A stretch of DNA of 64,000 nucleotides, taken from NCBI RefSeq assembly GCF_000223985.1, contig NZ_AFWV01000010.1, forward strand, positions 186,001-250,000, in the 5' to 3' direction. The DNA comes from Thiocapsa marina 5811 (GTDB taxonomy: Bacteria > Pseudomonadota > Gammaproteobacteria > Chromatiales > Chromatiaceae). This document shows, in pieces, positions 1 through 64,000 of this stretch (the stretch's first letter is position 1; each line of letters begins with the position of its first letter). The notes below the pieces were generated by a model. It saw only the letters and a program-made list of their open reading frames with translations, was not told the origin of the DNA and made no database searches. The position numbers and the translations under genes were made by a program.

Positions 1-1129
1 CGAAGCCCTCGGGGAGCTCTCGCCCCGTCTCGACCCCGAAACCGCCCTGCCCGACACCGTCCCGCGTCAGCACCTCCTCGCGAATCATGTCATGCGGGCG
101 CAGCCGGACCTCCGGCGGCGAGCCGAGCGGGAGCTCGCCGGAGAGGGGGGCGTCCGGGTCCATCAGTGAATCCAGTGTGCCGGGGGATTCGCGCCACTCG
201 GAATCCCCCGGGGGTGGCGGGGCTGGATCCGGGGCGAAGACGTCCGAGCCGGGATACGCGGCGGATTCCGGCCAAGCGGCGTCGCTCGGCGCGGCATCCG
301 GGGCGACGTCCGAGCCAACGTCCAAGCCAGCAAAGGGCGGCGCAACCGCGCCCGGCGGCGTCGGGTCGATCGCGCGGGGATCCTCGATCAGCTCGGGGGC
401 ATCGCCGAGCACGTAGGTCAGCATCAGATCCGGTCGCGTCCAACGTCGACCGTCCTCCGACACCCGATAGCGCACCCGCGCCCCGTCCGATGCGCTCACC
501 TCGAGCAGCGCACCGGTCGGCTCGCCGATCAAGGGCTCGACCCGTTCGGCGACCAGGCCCGCGAGCCGAGTCAAGGTCCCGCCGCTCAGCGGGACGCTGT
601 TGCGTGTGGCAAACACCGGCACGAGATCGCGCGGGATCGGCGCGCGTGCGACAGCGTCGAGCGGCGGCGCGATCAGCATATGCTGGAAGCGGTCCGGGAT
701 GAGGTGGACCAGGTCGTCGCTCGCGACATAGCGCCATTGCGCGATCGGGTCCAGACCGCCCATCGCGATCTCGGTCGCGTCCAGACGCAGACGCAGCTTG
801 ACCGGGTCCAGACCCAGCTCGTCGAGCGCGGCGGCCTGCGCCGGAACGCTGCGCAGGAGCGGCGCGTCGCGGATCGCCAGCAAGGCGGCGACGCGGTCCG
901 GGTCTGCATCCACGTCCCACGGAGAGCGCATCCGCCAACCGGAGACGAGGCGCTCGAGCGCGATGGTCGGCTCGCCCTCCCGGACGATCTCGATCAGGTG
1001 GGGCTCGGGCGTACCCGAGCCGGCCAATGTCGGCGGGGTACGCGTAACGGCGAGCTCGTGACGGATCCCCCAGACGAGTGCCGAGAGGACGAGGATCAGA
1101 ATCAGGTTGAGGATCCAGCGCGATCTCAT
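1..1129 (-). CDS. DUF4340-type protein of an ABC gliding-type operon (partial, C-terminus beyond window)
   Basis: The minus-strand frame is open from an ATG at 1129 to the window edge (376 codons, no stop). The first 20 residues form a membrane anchor (MRSRWILNLILILVLSALVW), followed by an acidic, extracytoplasmic-looking region. The ATG overlaps the stop of the upstream GldG-like gene in an ATGA junction, so the two are translationally coupled. A protein with one N-terminal anchor directly after a GldG-like subunit is the usual position and shape of DUF4340 proteins. The family call rests on context and start, not on a diagnostic motif. From about residue 250 the chain is rich in Pro, Ala and Asp and looks low in complexity. 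The real length is unknown because the gene is cut. Confidence 0.7.
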   Translation of the reverse strand, partial: MRSRWILNLILILVLSALVWGIRHELAVTRTPPTLAGSGTPEPHLIEIVREGEPTIALERLVSGWRMRSPWDVDADPDRVAALLAIRDAPLLRSVPAQAAALDELGLDPVKLRLRLDATEIAMGGLDPIAQWRYVASDDLVHLIPDRFQHMLIAPPLDAVARAPIPRDLVPVFATRNSVPLSGGTLTRLAGLVAERVEPLIGEPTGALLEVSASDGARVRYRVSEDGRRWTRPDLMLTYVLGDAPELIEDPRAIDPTPPGAVAPPFAGLDVGSDVAPDAAPSDAAWPESAAYPGSDVFAPDPAPPPPGDSEWRESPGTLDSLMDPDAPLSGELPLGSPPEVRLRPHDMIREEVLTRDGVGQGGFGVETGRELPEGF

Positions 1130-2499
1130 GACTCCCTCCAGCGCAGCCAACGGATGCCGAGCCCGATCACCAGGAAGAGCGCAGGCAAGAGGGCCAGGGA
1201 TCCAAGGCCGACCCGGACCCGTTGCTGCTCGTCCAGGACGAGCGCAACCGGCTCGCGCGGGTCGGGCGGAAGCACCGTGAGGTCGCCGGGATCGCTCAGC
1301 CAAGTCAGCAGGGCAAGCGCGAGCGCCCGATTCCCGTAGGCTCCGATCTGGGCGTTGCTCGCGAAGTCGCCGTCTCCGACCACCAGGACACGCTGCTCGC
1401 GGCCATTTTCCGGCACCGGACGACTCAGGGCCAAGACGACAGGGAGCGGACCGGACTGCTCGCCGACGACCTCGTCGCGGTCGATCAGGCCGTCGAGCCG
1501 ACCGGTTTCGTTCCAGCTGCGCGCGCCGGTCGCCAGATAGGAATCGAGAATCCATCCGGGTGCGAGCTCGGTTGCGAAGGCGATGCTGCCGGGCAGCAGG
1601 GCCGGGACCTCGAGATCGGCCGAGAGCGGGTGATCCGGATACTCGGCGATAACCGCGACGGCCGGTGTCGCGACACCCAAGGCGGCGGCGTCCGCGTCGA
1701 CGACCGTTCCGGGCAGGATCGTCAGACCCAGATACGCGGCCAAGGGCTCGAGCCCGTTGAGCGGTCCGGGGTCGAGCAGCCAGAGCAGATTGCCGCCCCG
1801 ATCCAGATACGCGATCAGGCGCTCGACCACGCCCGGAAAGAGCGAAATGCGCGGCGTGGAAAGCACCAGGATCCGGGTGTTGATCGGCACCTCTTCGACC
1901 CGGCCGAGATCGAGCGGGCGTGCCAGGAATCCGCGCTCGGACAACTCCCCGCCCAGACGGCCGAGATCCGCGCCCGCCTCGCCCTGGATGGCGCGCTCGC
2001 CGTGACCCTCGATCACGGCCACCCAGGGGACGCGGCTCGCACCGAGCCGGGCGATGGCGGCGCTGATCGCCCGCTCGCCCGCCTCGGCAACGGTCTCGCG
2101 TCGCCCGCGATAATCGAGCAGGATCTGTCCGATCAGCGTCACTTCGGCATCGCGGGCGCGTTCCGGAAAGAGCTGCGGGTCCACGACCTCGATCCGCATG
2201 CCGGGCTGCGCCTGTCGGTAGCGTGCGAGCAGCCGCTCGATCCCCTTGCCCAGCGGGCTCGCCGGATCGGCAAAGACGGTCGCACGCAGCGGGCCGTCGA
2301 GCCGAGCGAGGATGGCCAAGCTCTCGGGCGTGAGACTGTTGCCGCCGTCGGCGGTCCAATCCCAATAACGGTCATGACGGGCGACCAACCAGCCGCCCGC
2401 GATCAGCATGGACAGCAGAAGCATGAGAAACAGCGCATCTGCAAGCGGGCGCTCGAGGCGGCGAAGCCGTGTCGTCACAAGGGTCAGGATGCGCTTCAC
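1126..2499 (-). CDS. GldG-like auxiliary subunit of ABC transporter
   Basis: A 457-residue protein. A membrane segment lies near residues 18-40 (ADALFLMLLLSMLIAGGWLV), a long periplasmic part follows (VAVIEGHGER, LWLLDPGPL, VLVVGDGDFASN), and a C-terminal membrane segment ends in WLRWRES. This two-anchor layout with an ABC_transp_aux/DUF4350-like middle is typical of GldG. I chose a GTG start at 2499 because it overlaps the permease stop as GTGA. A longer frame with an ATG at 2625 exists but would run through the permease gene. It probably works with the ATPase and permease upstream, but the substrate is not known for bacteria that do not glide. Confidence 0.8.
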   Translation of the reverse strand: MKRILTLVTTRLRRLERPLADALFLMLLLSMLIAGGWLVARHDRYWDWTADGGNSLTPESLAILARLDGPLRATVFADPASPLGKGIERLLARYRQAQPGMRIEVVDPQLFPERARDAEVTLIGQILLDYRGRRETVAEAGERAISAAIARLGASRVPWVAVIEGHGERAIQGEAGADLGRLGGELSERGFLARPLDLGRVEEVPINTRILVLSTPRISLFPGVVERLIAYLDRGGNLLWLLDPGPLNGLEPLAAYLGLTILPGTVVDADAAALGVATPAVAVIAEYPDHPLSADLEVPALLPGSIAFATELAPGWILDSYLATGARSWNETGRLDGLIDRDEVVGEQSGPLPVVLALSRPVPENGREQRVLVVGDGDFASNAQIGAYGNRALALALLTWLSDPGDLTVLPPDPREPVALVLDEQQRVRVGLGSLALLPALFLVIGLGIRWLRWRES

Positions 2500-3233
2500 T
2501 GCAGGACCCGGTTCGCGAGTCGGCGGTGGGTCAGGGCTAAAAAGAAAGCCGTGAACCCGAGCAGATAGACCAGATCGCTCAAACGTACCGCCCCGAGTAA
2601 AAACCACAAGAGGTGCTCGTTCCAAGAGAGCCAGCCGAACAGCGAGAGAGCATGCGCACCCAGCGTCTCGACCCGACCGACGACGGAGAAGACCAGCAGG
2701 ATCGAGAAGGCGGCAATCACGGATGCACCCGTTTGAGCGCTCAGGCTAGAGGCATAGAGCGCGACGGCACAGAACATCATGCCGACCAGCCAGAGGCCGA
2801 GTGTCGCGGCGGCGATCTGGCCCGGATCAAGCTCGGCGCTGCCGGCGAGCAGCGCGATGTTGAGGACCGGCAGCAGACACAGCGGCGTCATCAGGATCGT
2901 CAGCGCGAGAAACTTCCCCGTCACGAGCTCGCCGATACGCACCGGCGCGGCGGCCACCAGCTCGAAGCTGCCGTCGCGAAACTCCCCGCTCAGCATCCGC
3001 ATCGCCATCAGGGGCACCGCGAGCATGAGGATCACGGCGGCGAATCCGAAGAGGTTCAGGGCAAGCTCCAGCGTCAGACTTGCGACCCGCTCGTCGGCCC
3101 CAAGCCCCGTGAAGTCGTCGACCACCTTCAGAAAGATCCAGGCAAGCACGACCTGCCCCCCGCCGAGCAGGATCCAGGGCAAGGGCGACACCAGCGCGCT
3201 GCGCAGCTCGCGGCCCGCGATCACGCCGATCAT
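2496..3233 (-). CDS. ABC transporter permease, GldF/ABC-2 type
   Basis: A 245-residue integral membrane protein with about six hydrophobic segments, for example PLPWILLGGGQVVLAWIFL near the N-terminus and LVYLLGFTAFFLALTHRRL at the end. It has the ABC-2 feature GEFRDGSFELVAAAPV in the first cytoplasmic loop, which in this family contacts the ATPase. The ATG at 3233 overlaps the stop of the ATPase gene (ATGA). A much longer frame upstream is only read-through in another frame of the ATPase gene. It is expected to form the membrane channel of the four-gene complex. Confidence 0.85.
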   Translation of the reverse strand: MIGVIAGRELRSALVSPLPWILLGGGQVVLAWIFLKVVDDFTGLGADERVASLTLELALNLFGFAAVILMLAVPLMAMRMLSGEFRDGSFELVAAAPVRIGELVTGKFLALTILMTPLCLLPVLNIALLAGSAELDPGQIAAATLGLWLVGMMFCAVALYASSLSAQTGASVIAAFSILLVFSVVGRVETLGAHALSLFGWLSWNEHLLWFLLGAVRLSDLVYLLGFTAFFLALTHRRLANRVLQ

Positions 3234-4165
3234 GCCGTGCCTCCCGCGCCGATCAGATCGAAGAAGACGCGCTCGAGGTCCGGGCGCTCCGGACCCAGCT
3301 CGCAGAGGTCCAACCCGGCGCCGAGGATCTGGCGGGACAGATCGGCGGACTCGGCGCCCTCGGTCAGGATCACCCGAAATCGGTCTTCGCCCAAAACAAC
3401 GGCAGCCTCGACGCAGGCCAGACGCTCGAGTCGCTCGGCCCCCGAACAGGCACCGGAATCGCCCCGCGGGCGCAGACGCACCCGCCAGAGCGCGGTCGGA
3501 CCGAGCACCCCGAACCGGTCGCTGCGCAGCATCCGGCCCTGATGCAGTACCAGGACACGATCGCAGACCGCTTGGACCTCCGACAGGATATGGCTCGAGA
3601 GGATGATCCCGCAGTCGCGCGACAGGTCGCGGATCAGGCCACGGACCTCGCGGATCTGCACCGGATCGAGTCCCTCCGTCGGCTCGTCGAGGATCAGAAG
3701 CTTCGGACGGTGCAGGATCGCTTGGGCGATCCCGAGCCGCTGGCGAAAACCCTTGGAGAGTTTGGCGATGAGTGTGCGACCGACCGCGTCGAGCCCGCAG
3801 CGCTGTTTCGCCCGATCCACAGCATCGGCAAAGTCCACGCGCGGCACGCGATGCAACCGGGCGCAGTGGCCCAGATACTCGTCGACCCGCAGCTCCGGAT
3901 AGAGCGGCGGGCGCTCGGGCAGATAACCCAGATGCCGCTTGGCCGCGACCGGGTGCCGCGCAAGGTCGATGTCCAGGATCTCGACCCGGCCCCCGCTGGG
4001 CGCAAGTGTCCCGCTGAGCAGGCGCAGACAGGTCGTCTTGCCGGCCCCGTTCGGCCCGAGAAGCCCCAACACCTCGCCCCGTCTCAGCTCGAAATCGAGG
4101 CAGCACAAGGCCCGGCGGGCTCCGAAGCGACGGCTGAGATCGGTGACGCGGGCGAGTGTGTCCAT
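3230..4165 (-). CDS. ABC transporter ATP-binding protein (GldA-like)
   Basis: A 311-residue ATPase with a complete nucleotide-binding site. Walker A is GLLGPNGAGKTT (about residues 34-45), the signature is LSKGFRQRLGIAQA, Walker B is LLILDEPTEGLDP, and the switch histidine lies in ILSSHILSEV. The C-terminal 80 residues are the extension usual in ABC-2 exporters. It is the first gene of a four-gene minus-strand operon whose members overlap by 4 bases each (ATPase, permease, GldG-like, DUF4340-type). Such sets are homologous to gliding motility transporters and to multidrug/Nos-type exporters. The substrate cannot be read from sequence. Confidence 0.88.
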   Translation of the reverse strand: MDTLARVTDLSRRFGARRALCCLDFELRRGEVLGLLGPNGAGKTTCLRLLSGTLAPSGGRVEILDIDLARHPVAAKRHLGYLPERPPLYPELRVDEYLGHCARLHRVPRVDFADAVDRAKQRCGLDAVGRTLIAKLSKGFRQRLGIAQAILHRPKLLILDEPTEGLDPVQIREVRGLIRDLSRDCGIILSSHILSEVQAVCDRVLVLHQGRMLRSDRFGVLGPTALWRVRLRPRGDSGACSGAERLERLACVEAAVVLGEDRFRVILTEGAESADLSRQILGAGLDLCELGPERPDLERVFFDLIGAGGTA

Positions 4166-4293
4166 GACGCGGGAACGATACCCTGTGCGTGCGGCATTGC
4201 CAAACCGCTCCCTATCGGGCGGTGGACGGATCGACAGTCACCTTGAATAATGTCCGGGAATCGTTCTGTCCTCGACCCGAGCGGGCCCCACCT

Positions 4294-4486
4294 TAAACCG
4301 CATCCGGAGCGAGATGCTGAATTTTCGAGTGCGCTCGACGTTTGGTGCATCCACGGCCCTAAGCGAGGATGCGGTTTGAAATAATCTATTTTTTAATACC
4401 TTAAACAGGACCGGCTCCAGCGGTCGTCAAGCCTGCCGGGGCCCATCCCATCCAAAAACATCGCATGCCGCGTTGGGCGCGGTTTA
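4294..4486. repeat. TAAACCGC/GCGGTTTA intergenic element, long form
   Basis: The inverted ends TAAACCGC (4294-4301) and GCGGTTTG (4371-4378) bound an 85-bp core. A second module of about 108 bp follows and ends in CGCGGTTTA at 4478-4486. The whole is related to the element at 38605-38803: both share the end sequences, a CCTTAA block, GCTCC, and CCAAAAACATC (4452-4462) at matching places. It fills most of the space between the ABC operon and the DUF6544-type gene and ends 27 bp before that gene's start. No reading frame is apparent. Confidence 0.65.
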
Positions 4487-4513
4487 GCAGCCCCCCGGAG
4501 CAGAGAATCGAAC

Positions 4514-5371
4514 ATGTGGCTGAACCTGGTTTTCCTGTTGTTGCTCGCACTCATCATCATGCCCATCGCCGTTCTGCTCTTCGGGGTCACGCGCTGGCAA
4601 GCCGGCACGAGCCGGCTGCAAACGCGCTTGGAGAACGGACGGGGCAGGATCATCCCGAACACCTATGATTCGAGCGAGTTGGAGGGACTGCCCGAGCCCG
4701 TTCAACGCTACTTCCTCGTGAGCTTGAAGGATGGCCAACCCATCATCTCCGCAGCCGAGCTGGGGCTCGAGGGAGAGATCGACCTCGGACGCGCGCGGGG
4801 CAAATGGTCCCCTGCAACGGCGACCCAATCGGTGGTCATGCAGAGTCCCGGATTCCATTGGGACGCCCGGGTGCGCATCGCCCCGGCAACGAAGATCTTC
4901 GTGCTCGATGCCTATATCGCCGGCACGGGCATGCTGAAGGCCGCGCTCTTCGGTCTCTTCCCGGTCGTGAAGGTCCCGAGCAGCCCGGAGCTGACACATG
5001 CCGAGCTGATGCGTTTCCTCGCCGAGGCACCTCTGTACCCGACGAAGCTCCTGCCCAGCCAAGGCGTGGTTTGGGAGCCGATCGACGATCGCTCCGCACA
5101 GGCCACGCTCGCCGACGGCGATCTGAGCGTATCGCTTGTCTTCGACTTCGACGAGGCCGGCCTGATCGGCGGCGTGCGCGCGAGCGGGCGTTACCGTGCG
5201 CTGGACGGGAAGATGGTCCAAACACCCTGGGAGGGCAGCTTCTCGGACTACAAGGAACGCAGCGAGATGCGGATCCCGCTGCGGGCCGAGGTCGCCTGGA
5301 TCCTGCCGGAGGGGCGCACGCCCTACTGGCGCGGTCGTGTCATCGACATCATGTACAAGTTCTCCGCCTGA
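4514..5371 (+). CDS. DUF6544/DUF6920-family membrane-anchored protein
   Basis: A 285-residue protein with one N-terminal membrane helix (residues 1-24, WLNLVFLLLLALIIMPIAVL). A soluble domain follows with the family pattern LPEPVQRYF near residue 60, then KWSPATATQSV, GFHWDARVRI and a C-terminal RGRVIDIMYKFSA. GGAG lies about 14 bases before the ATG. The family is widespread and of unknown function, and its fold is thought to be lipid-carrier like. The gene stands alone: upstream is a repeat element, downstream a convergent regulator. Assignment to the family is from recalled sequence pattern. Confidence 0.7.
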   Translation: MWLNLVFLLLLALIIMPIAVLLFGVTRWQAGTSRLQTRLENGRGRIIPNTYDSSELEGLPEPVQRYFLVSLKDGQPIISAAELGLEGEIDLGRARGKWSPATATQSVVMQSPGFHWDARVRIAPATKIFVLDAYIAGTGMLKAALFGLFPVVKVPSSPELTHAELMRFLAEAPLYPTKLLPSQGVVWEPIDDRSAQATLADGDLSVSLVFDFDEAGLIGGVRASGRYRALDGKMVQTPWEGSFSDYKERSEMRIPLRAEVAWILPEGRTPYWRGRVIDIMYKFSA

Positions 5372-5489
5372 ACCGCCGGAACCGCCGGAACCGTGGCTTT
5401 GCCGCGGACACACCCCGGCCGATGGCATCGCTATGATCGGCGATCGTAGCCCGAGAATTCCGGAGACGGGGCCGACCCGACCACGGCGG

Positions 5490-7199
5490 TCACTCCGGAA
5501 GTCCGGCGCGTCGCAGATCCTCCAGGAAACGCTCGCGATAGATCGGATCTTTGATCGGAAAGGCGCGTCGGACATGCGACACGGAGAAACCCGGATCCAG
5601 CGCCAAGATCTCGCGGGTCTCCCACTCGGCATCGCCCGGCCGATCGGCCGCGGCATAAGCCGCCGCGAGCCAGACGCGACTCAACTGAAAACTCGGACTC
5701 ATGTCGACGGCGGCCTGGAAATCCGCCACGGCCCGTTCGATGTCGCCGTTCTCGTAGTAGAGCGCCCCGCGCACGAGTCGGTAGATTGCCGGCATGCGGG
5801 GGTTTAGGCGGACCGCCCGCTCCATGCTGACCAGTCCGTCGTCGGCTCGGCCGGCGAAGTGAAGGATCCACGCCAGCAGCGCATAGGCATCGGCGTAATT
5901 GGGCTTGATCGCGATCGCTTCTTCCGCGCTGCGGATGGCGGCGACGTAGTCGCGTCGATAGAGATCGATCTGGCCTTGGACGAAATGGATTTGCGGGACC
6001 ATCGGGTCCAGCGCCCTCGCTTGCGCGATCAGCTCTTGCGCCTTCGCGAGCCCGTCCTCCGCACCGAGATCCCATCCGTCGACCGCATCGCGCACATAGA
6101 CCAGCGAGAGCCCGGCATAGGCACGGGCGAATTCAGGATCGATGGCGATCGCCCTACGGTAATGGTCGATCGCCATTTGGGTATCCTCGAGCGACCGTCG
6201 TCCATAGTGATCGAGCCCGCGTAGAAAGGCATCGTACGCCTCGATGCTCGCGAGGTGACTGCGGCCCGGCCTCGCGCGATCGCTCGGGGCGATCTCGACC
6301 TCGATCGCCGAGAGGATGCTGGCCGCGATCTCGTCCTGGAGCGCAAAAAGGTCATCGATCCGCCGGTCATAGCGTTCCGCCCAAAGATTGCTGCCGCGCA
6401 GACCATCGACGAGTTGCACATTGAACCGAATGCGATCCGCGGAACGCTGAACACTGCCCTTGAGGACATAATCGACGCCGAGCTCCCGAGCAACGGTAGG
6501 CTCGTTTTCGGTGCTGCCCCGATACGCGAACGCAGAGTTGCGGGCGACCACCCAGAGACCCGAGAGCTTCGACAGATCGGTAATCAGGTCTTCGGTGATC
6601 CCGTCGGCGAAGTAATCCTGCTCCGGAACGGCCCCCAGGTTGACGAAGGGCAGAACCGCGATTCCGGGGATGTGCACCGGCGCCGGAACCGTGCCGACGC
6701 CGTCCGACACCGTTGGATCGCCACCTTTCGGGAGGAGAAGCCAGAGCGCGATCGAAACGAGCGCCAGGACCGGAATCAGGATGCGAAAGGCGATCGACGA
6801 TCGGGTTTGCGCGCCGTCTCCGGCCGGGTAGTTCGGCTCATCGGACACCCCGCCACGGACCTCCGCGATCAGGCGGTAGCCACTTTTGGAGAGTGTCTCG
6901 ATGTAGCGCGGATGACGGGCGTCGTCGCCCAGCGCCTTGCGCAGCTTGATGATGGCGCTGGTCACCGCATCGTAGGTCACGACCATCCCGCGCCATGCCT
7001 CGGCCTCCAGCTCCTCGCGCGAGACCACGACCCCCGGCCGCGAAGCGAGAAAACAGAGGACCTGCATCACCTTGGGCTCGAGCTTGACCCTCCGGATCTC
7101 GCCGCGAATCTCGTTGGAGCGTGGATGAACCTCCCAGGCGCCGACGGCGAAGGGTGCATCAAGCCGCGAAAAGGTCTCCGGATCGGGGATCGTCGCCAA
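5490..7199 (-). CDS. CadC-like winged-helix regulator with TolB-like and TPR domains
   Basis: A 569-residue one-component regulator. Residues about 17-112 are an OmpR/CadC-type winged helix (VKLEPKVMQVLCFLASRPG, then YIETLSKSGYRLIAEV). Residues 136-157 are a single membrane helix. Residues about 178-295 match the TolB-like domain found in adenylate-cyclase-associated regulators (GIAVLPFVNLGAVPEQDYF, DYVLKGSVQR). The remainder holds about five TPR repeats (DHYRRAIAIDPEFARAYAGL and similar). The DNA-binding part is therefore cytoplasmic and the sensor part probably periplasmic. It is convergent with the DUF6544-type gene. Target genes are not evident. Confidence 0.88.
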   Translation of the reverse strand: MATIPDPETFSRLDAPFAVGAWEVHPRSNEIRGEIRRVKLEPKVMQVLCFLASRPGVVVSREELEAEAWRGMVVTYDAVTSAIIKLRKALGDDARHPRYIETLSKSGYRLIAEVRGGVSDEPNYPAGDGAQTRSSIAFRILIPVLALVSIALWLLLPKGGDPTVSDGVGTVPAPVHIPGIAVLPFVNLGAVPEQDYFADGITEDLITDLSKLSGLWVVARNSAFAYRGSTENEPTVARELGVDYVLKGSVQRSADRIRFNVQLVDGLRGSNLWAERYDRRIDDLFALQDEIAASILSAIEVEIAPSDRARPGRSHLASIEAYDAFLRGLDHYGRRSLEDTQMAIDHYRRAIAIDPEFARAYAGLSLVYVRDAVDGWDLGAEDGLAKAQELIAQARALDPMVPQIHFVQGQIDLYRRDYVAAIRSAEEAIAIKPNYADAYALLAWILHFAGRADDGLVSMERAVRLNPRMPAIYRLVRGALYYENGDIERAVADFQAAVDMSPSFQLSRVWLAAAYAAADRPGDAEWETREILALDPGFSVSHVRRAFPIKDPIYRERFLEDLRRAGLPE

Positions 7200-7274
7200 G
7201 GGTCGAGCCTCTATCGGCGTTGATTCGAGTCGCGCTCATGTTGATTTTAGACCCTGATCGCAGTCTTTCTCCCC

Positions 7275-7300
7275 ACTTCGCTCTCGCTCGTCCACCCTAC
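7275..7300. repeat. 26-bp dispersed repeat, copy 1
   Basis: The 26 bases at 7275-7300 (beginning ACTTCGCTCTCGCTCG and ending TCCACCCTAC) recur exactly at 14242-14267 in the hypD-hypE gap. Both copies are intergenic. At the second copy GGTGGAC and GTCCACC form a hairpin. This kind of short GTCCACCCTAC repeat is common between genes in many proteobacteria. Confidence 0.6.
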
Positions 7301-7336
7301 CGGCCGAGCATGTAAGGGCGCACGCCGGGTATTGTC

Positions 7337-7651
7337 GTCGATGCGGTTTAGTGAAATGAAAACCAAAGGATCAGGGCGACGCGGTTTCAGATTTGCGGCG
7401 GCACGAGTGGAGGATGACCGCTGCGCCGGCGAATCCAATTGATTCCGTCGAGAACGCGCTGTTTACTCGCGAGGCGGCGCTCGAGCGCGTATTTCCCGGG
7501 AAAGTCGCTCAGCACCAGGCCCATGATGATGGTGAGGATTCCCTGGCCGGGGAGCACCAGCATGAGGATTCCCGCCAGGACCAAGACCCAGCCGACCAGG
7601 TTCTTGAACAACCGCAGGCTCACATAGACGACCGGATGGAGGCTCTTCAGC
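7337..7651. repeat. 315-bp direct repeat, left copy
   Basis: This stretch repeats at 12521-12835, offset exactly 5184 bases. By eye there are six mismatches, five of them in the first 60 bases. The copied part contains 50 bases of flank plus the last 88 codons of the PGPGW-like membrane protein gene that is intact at 12571-12993. Identity stops abruptly after CTCTTCAG at 7650, where group II intron sequence begins. The two copies bracket the sulfotransferase/IS island. Confidence 0.93.
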
Positions 7652-8124
7652 TCGCGCCAGATCTTCTTGAGTGCATCCTTGGTGGATCGCCCGGACCGAT
7701 AACCGAAGTTGGCGTCATCGAAGATCGGCTCGAAGATCGGTTCCAGCCGGTTGAGGATCGCTTGCTGGCACACCCGATCGTAGATCGTCGGGATACCCAG
7801 CGCTCGACACTCGCCCGGCTTGCCCGCCTTGGGGATGAGGTGTTGCAGCACGGGTTGCGGCGCATAAGTCCCCTCCTTGAGCTCCACATGCAGCCGCTCG
7901 AGGTTGCCCTCCAGGTCGGCCTCAAACGCCGCCACATCGACTCCATCGATCCCACCCGCACCACGGTTGCGCTTCACCTTCTCTCTGGCCACCGCAAGAT
8001 TCTTCCGCTGATAGATCTTGTCCACCAATGAGTGAACCTTCCTCTCTGCCGTCGGGTTAAGCCAGTCCGCGAGTCTCCTCGGACGCTGCTGCTCGGGTCT
8101 TTCACTTAAGGAACTTGTCCGCAT
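7387..8124 (-). pseudogene. Chimeric frame: group II intron RT N-terminus fused to C-terminus of PGPGW-like protein
   Basis: Residues 1-157 (8124 down to 7652) are the start of a group II intron maturase/reverse transcriptase: LADWLNPTAERKVHSLVDKI, then GIPTIYDRVCQQAILNRLEP and FGYRSGRSTKDALKKIWRE, which are RT0-RT2 type motifs. The catalytic YADD block and the maturase domain are missing. From 7651 on, the frame continues without a stop into the last 88 residues of a membrane protein (VVYVSLRLFKNLVGWVLVLA), identical to the end of the gene at 12571-12993. The ATG at 8124 follows intron domain IV-like sequence. It cannot be an active RT. Whether the fusion is translated is unknown. Confidence 0.85.
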
Positions 8125-9144
8125 CAACGCCTTTACTCACTCACTCGCTGTCTCGTCCCAACCACCTCTGCCAGCCGCCTTCCCCGGCCCACTCGGCCGC
8201 TGCTCGCGCAGTCACCTGACTTTCGCCCGGCTTGAGGTACTATGCAGCTGTCCGACGACTCGCCGCGCGTCACGTCCCACTTCGTCTCTCGACTTATAGG
8301 GTCGCTGATCCCGGTGCCGCCCGAGAACGCGACGAGCCATCCCGGGGTCACGCCTGGATCTTCCGTACCGTGCCGCCCGCACACACCTTGGTACGACGGG
8401 TGGGTAAGAAACGCCTTCGCCGCCATAGTGCCGGCTCGACCTTGCCCCGTCTTTGGCCGACCGGTTCATCATGGAGTCGCCTCCTCGATGACGGCCCGGT
8501 ACTTCTCCGCAAGCCCTTCGGATTCCACCTCGCGATGGACACCCCGCCCTCCGGTTGTCTCTCGACAGCTCACTCGACTTAGGCTCCGCCTTGGCCGTAT
8601 CCGCCGTTTCCGGCTGCGTGCCCGTTTAGACGTCTCCTTATCGGGTGGCCCCGGCCAGCGAGGCGTTACCCCCGCCTTTGGATATGGCGCCCCTTACCCG
8701 GGCGCCAGTGGGACTTCAACCCACCTGATCCGGGCGCTGCCCGGCACACCCTATGGGTGGCTCCGACTTCCGACACCCTCCGCCCTCGTCCTCGCTTTCT
8801 ACGCTTGTTCAAGGGTGCGCCGATCCTTCGGCACCGACTGTCGGATCTCCCTGGTTACCGCGCTATCTCGATGTGAGGCTCGACACGGCCTGAGGCTCCG
8901 GGGGGTCGCTGCACACTCGCCGTGACGCGTGCAGCGCTGTTGCCTGCTGGCCCATTTAAACCATCGGCCGATCCCAACGTCGGTCTTTTCGGAGCTCTAC
9001 ACCTTCAAGGTCAGCATCACCTGTTACCCTTGCACCTCGCCCCCTTTCGTGACTACGCATCAATCGGCCCGTTGCCGGTCCGACTGCAAGTCTCGATTCC
9101 AGGCCCGTGGCTAGCGGCTACCTGGGCAGGCTTCCCACCCGCAC
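7652..9144 (-). mobile_element. Group II intron, 5' part (3' end truncated)
   Basis: On the minus strand the element starts at 9144 with GTGCGGGTGGG, matching the GUGYG 5' end of bacterial group II introns. About 1020 bases of structured, gene-free RNA sequence follow, then the maturase start at 8124. Sequence ends at 7652 in mid-maturase, so domains V and VI and the 3' splice site are absent. The insertion point lies 5 bases after a hairpin (9151-9168) that follows the sulfotransferase gene. That fits the preference of some intron classes for terminator-like stems. The element should be unable to splice or move on its own. Confidence 0.85.
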
Positions 9145-9150
9145 GATAAC

Positions 9151-9168
9151 GCGGCCTTGCCAGGCCGC
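9151..9168 (-). terminator. Hairpin downstream of sulfotransferase gene
   Basis: GCGGCCT-TGCC-AGGCCGC gives a perfect 7-bp stem with a 4-base loop, 77 bases after the sulfotransferase stop on the minus strand. The original T tract, if any, was displaced by the group II intron, which begins 6 bases further on. It is probably the old terminator and the intron target. Confidence 0.55.
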
Positions 9169-9244
9169 AACAAATGGTGACCCCTTAAACATTAAACAGC
9201 TGCGTTTAGCCTCATCGAGTGACAGGAGTCGCACCGCATTTCGA

Positions 9245-10183
9245 TCAGTAATCCTTTTCCAGCTTTTCCACGTGCTTCTGTTTAATACCCCGCAACTTTA
9301 CGTCATGCAGATCAATCAGTGATTTCAATCCAAGCTTACGGCCCAGCAAGCCGATCATATAGAGCGAAAGCCCCTCATCCGCAATGCCTCTGGCTTTGAT
9401 GCCGGCAAAGTTCCTGATTTTGAGTTCCAATGCCTTCAGCCCTTTGATTTCCAAAACCGGATACTGTGAGGCTTGATATCCGCGTTTTTGCAGATAACCG
9501 CCAACCCTTGATTCGATAAGTTGCACCTCGTCTTTCCGGAGTTGACTTTCCCATCGATACGCCAGGGATTCCTTCGGATAGTTGTATTTAGTCGTTTTGG
9601 TGTAGTCGAATAGCTTTTCAGTATAGTCAATGCCGATGAACTCGCAGACTCTCCTGAGCTCCGCTTCCGGATGGGTGACGAAATCTTCATATCTCAACTC
9701 GATCCATGCGCGCTTATCAATAACTGCGCTCAACTCTTCCCATTCCTGTTCCGCGGCGACCCAAATATCCGGCGCATAATAATAGGATCCGGACCACCCC
9801 AGCTTAACGCTGGAAATGGCGATATCCCGGGGATCACGGATGAGATGGATATATTTCGCATCGCTGTAAAGATAGGGTATTTTCTCAAAACCCACATGTA
9901 CCGTAACCCCCAGAATCTTTTTTTTCCCTCGTGCCGTATGTGCTTTATTGTTTAAATATGAACGAATATCCTCTATGGAGGATGTTCTGGATGTTTGGGG
10001 TCTTTCAGCATCAAAATGCTTGAGAACCCGACCATGGTCGTCGATGAAATTCACTGCGAATTCCCAGCCCCTGTCCCAGGAGACATCCGGGTGTCCATTT
10101 AAGCACATCCGAAACAGCGTTGTTCCCGACCGCCTTGCTCCAACGAGGAAAACAGGCGTGATGAATTCTGGATCCGCTTTCAT
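9245..10183 (-). CDS. Sulfotransferase family protein
   Basis: A 312-residue protein with both PAPS-binding motifs. The 5'-phosphosulfate loop is VGARRSGTTLF (residues 14-24) and the 3'-phosphate motif is IHLIRDPRDIAISS (about 113-126). It should transfer sulfate from PAPS to a hydroxyl or amine, of which the acceptor is unknown; glycans and lipids are common in this family. Codon use is clearly richer in A and T than the surrounding genes, and the gene lies between a group II intron and decayed transposases, so recent transfer is likely. No partner gene for PAPS supply is present nearby. Confidence 0.88.
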   Translation of the reverse strand: MKADPEFITPVFLVGARRSGTTLFRMCLNGHPDVSWDRGWEFAVNFIDDHGRVLKHFDAERPQTSRTSSIEDIRSYLNNKAHTARGKKKILGVTVHVGFEKIPYLYSDAKYIHLIRDPRDIAISSVKLGWSGSYYYAPDIWVAAEQEWEELSAVIDKRAWIELRYEDFVTHPEAELRRVCEFIGIDYTEKLFDYTKTTKYNYPKESLAYRWESQLRKDEVQLIESRVGGYLQKRGYQASQYPVLEIKGLKALELKIRNFAGIKARGIADEGLSLYMIGLLGRKLGLKSLIDLHDVKLRGIKQKHVEKLEKDY

Positions 10184-10479
10184 TTCAATGCCTCCTAATA
10201 GGGTATCGAGCCGGGAACAAAGCCACTTGCTTAGTCGATCAAGACGACGCGTTTTTCAATAGACATCTGAAGGACTGAAGTTTCTCACTCCTATACGGCA
10301 ATATCATAATATAAGCAACCACGAATATCTGCGTATATTGGTGAAATCTTATTGATGAAACCCATACTGGCTCAATGACCAAACGGGCGTGAAAAACGCG
10401 GATGAATCAGCGAAGAAACAAGCGGTTGACGATGAATGCAGGCCCGCTTCAGCGCATAACAAAAGGCGCCTAAGCCAAT
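10184..10479. other. AT-richer intergenic region upstream of sulfotransferase
   Basis: About 300 bases with no gene. It is relatively rich in A and T near 10300-10340, consistent with a promoter for the minus-strand sulfotransferase, but I see no clear -35/-10 pair. It ends at the IS4-like remnant. Confidence 0.4.
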
Positions 10480-11419
10480 GATTAGACGCCAAATACGAGC
10501 CGCATTCGACGTCGATCCTACCCGCGCTCGCCGTTCAATTCCAGAGCCTTTTTCCGAGCTCCGAGCACGGCCGAGAACGCGCCCGCTGGTTCATTCTCAC
10601 GCTGCGGGCCATCCTGCTGCCGATCACCGCCTCGCGCACGTCAAACCTGCTGCGCACCATCGCGACGCTCTTCGGCGTGGTGATCGGCGAGGCGAGGTAT
10701 TACACCTTACATGGCCTCGGCGAAGCTGCCGTAGGCGCAGACCATCGTCACGCTCGGTCTGCTGAAGGTCATTCACGGGCGCTGGTGCTGCCTGCCGCTG
10801 GCCTTTGCCTTTTACCTGCGCAGGGCAACCCTGGCGTTGCGCTGCGTGCGCATCCGCGGTCGGGCGCTCACCTTCGAGACCAAATTCACCCCAGCCGTGC
10901 GCCTGATCCGGAGCCTCGCCGGGATCTTTCCGCGGGCGCCAATCCTGGTGGTCACCGACAGCTGGTTCGGCAACAACGGCTTGCTCAAACCCTTGCGCCG
11001 CCCTGCGCTGGCAAGTGCGCATGGTCTGTGTCTTCCCGGGCACACAAGGGATCACGCTGGTGACCACCGACCTGACCCTATCCGTTGCGCAAATCATCGA
11101 AATCGATGCCGCGTGCTGGAAGATCGAAGCCGGATTCAGAAACATCAAGCAGGAGATCGGCAGTGCCCGGACGCGGACCCGCAACCCCGATGCGGTCACC
11201 AACCATCTGCATTTCTGTATAGTGGCCAGCACCATCACCTGGATCGACGCGGCTGGCTTGGAGCAGGCCCCCGCGCGGCGCACCAAATATGCCTTCGCCG
11301 ATGTGCGCCGAGCGCTTGCCCACGATCTCGCCGACGTGGGTTTCGGGGTCGACTGCGGCGATCCGGGCAAGGGCATCCGAAATCCCCTCATCGTTGCAGT
11401 CATGCGGCTGGTCGCCTGA
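10480..11419 (+). pseudogene. IS4-like transposase remnant, frameshifted
   Basis: Transposase-like sequence is spread over at least three frames. One piece reads RARWFILTLRAILLPITASR. A second reads LKVIHGRWCCLPLAFAFYLR and carries VVTDSWFGNNGLL, a DDE-type aspartate block. A third starts near 11015 and carries CWKIEAGFRNIKQEIG, the region of the catalytic glutamate in IS4-type enzymes, and runs to a stop at 11419. At least two frameshifts separate the pieces, so it is dead. No intact terminal inverted repeats were recognised. Confidence 0.75.
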
Positions 11420-11760
11420 GGAAAACGAGAAACTTCAGGCTGGAAATGAGGCCACACAACGGCCGCGCGCATGGACAGACCACCAAGACGATCGGCAACG
11501 ACCGTTGCTCCCGAAAGCTGCTCAAGGGCAGAGGAGGCTCGGGAAGATCAACCGCTCTTTGGCTCCGAGCCGACCGGTCGCCGAAGCGCCTCAACCTGCC
11601 TTCCGACCCGTCATTATACGCTCGTCGCCACACGGCCGATTCGGTGTAAGCGTCCGGCGAACTACCGGATTGACCCTGCCTTTTCCGGCAGGACAATCGC
11701 ATCAAAATTTTAGCAACGACTACTGGCCTATATCGATAGGGTGGTTAACATGCGGCACCC
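11420..11760. other. Gap between two transposase remnants
   Basis: About 340 bases between the IS4-like and ISAs1 remnants. Short open frames exist here on both strands, but none resembles a known protein or has a good ribosome site. I see nothing functional in it. Confidence 0.4.
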
Positions 11761-12480
11761 GTGTTTGCTGATTGGTGTGCTGCTTCCGATGCTCGAAATG
11801 ACCCTGGACCGCTCCCCGGTGAGGCATTTTCGACGCTTGAAGACCCGCGCTGCGCGCTCGAGCGGCGTCACAACCTGCTCGACATGATCGTGATTGCGAT
11901 TGTCGCGACCCTCTGCCGGGCCGATGGATGGATCCAGATCGAGGAGTTTGGACGTGCCAAGCAGGCATGGCTGAAGCAAGTTTTGAAGCTGCCCAATGGC
12001 ATCCCGTCGTACGTTACGTTCGGGCGTGTCTTCAGCCTGCTGCAGCCCGAGGCGTTCGAGGCCTGTTTTCGCGACTGGGTCGAGGCGATCCGTGAGGTCA
12101 TCCCGGGCGAGCTCATCGCGATCGCCGAGCAGATCGTGGCGCAGGGCGGACGCTATGTCCTGGCGCTCAAGGGCAACCAGAGCACCTTGGCCACCGAGGT
12201 CGAGGAGGCCTTCATCGAAGCCGGTGCGCGGGAGTACACCGATGTCGCCTTCCGCGAGGATGCCTCGCGGGTGCGTGATCCCGAGGCGCGGAAGAATCCG
12301 GCGCTGATTCGGCGCGTCGCCCTCACGCGCTTGCAGCACGACGACCGCAAGCTCGGCATCCAGAGAAAGCGCCTGAAGGCCGGTTGGGATGAGCGCTACC
12401 TCGCGTCGCTGCTCTTCGAGGCGCCGAAGATCTCTCTGCAAAAGACAGCCGCCAAGGGCTCGAATATTGGGAAAACTTGA
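11761..12480 (+). pseudogene. ISAs1-family transposase with internal deletions
   Basis: The frame is 239 codons, against about 370-380 for an intact ISAs1 transposase. The N-terminal part is typical (FSTLEDPRCALERRHNLLDM, ADGWIQIEEFGRAKQAWLKQ, LPNGIPSYVTFGRVF). After IREVIPGELIAI it jumps straight to AEQIVAQGGRYVLALKGNQ. The block with the first two catalytic aspartates (normally around AIDGKT and TIDAMG) is therefore lost. A second cut joins the C-terminal KRLKAGWDERYL to unrelated sequence. The frame stays open across the deletions, but the protein cannot be active. Confidence 0.85.
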
Positions 12481-12520
12481 TGCGATTGCCCTGACTCATG
12501 ACCCCAGCTAAAGCCGGGGC

Positions 12521-12835
12521 GTCGATGCGGTTTAGAGGAATGAAAACAAAAGGATCAGGGAGACGCGGTTTCAGATCTGCGGCGGCACGAGTGGAGGATG
12601 ACCGCTGCGCCGGCGAATCCAATTGATTCCGTCGAGAACGCGCTGTTTACTCGCGAGGCGGCGCTCGAGCGCGTATTTCCCGGGAAAGTCGCTCAACACC
12701 AGGCCCATGATGATGGTGAGGATTCCCTGGCCGGGGAGCACCAGCATGAGGATTCCCGCCAGGACCAAGACCCAGCCGACCAGGTTCTTGAACAACCGCA
12801 GGCTCACATAGACGACCGGATGGAGGCTCTTCAGC
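12521..12835. repeat. 315-bp direct repeat, right copy
   Basis: Matches 7337-7651 with six mismatches by eye. This copy is part of an intact gene, so it is likely the original, and the left copy the product of a duplication or of an insertion that recreated the gene end. Confidence 0.93.
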
Positions 12836-12993
12836 CGTGCGGAATGCCGGTGCGGGTCCACGAAATAGTCCTCCGGGATGCGCGCCAAGAGGAACGGCAA
12901 GGCAATCAGGGATCCGATGAACATTAAGACCGACGCGCCGGCCAACGACAGAAGCAGGCCCTGATGGGCCTCGACCCAAATCATGTCGATCAT
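12571..12993 (-). CDS. PGPGW-like small membrane protein
   Basis: A 140-residue protein with three hydrophobic stretches (about residues 10-36 and a hairpin over 68-100). The hairpin reads LVGWVLVLAGILMLVLPGQG, the position of the PGPGW motif in the putative transmembrane PGPGW family, here degenerate. A charged tail follows. It lies 73 bases after the hypE stop on the same strand and may be cotranscribed, though no link with hydrogenase maturation is known. Its last 88 codons are duplicated at 7387-7651. Function unknown. Confidence 0.75.
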   Translation of the reverse strand: MIDMIWVEAHQGLLLSLAGASVLMFIGSLIALPFLLARIPEDYFVDPHRHSARLKSLHPVVYVSLRLFKNLVGWVLVLAGILMLVLPGQGILTIIMGLVLSDFPGKYALERRLASKQRVLDGINWIRRRSGHPPLVPPQI

Positions 12994-13066
12994 TACCCTC
13001 GCCTCCCGGACCCTCGGCGGTCTCTTGTTCTACAGCCCCATACTCTGGACGTGCACACGCCGCGGA

Positions 13067-14113
13067 TCAGCAGATCCGCGGCAATTGCTCGCCTGCAAGC
13101 CAGTCGACGATCCGGCTTCCGCCGAAGCCGGTCTCCATCTGCACGAAGCGATGCGGGTCCTCGACGACCTCGCCGATGATGGCCGATTCGGCTCCCAGCG
13201 CATGGCCATGCATGGTTTCGACTAGACGCTCGGCCTGATCCCGCGGACAGACGGCGACCAGCTTGCCCTCGTTGGCGACGTAGAGCGGGTCGAGCCCGAG
13301 CAGCTCGCAGGCAGCGGCCACCTCGGCGCGGACCGGAATGGCGTCCTCGCGGATCTGCATGCCGACACCGGACTGATGGGCCAGCTCGTTGAGTGTCGTC
13401 GCCAAGCCGCCGCGGGTCGGGTCGCGCAGACAATGGATGTCCGGGACGGCGGCGATCATGGTGGCGACCAGCTCGTGCAGCGCGGCACTGTCGGATCGGA
13501 TCTCGGTCTCGAAGCCGAGATTCTCCCGCTTGGAGAGAATGGCCACGCCGTGGTCGCCCATGCTCCCGCTGACCAGGATCACATCGCCCGGCTCGGCACG
13601 ATCGCCCGAGATCAGAATGCCCTCCGGCACCACGCCGATCCCGGTGGTTGTGATGAAGACCCCGTCACCCTTGCCGCGCTCCACCACCTTGGTGTCGCCC
13701 GTCACCACGGGCACGCCCGCGGCATTGGCGGCTCGGGCCATGCTCGCGACGATGCGCGCCAGATCCCCGAGCGGGAACCCCTCCTCCAGGATGAAGCCGG
13801 CGGCGAGGTAGAGCGGGCGAGCACCGGACATGGCGACATCGTTGATGGTGCCGTGCACGGCGAGCGAGCCGATGTCCCCGCCGGGAAAGAAGAGCGGGGA
13901 GATCACGTGACCGTCGGTGCTCATCACCATGCGGCCAGGGGGAGGCGTGAAGAGCGCCTGGTCATTGCCGAGGATCAAGAGCTCATGGTCGAGGTAGCGC
14001 TGAAAGAGCTCGCCGATGAGCTGCGCCATCGCGCGCCCGCCGGAGCCGTGACTCATGTCCACGGCGCCCTTCTCAAGATCGAGCCGCACGGGAAAGCGCC
14101 GATCGGATGTCAT
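13067..14113 (-). CDS. hypE: Hydrogenase maturation protein HypE
   Basis: A 348-residue protein of the PurM-like ATP-binding fold. HypE dehydrates the carbamoyl group carried on its C-terminal cysteine to a thiocyanate, which supplies the cyanide ligands of the [NiFe] centre. The sequence ends in LPRIC, the required C-terminal PRIC-type cysteine. Other family signs are MSHGSGG near residue 20, GNDQALF, STDGHVI, and the ATP-site segments GDTKVVERGKGDG and LRDPTRGG. It follows hypD after a 207-base gap that contains a 26-bp repeat. Normal length, no damage. Confidence 0.96.
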   Translation of the reverse strand: MTSDRRFPVRLDLEKGAVDMSHGSGGRAMAQLIGELFQRYLDHELLILGNDQALFTPPPGRMVMSTDGHVISPLFFPGGDIGSLAVHGTINDVAMSGARPLYLAAGFILEEGFPLGDLARIVASMARAANAAGVPVVTGDTKVVERGKGDGVFITTTGIGVVPEGILISGDRAEPGDVILVSGSMGDHGVAILSKRENLGFETEIRSDSAALHELVATMIAAVPDIHCLRDPTRGGLATTLNELAHQSGVGMQIREDAIPVRAEVAAACELLGLDPLYVANEGKLVAVCPRDQAERLVETMHGHALGAESAIIGEVVEDPHRFVQMETGFGGSRIVDWLAGEQLPRIC

Positions 14114-14241
14114 TCTGAGACCTCGTTTTGGGACGACTGGGACGGTGATGGAAGGCAGCCAGCTATCAGTGCCGGGTGGACACGCGCCGCAGGGTAGACC
14201 AGCGCAGCGCAGTCCACCAGCGCCGGCGCGGGGTTCGGTGG

Positions 14242-14267
14242 ACTTCGCTCTCGCTCGTCCACCCTAC
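14242..14267. repeat. 26-bp dispersed repeat, copy 2
   Basis: Exact repeat of 7275-7300. The flanks extend it to a hairpin: GGTGGAC at 14237-14243 pairs with GTCCACC at 14257-14263. It lies in the hypD-hypE gap and may attenuate or stabilise the message. Confidence 0.55.
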
Positions 14268-14320
14268 CCGCTGGTCTTATCGACAACGCCCATCCTCGCC
14301 GGCCGACACGGGTTCGAGCA

Positions 14321-15466
14321 TCAAAGCCGGCTGGCGGCTTGCGGTTGAGCACTGGAAGCCCGGAACCGCCCGTAGCTCCAATAGGCCGCACAGGCACCCT
14401 CGGAGGACACCATGCAGGAGCCCATGGGGTTGTCGGGCGTGCAGGGTTTGCCGAAGAGCTTGCAATCGGTCGGTGTCTTGACGCCACGCAGGATGGCCGG
14501 GCACTCGCAGCCCTTGATCTCTTTGGCCGGGGCGATCTCGACCGGAAAGCGCTGCTCTGCATCCAGGTCCGCGTAGGCGTCGGCCAGCGCCAAGGCGCTG
14601 TTCGGAAGGAAGCCGAGCCCGCGCCATTCGAACTCGGGGCGGATGCGAAAGACCTCGTCGATCAGGGCCTGAGCCTTGCGGTTGCCCTCCTCGCTCACCG
14701 CACGGGTGTACTGATTCTCGACCTCGCAGCGGCCCTCGTTGAGCTGCCGCACCAGCATCAAGGCGGACTGCATCACGTCCAGGGGCTCGAAACCGGCGAT
14801 CACGACCGGCACGCCGAACTGCTCGGCCACGAAACGGTAGGGACGGCTGCCGATGAGCGTACTCACATGGGAGGGGCCCAGGATACCGTCGAGCTGAACC
14901 CCGTCAGGTCCGGCGGTGCTCAGGATCGTCTGCAGCGCCGACGGGGTCAGCACATGGTTGCAGAAGACCGAGAAGTTGGTCAGCCCCTCGGCGCGAGCGC
15001 TCTTCAGGGCGACGGCGGTCGGCGGCGTGGTCGTCTCGAAGCCGATGGCGAAGAAGACGACCTGCCGATCGGGGTTCTCGCGCGCGATCCGCAGCACGTC
15101 TTGGGTGGAGTAAATCATGCGGATGTCGGCGCCCTCGGCCTTCGCCTTGAGCAGGCTCTTGCGCTCGCTCGCCGGCACGCGCATGAGATCTCCGTAGGTG
15201 CAGAGCGTGACATCGTGCTGCGTGGCGAGCGCAATCGCGTGGTCGATCCGGGCCATCGGCAGCACGCACACCGGACAGCCCGGGCCGTGGATAAAGCGCA
15301 GATTCGGCGGCATCAGGTGCTGCACGCCGTAACGGAAGATGGCGTGGGTATGACCGCCGCAGAACTCCATCAAGCGATAATCGCGTCCGGGATGCGCCTC
15401 GGCGGCGATGGTCTCGGCGAGCCGGCGGGCGAGCGCCTTGTCGCGGAACTCGTCGATGTATTTCAC
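14321..15466 (-). CDS. hypD: Hydrogenase maturation protein HypD
   Basis: A 381-residue iron-sulfur scaffold that, with HypC, holds the Fe(CN)2CO group during [NiFe]-hydrogenase assembly. Visible motifs are MEFCGGHTHAIFRYG, GPGCPVCVLP, GFETTTPPTA and, at the C-terminus, the cluster-binding cysteines GCECPAILRG, CKLFGKPC and SCMVSSEGACAAYW. I place the start at the GTG at 15466, which overlaps the hypC stop as GTGA and gives VKYIDEFRD, the usual N-terminus. A longer in-frame extension would run through hypC. Confidence 0.95.
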   Translation of the reverse strand: MKYIDEFRDKALARRLAETIAAEAHPGRDYRLMEFCGGHTHAIFRYGVQHLMPPNLRFIHGPGCPVCVLPMARIDHAIALATQHDVTLCTYGDLMRVPASERKSLLKAKAEGADIRMIYSTQDVLRIARENPDRQVVFFAIGFETTTPPTAVALKSARAEGLTNFSVFCNHVLTPSALQTILSTAGPDGVQLDGILGPSHVSTLIGSRPYRFVAEQFGVPVVIAGFEPLDVMQSALMLVRQLNEGRCEVENQYTRAVSEEGNRKAQALIDEVFRIRPEFEWRGLGFLPNSALALADAYADLDAEQRFPVEIAPAKEIKGCECPAILRGVKTPTDCKLFGKPCTPDNPMGSCMVSSEGACAAYWSYGRFRASSAQPQAASRL

Positions 15467-15747
15467 CGTTGGCCTCCGGAACCCGCGACGGTCGAGGTCG
15501 GCTCGGGATCGAGCTCCTGTTCCTCCTCGAGAAGCCCCATCTCCGCGATCATCTCGAGCGTCCGCTGCGCCTCCTCTTCGCTGATCTTGTTCAGGGCGTA
15601 GCCGACATGGATCAGGACATAATCGCCGACGGCGGCGTCCTCGATCAGGGCCAACGAGATCTCCTTGCCGACAGACCCGAGCGCAACCTTCGCGGTATCG
15701 GCGGCGACATCGATGGAGGTGATGCGTGCAGGGATGGCTAGACACAT
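15463..15747 (-). CDS. hypC: Hydrogenase maturation chaperone HypC
   Basis: A 94-residue chaperone starting MCLAIPARI, where Cys2 is the residue that binds iron and the large-subunit precursor. The core (VGDYVLIHVGYALNKISEEE) is standard. The C-terminal tail (about residues 78-94) is longer and more acidic than in small HypC proteins. The ATG at 15747 was chosen over an upstream one because of the invariant MC start. It overlaps hypD by 4 bases. hypA, hypB and hypF are not in this window. Confidence 0.95.
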   Translation of the reverse strand: MCLAIPARITSIDVAADTAKVALGSVGKEISLALIEDAAVGDYVLIHVGYALNKISEEEAQRTLEMIAEMGLLEEEQELDPEPTSTVAGSGGQR

Positions 15748-15869
15748 GGACAAAGGACCTCGCAGGTAAAACGCGTCCGGGGCGATCAAATAGGCGGGTG
15801 GATCGGGGCAAACCTCGTCGCCAACCGAAACCTTGGCGAGACGCGTTCTATATCAACAAATTAAAAATC

Positions 15870-15957
15870 TTAAAACGCGCCATCTACGAGGGTATCAGAC
15901 TCACCCCCACCCTACGCCCGAGTGACGACCTCGCATATCGCTCGGGCCGCGTTTTAA
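15870..15957. repeat. TTAAAACGCG/CGCGTTTTAA element (variant of TAAACCGC family)
   Basis: The inverted ends TTAAAACGCG (15870-15879) and CGCGTTTTAA (15948-15957) bound 88 bp between hupK and hypC. The core size matches the other family members (82-91 bp), but the ends carry an A:T change. The hupK stop codon (15954-15956) lies inside the right end, as the yifB stop lies inside the end of the 38605 copy. Confidence 0.5.
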
Positions 15958-17132
15958 CAGGTGAGCTTGAAGGCCACGCAGGGATCGATCGCCGTGATCA
16001 AGAGCTCGGCCTGCCGACGCAACTGCTCCTCGGGCCCGGGCGGCAGACTCTCCAGCGCTCGGACAACGACGCCGCGCGGGTGAAAGTTCCACTCGGTGGG
16101 CGCAAGGATTCGATACTCGCGGACGCGGCCGTCCTCGACTCGGACGACATGTGCCAACAGGCCACGCGCCGCGAAGACGCGCCCGAGCCCGATCCCGTTG
16201 CCGCCCGCGGACGTCGGCTGCGCCCCGGCGTTCCCGACGGGACCGCGGCTCAACAACCGCAAGCCGGTGGCGACCTCCGTGAGCTGGGCGGCAAGGCGGA
16301 CCAAGAGGCCCGCTCCGTAGACCTCGATCAGCGGAAGGGGGTGGACACGCGTGAAGGGGCTGGTCTCGCGCGGTTGACCCTGCCAGGTCGGAGCGGCGAC
16401 GAACTCGGCCCAATCAGGCGCACTCAGCCGAGCAATCAGATCCTTCTCCGACAGTCTCGGAAGCGCGGGAATCGTGGTCTTCCCGAGCGATGCCTCTCCC
16501 GATTCCAGCAGGGAGCGCAACAGACGAGCCGCCACCGTCTCCGTATTCCGACACCAGCGCTCGAAGCCCGACGGGTCACCGATCAGACTCAACCAGTGCT
16601 CGGGCGGGACGCCGAGCACCTTGTGCGTCAGCAGATCGTGCAGATCGGCGAGCAGGACGTCGAGACCCGGGGCCTGACCAGGGGTGTGACCCGCCGCCGT
16701 CCTCGCACCGACTCCGAACAGATCGCCGGCAGGATCGAGCCGCGAGAGGATGCGGTTCGACAGAGCAAGTGCCGAAGCCATGTCGTCACGACAAGGCGGC
16801 TCGCCCAGGAGCGTGGGCCAATCGAGCAGGATTCGCCACAGGTGCTCGCGGATCGTCTCGGCGGCGATCGCGGCCTCGCGCCGTCCTCGGATAATCGGGC
16901 TTGCGACCCGCCCGGAGGCCTGCTCGAATGCCGCCGCACAGGCGCCCGCTTGCGCGCGGGCACAGATCGAGAAGAGCAGCGGCAGGCGCGCGGTCGTCTC
17001 CTCGGGCGAGCGTCCGACGAAGGCCGACGCGGCAGCGACCGGACGCGTCGAGACGATCGTGCAGACGAGACCATCCGAAGATGGTGTCAATTGGATTTCG
17101 AGACTTCCACCCGGATCGGACATGCGGCTCAC
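15954..17132 (-). CDS. hupK: HupK-like hydrogenase expression/formation protein
   Basis: A 392-residue protein distantly related to the [NiFe]-hydrogenase large subunit. It ends in AIDPCVAFKLTC, resembling the C-terminal DPCxxC nickel ligand motif, while the N-terminal CxxC ligand motif of true large subunits is missing. GVPPEHWL, RWCRNTETVAARLL, and LAPTEWNFHPRGVV match the large-subunit fold. HupK proteins are thought to act as a scaffold or donor site during cofactor assembly. It lies 206 bases upstream of hypC on the same strand. Confidence is moderate because HupK proteins are poorly conserved. Confidence 0.75.
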   Translation of the reverse strand: MSRMSDPGGSLEIQLTPSSDGLVCTIVSTRPVAAASAFVGRSPEETTARLPLLFSICARAQAGACAAAFEQASGRVASPIIRGRREAAIAAETIREHLWRILLDWPTLLGEPPCRDDMASALALSNRILSRLDPAGDLFGVGARTAAGHTPGQAPGLDVLLADLHDLLTHKVLGVPPEHWLSLIGDPSGFERWCRNTETVAARLLRSLLESGEASLGKTTIPALPRLSEKDLIARLSAPDWAEFVAAPTWQGQPRETSPFTRVHPLPLIEVYGAGLLVRLAAQLTEVATGLRLLSRGPVGNAGAQPTSAGGNGIGLGRVFAARGLLAHVVRVEDGRVREYRILAPTEWNFHPRGVVVRALESLPPGPEEQLRRQAELLITAIDPCVAFKLTC

Positions 17133-17279
17133 GAACCTCCGGATCGGCGATACAGAACTTGCAGTGTAGCCGATCGCGCTTCAGGATAGCGGCGCTTCGT
17201 CCCACCGCAGACCAGGTCGTTGCAAACGCGGTCTCGTCTCTTGCCCCATCCTCATCGCATTGACGCAGGCCAAACCCAC

Positions 17280-17900
17280 GTGCTCACACCCGAACAACTT
17301 GCCGCCCTTCGTCGTGACATCCTCGTCAATGCCGAGCTCGGCGGGCGCAACCTGACGCTGCACAGCACCTGGGGTCTCTTCTCGCCGCGCGAGATCGACG
17401 AGGGCACCCGCCTGCTGCTGGCGCATCTGGAGGTTCGACCCACCGACGACTGCTTCGATCTGGGCTGCGGCTACGGTGCAATCGGCTTGGCGATGGCGAC
17501 GCTTGCCCCGCAGGGTCGAACCCTGATGGTCGATAAGGACTTCGTGGCGGTGGAGTACGCCAACCGCAACGTGAATTTCAATCGACTTGAGAACGCACGC
17601 GCGCAGCTCAGCAACGGTTTCGATCAGGTCGACCCCGAGCTGCGGTTCGACCTGATCGCGAGCAACATCCCGGCGAAGGTGGGCAAAGAGCTGCTTGCGC
17701 TCCTGCTGCACGACGCGCATGCCCGCCTGCGCCCGGGCGGTCATCTCTATGTCGTGACCATCAACGGACTGCGCCAGTACATGAAACGCAACCTGACCGA
17801 GGTCTTCGGCAACTACGACAAGCTCAAGCAGGGAGCGCATTACACGGTTGCGTTTGCCGAGCGGGCTCAACGGGGTGGCGGGAGCGCGGCAGACGTTTGA
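17280..17900 (+). CDS. Class I SAM-dependent methyltransferase (RsmC/MTS-like)
   Basis: A roughly 206-residue methyltransferase. Motif I is FDLGCGYGAIGLAMA, the acidic residue is in LMVDKDFVAVEYA, and the motif IV position reads LIASNIPAKVG instead of the NPP(F/Y) of RsmC-type enzymes. The early TWGLFSPREIDEGTRLL resembles the segment before motif I in the MTS family, which methylates rRNA bases or small molecules. A GTG at 17280 gives a conserved-looking start. A TTG at 17220 would add 20 unremarkable residues. It is divergent from the hupK-like gene and followed by a long hairpin. Confidence 0.8.
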   Translation: MLTPEQLAALRRDILVNAELGGRNLTLHSTWGLFSPREIDEGTRLLLAHLEVRPTDDCFDLGCGYGAIGLAMATLAPQGRTLMVDKDFVAVEYANRNVNFNRLENARAQLSNGFDQVDPELRFDLIASNIPAKVGKELLALLLHDAHARLRPGGHLYVVTINGLRQYMKRNLTEVFGNYDKLKQGAHYTVAFAERAQRGGGSAADV

Positions 17901-18076
17901 GCATGGCCGCCGCATCGAAGACCCTTGGAGTCTTTGGGTCCACGCGGATTAAGGCATCGAAAGCCGAGTGTTGCGCCGCGTCCGCCGCGACGCTTTCGGA
18001 CACTTTTCGTGCTTGCGTCGCGCCGAGGATCGCGAATCCGGTTCCGACCGGGAGCCTAGTGGTGGAGTGTAGAGAT

Positions 18077-18161
18077 TTCGAGACCGTCCGCGATCATTTT
18101 CGTTGTCGTCATCGACCATCAAGACGACCACTATTACGATGACGACAACGAAAGGTCTCGA
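18077..18161. terminator. Long hairpin between convergent genes
   Basis: TTTCGTTGTCGTCATCG (18098-18114) pairs perfectly with 18136-18152, loop about 21 bases. An outer stem TCGAGACC (18078-18085) pairs with GGTCTCGA (18154-18161), with a 12-base bulge on the left. It separates the methyltransferase (+) from the TPR gene (-), so a two-way terminator is likely. No strong T tract follows. Confidence 0.6.
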
Positions 18162-18205
18162 TACATCTGCCGCGCCGCAGAGGAGAGACTCGTCAATCCC
18201 GATCA

Positions 18206-18766
18206 CTACTCCTCGATCAGATCCAATAAGCGGGTCGCCTCCTGACCGACACCCGTATCGGCACCGAGATCGCGTGCGCGCTCGAGAGCCGTGCGCGCCT
18301 CGACCGTATCGCCGGCCTGCAGGCTCACGAATCCGAGGGTCAGCCAGATGCGCTGGTGGTTCGCGTCCTTGGCCGCGCCGGCACGTAGTTGCGTCAGCGC
18401 CCCATCGGGGTCGCCCATGTAATGCAGCGCCAACCCGAGATCGTTGTGGGCCTCGACGTCGCCCGGCCGAAGCTCGAGCAAACGGCGATAGATGGGCACG
18501 GCCTCGGTGTAGCGACGCTCCACAAAGAGCGCGTCGGCTTGCTGCGCCAGGAGATCGGGGTTGGTCTCGGTGATGGTCTGCGGGATCGCGGTCGGCGCCG
18601 GGCGCGGAGTGGTCTGAGTAGGCAGCCCATGGGGAGCGGCCGCGGCGACGGCAGGGCGCGCAGCGTCGCGAATGTAGTAGTCGCGCGTGACCGCAAAAAC
18701 CGTGAAACCGTAGAAGAACAAGAACACGGCGAAGAGCAGCCACTGCAGCGGGGAGAGTCTGGGCAT
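18206..18766 (-). CDS. Membrane-anchored TPR protein
   Basis: A 186-residue protein. Residues about 6-28 form one membrane helix (LQWLLFAVFLFFYGFTVFAV). A Pro/Ala/Thr-rich linker follows (residues 35-65), then three TPR units (DALFVERRYTEAVPIYRRLL, AHNDLGLALHYMGDPDGALT, IWLTLGFVSLQAGDTVEART). TPR domains bind partner proteins, and the anchor suggests assembly work at the membrane. No neighbour gives a specific role. Confidence 0.8.
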   Translation of the reverse strand: MPRLSPLQWLLFAVFLFFYGFTVFAVTRDYYIRDAARPAVAAAAPHGLPTQTTPRPAPTAIPQTITETNPDLLAQQADALFVERRYTEAVPIYRRLLELRPGDVEAHNDLGLALHYMGDPDGALTQLRAGAAKDANHQRIWLTLGFVSLQAGDTVEARTALERARDLGADTGVGQEATRLLDLIEE

Positions 18767-19125
18767 GGTGTCGAAACGGCTGTCGGAGGAGAGGTCGAAC
18801 GATCCTAGGAACCCCGGCCGGGGCTGTCAAACCGTGCATTCGTGCAGCAGAGATCCCTCGGGCGGTGCGATAAACCCAAATGGAGCAGTCCAACCCTGCC
18901 GCCGTTACGTTTCGTAGCCGATGGGGTGCAAGGGAATTAACCGTATAAACATCTCTGACTCAGACCGGCGCCGTCAGCGGGTGGAGCGACCAACGCTGAT
19001 GTGGCCTTGGATGCAATAATCGGCGATCGGCGGTTCCTAGCGCACGATCGGCTGGGCCGCCGACGGGTTTGACAGTCCCAACGTCCCGCTGAACCCTATC
19101 CAGATCGCCATGAGATCCCGTTTCC
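18767..19125. other. Intergenic region without recognised features
   Basis: About 360 bases between the TPR gene and the end of the ATP-grasp gene, both on the minus strand. I see no gene, strong hairpin or repeat. It presumably holds the promoter of the TPR gene. Confidence 0.4.
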
Positions 19126-20406
19126 TCAAAGCGCACTCCTGGACCAGATCCTCGATAACCACCCCCGAACTTTGCGCGCCCGCCGTTCAATAATCTCCCC
19201 GAGGCGCCGGCCTTCCGCAATTATGGTCGGAACCGGGTCGGACCACCAGAAGAAAGGGAGTGTGGCGGGATGTCGGTGGCTCAAAAGCCAGCGATAGAAT
19301 GGCGATCGGGATGCATTTGGCATGTCCCGCCAAGCCAAGAAGTCTTCAAACGGATACCAAAGTCTCTTACCGACACGGTAGTGGATAAGCGGATCCTGTG
19401 GCCGTTCAGTCAGACGACTGTAGACCAGCATGGCGAGATCGAAACCGCTATCGGCAACCAGGCAGTTCGCTGCGGTGAAGCGGGCGTTGCATTCGATTAG
19501 CTTGAGCACGCCGTCACGTGGGTCGCGCTTGAACTCGACGTTGGCAAGTCCCCGCAGTCCAACATGCTCGAATAAACGTAGTGAGACCGGTATCAATTCT
19601 GGAATCCAGTCCGTCACATGACAGCAACCGATCCCGTGTACCGCCGGGTAGCGACGGATAATTCGCTTAGTGAAGTGAAAAAGAGGTCTCCCGTTTTCGT
19701 CGAGATAAGTGTAGTAACTGCATAGCAAGTCGTCGCCGCCGGGAATCATTTCGACGAGCATCACATCGACGCCCCCTTGCAGGACCTTGCGGAACAACTG
19801 CATTAGCTCGGAAAAGTCGCGGGCGATAAAGAGTTTCTCACCAAAACGTTTTTGAGATTCATGCGACAGCTCCGGTTTCACCACCAGGGGATAGACGAGC
19901 TCGTTTCGGACCTCTTCCAACTGCCGATCGTTTTGCGGTGTCCAATACCTCGGCGTCGCCACACCCGCCGCCGTGGCTGCTCGGTATGTACACAATTTAT
20001 TCAGCATGCACAGCTGTGCGGTCGGGTTCATCGCGTCGAGTCGAAACTTCCGACCCAACTCTGCGTGATGCTCTGCGAGAATTTGGATCGCTCGATCGCT
20101 GCATGCGAGAAGCACGGCGCCACGTAGATGGTTCGAGTCATCGCTAAGAAGATACCGGGTCCATGCACGCTCGAGGGAGCTTTCCGAGGGAACGGAAAGG
20201 CTTTCGGCGAAGCGCGAGTAGCAGACATGCTCCTTGGCACCATTAATAGCGTAGACCTTTACCCCGCGCTTGCCGAGGAGTCGCGCAACGGAAAGCGCAT
20301 TGGCGCCGCCTCCAAGTATAATCGCGGGCGGACTGCTCAGCGAAGACGACCAAACGCGAACACGCCCAGCCCTCTGCACAACCGATTCAACGGCGGTCAC
20401 GCACAA
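19126..20406 (-). CDS. ATP-grasp domain protein (carboxylate-amine ligase-like)
   Basis: A protein of up to 426 residues. A Rossmann-like pre-ATP-grasp part comes first (PPAIILGGGANALSVARLLG). The ATP-grasp core follows: LNKLCTYRAATAAGVATPRY, YPLVVKPELSHESQKRF for the ATP-binding lysine, VMLVEMIPGGDD, and LKLIECNARFTAANCL with the metal-binding Glu and Asn. Such enzymes join a carboxylate to an amine through an acyl phosphate, as D-aspartate ligases do. The substrate is unknown. The start is uncertain: a stop lies 9 codons before a TTG at 20406, and only TTG or GTG starts fit. It is the last gene of a possible trio with the RraA-like and dehydrogenase genes. Confidence 0.8.
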   Translation of the reverse strand: MCVTAVESVVQRAGRVRVWSSSLSSPPAIILGGGANALSVARLLGKRGVKVYAINGAKEHVCYSRFAESLSVPSESSLERAWTRYLLSDDSNHLRGAVLLACSDRAIQILAEHHAELGRKFRLDAMNPTAQLCMLNKLCTYRAATAAGVATPRYWTPQNDRQLEEVRNELVYPLVVKPELSHESQKRFGEKLFIARDFSELMQLFRKVLQGGVDVMLVEMIPGGDDLLCSYYTYLDENGRPLFHFTKRIIRRYPAVHGIGCCHVTDWIPELIPVSLRLFEHVGLRGLANVEFKRDPRDGVLKLIECNARFTAANCLVADSGFDLAMLVYSRLTERPQDPLIHYRVGKRLWYPFEDFLAWRDMPNASRSPFYRWLLSHRHPATLPFFWWSDPVPTIIAEGRRLGEIIERRARKVRGWLSRIWSRSAL

Positions 20407-20704
20407 AACCGCCGGTCTGTGGGCATTCGGTTACGACCATTTGCTTTGCGCCATAAGCAAGTCCCCGCAGGCTTCATGCGGCTTTTACAGGAGATCACGC
20501 CATTTGCGCTCCTCACCAGAAAACTCAGTCATCAAATCAGCAACTTGAACCGAACGACTCCACCAGTGATCACCGTCGCCATAGAAAGCTTCGACTGGCA
20601 TTTTCGATCAAAAAATCACCAGGATGCTCAGGAATCTGACTGGCTAGCGGCCATTTAGTGCAGCCAACAGAATGTTGGACACGTCAGCGGCAGCTTCGAA
20701 TCGA
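20407..20704. other. Spacer between RraA-like and ATP-grasp genes
   Basis: About 300 bases, unusually long inside what otherwise looks like an operon. It contains a 38-codon minus-strand frame (20485-20601, starting MPVEAFYGDGDHWW) that may be the remnant of a lost gene. No terminator is clear. Confidence 0.4.
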
Positions 20705-21433
20705 CTACTTTTGTGATTTTTTTGAAGATATTGGACACGAACCTTTTTCAAGTATTCTATCCACCCATTCGTTCGAGAAGTTGCCGCGCCGCACCGACTC
20801 GAAATACTCGGAATTGGCATTCTTATGCTGCACAAGCCTTTCCAGAAGCTCGCGGACAATCGCGTTCGGCACAATCACCAGACCGGCCGGGTCGCCGACC
20901 AACAAATCACCCGGATTGACGACGATTCCACCGCAACAAATTGGATAGTTGATCTCACCCGGCCCTCGATGGAGCGGACCAAAAGGCGTTGTTCCACGTG
21001 CGAACACAGGCATATCACTACGCGCGATTCCGGGTAAGTCCCGAATCAATCCATCTACAACGAAGCCGGCGACGCCGCGATGCTTCGCCTTCGTGCAGAT
21101 CAGGTCGCCCAAGACCGCGTTCGTCGCGGATCGGCCCGTATCGATGACAACGACGTCTCCGGGGCGGGCGATGTCGAGCGACTTGTGGACCATTAGATTG
21201 TCGCCCGGAAAACACTTTACGGTGAGTGCCGGGCCGCATACGAAATGAGTAGGCCCAGTCAGACAGCGAATTTCAGGATCGACACAGTATAGGCGGTTGA
21301 GCAAGTCCGAGATGTCCGGTGTCGGGAAATCGCGATAAGCGTCCATCAGCTTCCGCTCCGGACGCGAGATATCCGTATTGACCCGAAACCCAGGGCCGGC
21401 ATGCATTTCCGAGGATCGAGGTTCGTGCGACAT
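20705..21433 (-). CDS. RraA-like / HMG aldolase family protein
   Basis: A 242-residue protein of the RraA fold, which includes 4-hydroxy-4-methyl-2-oxoglutarate aldolases, oxaloacetate decarboxylases and the RNase E inhibitor RraA. Diagnostic parts are DISDLLNRLYCVDPEI, GPALTVKCFPGDNLMVH, the metal-site block GDLICTKAKHRGVAGFVVDG followed by LIRD, and GDLLVGDPAGLVIVP. Presence of the R-D pair after the glycine-rich loop suggests an active lyase rather than a pure RraA. It lies 22 bases after the dehydrogenase stop, so they are probably cotranscribed. A role in degrading or making a branched hydroxy acid is inference. Confidence 0.85.
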   Translation of the reverse strand: MSHEPRSSEMHAGPGFRVNTDISRPERKLMDAYRDFPTPDISDLLNRLYCVDPEIRCLTGPTHFVCGPALTVKCFPGDNLMVHKSLDIARPGDVVVIDTGRSATNAVLGDLICTKAKHRGVAGFVVDGLIRDLPGIARSDMPVFARGTTPFGPLHRGPGEINYPICCGGIVVNPGDLLVGDPAGLVIVPNAIVRELLERLVQHKNANSEYFESVRRGNFSNEWVDRILEKGSCPISSKKSQK

Positions 21434-21455
21434 CGTTGCCTAGCCTCTAGTGGGA

Positions 21456-22418
21456 TTATTCAACGCTTCTCTGACACGTTATTGAATCCGGAAGCTGCGA
21501 CTGCTTAAGCACTTCGCGTGCATGCAGCTCAGCAAGGATCTGAATGGCCGACCGTACGTTGTCGCTCGGGAGTCCGGCAGCGGAGATTTCGCCGATTACC
21601 TGCCGAGCTGACTCGATCATGCGTGGCCGCAAGCCGACATCGGCCACCATTTGTGCGGCCTCGCGCAGTTCCTGGACACGGCGAGGCGCATGTTGCGGGT
21701 AGGACGGCAAGGTGCGTTCGAGGATTGACATGAGGCCTGGATAGGCCTCGCCGCAAGAGGCAAAAAACGGCTCTAGCAAGTCGACCTCTCGAGCGGCAAG
21801 GCATACCTCGACGAGTAATGCCGTAACGCCTTTATTGACACCGGATATGAGCATCTTGAATGCCGATGCCGCACCAGCGCGATCGCCTAAGACGCGTGTC
21901 CGCGCTGCGCGTTCTAGAACCACCGCAACCGCGGGGGCCGAAGCGCCGCTCAGATAGATGGTCCCGAAGGTCGTGAGTTGAGCGGCCATTCCGTGGACGG
22001 CGCCGTCCACGAAGTCGACATCCGCATCGGCAAGCATTGACTCTATGTGAGCGACGGTCGCAGGTGCGATGGAGTTGAGATCGACGAAGCACTGCTGCCG
22101 AGCCTTGCCTGAGCGGCAAGCACAATACTCCTCTGCGACCTTCGGTGCGGAGTCAGGATGAACGGTCGACAAGACAATATCGGCAGAATCGACAAGTTGC
22201 TGAAGTGAATGAACAACTTCGAGCTGGGCGTGCCGACAAAGCTTCCGGGTACGTTTACTACGACCAGCAAGAGTGGTGATCGTCCGAAACCCTTGCTTTC
22301 TGAGGAGTCCGCCCAGGACGGAACCCATTTCGCCTGGATAGAGAACCCCCAAAGTCAACGGAACAACCTGCTCCGAGCCCATGTCTTTACGCGTAGTGTG
22401 GGCGTCGCTGTGTTTCAT
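21456..22418 (-). CDS. NAD(P)-binding dehydrogenase, 6-phosphogluconate dehydrogenase/DUF1932 type
   Basis: A 320-residue beta-hydroxyacid dehydrogenase-like protein. The Rossmann loop is LGVLYPGEMGSVLGGLL (residues about 22-38) and a substrate-loop candidate is FVDLNSIAPATVAHIE. FVDGAVHGMA and FKMLISGVNKGVTALLVEV match the helix with the catalytic lysine (here in FKMLISG). The helical C-terminal domain is of DUF1932 type. It is probably the first gene of a minus-strand trio with the RraA-like and ATP-grasp genes. Which acid it oxidises is unknown. Confidence 0.85.
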   Translation of the reverse strand: MKHSDAHTTRKDMGSEQVVPLTLGVLYPGEMGSVLGGLLRKQGFRTITTLAGRSKRTRKLCRHAQLEVVHSLQQLVDSADIVLSTVHPDSAPKVAEEYCACRSGKARQQCFVDLNSIAPATVAHIESMLADADVDFVDGAVHGMAAQLTTFGTIYLSGASAPAVAVVLERAARTRVLGDRAGAASAFKMLISGVNKGVTALLVEVCLAAREVDLLEPFFASCGEAYPGLMSILERTLPSYPQHAPRRVQELREAAQMVADVGLRPRMIESARQVIGEISAAGLPSDNVRSAIQILAELHAREVLKQSQLPDSITCQRSVE

Positions 22419-22549
22419 GTCACTGAGATCACAGAGGGAGGGGCCAGGCGCCTTTCCGGGTCGATCATGGAACTACGTTGTGTTGATACATGTTAACGCT
22501 CATTCTCGAACCGGGATAGGTCGAGCGCAAAAAAAATGCTGCCCTCGCT

Positions 22550-23610
22550 TTTCTCCGGAATCTAATCGCGTTGTGCTCGGCGAGCACAAAACGCTTGAGA
22601 TCCAGGTCCACAGCGCCCTTGAGGGAACGCACTGCCACTGTTGCGGCAAGCCGATCGACCATGGCTACGGACTTGGTCAAGAGATCAAGCTACGTGATTT
22701 ACCCGTGTTCGATTACAACAGCGTCCTTGTTTTGCGACCCAAACGCTGTCAATGCCACTACTGCGAGGGGCGGCCGACAACGGGCCAGACGCTGTCCTGG
22801 TATACGGCACGCGCCTCGGTCACGAAGGCCTTCGAGCAGCAGGTGCTGCTCGAGTTGATCAACAGTACGCTCGAGGATGTGAGTCTCAAGCACGCCATCG
22901 GAGTCGATGCTCTGCATGGCATTCTGGATCGCCGCATAGAGCCCGAGGTCGATTGGAACGGGATCGAGACGCTGGAGGTCAGCGGTATCGACGAGGTCGC
23001 GTTGAAGAAGGGTCATCGCGATTTTGTCGTCGTGATCAGTGCCTATGTGAAGGATCGGCTACCCGTCATCGTCCTGCTACCCGAGCGGAACAGGCCGCCA
23101 TGGAGGCGTTTTTTCGAATTATTTACAAGCACTTATGGTGCAGCATCGCGGTCGTCTGCTCGGACCTCCACCAAGGCTTCATCGGTGCCGCGAAGGCCGT
23201 GTTCGGCAAACGCGCCCTCATCTGCGCGGACCGCTGTCATGTCGCTCGCTTGTATCGCGAGAGCGTGGAGACCCTGCGCAAGCGCGAACTTAAGCGGCTG
23301 CGTCGCACGCTCTCCAAAGCGTCCCTCGATGAGCTCGAGAACGCGCATTGGGTCCTGCGGCATCGTCGCGCCGACCTGAATGCCGACTAGCGTCGCCTGC
23401 TCAATCGCCTCTTCGCCCACTCCCCGAAACTCAAAGATGCGCATGAAGCCTGCGAGGCCTTCACCGCCATCTACGACAGTCGCCTGTCCAAAGGTCAAAG
23501 GAAGCGCAAACTGCGCGGCTGGATGCGCCGCATCACCAACCGCAAGCTCACGTGTTTCAATCGTTTTCTCGGCACGCTCGAGAACCGCTTCGCCGATCCC
23601 GGTCGTTTGG
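22550..23610 (+). pseudogene. ISL3-family transposase remnant
   Basis: The N-terminal zinc-finger-like part reads THCHCCGKPIDHGYG. The DDE domain begins with SGIDEVALKKGHRDFVVVIS, then shifts frame near 23100 and continues as AVVCSDLHQGFIGAAKAVFG and ICADRCHVARLYRESVE. A TAG at 23388-23390 interrupts it, and the rest (RRITNRKLTCFNRFLGTLEN) ends near 23610 without the usual C-terminus. Start, middle and end are all damaged, so it is inactive. Ends are approximate, as no terminal repeats were recognised. Confidence 0.85.
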
Positions 23611-23614
23611 ACGG

Positions 23615-23887
23615 TTACCCCGTTGCGTCACCGGCCCCGGCGTCACTGTTGGCGCTCCCGGGCTCGGTCTGCTGCTCCATCCCGCTCGGCTTGAACTTCG
23701 GTCTCGCCTTCTCGCCCTCAAGCACCGCGATCTGGTCGCGCAACTGTTGGATCAGCTCGGCTTGCCGGCGCTGTTCTTCCAGCAACCGGTCGATCCGCAC
23801 CACCGGCACCTCGACCAGCGGCGTACGGTCCGCTTCATCAATCACTGGTAATGGATTCGGGTCAGTCATACTCGACGGATGAAGCAC
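23615..23887 (-). pseudogene. N-terminal fragment of another transposase
   Basis: A 90-codon frame with IDRLLEEQRRQAELIQQLRD, a coiled coil, then EGEKARPKFKPSGMEQQTEP. This resembles the N-terminal coiled-coil leader of IS66-like transposases. The catalytic domain is missing, cut where the ISL3 remnant ends. Intact copies likely exist elsewhere in the genome. Confidence 0.6.
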
Positions 23888-24339
23888 TCAGGGGTGTAAG
23901 CTTGTCTTTAAGTGCAGCTTATTCTCGTAGCTTAGTGGTATCCTTTCCGCTACCTTTTGAGAAATTACCTTCGTTCGGCGTAAGTCGAAAGAAAAGTAAA
24001 GGAAAGGGAATCGAAGATGAGGTGTTGAACTTGGGCTATCAGAGGCTTTCTGACAGCGCAAAAGGCTCATTACTGAGGTATTGTCCGGCTCACGCCGTGC
24101 CGTCCACTATTAGGGACGCACCCTGACAACCGTCCAACTTCGCTTTCCAGGGCCGAGCCCTCGGGAGGCAAACGTCACGCGAAACAACCTGGTCTGCTTG
24201 CAGACGATTGAGCTTTCGAGAGGATCAGGATTGCACAGGGATCCGGCTCGGAGAATCGGAGACCAAAAAAAGGTCGCGACGACAGGGTGTGTAGCTGCCG
24301 TGGCGACCAACTGGCTTGCTGCCCGGGTGTGGCTCCGAT
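23888..24339. other. Gene-free region between IS debris and KdpF-like gene
   Basis: About 450 bases with only short unconvincing frames. In a normal kdp operon, kdpA would start here on the minus strand, but I find no KdpA-like sequence. Confidence 0.45.
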
Positions 24340-24495
24340 TTAGGACCGGCAGTCGGATCCATCGGTCTTGTCGGTACCACGTATGCGTGAAGGACGAGCG
24401 CCACCGGCGTCGTCGCGGTTGATGAGCGCGACCAAAAAACCGGCGCAGAGAACCGCCGCGACCAAGCCCGTGATCGTCAGTGCATCGAAGCTCAT
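24340..24495 (-). CDS. Small KdpF-like single-pass membrane peptide (orphan)
   Basis: A 51-residue peptide with one membrane helix: LTITGLVAAVLCAGFLVALI at residues 6-25, then NRDD. The ITG start of the helix and the ALI-N exit resemble KdpF, the roughly 29-residue stabilising subunit of the potassium pump KdpFABC. The charged 25-residue tail is longer than usual. AGAGGGGAG lies about 6 bases before the ATG, a strong ribosome site. No kdpA follows. It is divergent from a two-component regulator. It could also be another small membrane protein, such as a CydX-like one. Confidence 0.5.
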   Translation of the reverse strand: MSFDALTITGLVAAVLCAGFLVALINRDDAGGARPSRIRGTDKTDGSDCRS

Positions 24496-24689
24496 GCGTG
24501 CTCCCCTCTATCCGTCGGATGACTGCTCCAAGAATCCGCAGGGCCGGGGGTCTGAAGACAACACGACCACTGGCCTGCGCGTACGGGTTTATCTTGCGCC
24601 AAGGGCATCAATAGAGTATTTCAGTCAGCTCTAATGTTGTTACAAGTTGTTACAGTCGCCTGACGTCGGGCGAACGGGACCACGCGGAA

Positions 24690-25406
24690 ATGCCCGATAC
24701 ACCGATCCAGATCCTGGTTGTCGACGACGATTCGGCCTTGCGCGCTCTGCTGGGAGATTATCTCGCCGGAGAGGGCTTCAGCGTTGCAGGGGCCGAGGAC
24801 GGCGTAGCGATGGATGCCTGGTTGGCGGAGCATGAGACTGACCTGGTCATCCTCGACCTGATGCTCCCCGGCGAGGACGGTCTGACCTTGGCGCGTCGAC
24901 TGCGTGCGCGCGCGGACACCCCGATCATCATGCTGTCGGCCCGCGGCGACGATATCGATCGGATCGTCGGCCTGGAGGTCGGTGCCGACGACTACATGCC
25001 CAAGCCCTTCAATCCGCGGGAGCTGCTGGCGCGAATCCGTGCCGTGTTGCGCCGTCGCGCCCCGAGCGCGCCGCCTGAGCCCCGCGAGGACGAGGCCGTC
25101 ATCCGCTTCGGGCCCTATCGGCTCGACCTCGGCCAACGGGAGCTGCGACGCGGCGACGAGTCCGTCGTGCTCACCTCGGGCGAGCTCGAGCTGCTGCGCA
25201 TCCTTGCCGAGCATCCCGACCGCGTCTTGGATCGCGATCTGCTGCTCGACCTGCTCAAGGGCTACGAGCGCTCGCCCTTCGATCGCAGCATCGACGTGCA
25301 GATCGCGCGATTGCGCGCGAAGATCGAGCCGGATACGAAGCGCCCGCGCTACATCCGCACCATCTGGGGCAAGGGTTACATGTTCACGCCCGCCGGGGAC
25401 GCATGA
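24690..25406 (+). CDS. ompR: OmpR-family response regulator
   Basis: A 238-residue regulator. The receiver domain has the acidic pocket DDD near residue 12, the phosphoacceptor in LVILDLMLPGEDGL (about residue 55), and the lysine in YMPKPFNPRELL. The C-terminal winged helix ends DVQIARLRAKIEPDTKRPRY, IRTIWGKGYMF, the OmpR hallmark. The downstream kinase gene overlaps by 4 bases (ATGA) and is EnvZ-like, so the pair is most likely OmpR/EnvZ-type and may control envelope genes. It is divergent from the KdpF-like gene. Confidence 0.9.
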   Translation: MPDTPIQILVVDDDSALRALLGDYLAGEGFSVAGAEDGVAMDAWLAEHETDLVILDLMLPGEDGLTLARRLRARADTPIIMLSARGDDIDRIVGLEVGADDYMPKPFNPRELLARIRAVLRRRAPSAPPEPREDEAVIRFGPYRLDLGQRELRRGDESVVLTSGELELLRILAEHPDRVLDRDLLLDLLKGYERSPFDRSIDVQIARLRAKIEPDTKRPRYIRTIWGKGYMFTPAGDA

Positions 25407-26773
25407 AGCTCTTTGCGCGACTGATCCCTGCAAGCCTGTTCGGGCGCGCCTTGCTGACCTTGGTCTTCACCTTCGGCCTGTTCGGCCTCATCACCTTTTG
25501 GGTGATCGTCTCCTATGCCCTGGCGCCGGTCGCGCAGCGCTCCGCTTCGGATCTGGCGAGCATCATGGTGCTCTCGGCGCGGACCCTTCGCCAGCTCCCG
25601 GCGGAGATGCGCGACGACTATCGCACCAGGCTGGCCCGGGAGTACCAGATCCGACTCGCCGAGGAGCGTCCGCTCACGGACGTGAACCACTTTTTCTTCC
25701 CTTACATCGGCCAGCTCAAACGCGCCTTGGGAGACCGACTCGGCGGCGAGGTGGAGATCGTCACGAGTGTCGCCAACAGCGAGCGGTGGTTCTGGGTCGC
25801 ACTCGACGCAGGCGGCGACACGGTCTGGGCAGGGTTCCCTCGAAGCCGGGTCGAGACACGCCCGATCGAAGGACTGTCGGTCATTATCGGTGTCGCCGTG
25901 CTTTTAATCGTGGGAAGCGCGGTGATTCTCGCCGGACGCGTCACCCAGCCGCTGAATCGCCTCTCCAAGGCCGCCGAGCAGGTCGCGCTCGGCTACTCGC
26001 CCGCCGTCTTGTCCGAAAGCGGCCCCAAAGAGCTCGCGAACCTCGCGCGCCAGTTCAATGCCACCAGTCGACGTATCCGCGAGCTGATCGCCAACCGCAC
26101 TCTGCTGCTCGCCGGGATCTCGCACGACCTGCGCACGCCGCTGACGCGCCTGCGTCTCGCCCTGGAGATGCTGCCGCGCGGCACCGCGCCGGCGCTCGTC
26201 GCCCGGATGGAGCGCGACATCGAGGAGATGAACGCGCTCATCACGCAGGCAATCGATTTCGGGAAAAGCCTCGAAACAGGAAATCGCGAGGAGATCGAGC
26301 TCGCCGCCTTGATCGACGACCTGGTAGCCGGTCGGCCGCGGGTGATCTGGCAACGCACTCGACCGTGTCGCTATCGCGTCGACGCGCTCGCCTTGCGCCG
26401 CATCCTGACGAATCTTCTCGAAAACGCCCTGCGCTATAGTCAGGACCTGGTCGAGATCCATCTCGACTGCAAGATGGCGACGCCCGTGATCTACGTCCTC
26501 GATCGCGGACCGGGAATCCCGGAAGCCGAGCGGGAGGCCGTCTTTCGTCCCTACTACCGTCTTGAAACCTCGCGCAGCCGCCTGACCGGCGGCACGGGCT
26601 TGGGTCTCGCCGTGGCTTACCAGCTCGCCCTGTCCAACCAGATGGAGCTTCATCTGGACACGCGTCGCGGCGGCGGCACCGCAGCGAGCGTTCGCTTGCC
26701 GCCGCTCGAGCTCGAGATCGCGCGTGGACCGAGCAACGGCACGGCGGTTGACGCGCCGTCCGCGGGTGCCTAA
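25403..26773 (+). CDS. envZ: EnvZ-like sensor histidine kinase
   Basis: A 456-residue kinase. The two membrane helices are at about residues 15-40 and 158-178, with a periplasmic sensor between. HAMP follows (about 178-232). The H-box is LLLAGISHDLRTPLTRLRLA with His241 as phosphosite, matching EnvZ. The ATPase domain has LLENALRYSQ (N box), DRGPGIP (G1) and GGTGLGLAVAYQLA (G2). Stop and start overlap with the regulator gene (ATGA). Length and order fit EnvZ. The stimulus is not shown by sequence. Confidence 0.9.
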   Translation: MKLFARLIPASLFGRALLTLVFTFGLFGLITFWVIVSYALAPVAQRSASDLASIMVLSARTLRQLPAEMRDDYRTRLAREYQIRLAEERPLTDVNHFFFPYIGQLKRALGDRLGGEVEIVTSVANSERWFWVALDAGGDTVWAGFPRSRVETRPIEGLSVIIGVAVLLIVGSAVILAGRVTQPLNRLSKAAEQVALGYSPAVLSESGPKELANLARQFNATSRRIRELIANRTLLLAGISHDLRTPLTRLRLALEMLPRGTAPALVARMERDIEEMNALITQAIDFGKSLETGNREEIELAALIDDLVAGRPRVIWQRTRPCRYRVDALALRRILTNLLENALRYSQDLVEIHLDCKMATPVIYVLDRGPGIPEAEREAVFRPYYRLETSRSRLTGGTGLGLAVAYQLALSNQMELHLDTRRGGGTAASVRLPPLELEIARGPSNGTAVDAPSAGA

Positions 26774-26823
26774 ATTCCGCCCTGACGTTCATCAATCCGC
26801 TCGACCACCCGGAGCCCTTTGCG

Positions 26824-27288
26824 ATGCTGCAACCTGGCGATCACGCGCCCGCCTTCACCCTCCCCAACGCGGATATGGGACGGGTCAGTCTCGACCGGCT
26901 CCTCGGGCAACGTAACCTGGTGATCTACTTTTACCCGAAGGACGACACGCCGGGCTGCACGATGGAGGCGCTCGACTTCACCGACCTACAAGCCGACTTC
27001 GACGCCGCCGAGACCGATGTCGTCGGCATCAGCCGCGACACCTGCACCAGTCACGGCGCCTTCCGCGACAAATACGGCTTGACCGTTCAATTACTCGCCG
27101 ATACCGAGGGCGAGGCCTGCGAGGCTTACGGCGTCTGGCGCGAAAAGGAGGCGCACGGCGAGAAACGCATGGGGATCGTCCGCTCGACCTTCATCGTCGA
27201 CAAAAGCGGCGTGATCCGACACGCGCTCTACGACGTCAAGCCCAAGGGCCATGCCGCTCAGATCCTGGAACTGGTCCAGGCGCTCTGA
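26824..27288 (+). CDS. bcp: Peroxiredoxin, BCP/PrxQ type
   Basis: A 154-residue thiol peroxidase. The peroxidatic cysteine is Cys45 in YPKDDTPGCTMEA. The resolving Cys at +5 in E. coli BCP is replaced (Leu50), so it must use Cys74 (SRDTCTSH), Cys99 (GEACEAYG) or an external thiol. The rest of the fold is complete (VRSTFIVDKSGVIRH). It stands 50 bases after the envZ-like gene and just before the hybrid kinase gene. Confidence 0.92.
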   Translation: MLQPGDHAPAFTLPNADMGRVSLDRLLGQRNLVIYFYPKDDTPGCTMEALDFTDLQADFDAAETDVVGISRDTCTSHGAFRDKYGLTVQLLADTEGEACEAYGVWREKEAHGEKRMGIVRSTFIVDKSGVIRHALYDVKPKGHAAQILELVQAL

Positions 27289-27313
27289 CCCGCAACCGGG
27301 GGCGACCATCGAG

Positions 27314-29821
27314 ATGCTCTCGCCGCCGACCGAGGAGAGACGATCGCTCTCCTCGGTCGAGCCGGGATCAGGGGCCGACGCGCCGTCGCCTACGATCGAC
27401 CCCGAGCCGCGTTCGGAGACCTCGCGCAGCGTGAAGCTGCGCGCCTACATCCTGATCTTCCTCCTGATCTTCGGCCTGACCCCGCTTGTCTTGGCCGTGC
27501 TGATCAACCTCCCGCTGGTGCTCGATCGCACCGCGATGTTCTACCAGCGTGCCTATCTGCAGAATCTGCGCGCGGACTTTCGTGATCTCGACCAGCATCT
27601 GGCCAGTCGCCACGAGATGATCCGACTGCTCTCGAAGCTGCCCGAGCCCGGCCTGATCCTCGGCGAGCAGGGCGATGCGGATCAGATCGATGTCGCACGC
27701 GCGCGCTACACCGCCTGGATCAACCAGATCGTCGCCGATCAGCGCGACATTATTCAGATCCTCTTCGTCGGCGATGACGGTCAGGAGCGCTTCTGGCTGG
27801 CGCGCGATGCCCGCACGCAGGAATGGCGACCCACCGCCTCGCCCCCGCAGGTCCCGAATCGCGAATTCCTGACCGCCGGGCTCGATCTGCAGTCCGGCGC
27901 GGTGATGGTCAGCCGAATCCGCATCGACCCCTTGGCGGGTGTCGAAGACCCGCGCCAGCTCATGACCTTGAGTCTGGTCAGCCGAATCGGCGGGGAGAAA
28001 CCGGAAGACCCGCGAGGGGTGGTGGTGATGACCATCGATGTCGGCGGGCTCGCCCAGTTCTATCGGGACACGCTCTGGGTGAATCACGACGGCAGCTATC
28101 TGCGTCCCGGTCAGCCGGCAAGCGGCCAGCCCGAGGCCTTCGATGCCTTCCCCGGCTTGGCCGAGATCTTTGCCGGCGGCACCCTTGCCGTCTGGAAGGG
28201 CCGCCAAGGCCGCCAGCTGCTCTGGGTACCCATGTTCTTGACCGAGGACGGCGTGCCGCTCTGGGTCGGCCGGGCGGTGGATCCCTCGCCCATCGAGGAG
28301 TTTCGCGACGCGCTGATCGTGCGTGTCCTGTCCATCATCTTCCTGCTGATCTTGGTCGTGATGGTGCTGGCCCGTTGGATCGCCGCCCGTGCCGAGCATT
28401 TCGGCGAGGAGCTCCGGGGCGGAATCGGACAGGTGCTGCGCGACGGTCGACCGCTGCGCTTCAGTTGGCGCGGGCCGCGGGAGATCCGCGAGCTCGGCGA
28501 GCAGCTCACCGCGCTGGCGCAGACCCACGCCGAGCACCTGCAGACGGCGCAAGCGCATACGCGCGAGCTGGAACGATCCAATCGGTACAAGTCCGAGTTC
28601 CTGGCCAACGTCAGCCATGAGCTGCGCACGCCGCTGAACTCGATCCTCCTGCTCTCGAAGATGTTGGCCGCCGAGACCAGCGGACTCAATCCGGGGCAGC
28701 GACGCCAGGCGCAGGTGATCCACGAGGCCGGGCGCGATCTGCGGACCATGATCGACAACATCCTGGACATCTCGCGGATCGAGGCCGGGCATGTCGCCGT
28801 GACCTCCGACTGGGTCGAGCTGCGTCCGATGCTGGAAGAGCTGATCGAGCTGGTCGAACCCATGGTGTCGGAGAAGCCGGTCGTGCTCGACCTCGCTGTC
28901 GACCCGCGCGCTGCGACAAGGGTCTATACGGACCGCGACAAGCTGCGGCAGATCCTCAAGAATTTTCTCTCGAATGCCGTAAAGTTCACCGAGCAGGGTC
29001 GCATCACGCTGGCGGTCGACGCGGGCGAGGATCCCCGACGGCAGGTCGTGCTCAGTGTCGCCGACACCGGAATCGGGATCCCGCTCGACAAACAAGAGAT
29101 CATCTTCGAGGCCTTTCAGCAGGCCGACGGATCGACGCGGCGTCGCTACGGCGGTACCGGTTTGGGACTCTCCATCAGCCGCGAGCTCGCGCTGTTGCTC
29201 GGCGGACGGATCACAGTGGAAAGCGCCCCCGGGGCCGGTGCCTGCTTCAGGCTTGACATGCCCGTTGCAGCCGTCGCCGTCGAGCCGATCGGGGTCGTCT
29301 CCCCCGCGGCACCCACGAGCGCACACGCCACACCGCTACCGCCGTTGGACTCGCCCGGCACGCTCCCTCCGACCTCGGTCAGGGGTTCCGGCACAACCTC
29401 GCGCGGCGGCTGGGTGCTGATCGTCGAGCGTGACGTCAAGACACTCGTGCAGCTCGCCTCCGAGCTATCGCGGCGAGACCTGCGCATTCAAACCGCAGCC
29501 GATCTCGACGAGGCGCTCGAGACCCTGCAGGAAGAGGGCGAAGGTTGCGAGCTGGTGCTTCTGGCCGCCGGGATGTCCGACGAAATGACCTGTGCTACGA
29601 TTCGCACTCTAATGAGCCGTAATACGGGGCCTCACCCGGCCGTTGCCGTGCTCGGCGATCGATCGGCCAAGACCCGGGTTGCCGATTGCTTGGGTGCGGG
29701 TGCCGTTGAATTTCTATCCAAACCCATCGATCCCGATCAACTCACTGCGCTGCTTGCCGATGTGCTGCCGGACAGACCCCTCCCGGAGGCATCCGCAGCG
29801 GTCCGCGAATCGATCGTTTGA
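27314..29821 (+). CDS. Hybrid sensor histidine kinase with degenerate receiver
   Basis: An 835-residue membrane kinase. A cytoplasmic leader precedes helix 1 (about 43-65). A large periplasmic sensor (about 66-333, DRTAMFYQRAYLQNL onward) is followed by helix 2 (about 335-356). The H-box is FLANVSHELRTPLNSILLLS with His435. The ATPase has LKNFLSNAVKFTEQG, DTGIGIP and YGGTGLGLSISREL. The C-terminal receiver (about 705-820) lacks the phosphoacceptor: ELVLLAAGMSD has Ala where Asp is expected, though the lysine in FLSKPIDPDQ is kept. The ATG at 27314 was preferred; an in-frame start at 27251 lies inside the peroxiredoxin gene. It is followed with a 50-base gap by a receiver-PAS gene that may be its real target. 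Confidence 0.9.
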   Translation: MLSPPTEERRSLSSVEPGSGADAPSPTIDPEPRSETSRSVKLRAYILIFLLIFGLTPLVLAVLINLPLVLDRTAMFYQRAYLQNLRADFRDLDQHLASRHEMIRLLSKLPEPGLILGEQGDADQIDVARARYTAWINQIVADQRDIIQILFVGDDGQERFWLARDARTQEWRPTASPPQVPNREFLTAGLDLQSGAVMVSRIRIDPLAGVEDPRQLMTLSLVSRIGGEKPEDPRGVVVMTIDVGGLAQFYRDTLWVNHDGSYLRPGQPASGQPEAFDAFPGLAEIFAGGTLAVWKGRQGRQLLWVPMFLTEDGVPLWVGRAVDPSPIEEFRDALIVRVLSIIFLLILVVMVLARWIAARAEHFGEELRGGIGQVLRDGRPLRFSWRGPREIRELGEQLTALAQTHAEHLQTAQAHTRELERSNRYKSEFLANVSHELRTPLNSILLLSKMLAAETSGLNPGQRRQAQVIHEAGRDLRTMIDNILDISRIEAGHVAVTSDWVELRPMLEELIELVEPMVSEKPVVLDLAVDPRAATRVYTDRDKLRQILKNFLSNAVKFTEQGRITLAVDAGEDPRRQVVLSVADTGIGIPLDKQEIIFEAFQQADGSTRRRYGGTGLGLSISRELALLLGGRITVESAPGAGACFRLDMPVAAVAVEPIGVVSPAAPTSAHATPLPPLDSPGTLPPTSVRGSGTTSRGGWVLIVERDVKTLVQLASELSRRDLRIQTAADLDEALETLQEEGEGCELVLLAAGMSDEMTCATIRTLMSRNTGPHPAVAVLGDRSAKTRVADCLGAGAVEFLSKPIDPDQLTALLADVLPDRPLPEASAAVRESIV

Positions 29822-29871
29822 ACCGCCCGAGACCAGCTCTCGACGGTTCCGGGCGCACAAGGGCAGACGAC

Positions 29872-30759
29872 ATGACCCGCTACGCCGGATTCAAGCTGCT
29901 GATCGTCGACGACCACGCTCACAATCTCTTTACGCTCAGAACCTTGATCGAGAGCGAGATGGATGTCGAGGTTCTCGAGGCCACCTCCGGGCAAGACGCC
30001 ATCGACCTGACCCATCGGCACCCGGACATCGACCTCATCATCCTCGATGTACAGATGCCCGAGATGGACGGGTTCGAGACCGCATCCATGCTCAAATTGC
30101 GCAAACGCACGCGCGATATCCCGATCATCTTCCTGACGGCCGCCTTCAAATCGGAGGAGTTTCAGCAACGCGGATTCGCCGTCGGCGCCGTCGACTATCT
30201 GCTCAAACCGATCGACGACAACCTTTTGATCAACAAGATCAGCACTTACTTCAGGCTGATCGAGAAAGAGCGCGAGCTCAACCGGACCCTCGAGCAGACG
30301 GTCGCGCAACGTACGGCAGAGCTTGCCGAGGCAAGGCAGTACCTGGAGAACATCATCACCCACATGGGCGAGGCGCTCTTGGTGTTGGACCCCGGCGGCA
30401 CCATCAAACACACCAATCCGGCGGCGTGGAAGATGCTCGGCTACTGTGCCGACAATCTACGCGGCATGTCCATCGGAGACGTGTTCGAGGAGGAAGGCGA
30501 TGCCGAGGCCGGCGCCTTCATGGGGACCTGGCTGGAGGCGCTGATCCGCACCGGCGCCTTGAGTCGGATCGAGGCGCGATTCATTGCCCGCGACGGGCGG
30601 CGGGTCCCGATTCTCTTCTCGCGGACCGCGGTGAAGGATCCCGAAGGGCGTATCAGCGATATCATCTGCATCGCAAAGGACATGACCGGCTATGTACGGG
30701 TCGCAGAGAACGAGAACGCGCGTGCCCTGCCGACAGGGGGATCAACAACGACACGATAA
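29872..30759 (+). CDS. Response regulator with receiver, coiled coil and PAS domain
   Basis: A 295-residue protein. The receiver has LLIVDDHAHNLF, the phosphoacceptor Asp59 in LIILDVQMPEMDGF, and LLKPIDDNLL. A coiled coil follows (KERELNRTLEQTVAQRTAEL), then a PAS domain (about residues 160-275, MGEALLVLDPGGTIKHTNPA, ending IICIAKDMTGYV). No output enzyme or DNA-binding domain is present, so it probably passes signals by protein contact. The ATG at 29872 was chosen; a TTG at 29818 would overlap the kinase stop as TTGA. It likely supplies the phosphate-accepting receiver missing in the kinase before it. Confidence 0.85.
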   Translation: MTRYAGFKLLIVDDHAHNLFTLRTLIESEMDVEVLEATSGQDAIDLTHRHPDIDLIILDVQMPEMDGFETASMLKLRKRTRDIPIIFLTAAFKSEEFQQRGFAVGAVDYLLKPIDDNLLINKISTYFRLIEKERELNRTLEQTVAQRTAELAEARQYLENIITHMGEALLVLDPGGTIKHTNPAAWKMLGYCADNLRGMSIGDVFEEEGDAEAGAFMGTWLEALIRTGALSRIEARFIARDGRRVPILFSRTAVKDPEGRISDIICIAKDMTGYVRVAENENARALPTGGSTTTR

Positions 30760-30786
30760 GATTGGAGCCCCTAGGGAGGAGCAAGC

Positions 30787-31125
30787 ATGAGTGAACCAAT
30801 GGTCCCGGAGACCCCGGAAGAGGATGAAAACACGACCCTGACCGCCAACGCCCTCAAGGCGATGGCGCACCCGCTGCGGTGGAAGATCCTCTGCTCGCTC
30901 GGCGACAAGGAGCTCTCCGTCGGCGAGATCGTCGACCGAACCGGGACCTCGCAGAGCAACATTTCTCAGCACCTCGAGCAGCTGCGCAACAAGAACATCG
31001 TCGTCGCGCGCAAAGAGGCCAATCGGATCTACTACCGCATCCGCAACGATCAGTTGCTGGATCTGATCGGCATCATGCGCGATGTACTTTGCCCTGCGAA
31101 TCTGGACGACCGATTCCCGAAATAG
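30787..31125 (+). CDS. ArsR/SmtB-family transcriptional regulator
   Basis: A 112-residue winged-helix protein. LKAMAHPLRWKILCSLGDKE and SVGEIVDRTGTSQSNISQHL form helices 2-5, and the wing is NIVVARKEANRIYYRIRN. Metal-site cysteines of the ELCVCDL type are absent, so it may sense something other than a metal. The late Cys in DVLCPANL is single. A strong ribosome site (GGGAGGAG) precedes the ATG. It follows the receiver-PAS gene by 27 bases and may be its partner in one operon. Confidence 0.88.
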   Translation: MSEPMVPETPEEDENTTLTANALKAMAHPLRWKILCSLGDKELSVGEIVDRTGTSQSNISQHLEQLRNKNIVVARKEANRIYYRIRNDQLLDLIGIMRDVLCPANLDDRFPK

Positions 31126-31152
31126 ACCGCGGTTTCTGCGTAACCGCATGCC

Positions 31153-31234
31153 TAAACCGCGCCCCCTAAGGGCCATGGGTGCATCAAAGGTCGAACTCAC
31201 CCGAAAGTGAGCATCGCCCGCGGGACGCGGTTTA
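31153..31234. repeat. TAAACCGC/GCGGTTTA intergenic element, short form
   Basis: The perfect inverted ends TAAACCGCG (31153-31161) and CGCGGTTTA (31226-31234) bound 82 bp between the ArsR gene and speE. The interior differs from other copies. It contains an imperfect internal stem (ACTCACCCGAAAGTGAG). Confidence 0.65.
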
Positions 31235-31342
31235 GACCCGCGGGTCGTCGGCTCTGCCCGGACGCAAGGCCGAATCGAGATTCGCGGCCTGCGGTCGTGA
31301 TCAAACAGCGGGTCGGAAATGGTTTAAGCACCCAATCCAGTC

Positions 31343-31366
31343 GTTGTCGTTGTCGAGAACGACAAC
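31343..31366. other. Short perfect hairpin upstream of speE
   Basis: GTTGTCGTT and AACGACAAC form a 9-bp stem with loop GTCGAG, 93 bases before the speE start. There is no T tract, so a regulatory stem or operator is as likely as a terminator. Confidence 0.4.
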
Positions 31367-31458
31367 CGCGGTAACGGCATCCTCTCGTGGCGTCGTTTTA
31401 CTCATTGCTGAAGCGTTCCTGAGATAATGCCCGCCCACTCCACTCAGGACGATCCCAC

Positions 31459-32322
31459 ATGCTCGATCCCAACACCTGGTTCTCCGAGGTCGCCGACGCC
31501 GACGGCGCCGCCTTTTCGCTGCGTATCTCCTCGAAACTCCACGAGGAGCAAAGCCCCTACCAGCACATCGAGATCTACGAGACCGAAGGCTTCGGCCATC
31601 TCATGGTGATCGACGGCTGCACCATGCTCTCGACCCGCGACAACTTTCTCTATCACGAGATGATGTCGCATCCGGCGCTCTTCACACATCCGGACCCCAA
31701 GCGCGTCTGCATCATCGGGGGCGGCGATTGCGGAACCTTGCGCGAGGTGTTGAAGCACCCCGGCGTCGAGCAGGCGGTTCAGATCGATATCGACGAGCGG
31801 GTAACACGTCTCTCCGAGATGTTTTTTCCGGAGCTCACGGCCTCCAACGGGGATCCGCGGGCACACTTGTTGTTCGAGGACGGGGTGCGCTGGATCCAGG
31901 AGGCGGATGCCGGCAGTCTCGATATCATCATCGTCGACAGTACCGACCCGGTCGGACCCGCGGTCGGTCTCTTCACCAGCGACTTCTACGCCGACTGCCG
32001 ACGCGCCTTGGGCGCGGGCGGCATTCTGGTTCAACAGAGCGAATCCCCGCTGTATCACATGCGCATCCTGACCGAGATGCACACCGCGATGCGCAGCGCG
32101 GGCTTCCGTGACACCCGCACGCTCTTGTTTCCTCAACCGATCTATCCCTCCGGCTGGTGGAGCGCAACGATGGCGGGCACCGACCTGACGCTCGGGGATT
32201 TTCGTGCCGAAGACGCCGCTCGCAAAGCGTTCGATACCCACTACTACAACTCCGAGATCCATCGCGCAGCCCTGGCTCAACCTGAGTTCTTTCGCCGCGC
32301 GCTCGCCGAGATCGCCGACTGA
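31459..32322 (+). CDS. speE: Spermidine synthase (polyamine aminopropyltransferase)
   Basis: A 287-residue enzyme that transfers the aminopropyl group of decarboxylated SAM to putrescine. Motifs: SPYQHIEIYETEGFGHLMVI, DGCTMLSTRDNFLYHEMMSH, the nucleotide loop CIIGGGDCGTLREVLKH, QIDIDERVTRL, and the catalytic DSTDPVGPA. Length is normal. It ends just before the terminator of the convergent ammonium transporter operon. No speD or speA gene is close by. Confidence 0.95.
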   Translation: MLDPNTWFSEVADADGAAFSLRISSKLHEEQSPYQHIEIYETEGFGHLMVIDGCTMLSTRDNFLYHEMMSHPALFTHPDPKRVCIIGGGDCGTLREVLKHPGVEQAVQIDIDERVTRLSEMFFPELTASNGDPRAHLLFEDGVRWIQEADAGSLDIIIVDSTDPVGPAVGLFTSDFYADCRRALGAGGILVQQSESPLYHMRILTEMHTAMRSAGFRDTRTLLFPQPIYPSGWWSATMAGTDLTLGDFRAEDAARKAFDTHYYNSEIHRAALAQPEFFRRALAEIAD

Positions 32323-32360
32323 GCCGAGTTGCGCGGGCCTTCCGAGGCGATTCGCGGCAC

Positions 32361-32383
32361 AAAAAAGGGGCCCAAAGGGCCCC
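32361..32383 (-). terminator. Intrinsic terminator of the amt operon
   Basis: GGGGCCC-AAA-GGGCCCC (32367-32383) is a perfect 7-bp GC stem. On the minus strand it is followed by six T residues (32366-32361). It lies 31 bases after the last amt stop. The run of A on the plus side may also serve speE in part. Confidence 0.85.
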
Positions 32384-32413
32384 GAAGAATTCACAACAGC
32401 GCAAAACAGACGA

Positions 32414-33673
32414 TCAGACGGCTCCGCGAGCCCCGACAAACTCGGGATAGGCCTCCAGGCCGCACTCGCCGATGTCCACACCCTCGTATTCCTCCTCTTC
32501 GCTGACTCGAATGCCCATGACAAGCTTGAGGATCAGCCAGACGATGAAGGAGGTCACGAACACCCACCCCAGAATGGTACCGAGACCGATCCCCTGAGCA
32601 GCGAAGCTCGCATCGCTGTTGGTGATGGGCACCGCCATGAGGCCCCACATCCCGACCACACCATGTACGGAGATGGCACCGACCGGATCATCCACCCGCA
32701 GCTTGTCCATGGTCACGATCGCGAAAACCACGATCACCCCGCCGATCGCCCCGATCATGGTCGCGAGCAACGGAGAAGGCGTGAGCGGCTCGGCCGTGAT
32801 CGCGACCAGCCCGGCGAGTGCGCCGTTGAGGGCCATCGTGAGATCGGCCTTGCCGAACAACAGGCGTGCCGTGATGAGACCGAAGATGGTGCCGCCGGCC
32901 GCGGACATGTTGGTGTTCACGAACACCGCCGCCACCGCGTTGGCATCCTCGATGTTCGAGATCACCAGCTGCGAGCCGCCGTTGAAGCCGAACCAGCCGA
33001 GCCAGAGGATAAAGGTCCCGAGCGTGGCGATCGGCATGTTCGCGCCCGGGATCGCGTTGATCGATCCGTCTTTTCCGTACTTGCCCTTGCGCGCACCCAG
33101 CAGGAGAACCCCTGCAAGCGCGGCCGAGGCGCCGGCCAGATGCACGAGTCCGGAGCCCGCGAAGTCGAGGAATCCGAGCTCGTCGAGGAACCCGCCGCCC
33201 CACTTCCAGTAGCCTTGCATCGGATAGATGAAGCCGGTCATCACGACCGCAAAGAGCAGGAAGGCCCAGAGCTTCATCCGCTCGGCCACGGCACCCGAAA
33301 CGATCGACATGGCGGTGGCCACGAAGACGACCTGGAAGAAGAAGTCGGCCATCGAGGAATAGTAGGTCTCCCCGTCGCTTCCCATGACCTCTTCGACGCT
33401 GTTGTCGCCGCCGAACATGAAGCCCCAATCGATGGCTGGGATGAAACCGTTGCCGTCGGCGGGATACATGATCCCGTACCCGACCAGCATGTACATGATC
33501 GAGGCGATCGCGAAGAGTGCGATGTTCTTGGTCAGGATTTCAGCGGTGTTCTTGGCGCGGACCATCCCGGCCTCGAGCATCGCGAAGCCGGCAGCCATCC
33601 ACATGACCAGTGCGCCGGAGATGAGAAAGTAAAAAGTATCGAGCGCGTAGCTCAACTCGGTAATTGCTTCCAC
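32414..33673 (-). CDS. amt: Ammonium transporter, second copy
   Basis: A 419-residue Amt-family channel with about 11 membrane helices and no signal peptide. Family marks are FAMLEAGMVRAKNTAEI in helix 1, DFAGSGLVHLAGASAALAGV, WLGWFGFNGGSQ, and the pore histidine region VGAISVHGVVGMWG. It moves ammonium/ammonia across the inner membrane. It lies 69 bases after the first amt gene and shares only moderate identity with it, so it is an old paralogue, perhaps of different affinity. It is the last gene of the porin-glnK-amt-amt operon. Confidence 0.93.
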   Translation of the reverse strand: MEAITELSYALDTFYFLISGALVMWMAAGFAMLEAGMVRAKNTAEILTKNIALFAIASIMYMLVGYGIMYPADGNGFIPAIDWGFMFGGDNSVEEVMGSDGETYYSSMADFFFQVVFVATAMSIVSGAVAERMKLWAFLLFAVVMTGFIYPMQGYWKWGGGFLDELGFLDFAGSGLVHLAGASAALAGVLLLGARKGKYGKDGSINAIPGANMPIATLGTFILWLGWFGFNGGSQLVISNIEDANAVAAVFVNTNMSAAGGTIFGLITARLLFGKADLTMALNGALAGLVAITAEPLTPSPLLATMIGAIGGVIVVFAIVTMDKLRVDDPVGAISVHGVVGMWGLMAVPITNSDASFAAQGIGLGTILGWVFVTSFIVWLILKLVMGIRVSEEEEYEGVDIGECGLEAYPEFVGARGAV

Positions 33674-33742
33674 TTGAGAATCTCCAAAGAGGTTCGAGGC
33701 GAGGCAGGGACCGAGGCGGAGGAATCCGCCTCGGCAAGCGGC

Positions 33743-35080
33743 CTAAAGGATATAGCCGCGCTCGCCATGCTGAGAAAGGTCGAGACCTTCGGTTTCCTGC
33801 TCCTCGGTGACACGCAGACCGATCACGAGATCGACCAGCTTGAGGATGATGTAGGTCAGGATCACGGTGTAAACCAAGGTAAATAGCACCCCTTTGGTTT
33901 GGATCCACACCTGTCCGGGCATACTCATGCCCTCGGCGAGACCGGCACCGCCGAGCGCGGCCGAGACGAACACGCCGGTCAGGATCGCGCCGACGATCCC
34001 GCCGACCGCATGCACGCCGAACACGTCGAGCGAGTCGTCGTAGCCCAAGGCCCGTTTGAGCTTGGTCGAAGCGAGGAAACAGATGATCCCGGAGGCGACA
34101 CCGATCGCGAGCGCACCGAGCGGTCCGGCCGTTCCGGACGCCGGCGTGATCGCGACGAGCCCGGCAACTGCACCGGTGGCGATACCGAGGACGCTCGGCT
34201 TGCCGTGCAACACCCACTCGGAGAACATCCAGGCAAGCGCGGCTGCCGCCGTTGCGACCTGGGTCACGAGCATGGCCATTCCGGCGCTTTCGTTTGCGGC
34301 GACTGCACTACCGGCATTGAATCCGAACCACCCCACCCAGAGCATCGATGCGCCGAGCAGCGTATACCCCAGATTGTGCGGAGGCATGGCCGTGTGCGGA
34401 TAGCCCTTGCGCTTACCCAAAACCAATGCAGTGACGAGACCCGCGACCCCGGCATTGATGTGCACCACGGTACCGCCGGCGAAGTCCAGAACGCCCCAAT
34501 CCCACATCAGCGCCCCGTCGCCGCCCCAGACCATATGGGCGATCGGCAGGTAGACGATGGTGAACCAGATCCCCATAAACCAGAGCAATGCGGAGAACTT
34601 CATGCGCTCCGCGAAGGCACCGACGATCAGAGCCGGGGTGATGATGGCGAAGGTCATCTGAAAGGTCGCAAAGACGGTCTCGGGAATCGCTGCCGTGAGA
34701 CTCTCGCGTGTCACCCCGCCAAGCAGGACCTTATCCAGTCCGCCGATAAAGGTGTTGATGTTGAGGGCGCCGGACTCCATGCCCTGCGTCGAAAACGCCA
34801 GACTGTAGCCGTAGAGCACCCAGAGAATCGTCATCAGTGCAGCAATGGCGAAACACTGCATCAAGATCGAAAGAACGTTCTTGGCGCGGACCAAACCGCC
34901 GTAGAAGAGCGCTAGACCCGGGATGGTCATGAACAGTACGAGCGCGGTAGCCGTCAGCATCCATGCGGTATCGCCGCTGTTCAGAACAGGCACTTCCTCG
35001 GCGAACGCCAACGCAGGCATCAGCAGCGAAAGAGCCGCCAAGGCCGGTACGGCCAATCGTCGCGGTTCCAATGTGTACAT
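33743..35080 (-). CDS. amtB: Ammonium transporter AmtB
   Basis: A 445-residue Amt channel. An N-terminal signal-like segment (residues 8-28, PALAALSLLMPALAFAEE) precedes the first helix, as in E. coli AmtB. GLALFYGGLVRAKNVLS, DFAGGTVVHINAGVAGLVTA, WVGWFGFNAGSA and DVFGVHAVGGIVGA are the standard blocks, with the twin-histidine pore positions in VVHINAG and VHAVGG. It follows glnK by 23 bases. GlnK normally plugs this channel when nitrogen is plentiful. Confidence 0.95.
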   Translation of the reverse strand: MYTLEPRRLAVPALAALSLLMPALAFAEEVPVLNSGDTAWMLTATALVLFMTIPGLALFYGGLVRAKNVLSILMQCFAIAALMTILWVLYGYSLAFSTQGMESGALNINTFIGGLDKVLLGGVTRESLTAAIPETVFATFQMTFAIITPALIVGAFAERMKFSALLWFMGIWFTIVYLPIAHMVWGGDGALMWDWGVLDFAGGTVVHINAGVAGLVTALVLGKRKGYPHTAMPPHNLGYTLLGASMLWVGWFGFNAGSAVAANESAGMAMLVTQVATAAAALAWMFSEWVLHGKPSVLGIATGAVAGLVAITPASGTAGPLGALAIGVASGIICFLASTKLKRALGYDDSLDVFGVHAVGGIVGAILTGVFVSAALGGAGLAEGMSMPGQVWIQTKGVLFTLVYTVILTYIILKLVDLVIGLRVTEEQETEGLDLSQHGERGYIL

Positions 35081-35103
35081 CGTTGCGATCCTCTCGGAGA
35101 CGA

Positions 35104-36302
<1,199 letters not shown>

Positions 36303-36404
36303 TGCTGTGTGCCTCTCGATAGTGCGGGCTTGCTAGGCGAGGTTGAAAATAGACCGGCGGGCGCCCGAATGACCTTGCCGGTTGTGACCATGTGATGTCG
36401 GTCT

Positions 36405-36420
36405 AGCAGATCGCGTGCCA
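36405..36420 (-). promoter_or_regulatory. Sigma-54 promoter of porin-glnK-amt-amt operon
   Basis: On the minus strand, TGGCACG-CGAT-CTGCT matches the -24/-12 consensus with exact GG-N10-GC spacing. Transcription should begin near 36394, about 90 bases before the porin start at 36302. This ties the whole operon to nitrogen control. Confidence 0.85.
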
Positions 36421-36524
36421 CAGTCCATCATCCCCTGAGAAAGACGTATTTCAGCATCATGTGACAAAGACACAACACTACAGCGCACCGATTTGACGCA
36501 TGAGCGGAACCCCGAAGAACCGAG

Positions 36525-36541
36525 CGCACCAAGAAAGTGCG
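36525..36541. promoter_or_regulatory. NtrC-like binding site upstream of the amt operon
   Basis: CGCAC-CAAGAAA-GTGCG is a 17-bp dyad matching the NtrC pattern GCAC-N7-GTGC. It lies about 105-120 bases upstream of the -24 element, a usual enhancer distance. A weaker half-match (GCGCACCGATTTGACGC, from 36483) lies between it and the promoter. Confidence 0.7.
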
Positions 36542-36663
36542 TCATGCGCGCGCGGGGGCGACGCCCGTCGACGAGGCGTCGCGCCTCTCCGGCGTGCAGG
36601 CGCATCGCCGATCCGGCGTACGCGGGACGTGCAAGGCGGCGAAGAACCCACGGGCGCTCGGTA

Positions 36664-36669
36664 TATAAT
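36664..36669 (+). promoter_or_regulatory. Probable -10 element for ubiK-yifB
   Basis: TATAAT stands 126 bases before the ubiK start in a GC-rich region, within GTATATAATGG. No good -35 lies 17 bases upstream. The leader then holds a small stem, GGCGTC-TTTCGC-GACGCC. The rest of 36303-36794 holds the amt promoter, the NtrC-like site and a GCGACGCC/GGCGTCGC stem (36558-36582). Confidence 0.45.
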
Positions 36670-36794
36670 GGCGCTCGAGTTGACTCGCGGCGTCTTTCGC
36701 GACGCCGAAGTCGACGCGGCATCGGACCGAGCTTCCCCGCTTTCAGGTCGGAGTCACGCGTCAAACCAAGACCGCAGTTAAGAGGAATTTCCCC

Positions 36795-37061
36795 ATGCTG
36801 GATCCCAAACAGCTCGACGATCTCGCTCAGCGCCTCGCATCGGCGATGCCGAAAGGCATCCAGATGTTGCAGGAAGACATCGGCCGTAATCTCCGAGCTT
36901 CGCTCGAATCCGGACTCGACAAGCTCGACTTGGTGACCCGCGAGGAGTTCGACGTCCAGTCGGCCGTCCTGGCACGCACCCGCGAGAAGCTGGCGTTGCT
37001 CGAAGCGCGCATCGCAGACTTGGAACGCGTGCGCGCACCGACCCCTACAGAGGCGGACTGA
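36795..37061 (+). CDS. ubiK: Ubiquinone biosynthesis accessory factor UbiK
   Basis: An 88-residue protein of the BMFP/YqiC family. LDPKQLDDLAQRLASAMPKG starts an amphipathic region, and the C-terminal half (EFDVQSAVLARTREKLALLE) is a trimeric coiled coil. UbiK helps assemble the soluble Ubi complex that makes ubiquinone under aerobic conditions. GAGGAAT precedes the ATG. The next gene, of YifB type, begins 22 bases later, so they are probably one transcript. Confidence 0.93.
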   Translation: MLDPKQLDDLAQRLASAMPKGIQMLQEDIGRNLRASLESGLDKLDLVTREEFDVQSAVLARTREKLALLEARIADLERVRAPTPTEAD

Positions 37062-37083
37062 CCTCCACGCAGCGAGCAAGACC

Positions 37084-38607
37084 GTGGCCCTCTGCATCCT
37101 GCATAGCCGTGCGCGGGTCGGAATCTATGCCCCCGCCGTGACGGTCGAGGTCCATCTTTCCGGAGGGCTGCCCTATCTGTCGATGGTCGGTTTGCCCGAG
37201 ATGGCGGTCAAAGAGAGCAAGGACCGGGTGCGCGGCGCCTTGCTGAACGGCCGGTTCCAGTTTCCGGTCGGTCGCGTCACGATCAACCTGGCACCCGCGG
37301 ATCTCCCGAAGGAAGGCGGGCGCTTCGATCTTCCGATCGCGCTCGGCATCCTGGGCGCTTCCGGACAGATCGCCACGGATCGGCTCGAGCGCTACGAGTG
37401 GATCGGGGAGCTTGCACTCTCGGGGACCTTGCGACCCGTCAACGGTGTCCTGCCGGTCGCCGTCGCGGCACGCGAGGCGGGCCGGGAGTTGATCCTGCCT
37501 GCGGAGAATGCCGCCGAGGCGTCGCTGGTTTCCGGGCTCGACATCCGACCGGCGCGGCACCTCATGGAGGTGTGCGAGCATCTCAACGGGACCCGGGTAC
37601 TGCCGACCTTCGTGGCGGGCGAACGGGTTTTCGTCGAGCCTGTCTATCCCGACCTCGCGGAGGTCAGAGGTCAGGAGCATGCGAAACGGGCCCTCGAGAT
37701 CGCGGCCGCGGGCGGCCACAGCCTGCTTTTGATCGGCCCGCCCGGGACCGGAAAATCGATGTTGGCCAACCGGCTCCCCGGACTCTTGCCGGCGCTGAGC
37801 GAGGACGAAGCACTGGAGGCGGCGGCGATTCGCTCGGTGAGCGACCGCGACCTGTTCGACCCGGCGCGCTGGCGCGAGCGCCCGTTTCGCTCGCCGCATC
37901 ACACGGCATCGGGTGTCGCGCTGGTGGGCGGGGGCAGCAACCCGCGACCGGGCGAGATCTCGCTCGCGCACCAAGGGGTCTTGTTTCTCGACGAACTGCC
38001 GGAGTTCGACCGCAAGGTCCTGGAGGTCTTGCGCGAGCCCTTGGAGTCCGGTCATATCGACATCTCGCGGGCGGCACGACAGGCGCGTTTTCCGGCACGC
38101 TTTCAGTTGATCGCCGCGATGAACCCCTGTCCATGCGGCTATCTCGGCGACAACAGCGGTCGCTGTCGGTGTACCCTCGACCAGGTGGGACGCTATCGCG
38201 GACGCATCTCGGGACCCCTGCTCGACCGGATCGACATGCACGTCGAGGTCCCTCGGCTGGATCTCTCTCGACTGAGCGAAGCCGCCTCGGAGACGCGGGA
38301 GACGACGGCGCTCGTGCGACAGCGTGTAGACACCGCACGCGCCCGCCAGCTTGCGCGCGCGGGCAAGGCCAACCATGTCTTAGGACCCGCCGAGATCGAG
38401 CGCGACTGCGCCCTGGAGCCCGACGGCCAACGCATGATCCAACAGGCAATCACCCGCCTGGCCCTATCGGCGCGGGCCTACCACCGGATCCTGAAGGTGG
38501 CCCGAACGATTGCCGATCTCGACGGCCTCGCGCGAATCGAGCAGCAACATCTCGGCGAAGCGATCGGCTACCGTCGGCTCGACCGAGGCAATCCGGCACC
38601 CACCTAA
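37084..38607 (+). CDS. comM: YifB/ComM-family Mg-chelatase-like AAA+ ATPase
   Basis: A 507-residue protein. The Lon-protease-like N-terminal domain (VEVHLSGGLPYLSMVGLPEM, LPIALGILGASGQI) is followed by an AAA+ domain with Walker A LLLIGPPGTGKSMLA and Walker B GVLFLDELPEFDR. A cysteine cluster NPCPCGYLGDN, RCRCT follows, then the C-terminal MCM-like part. Homologues called ComM are helicases that extend branch migration during natural transformation, so uptake competence is possible. The TAA stop lies inside the end of an intergenic repeat element. Confidence 0.93.
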   Translation: MALCILHSRARVGIYAPAVTVEVHLSGGLPYLSMVGLPEMAVKESKDRVRGALLNGRFQFPVGRVTINLAPADLPKEGGRFDLPIALGILGASGQIATDRLERYEWIGELALSGTLRPVNGVLPVAVAAREAGRELILPAENAAEASLVSGLDIRPARHLMEVCEHLNGTRVLPTFVAGERVFVEPVYPDLAEVRGQEHAKRALEIAAAGGHSLLLIGPPGTGKSMLANRLPGLLPALSEDEALEAAAIRSVSDRDLFDPARWRERPFRSPHHTASGVALVGGGSNPRPGEISLAHQGVLFLDELPEFDRKVLEVLREPLESGHIDISRAARQARFPARFQLIAAMNPCPCGYLGDNSGRCRCTLDQVGRYRGRISGPLLDRIDMHVEVPRLDLSRLSEAASETRETTALVRQRVDTARARQLARAGKANHVLGPAEIERDCALEPDGQRMIQQAITRLALSARAYHRILKVARTIADLDGLARIEQQHLGEAIGYRRLDRGNPAPT

Positions 38608-38803
38608 ACCGCGTCCAGAGCGACATGCGTCATCGTCATCGTCATCATGTATTCGGCCTTGAGGACTTCACCACCCTTGGCGGAGGCGCGGTTTAATATT
38701 CTCAAGTTTTCAAAGCCTTAAGCCGCGCCAGCTCCGACTAACCGCAAGTCTATCGGGGCCGGCCCCACCCAAAAACATCACATACCGCGCCGGTCGCGGT
38801 TTA
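38605..38803. repeat. TAAACCGC/GCGGTTTA intergenic element, long form
   Basis: TAAACCGCG (38605-38613) and CGCGGTTTA (38687-38695) bound a 91-bp core. The second module ends in CGCGGTTTA at 38795-38803, 12 bases before the ABC-F start. It shares CCTTAA, GCTCC and CCAAAAACATC (38769-38779) in order with 4294-4486. The core interior also carries TCATCG repeats not seen in the other copy. Confidence 0.65.
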
Positions 38804-38814
38804 GACTCGACACC

Positions 38815-40722
<1,908 letters not shown>

Positions 40723-40871
40723 TTGCTTATTTTGACCCGACGAGACCGTCAAGGAGACCTTCACGCAACGACCGATTCCGCTCGACCGAGCTGATCACGC
40801 CTTTCGCACCCGACGCGATTCGGCACCTCGGCTCGAGCTTCACCCCAACCGATCAAGGATCCAGCGGCGCC

Positions 40872-43385
40872 ATGTCACCGTTCAAAAACATCATCAGTGC
40901 CCGACCGAACGAGCATTTCTTCGACCTTCCCCCGCTGCCGATGACCCCGGAGGGCATCGCTCGCGATTTCCAGCACTACTACGCCTATACCTTCGGGCGG
41001 GATCGCGACTGCCAGTCTGCCTACTATCCGTACAAAGCGCTCGCGATCGCACTGCGCGACCGTCTCATGGAGCGCTGGAAAGGCACCAGGCACGCCTATG
41101 AAGAGGTCGGCGCCAAGCGCACCTATTACCTATCGCTCGAGTTCCTGATGGGGCGCGCGCTCTCCAACGCCATGTTGAATCTGGGGATCAGCGACGCCGC
41201 CGCGAAAGGGCTCTACGACCTGGGGATCTCGCTCGAGGAGATCGCCGGCAACGAACCCGACGCGGGTTTGGGCAACGGCGGCCTCGGCCGGCTTGCGGCC
41301 TGCTTTCTCGATTCCTGCGCCACACTGCAGCTTCCGGTCAGGGGCTACGGACTGCACTACGAGTACGGGATGTTTCGCCAACTGATCGAGAACGGCAACC
41401 AGATCGAGGAGCCCGATCACTGGGTTCGTGACGGGAACCCCTGGGAGTTGGAGCGCCCGGAGTTCACCCAGCGCATCCAATTCGGCGGACACACCGAGAC
41501 CCACAAGGACAACGACGGGCGCGATGTCGTGCGCTGGGTCAACACCAACGACGTTCTCGCCGTCCCCTACGATATCCCGATTCCCGGTTATCGCAACGGC
41601 ACCATCAATACCCTGCGCCTCTGGAAGGCCGCCGCGACCGACGAGTTCGATCTCGGCGAGTTCAACTCGGGCAGTTATCCCGAATCGGTCGCACAGAAGA
41701 ACGCCGCCGAGCACATTACCATGGTGCTCTACCCCAACGATGCGAGCGAGAACGGCAAGGAGCTGCGCCTGCGCCAACAGTTCTTCCTCGCCAGCGCCAG
41801 TATCAAGGATGTGCTGCGCGACTGGATCCGTCTGCACGGAAAGGATTTCAGCGGTTTTGCCGAGAAGAACTGCTTCCAGCTCAACGACACGCACCCGGCC
41901 GTTTCGGTTGCCGAGCTGATGCGCCAGCTCATGGACGACCACGGCCTGGAATGGACACAAGCCTGGGCCATCACCCGCAAGACGATGGCCTACACCAACC
42001 ACACCCTGCTGCCCGAGGCGCTCGAGCGCTGGCCCGTACGCCTCTTCGAGCGTCTGCTGCCGCGTATTCTGCAGATCATCTACGAGATCAATGCCCGCTT
42101 TCTCGCCGAGGTCGCGACCCGCTGGCCGGGCGACAACGACCGCCAAAGACGCATGTCGCTGATCGAAGAAGGCTACGAGTCACAGGTCCGGATGGCCTAC
42201 CTGGCGATCGTCGGGAGCTTCTCGGTCAACGGGGTGGCCGGCCTGCACTCCCAGCTGCTTGTCGAAGGCCTGTTCCGCGACTTCTACGAGCTCTGGCCGG
42301 ACAAATTCAACAACAAGACCAACGGCGTCACCCCTCGGCGCTGGCTGGCCATGTGCAATCCCGGGCTGCGCGAGCTGCTCGACGAGACCATCGGCACCGA
42401 ATGGGTGCGTGATCTGAGCCAGCTCGAGCGTCTCGCGCCTTATGCCGAGGACGCCGATTTCCGCGAGCGATGGCATCGGATCAAGCAGGACAACAAGCGC
42501 TGTCTCGCCAACACGGTCGAGCAGGTCTGCCGGGTCTCCTTTCCGGTCGATGCGCTCTTCGATGTCCAGGTCAAGCGCATCCACGAGTACAAGCGACAGC
42601 TGCTCAACATCCTGCACGTGATCCATCTCTACAACCGCATCAAGCGGGGCGATACGCGGGACTGGACGTCACGTTGTGTTCTGATCGGCGGCAAGGCGGC
42701 GCCCGGCTACCAGATGGCCAAGCAGATCATCAAGCTGATCAACAACGTCGCCCGCGCGATCAACAACGACCCGGAGACCGAGGGCCTGTTGCGGGTCGCC
42801 TTCATCCCGGACTACTGCGTCTCGCTGATGGAGGTCATCGCACCCGGCACGGACCTCTCCGAGCAGATCTCGACCGCCGGCAAGGAGGCCTCCGGCACGG
42901 GCAACATGAAGTTCATGATGAACGGCGCCATCACCATCGGCACGCTCGACGGGGCCAATATCGAGATCCGCGAGCAGGTCGGTGACGAGCACTTCTTCCT
43001 CTTCGGCCTGACCGCCGCCGGGGTCGAGGCGCGCCGCTCGCACTATGACCCCAACGGCATCATCGCCGGCGACGCAGCCCTTCTCGAGGTCATGAGTCTG
43101 CTCGAGTCCGGACACTTCAACCAGTTCGAGCCCGGCATCTTCGATCAGATCATTCTCTCGATCCGCAATGCCCATGACCCCTGGATGACCGCGGCGGACT
43201 TCCGCAGCTATATCGACGCCCAGGAGCAGGTCGCGGCAGCCTACCGCGACCGCGAGCGCTGGTTGCGTATGAGCATCCTCAACACCGCCCACAGCGGCCA
43301 CTTCTCCTCCGACCGCACCATCGCGGAGTACAACCGCGACATCTGGAAGCTCGCGTCGGTCACGCCCGAGTCGTTGGGCGGCTGA
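40872..43385 (+). CDS. glgP: Glycogen phosphorylase
   Basis: An 837-residue enzyme releasing glucose 1-phosphate from glycogen. Family blocks: YYLSLEFLMGRALSNAMLNL, EPDAGLGNGGLGRLAACFLD, KNNTNGVTPRRWL-like (FNNKTNGVTPRRWLAMCNPG), KRIHEYKRQLLN, and the PLP lysine in KEASGTGNMKFMMNGAITIG. The ATG at 40872 gives the usual N-terminal length; a frame extending to 40683 overlaps the ABC-F gene. A very strong hairpin follows. No other glg genes are in the window. Confidence 0.95.
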   Translation: MSPFKNIISARPNEHFFDLPPLPMTPEGIARDFQHYYAYTFGRDRDCQSAYYPYKALAIALRDRLMERWKGTRHAYEEVGAKRTYYLSLEFLMGRALSNAMLNLGISDAAAKGLYDLGISLEEIAGNEPDAGLGNGGLGRLAACFLDSCATLQLPVRGYGLHYEYGMFRQLIENGNQIEEPDHWVRDGNPWELERPEFTQRIQFGGHTETHKDNDGRDVVRWVNTNDVLAVPYDIPIPGYRNGTINTLRLWKAAATDEFDLGEFNSGSYPESVAQKNAAEHITMVLYPNDASENGKELRLRQQFFLASASIKDVLRDWIRLHGKDFSGFAEKNCFQLNDTHPAVSVAELMRQLMDDHGLEWTQAWAITRKTMAYTNHTLLPEALERWPVRLFERLLPRILQIIYEINARFLAEVATRWPGDNDRQRRMSLIEEGYESQVRMAYLAIVGSFSVNGVAGLHSQLLVEGLFRDFYELWPDKFNNKTNGVTPRRWLAMCNPGLRELLDETIGTEWVRDLSQLERLAPYAEDADFRERWHRIKQDNKRCLANTVEQVCRVSFPVDALFDVQVKRIHEYKRQLLNILHVIHLYNRIKRGDTRDWTSRCVLIGGKAAPGYQMAKQIIKLINNVARAINNDPETEGLLRVAFIPDYCVSLMEVIAPGTDLSEQISTAGKEASGTGNMKFMMNGAITIGTLDGANIEIREQVGDEHFFLFGLTAAGVEARRSHYDPNGIIAGDAALLEVMSLLESGHFNQFEPGIFDQIILSIRNAHDPWMTAADFRSYIDAQEQVAAAYRDRERWLRMSILNTAHSGHFSSDRTIAEYNRDIWKLASVTPESLGG

Positions 43386-43390
43386 GCGAA

Positions 43391-43430
43391 CCGACCTCGG
43401 ACGCGCTCGCACGAGCACGTCCGAGGTCGG
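43391..43430. terminator. Strong hairpin after glgP
   Basis: CCGACCTCGGACG (43391-43403) pairs perfectly with CGTCCGAGGTCGG (43418-43430). An inner GCTCG/CGAGC stem closes the loop. There is no T tract, so it may act by protecting the message or as a factor-aided terminator. Confidence 0.6.
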
Positions 43431-43535
43431 ACCCGCGGTCCGATCCCATCTGCGGGAGACCGCCCGCAACCCTGACCTCCGCGCCTATGGTATAAGGCGG
43501 TTTGTTCCAATCCTCGGCAGAACCGACGAGCCAAC

Positions 43536-44732
43536 ATGCGTATCCTGATTGCCGATGATGCAAGCGATGCGAGGGAGATCCTCGGGCGCCTGCTCAAACG
43601 CTGGGGGCATGAGGTCGTGACGGCAAGCAACGGCCGCGAGGCGTGGGAGATCCTCGAGCGCGAGACGATCCGTCTGATCATCAGCGACTGGATGATGCCC
43701 GAGATCGACGGACTGGAGCTGTGCAGACGGATCCGCGCCGTGCAGTGGGACCATTACGTCTACTTCATCCTCTTGACTGCCCGCGACGACAAGGAGGATC
43801 TGATCGAAGGCATGACGGCGGGTGCCGATGATTTTTTGACGAAATCCTTCAATTTCGAGGAGCTGCGCGTGCGGCTGCGTGCCGCCGAGCGTATTTTGAG
43901 CCTTGAAAGCCAGCTCGCCTCGCGCAACAGAAAGCTCGAAGAGACCAACAGCAAGCTCCACGCCGCACTCGACCGGATCGAGCAGGATCTGCGTGCAGCG
44001 GCGGCCCTGCAAGCCAGCCTGTTGCCGAAGGATCCGAACGCGTCGCCTGCCATGGCCTTGGCTTGGTTGTTCCTGCCCGCGACCGAGATCGGCGGGGATA
44101 TCTTCGATTTTTTTCGTTTAAACGACCGCGACCTCGGGTTTTATCACCTTGATGTCGCGGGGCATGGCGTGCCCTCGGCGATGATGTCCGTCACCCTGAG
44201 TCGAACCCTGTCGGCGGAGCTCAGCGAGGGGCATTTGATCGCTCCCCCCGGAGGCGAGATTCGCGTCAAAGCCCCGGATGCCGTCGTGGCCGAGCTTAAC
44301 CGGCGCTTCCAATCCGGCGAGAACGCACCCTATTTCACCATGGTATACGGCTACATCGACACCGACTCGGGACGCGGCGAGCTCTGTCAGGCCGGCCATC
44401 CCTATCCGCTGCTGGCTCGCCGAGACGGACATGTCGAACAGGTCGGACACGGCGGATTTGCCGTCGGGATGCTCGAAGGAGTGCCCTACGATTCAGTCGC
44501 CTTCACGCTGGAGCCCGGCGACCGGCTGATCCTCTACTCGGACGGCATCACGGATTGTCGCAACGCCGAAGGCGAGAGCTTCGAGATCGAGCGCTTGATC
44601 GGCCTGACCGGAGACTGCATCGATACACCTCCGGCAACCTTGACGACGCGCGTGGACGAGACCTTGAGGAGCTGGCGCGGAGCGGGAGAGATCGAGGACG
44701 ACATCTCGCTGTTGGTGCTCCAACGGCGATGA
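43536..44732 (+). CDS. Response regulator with PP2C-type serine phosphatase (RsbU-like)
   Basis: A 398-residue protein. The receiver has LIADDASDAREIL, phosphoacceptor Asp51 in LIISDWMMPEIDGL, and FLTKSFNFEEL. A coiled coil (residues about 125-155) leads to a SpoIIE/PP2C phosphatase: EIGGDIFDFFRLNDRDLGFY, DVAGHGVPSAMMSVTLSRTL and LYSDGITDCRNAEGE carry the metal-binding aspartates. Such proteins dephosphorylate STAS antagonists. A STAS gene lies 700 bases downstream, so it is the likely substrate. No HATPase anti-sigma kinase is present here. Confidence 0.92.
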   Translation: MRILIADDASDAREILGRLLKRWGHEVVTASNGREAWEILERETIRLIISDWMMPEIDGLELCRRIRAVQWDHYVYFILLTARDDKEDLIEGMTAGADDFLTKSFNFEELRVRLRAAERILSLESQLASRNRKLEETNSKLHAALDRIEQDLRAAAALQASLLPKDPNASPAMALAWLFLPATEIGGDIFDFFRLNDRDLGFYHLDVAGHGVPSAMMSVTLSRTLSAELSEGHLIAPPGGEIRVKAPDAVVAELNRRFQSGENAPYFTMVYGYIDTDSGRGELCQAGHPYPLLARRDGHVEQVGHGGFAVGMLEGVPYDSVAFTLEPGDRLILYSDGITDCRNAEGESFEIERLIGLTGDCIDTPPATLTTRVDETLRSWRGAGEIEDDISLLVLQRR

Positions 44733-44957
44733 GCGATCGGGCGCGAGCGCGAAACCGCCGCCCCGAAAAGTGAACAAGGACACTGCCCAACACCTGCTCA
44801 GAGCGCTATCCTTAGGCGCGAGGGCCTCGCCCCGCGACCGAACGCCGACACCAGTCGGCCCGGGTCCGCGCGCGGCCCGGCTGATCCGCTTACCGCCGGG
44901 CCTCGGATCGCGCACACCGGCTCCGGTGTCTCGCGCCACGACCACAACCGATATCGG

Positions 44958-45326
44958 ATGAACAGCATGTCAGGTTCAGGAGAAGATCGGATCGAGACGG
45001 TCATCGACACAAGCGTCCTCGAAGACATCCGTGATCTGATGGAAGATGATTTTCCCGATTTGGTGCGGCGTTTTCTTAAGGATTCCGCCGACCTGCTCGC
45101 TCAACTGGATCAAGGCATCGCCCTGAGCGATACCGATTCGGTCCACCGCGCGGCCCATACGCTCAAGTCGAGCTCCGCGGCACTCGGCGCGCTGGCACTC
45201 TCCGATCGCGCCAAGCATCTGGAGGCCCTCGGTCGCTCGGGGATCCTCGTCGGCGCAGCATCGGAAGCGGCTGCGGCCCACGTCCAGCTCGCGCGCGTCA
45301 AGGAGATCCTGGAGAGGGACATCTGA
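44958..45326 (+). CDS. Hpt-domain phosphotransfer protein
   Basis: A 122-residue helical protein. VHRAAHTLKSSSAALGALAL carries His67, the phosphorylated histidine of Hpt domains, after FLKDSADLLAQLDQGIA. It has no other domain. Lying between the receiver-PP2C and STAS genes, it could pass phosphate from a hybrid kinase (perhaps the one at 27314-29821) to the receiver of the phosphatase. That link is inference. Confidence 0.9.
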   Translation: MNSMSGSGEDRIETVIDTSVLEDIRDLMEDDFPDLVRRFLKDSADLLAQLDQGIALSDTDSVHRAAHTLKSSSAALGALALSDRAKHLEALGRSGILVGAASEAAAAHVQLARVKEILERDI

Positions 45327-45439
45327 GGCGGGATCCCGACCATGATGCCGAACCTTCGGGCCCGCGCCGCCCTGCTCGGCAAGCCTCTCGTCAAGTTACG
45401 GATCCCGATGCAAAAACAACCGCCCGACCGCCGGAGCAC

Positions 45440-45787
45440 ATGAGGATGAAAGCAACCGTTACCCATCGGAAGATCGGCCAGGTCGACACCGTCGCCATCG
45501 CCGGACGCTTAACCGCCGCCGAGGCGCCGGCCGTTCGGCAGGAGATCCTCCAGGTTCTGGAGCGGGGCGACGCGCGCCTCGTTCTGGACCTGCCCGAGAT
45601 GACCTTCTGCGATTCAAGCGGCCTTTCGGTGCTGATCTCCGCACTCAAGGCTGCGCGCGGCAGCGGCGGCAACGTCTCCCTGGCCGGACTCACGCCCGCG
45701 GTTCGGGCGCTCATCGAGCTGACCCGCCTCCAGCAAGTCTTCGAGATCTTCGATGACGCAGAGGTCGCCGCCGCGCGAATGGGTTAA
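45440..45787 (+). CDS. STAS-domain anti-sigma factor antagonist
   Basis: A 115-residue STAS protein. VDTVAIAGRLTAAEAPAVRQ, LVLDLPEMTFCDSSGLSVLI and GNVSLAGLTPAVRALIELTR are typical. Ser59/Ser60 in CDSSG is the phosphorylation site controlled by partner switching. It is located 31 bases before the Wza-like gene on the same strand, so it may control polysaccharide export at the protein level or belong to its operon. Confidence 0.92.
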   Translation: MRMKATVTHRKIGQVDTVAIAGRLTAAEAPAVRQEILQVLERGDARLVLDLPEMTFCDSSGLSVLISALKAARGSGGNVSLAGLTPAVRALIELTRLQQVFEIFDDAEVAAARMG

Positions 45788-45817
45788 ATCGACAATGCCG
45801 GGCAGACACCCGTCCGG

Positions 45818-46882
45818 ATGAACGGGATCGAGCACTCGAGCGCGTCGGGGGAATCAGCCCGACTCGGGCGTTCGCGCTCCCCTTCACATCGCGTGATCGG
45901 TTTCGGGCTCGCCCTCTTATGGACGTCGATCCTGAGCGGATGCGGCGCTTGGGAGGTCGTCCCCGGACCCACCCCGTCGGCGGCCTCCGATTTCGAAGTG
46001 CCTGAACGGCGGATCGAGGCATCAAGCTTCGAGCTCCTCAAGCAATTCGAGCAAGCCGGCGAGCCGGTTTATCGGTTTGGTCCCGGCGACGAGCTCGTCG
46101 TCTCGGTAGCCGCCCGACCCGAGATCTCCGGCCCCCATCTCGTCGGTCCGGACGGCATCATCACGGTCCCTTTCGCCGGACCGATCCTCATCGGCGACCT
46201 GACGCGGGAGGAGGCCGCTGCCCGTGTTGTCGAGGCGCTTGCCCCCTACTATCTCGATTTGTCGGTCACCGTCGGCGTTACGCGATACGGGTCGAATCGG
46301 ATCGTCGTTCTCGGGCGGGTCGAGAATCCCGGCGTGCTGCAGTTCGACACGCCGCCGAATCTACTCGAGACGCTGGCCCAGGCCGGCGGCCTGCCGCTCC
46401 TGCGTCCCGAGCAGCTCCTGACGCGGTGCGCCGTGATTCGCGGCGACAAAATCCTCTGGGTCGATGTCGCACGTCTGCTCACCGGCGACCTGTCGTTGAA
46501 TATCCGATTGCAGCGCAACGACATCGTCTATATCCCGGATTCCACCGACACACCGGTTTACGTCCTCGGCGAGGTCCAGACCCCCGGGGTCTATCGACTG
46601 ACACCCCAGATGTCGTTCCTGGATGCCATGAGCCAGGCCGGTGGCCCCACCCGGGATGCGAACCTCAACCGGATCCACGTCATCCGTCCGGCGGATCGGG
46701 TCAATTTAACCTTCTCGTTTATGGAAATTCTGAAACCGGATCCGGGGCTGAACGTCGCGATGAAGGAAGGCGACATCGTCTATGTCCCGCGCAGCGGTGT
46801 CTCGCAGGTCGGGTACATCCTGCAGCAGATCAATCCGTTCAGCTCCATCCTGGTCATCAATCAGCTCTTGGGCACCGAGTGA
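45818..46882 (+). CDS. Polysaccharide export lipoprotein, Wza-like
   Basis: A 354-residue outer membrane lipoprotein. The lipobox is ILSGC with lipidated Cys42. The Poly_export (PES) domain follows: YRFGPGDELVVSVAARPEIS, GPDGIITVPFAGPI, GDLTREEAAARVVEAL. Two SLBB domains follow (RIVVLGRVENPGVLQF, PVYVLGEVQTPGVYRLT). Wza-type octamers form the channel for capsule or EPS export. The chain-length gene follows 61 bases later. The N-terminal 26 residues before the hydrophobic part are longer than usual, so the true start may be later. Confidence 0.93.
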   Translation: MNGIEHSSASGESARLGRSRSPSHRVIGFGLALLWTSILSGCGAWEVVPGPTPSAASDFEVPERRIEASSFELLKQFEQAGEPVYRFGPGDELVVSVAARPEISGPHLVGPDGIITVPFAGPILIGDLTREEAAARVVEALAPYYLDLSVTVGVTRYGSNRIVVLGRVENPGVLQFDTPPNLLETLAQAGGLPLLRPEQLLTRCAVIRGDKILWVDVARLLTGDLSLNIRLQRNDIVYIPDSTDTPVYVLGEVQTPGVYRLTPQMSFLDAMSQAGGPTRDANLNRIHVIRPADRVNLTFSFMEILKPDPGLNVAMKEGDIVYVPRSGVSQVGYILQQINPFSSILVINQLLGTE

Positions 46883-46943
46883 CCAACCGAGTCATCCATC
46901 GCCATGTGCCGGCGCAACCTTGGAAGACGGTCGGGGGGCGTCC

Positions 46944-49037
46944 TTGAGCGCACCGCCTACTCAACCTGTCTCCTCGGGTGCTTTCCAGCCGCTCAACAGC
47001 ATCTGGAATCACAAACTCCTGATCGTCTTGGTTGCCTTGGTCGTCGCGACCGGCGGAACCTATGTCGCCTACATCAAGGGCACCGCCGTCTATCGCGCCA
47101 CGGCGGTCATTTACGTCGCACCCCGGTTCGCCAATATTCTGGAGGACTCCAAAGAGCTGGAATTCCAGTCCTTCTCCCAGTTTCAGCAGTTCATGAAACA
47201 GCAGGCGCGCACCATCAATCGATACGATATCGTCTCGGAGGCGCTCGCGCGGCTCGGTGAGCGCGGTGCCGCCGTTTGGCGCAGGCCCGACGAGTCCGAG
47301 CGGGAAGCGACCGAACGCCTGCAGCAGCAACTCCAGGTACGCGATGTCCGAGATACCTATCTGATCACCGTCAGTCTCGATTCGGAGAACGCCGACGGGC
47401 TCGACGAGATCGTCAACAGCGTCGTGACGGTCTACCTGGAAAAGTCGAAAAAGGAGGAGATCTATGCCGGAGAGGATCGCATCGAGATCCTCTCCGAGCG
47501 CCGCAAGGCGCATGTCCTGCGGATCCAGGCGCTCACGGAGCAACGCAACGCGCTCGCTCAGGTCCTCGGGGTGACCACCTTTGTCGAGGGCTCGCTCAAC
47601 CCTTATGACACCCTCTTGATCGAAAGCACCAGTGCCGTCCTCAAGGCCGAGCGCGCTCGCATCGAGGCAGACGCCGAGTTGGCGACCTACGATGCCGCGA
47701 CCGGTGGCGAATCGGCCCGTCTGGCGTTGAACGCGGCGGCAAGCGAGATCGCCGCCAAGGATCCCGGACTCAACAGTCTCAAGGCCAATCTGTACAAGCG
47801 ACGCAGCGAGGTTCTCGAACAAACCACGGGGCTCACGGAGAATCATCCCGTCAGGCGCATCGCGCAGCGCGAGCTCGATGATCTGGAGAACGAGGTCCAA
47901 AGCGCCTCGGCCCAATTGATCGCCGAGAAATCCGTCATGCTGCTCGAGGAGCGCAGGGGGCTCGTGCGCGAGCGCTCCGCGGTCGAGGATGTCCTGCGTG
48001 CGCAGCTTCGCGAGCAACAGAATCAGGCCGCCTGGTTCTCGACCCGTTACAACGATGCACTGGACGCCACCAACGAGATCGCACGCGAGCGTAAGGCGTT
48101 GGATGCGATCGACGACCGCATCGAGTTTCTGGAGATCGAAGCAAGTGCGCCGGGCTTCATCCGGGTCTCGACCTGGGCCATGCCGGCGATCCTGCCGGTG
48201 AGCGGCGGGCGGACCAAGCTTGCCGTGGTCTTCGCTGCGCTCGGGGGCATTTTGGGACTGGTGGCGGCGATTGCGGTTGATCTGTTCGACCGGCGCGTTC
48301 AGACAAGTCGGCAGGTACAGTCGCTCGTGGGCTTTCCACCCTTGGGTTCCTTCCTGGAACCCTCCCGGGATCCGGCTCACCGGGCGCTGCTCGCCGATCA
48401 GATGCGACGGCTCGCCCTTGCGCTGAAGCGAGAGCACGACGCGAACGGTGTGCGCCGTCTCCTGGTCACCGCAGCTCGCGATGGTTGCGGTTCAACCACC
48501 ATCGTGCTCGATTTAGCACGCGAGCTGACTCGCCAAGGCCTGCGAACCCTGGTGATCGAAGCGAATCTCTTCTTTACGGACCCGCGCTACAGGGCGACGC
48601 CCGATCGCCCGAGCCTGCTCGACATCCTGTCGGACGACCTGGATCCCACCCTCGCGATCGTACCGGGAGACGAGAACCTACCGGACCGCATCCGCACCGG
48701 GGATTCGGTCAACGAACAGATGAGCAACTGCAGTCATCTTCCACGCGTGCTCGATCGACTGGATGCGCAGTACGACATGGTGTTCATCGACGCCGCCCCG
48801 ATTCGCCTCTCCGCAGACACCGAGTATCTGGCTGGCATCTGCGACGCGACCTGGCTGGTGGTGAGAGCACGACTCGCACAAATCGGCGAGGTCAAAGGTT
48901 CCGCGGCACGCCTCGAGAAAGCCGCACCGCCGGCAGTCGGCCTGATCATGACCGGGCTGACCGTCTTTTTGGGTGGCGGCTACTACGGCAAGGTCCTGAA
49001 GGAATACCGCAAGACCATCGCCGCAAAAAGCCGATGA
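46944..49037 (+). CDS. Wzc-like chain-length/tyrosine autokinase homologue with degenerate ATP site
   Basis: About 697 residues. The Wzz domain begins FQPLNSIWNHKLLIVLVALV (helix 1), a long periplasmic coiled coil follows, and helix 2 is near GGRTKLAVVFAALGGILGLV. The C-terminal BY-kinase-like domain has AARDGCGSTT where Walker A should read GxGK: Lys is replaced by Ser517. Walker A' is LVIEANLFF instead of a DxD type, and MVFIDAAPI (Walker B) is kept. The tail EYRKTIAAKSR has no tyrosine cluster. It probably regulates chain length without kinase activity. I chose a TTG start at 46944; no ATG or GTG start in this frame fits after the wza-like stop. Confidence 0.85.
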   Translation: MSAPPTQPVSSGAFQPLNSIWNHKLLIVLVALVVATGGTYVAYIKGTAVYRATAVIYVAPRFANILEDSKELEFQSFSQFQQFMKQQARTINRYDIVSEALARLGERGAAVWRRPDESEREATERLQQQLQVRDVRDTYLITVSLDSENADGLDEIVNSVVTVYLEKSKKEEIYAGEDRIEILSERRKAHVLRIQALTEQRNALAQVLGVTTFVEGSLNPYDTLLIESTSAVLKAERARIEADAELATYDAATGGESARLALNAAASEIAAKDPGLNSLKANLYKRRSEVLEQTTGLTENHPVRRIAQRELDDLENEVQSASAQLIAEKSVMLLEERRGLVRERSAVEDVLRAQLREQQNQAAWFSTRYNDALDATNEIARERKALDAIDDRIEFLEIEASAPGFIRVSTWAMPAILPVSGGRTKLAVVFAALGGILGLVAAIAVDLFDRRVQTSRQVQSLVGFPPLGSFLEPSRDPAHRALLADQMRRLALALKREHDANGVRRLLVTAARDGCGSTTIVLDLARELTRQGLRTLVIEANLFFTDPRYRATPDRPSLLDILSDDLDPTLAIVPGDENLPDRIRTGDSVNEQMSNCSHLPRVLDRLDAQYDMVFIDAAPIRLSADTEYLAGICDATWLVVRARLAQIGEVKGSAARLEKAAPPAVGLIMTGLTVFLGGGYYGKVLKEYRKTIAAKSR

Positions 49038-49160
49038 GGCACCACAAAAGACAACCGCCGCCGAAACGATCCCGCCCTCCCTCGCGCTCGGCCCGAGCAC
49101 ACCGCGGCCGAGTCTCGGAGCGAGCCGTCTGCCGGTTCGACAGTGTTGCAATCGGGTCGC

Positions 49161-49207
49161 CTGCCGTTTCGGCACGTCGTTCAGAGCGAAACCTGCCGAA
49201 ACGGCAG
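49161..49207. promoter_or_regulatory. Pair of CTGCC-N5-GGCA(G/C) palindromes (upstream activator sites)
   Basis: CTGCCGTTTCGGCAC (49161-49175) and CTGCCGAAACGGCAG (49193-49207) have centres 32 bases apart, about three helix turns. They also pair with each other as a 14-bp hairpin. The same motif pair lies upstream of 53117. The likely ligand is the sigma-54 activator encoded at 51264-52622. They lie about 235-280 bases before the promoter at 49440. Confidence 0.7.
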
Positions 49208-49439
49208 ACGAGGCCGGTTTGAGGAGACCCCCTTGCGTGCCCGACGGCCGACCAAAAAATCGTTTTTTATATTAAAAACATTGGTTTATATCTTTTCAAC
49301 GAACGACATCGGCGCACGAAGCGCGCACTGAGCGAAAGGTCCGGCGGCTCGCTCACATGCGTTTTTTAAAAAATTAACTCACTAATTTAAAAAGTATTTT
49401 TATGCAGATCCTCCGATTTTTCCGGCACGCGCACTTCGA
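49208..49439. other. AT-rich leader region
   Basis: Unusually rich in A and T for this genome, with TTTTTAAAAAATTAA and AATTTAAAAAGTATTTTT just before the promoter. Such tracts commonly hold IHF sites or intrinsic bends between enhancer and sigma-54 promoter. No gene is visible. Confidence 0.5.
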
Positions 49440-49455
49440 TGGCACGCATTATGTA
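49440..49455 (+). promoter_or_regulatory. Sigma-54-type promoter of LruC-domain gene
   Basis: TGGCACG-CATT-ATGTA: the -24 box is perfect, the -12 box has GT in place of GC. An almost identical sequence lies at the same distance from the next secreted-protein gene (53058-53073). The distance from the -24 T to the ATG is 62 bases here and 59 there. Confidence 0.65.
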
Positions 49456-49501
49456 TTTATCGGACGAGTCTCTAAACGCCTCGACAGATAGGAACCCATC
49501 G

Positions 49502-51130
49502 ATGTCTATTCGCCACCCTCTCTTGACCTCACTGGCCACCGTCGCGCTCGGCGCCGCGGCTCAACCCGGCCTGGCGGTGACCTGGTCCTACGTCGGTGGG
49601 TACAATGCCGACGGGGTCCCCAATACGCTCGTGGACTCCAGCAGCAGGATACCTCCCGACCTGTTGAACGAGATCCACACGCGGTTGCCGGAAAGCCGGG
49701 ATATCCGCAAGAACGACCCCAGACTCATCACCGATGATCTCGGAGCCAACATCACCCTGCTCGAAGACGCGGAGATCACGGTCGCTTTCGTCTATGAAGG
49801 CGCCGGGTATCGCAATTCACTCGGGTATTTCACCTTCGATCCGGCCAATACACCGGCATCGCCGAACGCGCTCGACCCGAAGATCATGTTTCCGAATTTC
49901 TCCTTGCCGTTGTTGAAGTTCGGCGACGCGGTCGAACTTGGAACATTCAAGGCCGGCACTGCAGTCGGCTTCACCGTGGTCTCCGACGGATGGAAAGGCA
50001 AGGGCGTCAATTCGAACCAGCCTTCCGACAGAATCTTCCACACCCTGAAGACGCTGAACCCCGAACCGGCCGGAACCAATAATCTCAACGCCCACACGGT
50101 CCTGCTGTCGAAGCCCGAGGATGAGCTGCTGGTGCTGGGATTCGAGGACATGAATCGGACCTGGTCAAGCAGCGACCACGATTTCAACGACGCGCTGATC
50201 GCGATCATCGTGTCGCCCTTTTCCGCCGTCGATCGCAGCCAGGTGCAGTCGCTGACCCTGCAGGTGAAGGACACCGACGGAGACGGCATCAGCGACGATA
50301 TGGACGCCTTTCCGCTGGATCCGAAGCGGGCCGCGCGACGCTTCTATCCCAGCGCCAGCGGCTTTGGTTATCTGGCCTTCGAAGACAACTGGCCGAGCAA
50401 GGGCGATTTCGACATGAACGACCTGGTGATGGCCTATCGGGTCGTGGAAACCCTGAATGCCCACAACGAGGTCACCGATCTGAAGCTAATCTACGAAATC
50501 ACCGCGCGCGGCGGCACGGCGCAGACCGCGTTCGGCATCCATTTGCCCGGGATCGAGCGTGGTCTGATCGACACCGCCGCGACCACGCTCTCGATCGGCG
50601 ATAAGACACCTGTCGGGTTACCCGCCGAGTCAGGCCAGCGCGAGGCGGTCTTCATTCTGGCGCCGAAACTGCCCGACCTGGCCAAGACCGGCGAACGCTG
50701 GCCCTGCAGCTTCTTCAACACGATCAGTAGCTGCGCCGCACATTCGCCCGTACAGCTGACGGCGCAGATCCAGTTCAAAGAACCCGTGAGCGCCTCTCGC
50801 CTGGGCGTCCCTCCGTACAACCCATTCATCTACAGGAATCAGCGGGGCCGCGAGATCCATCTGGTGGATCGGCCGCCGACGGACAAGGCCGACCCGACCC
50901 TCTTCGGCACGGGCGACGACGCCTCCAACCCGGCCGAAGGCCGCTTCTACCGGACCGCCGACAACCTCCCCTGGGCGCTGGACGTGCCCGAGAACTGGAC
51001 GCATCCGGCAGAATGGAACGACGTCGCTGACGCCTACCCGGACTTCGCCACCTGGAGCGCAAGCGGCGGTCGGTCGACGGCGAACTGGTACATCGGCAAC
51101 ATCAACAAAGGGCTGCTGTTTCAGCCTTAG
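49502..51130 (+). CDS. Secreted LruC-domain protein with DUF4114
   Basis: A 542-residue exported protein. A signal peptide covers residues 1-25 (LTSLATVALGAAAQPGLAV). A DUF4114-like domain has VAFVYEGAGYRNSLGYFTF and VLGFEDMNRTWSSSDHDFND. A thrombospondin-3-like calcium motif, DTDGDGISDDMDAFPLDP, leads to the LruC domain: YLAFEDNWPSKGDFDMNDLV. There is no C-terminal anchor or PEP-CTERM tail. The ATG at 49502 has AGGAA upstream; an in-frame ATG at 49439 overlaps the promoter and is rejected. Homologues are surface or matrix proteins. Location inside an EPS locus and sigma-54-type control support a matrix role. Confidence 0.88.
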   Translation: MSIRHPLLTSLATVALGAAAQPGLAVTWSYVGGYNADGVPNTLVDSSSRIPPDLLNEIHTRLPESRDIRKNDPRLITDDLGANITLLEDAEITVAFVYEGAGYRNSLGYFTFDPANTPASPNALDPKIMFPNFSLPLLKFGDAVELGTFKAGTAVGFTVVSDGWKGKGVNSNQPSDRIFHTLKTLNPEPAGTNNLNAHTVLLSKPEDELLVLGFEDMNRTWSSSDHDFNDALIAIIVSPFSAVDRSQVQSLTLQVKDTDGDGISDDMDAFPLDPKRAARRFYPSASGFGYLAFEDNWPSKGDFDMNDLVMAYRVVETLNAHNEVTDLKLIYEITARGGTAQTAFGIHLPGIERGLIDTAATTLSIGDKTPVGLPAESGQREAVFILAPKLPDLAKTGERWPCSFFNTISSCAAHSPVQLTAQIQFKEPVSASRLGVPPYNPFIYRNQRGREIHLVDRPPTDKADPTLFGTGDDASNPAEGRFYRTADNLPWALDVPENWTHPAEWNDVADAYPDFATWSASGGRSTANWYIGNINKGLLFQP

Positions 51131-51263
51131 ACGATCGATCGACAGTGTCGGCGGATGGGCATTCGGTCGTGCCCGGGGCCCGCCGCCGGCGATGCGCCGC
51201 ACCACCGGCGGCGCCTTCAGACACCCCGAAGCACACAGCACTCGGCTGCGGGTCCCGGCCCAT

Positions 51264-52622
51264 TCACTCGGTAGCCTCGGAAGACGCCTTCAGATCGGCC
51301 AGCAGCCGATAGAGCGTGCGCTCTCCGATCCCCAACGCCCGCGCCACCGCAGAGCGGTGCCCTTCGTGGCGCTCGAGCAGCAGCTTCAGATAGCTCCGCT
51401 CGATCTCGGCAAGGGTCGGCTCGTGATCGAACCTCAGCGTCACCCCGTCGTCCGGCGCACTCGCGGGCGTTCGAGAGAGCGTGAGGTGCTCCGGATCGAC
51501 CTTCAGCTTGTTGCCGGACAGGATGATCGCCCGCTCGACGATATTGCGCAGCTCCCGGACATTGCCCGGCCAGTCATACGCCACCAACTGCTGCATGGCC
51601 GACGCACTCGCGCGCTTGACGATGCGTTTGGACTGCCCGTGATGCGCCAGAAAATACCGCACGAGCGGTGGAATATCCTCGCGGCGTTCGCGCAACGGCG
51701 GCACATCGACCACGAAGGAATTGAGGCGATACAACAGGTCCTGGCGAAACTCACCGCGCTGGGCCATCCCGTCGAGATCCCGATTGGTCGCGGCCACGAT
51801 CCGCACCTCGGCCTTCAGGTCCGTCGCAGAACCGAGACGGCGGAACCGTTTGGTCTCGAGCACCCGCAACAGCTTGGCCTGAATCGGGGCCGGAATCTCG
51901 CCGATCTCGTCCAGAAACAGGGTCCCGTCTTTCGCCTGCTCGATCAATCCCGGCTTGCGTTGGGCCGCGCCCGTAAAGGCCCCGCGCTCATGCCCGAACA
52001 GCTCGGACTCGAACAGTGTCTCGGGTAGCGAACAACAGTCCACAGCGACCAGCGGCCCCTCGGCCCGCGGGCTCAAGCGGTGGATTTCCTGGGCCACCTT
52101 TTCCTTGCCGACGCCGCTTTCGCCGAGGATCAAGACCGTCGCCTCCGTCGCCGCGACGGCCTTCAGATCGGCCAGAAGCCGCAGCAGAGGCGCGCTCTCG
52201 CCCACCAAGAGGCTGGGGGCTTCGTGCCGCAGCACGCTGGTGTAGAACTCGCCGCGCCTGTAGAGGAGAACGTTGTCGATGATCCGTCGGACCGCACCGG
52301 CCAGCTCCTGCGGGTCCACGGGCTTGGCCAAGAACTCGCTTGCCCCCAGACGCAGGGCCTGCAGGGCAACCTCCATCCCGTCCTCGCCGCAGAGCACGAG
52401 GATCGGGAGATCCTGTGCCCAAGCCTCCATCCTATCCGCGTCCAGGTCGCCGGGCCATGGATCGTCCAACAGGATCAAATCAGGCGCATCGGAGGACAAG
52501 AGCCCTTGAGCACCGTCCCCGTCCGCGACGGCGCTGACCTGATAACCGAAACGACTCAGTGTCTCCGACAGATCGCGACGGGCCTCTTTGTCCACGCTCA
52601 CCAGCAGGATATGGTCGGTCAT
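51264..52622 (-). CDS. Sigma-54-dependent response regulator (NtrC family)
   Basis: A 452-residue activator. The receiver has PDLILLDDPWPGDL (Asp53/54) and FLAKPVDPQEL. The AAA+ domain has Walker A LILGESGVGKEKVA, the sigma-54 contact loop ERGAFTGA, Walker B GTLFLDEIGEIP and LRELRN-type sensor (WPGNVRELRNIV). The C-terminal Fis-type helix-turn-helix is HRSAVARALGIGERTLYRLL. The start at 52622 (MTDHILLV) matches the receiver fold; longer frames add low-quality sequence. It lies between two sets of secreted-protein genes that share sigma-54-type promoters and paired palindromes, so those are its likely targets. Confidence 0.93.
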   Translation of the reverse strand: MTDHILLVSVDKEARRDLSETLSRFGYQVSAVADGDGAQGLLSSDAPDLILLDDPWPGDLDADRMEAWAQDLPILVLCGEDGMEVALQALRLGASEFLAKPVDPQELAGAVRRIIDNVLLYRRGEFYTSVLRHEAPSLLVGESAPLLRLLADLKAVAATEATVLILGESGVGKEKVAQEIHRLSPRAEGPLVAVDCCSLPETLFESELFGHERGAFTGAAQRKPGLIEQAKDGTLFLDEIGEIPAPIQAKLLRVLETKRFRRLGSATDLKAEVRIVAATNRDLDGMAQRGEFRQDLLYRLNSFVVDVPPLRERREDIPPLVRYFLAHHGQSKRIVKRASASAMQQLVAYDWPGNVRELRNIVERAIILSGNKLKVDPEHLTLSRTPASAPDDGVTLRFDHEPTLAEIERSYLKLLLERHEGHRSAVARALGIGERTLYRLLADLKASSEATE

Positions 52623-52842
52623 GGCTGATCTTTTCATCCGAATCGCAAGAGTGGAGCGGCGTGCGCAAACCCGATCACCGCCATCGGCGATGACTCCGGC
52701 GCGAAGGCTCGAACCGCGGTTTCCGCGCGATTTTCTTCGGCGGACGACGGAGCTTCGCCGATCCGAAACATCATAAGGCTTCCCGGGCGGCACATCAGAA
52801 TCGGCAAGCCAGGGATGCGCGACGGTGGAGACTGCGGCATCC

Positions 52843-52940
52843 CTGCCGGACTGGCAGAGCCGCCTTTCGCACATCGAGCTGATCATCACCTTTCCACCGA
52901 TCGAACGGGACCGCATCGGCAGGGACTGCCATACCGGCAG
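52843..52940. promoter_or_regulatory. Second pair of CTGCC-N5-GGCAG palindromes
   Basis: CTGCCGGACTGGCAG (52843-52857) and CTGCCATACCGGCAG (52926-52940), centres 83 bases apart, about eight helix turns. They lie in the 494-base divergent region between the regulator gene and the secreted-protein genes, 118-215 bases before the promoter at 53058. The regulator may also control itself from them. Confidence 0.7.
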
Positions 52941-53057
52941 GGTCAAAACCCACCGAGCTGCGAATCTGGCAGCTCCCCCCCTGCAACCGCTGCCAACAGA
53001 TGACCGCGGCAGGAAAAAGAAGCAAACAAAACAAGTCGTTACAATTTTTTAGGCGTT

Positions 53058-53073
53058 TGGCACGGAAGATGTA
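53058..53073 (+). promoter_or_regulatory. Sigma-54-type promoter of secreted-protein pair
   Basis: TGGCACG-GAAG-ATGTA, with the same perfect -24 box and the same unusual -12 box as 49440-49455. It is preceded by an A/T tract (ACAATTTTTTA). The predicted start of transcription is near 53085, about 32 bases before the gene. Confidence 0.65.
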
Positions 53074-53116
53074 TATCTAGTCACAGATTCTTCATCTTGC
53101 CCTCAGGACTGCCACC

Positions 53117-53509
53117 ATGACCATCCGCCGCCCCCTGTCGATCTCGCTGGTGCACATCGGCCTCACGATTCTGGTCTTGGCCGGAGCCGCCTACAGCACC
53201 TCGGTCCGCGCGGACATCGACGAGGTTCAACCCAGCACCGAATTCCGGTACGAGACCAGCCGCTGGACCGAGGTGGACATCGCCCTGGCAACCAACGACG
53301 GCAACCCGGCGCTGCTCAGCATCTACAGCAAGGGGGCCAACGGTCTGCGGCTGCTGCAGAATGCCTTCACCGACACGCAAGGCCGCTTCTTCGGCGAATT
53401 GCAGCTGCCCGCTCACCTCGACAGCGTGGTGGTCGTCGTGCGCACCGCTGACCGGCAGGATACCCTTGACCTCATCGTCGGCGAGAACTTGATCGCCTAC
53501 GCCGAATAA
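53117..53509 (+). CDS. Small secreted protein resembling an LruC-protein N-terminal domain
   Basis: A 130-residue protein. A signal peptide covers residues 1-32 (IGLTILVLAGAAYSTSVRA). The mature part is a beta-rich domain with TEVDIALATNDGNPALLSIY, then LLQNAFTDTQGRFFGELQLP and VVVVVRTADRQDTLDLIVGE. This order (a strand pair, FTD-xxGxFxG, then a V-rich strand) resembles the N-terminal region found in some LruC-domain proteins of other bacteria. Here it would be a separate polypeptide. It follows a sigma-54-type promoter and lies 32 bases before a second secreted-protein gene. Confidence 0.7.
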   Translation: MTIRRPLSISLVHIGLTILVLAGAAYSTSVRADIDEVQPSTEFRYETSRWTEVDIALATNDGNPALLSIYSKGANGLRLLQNAFTDTQGRFFGELQLPAHLDSVVVVVRTADRQDTLDLIVGENLIAYAE

Positions 53510-53541
53510 CGCTGCTCACCGACGCTCGGGAGATTCGACCC

Positions 53542-53994
53542 ATGATGACGTTCACATCGAAAAAACAATGGACCGGGGCGGCACTCGCCCTGCTGATCAC
53601 CGGAAGCGCCTTGGGTGCACCGCCGGTCTCCGTCGGTCAGCTTGAATTCGAGCCGATCCGCCTCGCCGATGCGGCGGGCGCGAAACTGGAGCGGGCCATC
53701 TTGACCTACATGGACGATGCCTACGAGGTCAGGGTCAACGGCTTGGGCATCGGCGGAGCGGCCGGAGTCACCGTGAGCGTGACCGGAGAGGTCAGCGGGC
53801 TCAAGAAACTGATGGATCTCGAAGACATCTTCGTCACGTCGCTTGCCGACCCCTCGGAAACGGATGTCAGCAGCGACGATCTTTGGATTCAGAGTGATCG
53901 CGGCGTGACGATTCGCCTGCGCACGGACAATCCGAACGTGGGCATTGCCCCGGGAAGCGACGAGGTCACTGTGCTGTTCGGGTGGGGGGAGTAG
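53542..53994 (+). CDS. Secreted protein of unknown function
   Basis: A 150-residue exported protein. The signal peptide is residues 1-25 (WTGAALALLITGSALGA). The mature part is acidic and beta-rich (GAKLERAILTYMDDAYEVRV, VTVSVTGEVSGLKKLMD, DDLWIQSDRGVTIRLRTDNP). No cysteine and no membrane helix. I do not recognise the family. It lies 32 bases after the preceding secreted protein and is very probably in the same sigma-54-type operon. Confidence 0.75.
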   Translation: MMTFTSKKQWTGAALALLITGSALGAPPVSVGQLEFEPIRLADAAGAKLERAILTYMDDAYEVRVNGLGIGGAAGVTVSVTGEVSGLKKLMDLEDIFVTSLADPSETDVSSDDLWIQSDRGVTIRLRTDNPNVGIAPGSDEVTVLFGWGE

Positions 53995-54365
53995 GGTGCT
54001 GGTCCGCCTGAACGCATCGAACCCGATGCCGGGGTCGGACTGAAATCCAACTCGGAAACAGCCGCCCTAACCGCTGCGGTCCCCATCGTCACCGGGACTC
54101 AAGCGGGGCACCTGCCGATGCTGTCGGCTCGTATCGACGCAACGTCGGACGAGGGCGCGGGGTTCGCGTTCTGTTACTATTCAGAGCGCGGATTGCCGCC
54201 ATTCCATTGCATCGCGCCGCCGAACTGCCGTGTACGTCGAATCCGGATCGACCGGCATCGAGAAACGGCCCGAGTCACGGATGACCGGGAGTCGAGCGAT
54301 GCAGGGCTCGAATCGCACGCAATGCCGCAAACAACCCCGAACGAAATCCCGACCAGGGGAACGCG
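53995..54365. other. Gap before the glycosyltransferase cluster
   Basis: About 370 bases with no convincing gene, hairpin or repeat. It must contain the promoter of the glycosyltransferase cluster, but no clear boxes were found. Confidence 0.4.
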
Positions 54366-55424
54366 ATGACGCCGCGGCTCTTGTACGTCTTGCACAGTGG
54401 CAACCTCTACGGCACGGAGCGCATGGCCCTCGCAACCCTGGAGGGTCTTGGAGCAAGTGTCGATCCGCTGCTGTGCGCACCGCCGGGTCCGGTCCTTGCC
54501 GAAGCGCAGCGACGCGGCGTGCAAAGCATCGCCTTCGCGAACCCGCGGGACCTCGCCCTTCTGTTGCGCCGGGAGCTCTCGACTCACCGCGAGGTCTCCT
54601 TTGCCGCGACAGCGGTCACCCACTCGGTCCTCTTTGCCGCCCTGAACGCCATCTATCGGCGTCGCGGCGTGCACATCCATATGGTTCACGGCGGCACCGA
54701 CGAGCGCGACAGCTACGGGCGCAAGAAGATGCTCAACCACGCGGGGGTTCGCTTCGTTGCGGTCTCCGCTTATGTGCGCGAGCGGCTCGTCGCCAACGGT
54801 GTGCGCGCCGACAGGATCACCGTCATCGAGAATTTTCTCGGCTCCGACGATGTCGCCTCGCGCCCCCGGCGCCTGCCGTTCGAGAGCCCCGGTATTCGGC
54901 ATGTACTGATCGTCTCCCGCGTCGATCCCATCAAACGGGTCGATCTCTTGCTGGACGCTCTCGACCGCCATGCCGGGCCAAGGACTCTCGACTATCGTAT
55001 CCTCGGAACGGGTTGGGATCTGGATGTCTTGCGCGAGCGAGCACGGACCAACCATCCGCAGGTGACCTTCGCGGGCTTCTCCGACGCGGTGCCGGACGAA
55101 TTGGCCCGGAGCGATCTCTTGCTGCACCTCTGCCCCGTCGAACCCTTCGGCCTTGCGATCCTGGAGGCGATGGCCGCAGGGATACCTGTGCTGGTGCCGG
55201 ACAGCGGCGGGGCCGGATCCTTGGTGGAGGACGGGGTGAGCGGCCACCGCTTTCGCGCCGATGACGCCGATGACCTTGCTCGTCGACTCGCAACGTTTCA
55301 AACGGCCGATGCCGACACGCTCAATCGCCTGGTCGCAGGCGCCGACCATCAACTGGCGACGCGCTTTTCCGCTGCAGCACGCATCGCCGACTATCGGCGG
55401 CTTTTCAATGGAGTCGAGCCATGA
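54366..55424 (+). CDS. Glycosyltransferase family 4 protein
   Basis: A 352-residue GT-B enzyme. The N-terminal domain starts LLYVLHSGNLYGTERMALAT. The acceptor side has VSAYVRERLVANGVRADRIT. The C-terminal domain has HVLIVSRVDPIKRVDLLLDA and the donor-binding EPFGLAILEAMAAGIPVLVP, the GT4 E-x7-E motif. It adds a sugar from a nucleotide donor to the growing polysaccharide. The next gene overlaps by 4 bases (ATGA). Confidence 0.92.
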   Translation: MTPRLLYVLHSGNLYGTERMALATLEGLGASVDPLLCAPPGPVLAEAQRRGVQSIAFANPRDLALLLRRELSTHREVSFAATAVTHSVLFAALNAIYRRRGVHIHMVHGGTDERDSYGRKKMLNHAGVRFVAVSAYVRERLVANGVRADRITVIENFLGSDDVASRPRRLPFESPGIRHVLIVSRVDPIKRVDLLLDALDRHAGPRTLDYRILGTGWDLDVLRERARTNHPQVTFAGFSDAVPDELARSDLLLHLCPVEPFGLAILEAMAAGIPVLVPDSGGAGSLVEDGVSGHRFRADDADDLARRLATFQTADADTLNRLVAGADHQLATRFSAAARIADYRRLFNGVEP

Positions 55425-56431
55425 ACCCGAATGGATCGAGCGTTGCGCTATCGGTCGTCATCATCGGCCGCAACGAGGGATCACGGCTCGTGCGCTGCCT
55501 GCGTTCCGTGCAGGCCATTCGCGGGGTCCGCGGCACGATCGAGATCATCTATGTCGACTCGGACTCCAAGGACGGCAGCGCCGAGCGGGCTCGTGGGCTC
55601 GGGGCACAGGTCATCGTGGTGCATCCGCAACGCCCCTCCGCCGCGCTCGGTCGCAATGCCGGATGGCGCGCGGCAAAAGCACCCGTGGTGCTCTTTCTGG
55701 ACGGCGACACCATCCTGGATCCCGATTTCGTCGCGAGCGCACTGCCCCTGTTGAAGGATCCGAACGTCGCCGTCGTCTGGGGACACCGCCGCGAGCTGCA
55801 CCCGGAGGCGTCGATCTACAACCGGGTGCTGGATCTGGACTGGATCTATCCGCCGGGTCCGAGCGCGTTTTGCGGCGGGGATGCACTGATGCGCCGGGCC
55901 GCATTGGAGGAGGTCAACGGCTTCGACGAAAGCCTGATCGCCGGCGAAGAGCCGGAGCTCTGTCAACGGCTGCGCACGCTGAATTACCGCATCGAGCACA
56001 TCGACCAGCCCATGACCCTGCACGATCTGGCGATCACCCGCTGGGAGCAGTATTGGCGACGTGCCGAGCGGGCCGGCCATGCCTACGCGGAGGTCGCGGC
56101 GCGATTCCGCAACAGTGACTATCCACTGTGGTCCGCGGAGGCTCGGCGCAACTGGATCCACGCGGCCATTCTGATCTTGGCGATTCCGGGCGGTATCGCC
56201 GCCGCCGTCGTCTTGGAAAGCCTCTGGCCGCTGTTGCTGCCGATCGCTTTTTATCTAGCCCTGATCGTGCGCACCGCGCGCCGGGTGGAGTGGAAGGATC
56301 CGAGCCCGGTGACGCGCCTGCTGTACGGGGTGCATTCGCACCTGCAACAGATTCCGATCCTCTTCGGGCAGCTGGGTTTTTATCGTGATCGACGCGCCGG
56401 GCGTCGACGGCGCCTGATCGAGTACAAATAG
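55421..56431 (+). CDS. Glycosyltransferase family 2 protein
   Basis: A 336-residue GT-A enzyme. LSVVIIGRNEGSRLVRCLRS and IIYVDSDSKDGSAER are the nucleotide-binding start, VVLFLDGDTILDPDFV has the metal-binding DxD, and GEEPELCQRL the catalytic-base region. Two C-terminal hydrophobic helices (about residues 245-285) hold it to the membrane. Coupled by a 4-base overlap with the GT4 gene, so both probably act on the same glycan. Confidence 0.92.
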   Translation: MNPNGSSVALSVVIIGRNEGSRLVRCLRSVQAIRGVRGTIEIIYVDSDSKDGSAERARGLGAQVIVVHPQRPSAALGRNAGWRAAKAPVVLFLDGDTILDPDFVASALPLLKDPNVAVVWGHRRELHPEASIYNRVLDLDWIYPPGPSAFCGGDALMRRAALEEVNGFDESLIAGEEPELCQRLRTLNYRIEHIDQPMTLHDLAITRWEQYWRRAERAGHAYAEVAARFRNSDYPLWSAEARRNWIHAAILILAIPGGIAAAVVLESLWPLLLPIAFYLALIVRTARRVEWKDPSPVTRLLYGVHSHLQQIPILFGQLGFYRDRRAGRRRRLIEYK

Positions 56432-56471
56432 GCCGAGAATCGACCGACCCCGGCGCGATTGAGGACGAGCG

Positions 56472-57077
56472 ATGAGCAAAGATATCAAAGGCTTCGCGGT
56501 AGCCGCACTGATCCCGATCGCACGCCTGCGGCGACGACTGTTTAATCCGTTCGTGCGCCTGTGGAGCCATGCCCGCTTGGCGGAGCGGATCGCCGCGCCG
56601 CTCGATCCCTCGGTCGTCGTACTCGGAGTCCCCGAGATCCACGGAACCGGCAAGATCCGTTTGGGCCGCCAACTCTATCTCTACCCCGGTCTCTATCTCG
56701 AAACCCAAGGGGCGGGCGAGATCGAGATCGGCGACGAGGTGGTCCTCTCGCGCGGGGTCCATCTGGTCGCCTTCGAACGCATCCGCATCGGCGACGGCAG
56801 CATGGTCGGCGAATACACCAGCATTCGCGACGCGAACCATCGCACCGGCACGGATACGGCGCTACGTTGGTCCGGCCACGAGAGCCGTCCGATCGAGATC
56901 GGGCGTCAGGTCTGGATCGGGCGCGGTGTTACCCTGCTGCCCGGCGTGACCATCGGCGACGGAGCCGTGATCGGGGCCAACGCCGTCGTGACCCGAGACA
57001 TCCCGGCCGGAGCGGTCGCAGTCGGCGTTCCCGCCCGTGTCGTTCGGTCGGCAGCGGATGCGCCTGCGATGGCGTGA
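56472..57077 (+). CDS. Left-handed beta-helix acyltransferase (WcaF/WbbJ type)
   Basis: A 201-residue hexapeptide-repeat enzyme. Repeats include GEIEIGDEVVLSRGVHLVAF and IEIGRQVWIGRGVTLLPGVT, IGDGAVIGANAVVTRDIPAG. The catalytic histidine is in SIRDANHRTG. GVPARVVRS is the usual end. It probably O-acetylates a sugar of the polysaccharide. It follows the GT2 gene by 40 bases. Confidence 0.9.
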   Translation: MSKDIKGFAVAALIPIARLRRRLFNPFVRLWSHARLAERIAAPLDPSVVVLGVPEIHGTGKIRLGRQLYLYPGLYLETQGAGEIEIGDEVVLSRGVHLVAFERIRIGDGSMVGEYTSIRDANHRTGTDTALRWSGHESRPIEIGRQVWIGRGVTLLPGVTIGDGAVIGANAVVTRDIPAGAVAVGVPARVVRSAADAPAMA

Positions 57078-57115
57078 TCCAGACGACCGCCGCCTCTTTC
57101 TGAGCGCGCCGCCCC

Positions 57116-58492
57116 GTGCTTGCGATCATCGCCCTCATCCCGGGCCTTCTGGCGGGCTGGATCGGACTGACCCGAGGACCGCATGCGGCATTCCTGACGG
57201 TCTATCTGCCGTCGATGATGCTGCTCCCCGAATACTATCGCTGGAACGCACCCGGCCTGCCGGATCCGACCTTCGGTCAAGCCGCTGCCGTCGGCACCGC
57301 CGTTGCTTTCTTCGCACGCGGGACGCCGGGGTTCCGCTTTCATTCAATGGATCTGCTGGTCTATGGTTTCGCGCTCGCCGCGAGCATCTCGGAATACCGT
57401 GCCTCGGGTTACAGCGATGCCCAGAACCTCATGTTCAACATGCTGACCTGGGTGGTGCTGCCCTACATCTTTGCCAAGAGCCTGATCGAGCCCGCCGGAC
57501 ATCGGGTCCGCTTCGCCAAGACCATCGTGATCTGTCTCTTCATCATCTCGGCGGTCTCCGTCTACGAGTTCCGTTTCGGCACCACGCCCTGGCGCATGAT
57601 CCTGGACCCGTTCTTTCCCGGTCAGGCGCGCTGGGTCACGACCTTCCGCTGGGGTTTCGCGCGTGTCGCAGGACCTTACGGGCATGCCATTCTGGCCGGT
57701 ATCGTCATGGTGATCGGCTACCGCATCCAGCGCTGGCTCGAATGGAGCGGCGCATGGGAGCCCAAACCGCGCTTCGCCCCCTGGCTGCCGATCAGTCAGG
57801 GGCGCCTCATCACCCTCGGACTGCTTGCGGGGGTCATCATGACGATGGTACGCGGCCCCTGGATGGGGGCCATCTTGGCGGCGATGTTGGTGATGATCGG
57901 GCGCTCGCGCCAACGGGTCGCCGCGATCGGTGCCGTCGTTGCGCTCATCCTCTTCGTCGGCATCCCCGGCGTGATCTGGTTCCTCGACTACGTCTCGGTC
58001 GGGCGCGAGGGAGCGGAAACCGTGGCCCAGGAATCGGCCGCCTACCGGTGGGAGCTCTTGACCGAATATTCCGAGATCGCCGCCGAACGGATCTGGTTGG
58101 GCTGGGGGCTGACGGCGTGGCCCAAGGTCCCGGGCATGCCCTCGATCGACAACTATTATCTGCTGCTGCTCTTGATGCACGGGCTCATCGCCCTGGTCTG
58201 CTTGCTCGCGATCATCCTCGTCATGTTGGTCCGCCTGACCGCGCACGGGATGCGCCAACCCCTCGCCGAGCCGCGCGGCAGCTCGCTGGCCTTTACGCTG
58301 GCGAGTCTCTATCTCGCGGTCGGCTTCTCGATCGCCACCGTCTATCTCGGCCTGCAAGCCGTTCCGCTGCTCTTCATGATCACCGGCTGGGGTATTGCCT
58401 ATATGGACTCCGGTGTCGAGGGGATCGGCACGGAGGCCGTCGCACCCTCGGAGCCGGCACCGACCCACCGGTTCCGTCGCGTCATGACGTGA
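57116..58492 (+). CDS. O-antigen ligase/polymerase family membrane protein
   Basis: A 458-residue protein with 10 to 12 membrane helices. The large periplasmic loop with YRWELLTEYSEIAAERIWLG and WGLTAWPK, SIDNYYLLLLLMHGLI is the Wzy_C/RfaL-like part, with the conserved Arg and the DNYYL segment before a helix. It either polymerises repeat units (Wzy) or ligates them. The Wza/Wzc-like genes upstream favour Wzy. The start is a GTG at 57116, 38 bases after the acyltransferase stop. Confidence 0.85.
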   Translation: MLAIIALIPGLLAGWIGLTRGPHAAFLTVYLPSMMLLPEYYRWNAPGLPDPTFGQAAAVGTAVAFFARGTPGFRFHSMDLLVYGFALAASISEYRASGYSDAQNLMFNMLTWVVLPYIFAKSLIEPAGHRVRFAKTIVICLFIISAVSVYEFRFGTTPWRMILDPFFPGQARWVTTFRWGFARVAGPYGHAILAGIVMVIGYRIQRWLEWSGAWEPKPRFAPWLPISQGRLITLGLLAGVIMTMVRGPWMGAILAAMLVMIGRSRQRVAAIGAVVALILFVGIPGVIWFLDYVSVGREGAETVAQESAAYRWELLTEYSEIAAERIWLGWGLTAWPKVPGMPSIDNYYLLLLLMHGLIALVCLLAIILVMLVRLTAHGMRQPLAEPRGSSLAFTLASLYLAVGFSIATVYLGLQAVPLLFMITGWGIAYMDSGVEGIGTEAVAPSEPAPTHRFRRVMT

Positions 58493-58655
58493 ACACCGAT
58501 CAACCCCGACGGCATCATGTATTCTTAGGTTCGCAGGCAGAGTCGCGTCCGAATCGACTCACGCAGATGACGGATCTCGGGCGACGGACACCGGGACATG
58601 GACTCGGCGCGACCGAGCCGGATCAACGAAGCAGCAGGACAGAGGACCGACAGCC

Positions 58656-60311
58656 ATGACGGACAAGGTTACACCCGAGGCCAAGTCCTCTGTCCAGGGG
58701 CAAGGCGCTCGACTCGACGCCGGCGGCATGAACCGCCTGGTCAGCCGCAACATCTTCAGCTCGGTCGGCGCCAAGCTCCTCTATCTGGTCACCCGCTTCT
58801 TCATCCCGCCGATCGTCCTGGCCTATATCAGTCTGGAGGAATACGGCATTTGGGCGATTTCCTTCATCCTCATCGGCTACTTGGGGATGAGCGCCTTCGG
58901 GGTCTCCAACGTCTACATCCGCTACGTCGCCCAGTATCACGCCAAAGGCGAAGAGCATCGGATCGGCGATCTCTTGTCGACCGGCTTGACGGTGGTGAGC
59001 TTGATCAGCCTGGTTGCGCTCGCGCTTCTTTGGATCGGGCTGCCGACCCTGATCGACGCGCTCTCGGTCTCGCCCGATCTACGAACCACGGCATTCGTGC
59101 TCATCTTCGGCAGCGCGGCAATCTTCGCACTCGAGCTGAGCTGGGGCGCCTTCGCGTATGTCCTGACGGGCCTGCAACGCATCGTGCAGCAAAACCAGGT
59201 CTGGGTCGGGACCTTCCTGCTCGAGACCCTGCTGGTCGTGGTCTTCCTGGTCGCCGGACTCGGGGTCTATAGCCTGCTCTATGCCTTCGCGATCCGCTAT
59301 CTGGTGTCGATCAGCGTCAATGTCTGGCTCTGCTTCCGCAATATCCCGGGGCTGACGATCTCGCTGCGGCGTTTCAATCGGGCCGATCTCGCGCTCTTCT
59401 ACCGCTATGGCGGCATTGTCCAACTCTCCGGCTTTCTCGGGATGTTCCTGCGCTCGATCGAGAAGCTGATCGCCGGACTCTTCATCAATGTACAGGCGAC
59501 CGGCCTCTTCGACGTCGCACAGAAATTCCCGGTGATGGCGACCTCGATCCCGGGCTCCATGAACGCCGTCTTCCTGCCGGCAACCTCCTATATGCACTCG
59601 CAGGAGCGCCGCGGCGAGCTCCTCGAGCTCTATTTCAAAGGCGCGCGGTACATCAATCTGGTGACCGGCTTCATGATGGGCTTCATGGCCGCCTTCGCAG
59701 CGCCCCTGATGGTCGCCTGGCTGGGGCCGAATCCGGAATTTGCCTTGGCGCCGCTGATCCTGGCCTGTTTCACATTGCCCTTCCAGCTCAACATCCTGAC
59801 CGGACCGGCTTCGAACATCTACCGCGGCATGGGGATCCCCGCACGCGAGCTCATCTACCCGCTGTCCCAACTTGCCCTGGTGGTCATCCTGGTCGGCGCA
59901 GGATTCCTGATCTTTGGTATCGATGTGGTGGTGATCACGCTGGCGGTCGCCCTGGCCATGATCCTGAGCGCGCTGATCTATATGGTCTACACCAATCGCT
60001 TCCTCGAACTGGGGCAGGGGCGCTTTGTTCGCGGCGCCCTGCTGCCCGGTCTCTGGCCCTACCTGACCGGATTCGGGCTCTATCTGCTGGCTCGCCCCTG
60101 GGTCGAGTCGGTCGGCGACGATCGTTGGGGCAGCATCGTCCTGGTGCTGGTCGCGGGAATCGTCTACTGCGCTTTGCAGGCCGCGATCCTGTGGTTCTTC
60201 CAGTTCGATGCAGGCGAAAAAGACTTTGTTGCCGTCAAGGTTCGAGGCTTGACCGGACGCCTAGGCGGCGCACGGTTCCTACGCAAGAGAGAGCATCCGA
60301 ATGGGCACTGA
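58656..60311 (+). CDS. Polysaccharide flippase, Wzx/MATE-like
   Basis: A 551-residue protein with about 14 membrane helices. SRNIFSSVGAKLLYLVTRFF at residues 28-47 is the usual first helix, GIWAISFILIGYLGMSAFGV and the later GLFDVAQKFPVMATSIPGSM belong to the Polysacc_synt fold. It would flip lipid-linked repeat units across the inner membrane. The hydrophilic C-terminus is longer than usual. It overlaps the next gene by 11 bases. Confidence 0.88.
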   Translation: MTDKVTPEAKSSVQGQGARLDAGGMNRLVSRNIFSSVGAKLLYLVTRFFIPPIVLAYISLEEYGIWAISFILIGYLGMSAFGVSNVYIRYVAQYHAKGEEHRIGDLLSTGLTVVSLISLVALALLWIGLPTLIDALSVSPDLRTTAFVLIFGSAAIFALELSWGAFAYVLTGLQRIVQQNQVWVGTFLLETLLVVVFLVAGLGVYSLLYAFAIRYLVSISVNVWLCFRNIPGLTISLRRFNRADLALFYRYGGIVQLSGFLGMFLRSIEKLIAGLFINVQATGLFDVAQKFPVMATSIPGSMNAVFLPATSYMHSQERRGELLELYFKGARYINLVTGFMMGFMAAFAAPLMVAWLGPNPEFALAPLILACFTLPFQLNILTGPASNIYRGMGIPARELIYPLSQLALVVILVGAGFLIFGIDVVVITLAVALAMILSALIYMVYTNRFLELGQGRFVRGALLPGLWPYLTGFGLYLLARPWVESVGDDRWGSIVLVLVAGIVYCALQAAILWFFQFDAGEKDFVAVKVRGLTGRLGGARFLRKREHPNGH

Positions 60312-61830
60312 TTTCGGGGCGTCGGCGCACGCCGATGACTATCGTCTCGCGGACTTCAAACTCCTGCTTCCGATCGGACCCGATGTCCGCACGCTGGTGA
60401 TCGGCACGCATCAGCCCGCCTTTCTCCCGCATCTCGCGGGCGAGCTCGGCACGATCGATCTGGTCGTCGAGCCGCCGCAGGACCGATTGCACGAGACGAC
60501 ATTGGCGGCGATGGCCGCTCTCGCGGCGCCCGAGCGGGTTCGCCGAATCGGCGCCCCCGAGGGCGAATACGACCTGGTCTTCTCCGAAGACGTCTCGGCC
60601 GGGCGCCATCTCAGAGCGGGCGGCGTTCTATGTCGGTTCCTTGGCCGGGAGGTCGATTCGACGTCTTCCGGACTCACCCCGATCGGCCGCTGGCGGGCCT
60701 ATCCGGATTGGCCCGCCTTCCGGGTACTGATCCCCGACCACCCAGCCGGCTTTCGGGCCGCCGCACGCGATCTTCGGCTCTATCCGTCGCGGTCGCTCAC
60801 GGGTCTGCTCGCACGATTCTCAGCCGGCGCGGCCGCGCGGCGTCTGCCCGAGCAAGGGATCGCGCTCTATCGACGCGAAGGTGCCGAGCCTCATCCCACG
60901 CTGCTGGGCACACTGCGCGGCGCACTCGCCTCGATGGGCACCGACGCCATCCGCGAGACACCTGCAGATCATTGGCTGCTGGCATCCGGTCGACTTGGAC
61001 CGGGCAATCCCGTTCTGGCCTTCAGTCTCGACGCGCACGGACAGCCGCAGCGCCTGATCAAGGCAGCGCGCTTTCCCGGCGGGCAACACCTGCGCGCCGA
61101 GGCCGAGCAATTGGATCGGATCGAGCAGGCATTGGGCCCGACCGCGGCGGCCCGGATCATCCGACCGACCGACTCCGCCGTGGTGGCGGGACGATGGGCG
61201 CTGGCCTATGACTTCGAGCCCACTCATCCCTTCTTCGGGATCCGCTGGCGCCTGCAGAGCCGCAAGCGATTCTGTCTGGCGATGGCCGACTGGCTGGCGG
61301 CGCTGGGGCTCGCGACCCGTCGACAACCCGACCGGACGGACATCGCGGCCCGTCACGTCGCACCGTTGCAGCGGCTCGTCGCACGCCGGATCTTGCCCCG
61401 TAAGACCCAGCATCAGGCCGCGGCCGCCCTGGAAGACCTCGAACGCCTCGCACCCTCTCTACCGATGATCCTGGAGCACGGGGATCTCGGCATCTACAAC
61501 ACCCGTCTGACGAACGCGGACGGCTCGGATTTCCGAGTGCTCGATTGGGGTTCCTCGACCTTCGAGGGCATCCCGCTCGGCGACCTCGCCTACCTGCTCT
61601 GCTCGGCTCGCGCCCCGAAGGCGCTGGCACGCCGCTGTCTCGGCAACTATCTGGTACGCATGCATATTCCGACCGGCGAGGCCCCTGCGTTGTGGTTCAG
61701 CTATCTCGCTCGACGCTGGGAAGAGCTCGACGGCATTCGACCGCCGGTACACGATGACCCGACCTCCGGCGGCGGGCTCCTGCTGCCGATTCACGCCCGT
61801 GTCGCGCCTTACCTCGACGGGCTGACCTGA
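60301..61830 (+). CDS. APH-like phosphotransferase family protein
   Basis: A 509-residue protein. The C-terminal half is a kinase fold of the aminoglycoside phosphotransferase/choline kinase type: MILEHGDLGIYNTRL is the catalytic loop (HGDxxxxN) and FRVLDWGSSTFEGI the metal-binding loop, followed by DLAYLLCSARAPKA. The N-terminal 200 residues (LLPIGPDVRTLVIGTHQPAF) look like a damaged or divergent methyltransferase-like domain. It overlaps the flippase gene and is therefore part of the polysaccharide cluster. It may phosphorylate a sugar or polyol. Confidence 0.8.
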   Translation: MGTDFGASAHADDYRLADFKLLLPIGPDVRTLVIGTHQPAFLPHLAGELGTIDLVVEPPQDRLHETTLAAMAALAAPERVRRIGAPEGEYDLVFSEDVSAGRHLRAGGVLCRFLGREVDSTSSGLTPIGRWRAYPDWPAFRVLIPDHPAGFRAAARDLRLYPSRSLTGLLARFSAGAAARRLPEQGIALYRREGAEPHPTLLGTLRGALASMGTDAIRETPADHWLLASGRLGPGNPVLAFSLDAHGQPQRLIKAARFPGGQHLRAEAEQLDRIEQALGPTAAARIIRPTDSAVVAGRWALAYDFEPTHPFFGIRWRLQSRKRFCLAMADWLAALGLATRRQPDRTDIAARHVAPLQRLVARRILPRKTQHQAAAALEDLERLAPSLPMILEHGDLGIYNTRLTNADGSDFRVLDWGSSTFEGIPLGDLAYLLCSARAPKALARRCLGNYLVRMHIPTGEAPALWFSYLARRWEELDGIRPPVHDDPTSGGGLLLPIHARVAPYLDGLT

Positions 61831-61880
61831 CCGCGTGTCCGTATGCTTCGAAGTCCCGGCAAGCGCATTCGCTCTAAGCG

Positions 61881-62726
61881 TCAAGGCGGCGTGAGCTGTT
61901 TCGGGTCGCCGGCGAGGAAATCGCCGTAATGCTTACCGGAGGCCGTATCACCATTCGAGAAGAGAACATGTCGTGTACCGCCGATCTGCAGATAAACGCC
62001 GGACACCTCGGATGTGATTTTTCCGTTTGCGTCGCGTTTGTAGAAGACCTTGAAGTCCGAGATCGGAGCGTATCCGCTGCGATTGAAGTCCGTGATGCCT
62101 GCGAACTCAAAAAACGCGTCCATGAACGGGGTATTATTGCTCCAGGAGAAAGAGGCGTTACCCACATTATCCGGCTTGAACACCCCCCCATCCGCCAACC
62201 ATTTTTTCGTAAATTCCTTAAACGCCCTCATCAGCTCGGCGACAGTGTCTTCGATGTCCTTCGGATCGGTGGACGTCCTGTAGCCCCCGGCGACGTCGTC
62301 GCGACAAATCGGCGGAACCTGACTCGCGAGCGTTGCCGACGTCTTCAGACAGCTCCAGACGATCCCGCCGCCGTTCTCGCTCGGAACCAATCGCAGCTCC
62401 GGATCAACCCTCGCACCGGTGTTCTGAGTCGTCACCGAGATCACCCCGGCATCCTCGATCGCGAGCGCCCTGACATAGCGACTGAACGAAGCCGAATCGC
62501 CGACGATACCTGTCTTCACGTTCGCGAGACCGCCGTTTGCCGCCTGTTCGACCACGGTGCTCTTGAGTGATGACGCCATCCCCAGCGCCTCGCTCACCTT
62601 GGAGCGAATGCTGTAGTCCTGAAACGCAGGAACGGCAACGGCTGCAAGGAGCCCGATCACGGCCACGACGATCATAACCTCGATGAGGTTGAAGCCCTTC
62701 TGGGCGTAATTCATTCGGCGATTCAT
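61881..62726 (-). CDS. Type IV pilin-like protein with long C-terminal domain
   Basis: A 281-residue prepilin. The short leader MNRRMNYAQKG is cleaved before FNLIEVMIVVAVIGLLAAVA, with the required Glu5 of the mature protein. AFQDYSIRSKVSEALGMAS is the usual next helix. PilA proteins are about 140-170 residues; here an extra 110 or so carry SWSNNTPFMDAFFEFAGITD and a beta-rich end. Cysteines in WSCLKTS and PPICRDD may form the disulfide. It stands alone, convergent with the APH-like gene. No other pil genes are near. Confidence 0.88.
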   Translation of the reverse strand: MNRRMNYAQKGFNLIEVMIVVAVIGLLAAVAVPAFQDYSIRSKVSEALGMASSLKSTVVEQAANGGLANVKTGIVGDSASFSRYVRALAIEDAGVISVTTQNTGARVDPELRLVPSENGGGIVWSCLKTSATLASQVPPICRDDVAGGYRTSTDPKDIEDTVAELMRAFKEFTKKWLADGGVFKPDNVGNASFSWSNNTPFMDAFFEFAGITDFNRSGYAPISDFKVFYKRDANGKITSEVSGVYLQIGGTRHVLFSNGDTASGKHYGDFLAGDPKQLTPP

Positions 62727-63285
62727 CTGAACACCTGCTCCCTTGAAAATCTGTTTTGATCCCGCCTCGAGCACCCGAGCCGCGGCCCACTTCGGAAACG
62801 ACACAGGTCAGCCGAGGCATCGAGACGGCGAGCCCCTATGCATCCATGTCACCGGACCTTGCAGGCAAAGACCGGACCATGCAACCTGTGATGATCCGGC
62901 CAATCGACCCGGTCGAGCGTCCGCCGGAGCTACAAACCGCCTGACTCCTTGTCGGAACCGGGCGCCGAACCGACCGTTCGTGTCGGGACCGAGGTCACCG
63001 CCAGCCGGAGACACGCCGGGTCGCTGCCTGTCAAAAGGTGACCCATGTCGCAGGCTCGCAGGGGACTATCGTCCATGCTCTCGGGGAACGGCCGACGAGC
63101 GCACCCGCAAGATCGGCCGCTCCGGTCCCTCCGTCGAGCACACGAATCCGGACGATCTCGCCGAGATCGCCGAAGTCGACCCCGGGTCCGATCCCGTCGA
63201 TAGGACTGGAGCCCCGCATCGCATGGATCTACACTCATTCGACGGAAGCTCGGAAACGACGACAACGGCTGGAGGGCGGACAGGC
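62727..63285. other. Divergent region between pilin and glycosyltransferase genes
   Basis: About 560 bases with promoters for both flanking genes expected. Short frames are present but none is convincing. I recognise no sigma-54 box, palindrome pair or repeat element here. Confidence 0.4.
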
Positions 63286-64000
63286 ATGACCAAAGCACGA
63301 GGGCCTCGTTTGCTCCTGTCCGCCTATCAATGTGGCCCGGGAATGGGCTCGGTCTCCCAGATCGGCTGGCACTGGTACAGCCGTCTCGCCCGCAGGCTGC
63401 CGACGACCTTGCTCACCCATGTCCGCAACCGTCCCGCAATCGACGAGGCCGGCGGGCCGGTCGGCGAAAGCCGCATCCTCTATGTCGATACCGAGTGGTT
63501 TGCCGGCCCGCTGTATCGGGTCGCCTCGCGGATCTTCCCCAAAAGCGAGCATGCCGTTTTCCTGGTCTCCTCGCTGGATTTCTATGTCTACGACCGCGAG
63601 GCATTGCGCATCGCCCGGGCAGAGTCTCGGGGCGGAATGCCGTGGGACATCGCGCATGCCCCGACCCCGGTCTCGCCGCTCGCGGCCACCCGCCTGCACC
63701 GCTTGGGCCTTCCGGTCGTGCTTGGACCCTGGAACGGCAACCTGGGTCTGCCGCCGGGGTTTCGCGACATCCTCCGTGCGGACTCGGCCTGGCTCTACCC
63801 GGTGCGCCATCTCGGGCGTGTCGTGGATGCGTTGGCGGGCGGGACGCGCCATGCGACGGCCATCTTGACTGCGACACGCGCCACAGTCGCCGGCATCCCG
63901 CGGCGCTATCATCGCCTCTGCTTACCCGTGCTGGAGAACGGGGTAGAGCTCGACACCTTTCCGGCCGCACCCTGGCCGACCGCGCCGGGTGTGGCGGGCG
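63286..64000 (+). CDS. Glycosyltransferase family 4 protein (partial, C-terminus beyond window)
   Basis: The frame is open from the ATG at 63286 to the window end (238 codons). The start LLLSAYQCGPGMGSVSQIGW resembles the acceptor-binding loop of GT4 enzymes. DIAHAPTPVSPLAATRLHRL and VLGPWNGNLGLPPGFR lie in the first Rossmann domain, and AILTATRATVAGIPRRYHRL with LENGVELDTFPAAP marks the linker to the second. The donor-binding half is outside. It extends the polysaccharide cluster. Confidence 0.85.
   Translation, partial: MTKARGPRLLLSAYQCGPGMGSVSQIGWHWYSRLARRLPTTLLTHVRNRPAIDEAGGPVGESRILYVDTEWFAGPLYRVASRIFPKSEHAVFLVSSLDFYVYDREALRIARAESRGGMPWDIAHAPTPVSPLAATRLHRLGLPVVLGPWNGNLGLPPGFRDILRADSAWLYPVRHLGRVVDALAGGTRHATAILTATRATVAGIPRRYHRLCLPVLENGVELDTFPAAPWPTAPGVAG

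Follow-up and report, generated by a model that had tools for sequence, protein, structure and literature searches.

Tandem operators and a pseudo-receiver activator suggest a private sigma-54 regulon for secreted proteins in Thiocapsa marina

The locus described here lies in a 64,000-nt stretch of the Thiocapsa marina genome (hereafter, the window) and consists of two transcription units for secreted proteins (49502-51130 and 53117-53994) on either side of a sigma-54 activator gene. The first unit (forward strand, 49502-51130) encodes a secreted LruC-domain protein of 542 amino acids, which carries DUF4114, an Asp-rich loop and LruC/DUF4842 and belongs to TIGR04456 (276.6 bits against a cut-off of 36, residues 290-530). 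The second unit, also on the forward strand, encodes two small proteins, p130 (53117-53509) and p150 (53542-53994), each with a signal-peptide-like N-terminus. Neither has a Pfam or NCBIfam family, suggesting that they represent two protein families that have yet to be named in these collections. The activator gene (51264-52622) is on the reverse strand and encodes a pseudo-receiver, an AAA+ domain with the GAFTGA motif and a Fis-type HTH.

The sequence TGGCACG-N4-ATGTA, predicted as a -24/-12 promoter, precedes both units on the forward strand, at 49440-49455 (TGGCACGCATTATGTA) and 53058-53073 (TGGCACGGAAGATGTA), and starts 62 and 59 bases before the ATG codons at 49502 and 53117, respectively. 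The A/T tract described ahead of it was also found, the 60 bp next to the promoter being 60% A+T in each unit here and 50-82% A+T over the 12 units compared. The shared variation proposed for the -12 box holds for the T that replaces the consensus C (TGTA; 10 of 12 orthologous units) but not for the leading A, as this position is A in only six units, T in four and C in two. Further upstream are palindromes of the type CTGCC-N5-GGCAG, to which no strand is assigned. The original prediction placed two of them before each unit, at 49161, 49193, 52843 and 52926; these are all present, but the true count is three per unit, the sites at 49129 and 52958 having been overlooked. In unit 1, operator 1 (49193-49207) is an exact dyad and is spaced 32 bp from operator 2 (49161-49175, CTGCCGTTTCGGCAC), the final C of which is one mismatch to the strict palindrome, and operator 3 (49129-49143, CTGCCGGTTCGACAG) also has one mismatch. 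In unit 2, operator 1 (52958-52972, CTGCGAATCTGGCAG) has one mismatch and lies 32 bp from operator 2 (52926-52940), an exact dyad, and operator 3 (52843-52857), likewise exact, lies 83 bp outside operator 2. The operator spacing is thus 32/32 in unit 1 and 83/32 in unit 2.

These sites are far denser than expected by chance. With up to one mismatch, three palindromes were found in each intergenic region, against expectations of 0.006 and 0.028 from dinucleotide shuffles, and none of the 20,000 shuffles of either region reached three sites. Eight places in the window match the strict palindrome with up to one mismatch, six of them at this locus. The earlier statement that the palindrome occurs nowhere else is correct for exact copies within the window, but the genome contains 12 exact places, three of them here; allowing either G or C as the last base yielded 48 rows genome-wide, and the reversed control 144. 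Five of the nine exact off-locus palindromes were inspected, and around none of them was there another site (up to 300 bp away) or a sequence resembling a -24/-12 promoter (up to 400 bp away). Single dyads elsewhere were rejected as regulon members on this basis. The dyad at position 173115 of contig C56, which lies within a 736-aa reading frame adjoining another activator gene, was taken as a chance occurrence. The exact promoter sequence has only two matches in the 5.59-Mb genome, both here, and nine places match with up to one mismatch.

The tandem arrangement was modelled as a 32-bp-spaced operator pair (model R1); as 12 of these sites went into the model, its matches at the locus arise by construction. 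When 150 first-look candidates were scored in the T. marina genome, only two places had E-values below 1e-6 (2.8e-7 and 9.5e-7), both here, and the next other place had an E-value of 0.37. A class-wide search of 369 genomes under stricter filters (16 first-look candidates scored per genome) returned the T. marina genome only. Two off-locus matches in other genomes weigh against such confinement (G128:C71, E = 0.0036; G157:C7, E = 0.0097, in a genome without the regulator). In T. marina, the tandem-operator signal is, on the sequence evidence, confined to two promoters of this locus.

Comparison with relatives revealed strong constraint on this layout. The operator pair is spaced by exactly 32 bp in all 12 readable orthologous units (eight genomes), and the distance from TGG to the start codon is 59-63 bp in all 12. 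The inner site lies 99-104 bp from TGG in p130-type units and 247-270 bp in four LruC-type units, and seven of the eight p130-type units have a third site 83-85 bp further out, the outer site being absent from G133. In alignments of three and four Thiocapsa genomes, 53 of the 60 half-site positions are invariant, compared with 256 of the 623 other intergenic columns, and 22 of the 24 promoter-box columns are invariant (12 of 12 in unit 1, four genomes; 10 of 12 in unit 2, three genomes). Operator 2 of unit 1 (49161) is conserved in G128, G129 and G130; operator 3 (49129) is not conserved in these three genomes.

The regulator is present in nine of the 210 genomes of the order (E ≤ 1e-135), and a full-length LruC orthologue (at least 61% identity) occurs in exactly the same nine, which are related and do not represent nine independent events. 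In five genomes whose LruC relatives are all weaker (36-43% identity), there is no regulator (E ≤ 1e-110), and the stretches read contain no tandem sites. The congener G023 has lost the regulator and both promoters and contains the three genes only as fragments, with the flanking exopolysaccharide (EPS) genes retained. The rpoN gene is present in all five genomes searched. In sister lineages, the LruC, p130 and p150 genes follow a single tandem-operator promoter, and the regulator gene is convergent with the LruC gene in G035, G133, G159, G160 and G086. Autoregulation through the shared region (52623-53116) was considered and rejected, because this arrangement is not conserved and no dyad pair precedes the regulator gene in the stretches read of these five genomes.

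A DNA-pattern scan of named genomes for a wider regulon gave at least 118 stretches, and all 118 were checked for homologues. The module itself was found in five, namely L110 (Thiocapsa roseopersicina DSM 217, a culture-collection strain), L144 (uncultured Thiodictyon), L149 (Thiocapsa sp. UBA6158), L153 (uncultured Thiodictyon) and L215, whose flank matches G129. Another stretch (L106) has a site pair of like type and spacing beside a different activator, and in L140 a remote activator (38% identity) lies approximately 4.8 kb away. The other 111 stretches contain no homologue (E ≤ 1e-10) and no match to the -24/-12 expression within 320 bp.

The predicted domain order of the activator, receiver followed by AAA+ and Fis-type HTH, was confirmed (PF00072, 47.7 bits against a cut-off of 30.2; PF00158, 219.4; PF02954, 41.2), and GAFTGA is kept in all nine orthologues, as in NtrC-type enhancer-binding proteins. 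The receiver has only part of the canonical five-residue active site. The first of the paired acidic residues and the Thr/Ser are both lost in all nine orthologues, the phosphosite Asp is replaced by Glu in five, and the Lys by Arg in three; Cys78, at the Thr site, is invariant. Since a receiver without any one of DD, D, T and K is defined as a pseudo-receiver (PMC12632262), the protein is, on the basis of its sequence, a sigma-54 activator of the pseudo-receiver kind, probably serving a private regulon, and not a standard two-component response regulator, which makes phosphorylation an unlikely switch. Among its kinase-linked paralogues, used as a contrast, two of five also lack some active-site residues.

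Wza- and Wzz-type genes are located just upstream of the LruC gene in four of the nine genomes (G000, which is T. marina, and G128, G129 and G130), and the description of the cassette as lying inside an EPS locus is appropriate for these. They were not found in the stretches read of G035, G133, G159, G160 and G086, suggesting that the cassette is partly independent of the EPS locus. One of the two unnamed families is found fused to a sugar transferase, which would maintain an EPS link. A matrix role of the products is our inference from DUF4114, the calcium-type Asp loop, the EPS neighbours and this fusion. No fold is claimed for p130, for which transthyretin/Ig-like matches were weak (best E = 1.4e-3; mean pLDDT 75.4), or for p150, which matched only designed repeat proteins across approximately 30 residues.

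It is quite probable that the activator, the tandem dyads and the two promoters form a self-contained sigma-54 switch for the three secreted proteins. Conserved operators, spacing and half-sites, the shared distribution in nine of 210 genomes, the locus-confined tandem signal and the presence of rpoN all favour the predicted regulon, in which the activator encoded between the two units would control both; the operators are assigned to this activator by association. The protein would bind the CTGCC-N5-GGCAG dyads as a Fis-type dimer, and a dyad pair with 32-bp spacing, which is close to three helical turns and places both on one face of the DNA, would nucleate the AAA+ ring together with the outer third dyad. 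The intervening DNA would loop, allowing the ring to open sigma-54 polymerase at TGGCAC-N5-TGTA, and the two promoters would thus produce the LruC-domain protein, p130 and p150. As the receiver lacks a normal phosphorylation site, the activator is probably either constitutively active, with its level setting the output, or controlled by a ligand, a partner or redox conditions. The secreted proteins would probably reside in or on the exopolysaccharide through calcium-dependent sugar binding. A bolder and rather doubtful extension is that this purple sulfur bacterial lineage derived a phosphorylation-free activator from a kinase-controlled one to serve a single cassette of calcium/sugar-binding secreted proteins, with the invariant Cys78 as a redox or sulfide sensor; if true, the secreted proteins would be made according to the sulfide or redox state.

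Several other explanations must be weighed. The regulator may still be a working response regulator, phosphorylated at Asp53 in Thiocapsa by, for example, the nearby-encoded Hpt protein or a distant kinase. Asp53 and Lys100 are retained in four of the nine orthologues, including the T. marina protein, and the second acidic residue in seven; an Hpt gene (44958-45326) lies 5.9 kb from the activator, and Hpt, STAS and receiver-SpoIIE genes lie 6-8 kb off, so that some phosphorylation is conceivable. However, the residues lost from all nine receivers, the use of the same operators by the five Glu-bearing orthologues and the failure to find a kinase gene beside the activator among the window genes scanned make this improbable. 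It is far less plausible that the operators serve an activator encoded elsewhere and that the neighbouring gene is a bystander: the genome encodes at least 11 activator homologues (E ≤ 1e-60), and L106 has its similar site pair next to a different activator, but the regulator and LruC share the same nine genomes and were lost together in G023.

The sign of control is not given by dyads alone, and the protein could in principle be a repressor, or the dyads the sites of an unrelated one. GAFTGA, however, is kept in all nine orthologues, sigma-54 promoters require an activator of this type, and the sites lie 99-270 bp upstream of the promoter rather than over it, so we give this idea very little credence. 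A regulon that is real but whose products act outside the matrix, for instance as adhesins, pilus-associated proteins or glycan-binding scavengers, is possible, although we consider it unlikely. DUF4114 is also found in PilY1 of Myxococcus (PMC9109919), a pilin-like gene lies at 61881-62804, and the EPS genes sought were not found in the stretches read of five of the nine loci; against this stand the sugar-transferase fusion and the EPS neighbours in the other four genomes.

The sigma-54 switch proposed here would offer a clean natural case of one regulator and two promoters whose operators can be placed to the single base, and contrasts are on hand in the Asp- and Glu-bearing orthologues, the kinase-linked paralogues and the congener with a decayed module. 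A 2025 review calls the switching of bacterial pseudo-receivers a mystery (PMC12632262). The locus also draws attention to the two unnamed families, one tied to exopolysaccharide by the fusion. We found no publication joining 'LruC domain' with 'sigma-54' in searches that covered few subscription papers; none naming DUF4842, LruC domain or DUF4114 describes this system in its title or abstract start, and further searches gave nothing on this locus among the best matches listed.

The locus resembles several known systems. In the PrsK-PrsR/PEP-CTERM system, a sigma-54 response-regulator-type activator, a dedicated upstream motif with a -24/-12 box and EPS-tied secreted proteins are likewise combined (Haft 2006, PMC1569441), and pepA is described as RpoN-dependent (PMC9850573). 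The present activator, however, scores 333.9 bits with the PrsR model (TIGR02915), below the curated cut-off of 502.6, and differs in its pseudo-receiver, in having no kinase gene beside it and in tandem operators at two promoters only. No PEP-CTERM family was among the NCBIfam matches of the three products (E ≤ 0.1), a search that very short models could escape; genes above the PrsR cut-off occur in G023, which lost the module, and in G159. The Hpt, STAS and SpoIIE-type genes near the activator resemble the SypF/SypA/SypE circuit of Vibrio fischeri. SypG itself, a sigma-54 activator also linked to an EPS locus, receives its input from the RscS-SypF relay, and its site is reported to be TTCTCA-N3-TGMDWN (PMC4517449, PMC10162802). 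Our sites, by contrast, are CTGCC-N5-GGCAG, and the receiver is degenerate. The AAA+ part of the activator matches FleQ (chain 5exp, E = 1.1e-67, from residue 139). Residues 135-138 (A-P-S-L) are invariant in the nine orthologues, and the c-di-GMP motif of FleQ was not seen ahead of the AAA+ domain. FleQ of Pseudomonas aeruginosa is likewise an activator of the sigma-54 type whose receiver is atypical (PMC12632262), but the receiver here fits PF00072 and matches PF06490 (FleQ) with an E-value of only 0.06. DctD2 of Vibrio vulnificus is similarly an enhancer-binding protein of EPS clusters but is normally phosphorylated, although reported to be able to act without phosphorylation (PMC9040800). 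Finally, atypical response regulators lacking some of the five active-site residues, with Glu commonest at the empty D position, have been described (PMC12632262), and the present receivers, with missing residues and Glu at the phosphosite in five of nine orthologues, conform to this description; what sets them apart is their combination with an AAA+ domain that carries GAFTGA and with a private regulon defined by sequence.

In the 5.59-Mb genome of T. marina 5811, two blocks of genes flank a single gene for a sigma-54 activator (51264-52622; receiver, AAA+ and Fis-type domains). The first block encodes a 542-aa protein (49502-51130), in which Pfam and NCBIfam scans detected a DUF4114 and a LruC domain (hereafter the LruC protein), and the second encodes p130 (53117-53509) and p150 (53542-53994). 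All three proteins have signal-peptide-like N-termini, as judged by eye. No Pfam family matched p130 or p150, and no NCBIfam family matched either above the cut-off (the best for p130 had an E-value of 0.091).

The original prediction described a -24/-12 box and two CTGCC-N5-GGCA(G/C) palindromes upstream of each block. The two boxes and four palindromes are present exactly as described, and we identified a third palindrome in each unit that had been overlooked. Apart from the two promoter boxes of this locus, the genome has no exact match to TGGCACG-N4-ATGTA. By chance, 0.006 and 0.028 sites are expected in the two intergenic regions versus the three found in each, and none of the 20,000 dinucleotide shuffles of either region reached three sites. 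A random density of the motif genome-wide, which had been named as grounds for rejecting the prediction, was not observed: a sequence-only model of the inner pair of palindromes, 32 bp apart, detected two places with E < 1e-6, both in this locus (for one of them, the opposite strand gives a second score, 0.0019), and the next place had an E-value of 0.37 among the 150 of 6,234 first-look candidates that were scored. Because these two places were among the 12 sites used to build the model, the evidence it provides is solely the absence of other matches.

The LruC protein has matches (E ≤ 1e-30) in 15 of the 210 genomes of the order: nine are full-length with at least 61% identity (T. marina included), five are weaker (36–43%) and one is a fragment in a congener, G023. 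The regulator was detected (E ≤ 1e-135) in 9 of the 210 genomes, the same nine that encode the full-length LruC protein, and the eight other orthologues are 74–89% identical to that of T. marina. G128 and G129 contain two units, as in T. marina; in G035, G133, G159 and G160, a single promoter is followed by p130, p150 and the LruC gene, with the regulator gene behind them in convergent orientation. The contig of G130 stops short of the p130 promoter, and the module of G086 is divided over contig ends. G159 also carries a second operon copy with operators and promoter (L090, on G159:C468). The 12-kb stretch read at this copy contains no regulator gene, and both loci of G159 may depend on one regulator. 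In G023, a LruC fragment directly precedes p130 and p150 fragments (L042:8700-9500), neither the regulator gene nor either promoter is left, and of the palindromes only the left part of one has survived. The EPS genes flanking these fragments on both sides show 88–94% identity. This region is a decayed remnant of the whole module.

Twelve units from eight genomes were alignable to a promoter; the p130 unit of G130, which contains three sites with spacings of 84 and 32 bp, was omitted because its promoter lies beyond the contig end. All 12 units have a spacing of exactly 32 bp between the two sites of the inner pair. A third site lies 83–85 bp further out in seven of the eight p130-type units, and in G133 no third site was found within one mismatch. 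The start of the inner site is 99–104 bp from the TGG of the promoter box in p130-type units and 247–270 bp in LruC-type units. The half-sites are conserved much better than their surroundings (28 of 30 versus 126 of 279 columns in the p130 region of three genomes, and 25 of 30 versus 130 of 344 in the LruC region of four genomes, where the outermost site is not conserved). Among the other genomes searched, the best off-locus matches to the pair model scored 0.0036 (G128:C71) and 0.0097 (G157:C7), the latter in a genome that lacks the regulator. The best scores in the other four regulator-less genomes were 0.062 (G023), 0.16 (G131), 0.59 (G127) and 0.77 (G162), and in G086, where contig ends truncate the upstream DNA, the best score was 0.49. 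In a gammaproteobacterial record (L106:1-900), genes that appear by eye to be rhodanese-like and metallo-beta-lactamase-like are faced by the gene of a different AAA+ activator (57.5% identity over about 106 residues); two CTGCC-type dyads there are also spaced by 32 bp, with a TGGCACG box 79 bp on. Judging from this record, the site type and spacing may be common to several activators.

All nine regulator orthologues have lost the first paired acidic residue of the receiver (position 10), have Cys at the Thr/Ser position and retain an intact GAFTGA. The second acidic residue is retained in seven of the nine, Lys is replaced by Arg in three, and the phosphosite is Glu in five and Asp in four, including T. 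marina. By the definition in PMC12632262, these residues classify all nine orthologues as pseudo-receivers, five of them Asp-less. Five paralogues (45–50% identity) were compared with them; the active site is complete in three and incomplete in two (G035 and G160), and for two of the three complete ones, in G133 and G021, the gene immediately follows one for a HAMP-histidine kinase. In a tree of the 14 proteins, orthologues and paralogues fall into groups separated at 100/100. It is likely that the regulator has lost kinase control during its history. In two Thiodictyon genomes (L040:5152-6327 (-) and L088:5147-6400 (+)), another frame ends about 12 bp ahead of the start of the regulator gene; in L040 this frame matches type I phosphodiesterase (PF01663), a possible co-transcribed partner.

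According to PMC9109919, DUF4114 occurs in sugar-binding proteins and has a calcium pocket in Myxococcus PilY1.1. The LruC protein contains a D-x-D-x-D loop, and its Asp 257, 259, 261, 268 and 273 are invariant in all 15 aligned proteins. The best match of its structural model (mean pLDDT 79.8) is the Bacteroides lipoprotein 3oqq (Foldseek E-value 2.9e-13), which is likewise the best match of its profile (9.5e-19). Two genomes, G159 and G086, encode an in-frame fusion in which a bacterial sugar transferase (PF02397) carries a p130-like domain at its C-terminus (L087:12102-13124 (-) and L089:2231-3253 (+)), and the G159 fusion sits inside the operon. DUF4114, the Asp loop, this fusion and the EPS genes that surround the Thiocapsa module together suggest that the products likely have an EPS-associated role. 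A frame similar to the fusion is present in G035 (L039 and L041), as a candidate only. Directly before the EPS export genes lie genes for a receiver-SpoIIE phosphatase, an Hpt and a STAS protein (43536-45787), a set that we take to resemble the circuit controlling syp in Vibrio fischeri.

By analogy, the sigma-54 control of EPS-linked secreted proteins predicted here is of a known kind. The systems closest in logic are the PrsK-PrsR regulon of PEP-CTERM proteins (PMC1569441) and SypG (PMC4517449 and PMC10162802); RpoN dependence of one PEP-CTERM gene is described in PMC9850573. The regulator of T. marina failed the PrsR score test. A gene above the PrsR cut-off is present in 2 of 10 genomes: in G023, where it lies away from the decayed module, and in G159, which keeps the module; this may be a coincidence. 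What sets the variant found here apart from these systems would be an activator that has a pseudo-receiver and serves a private regulon.
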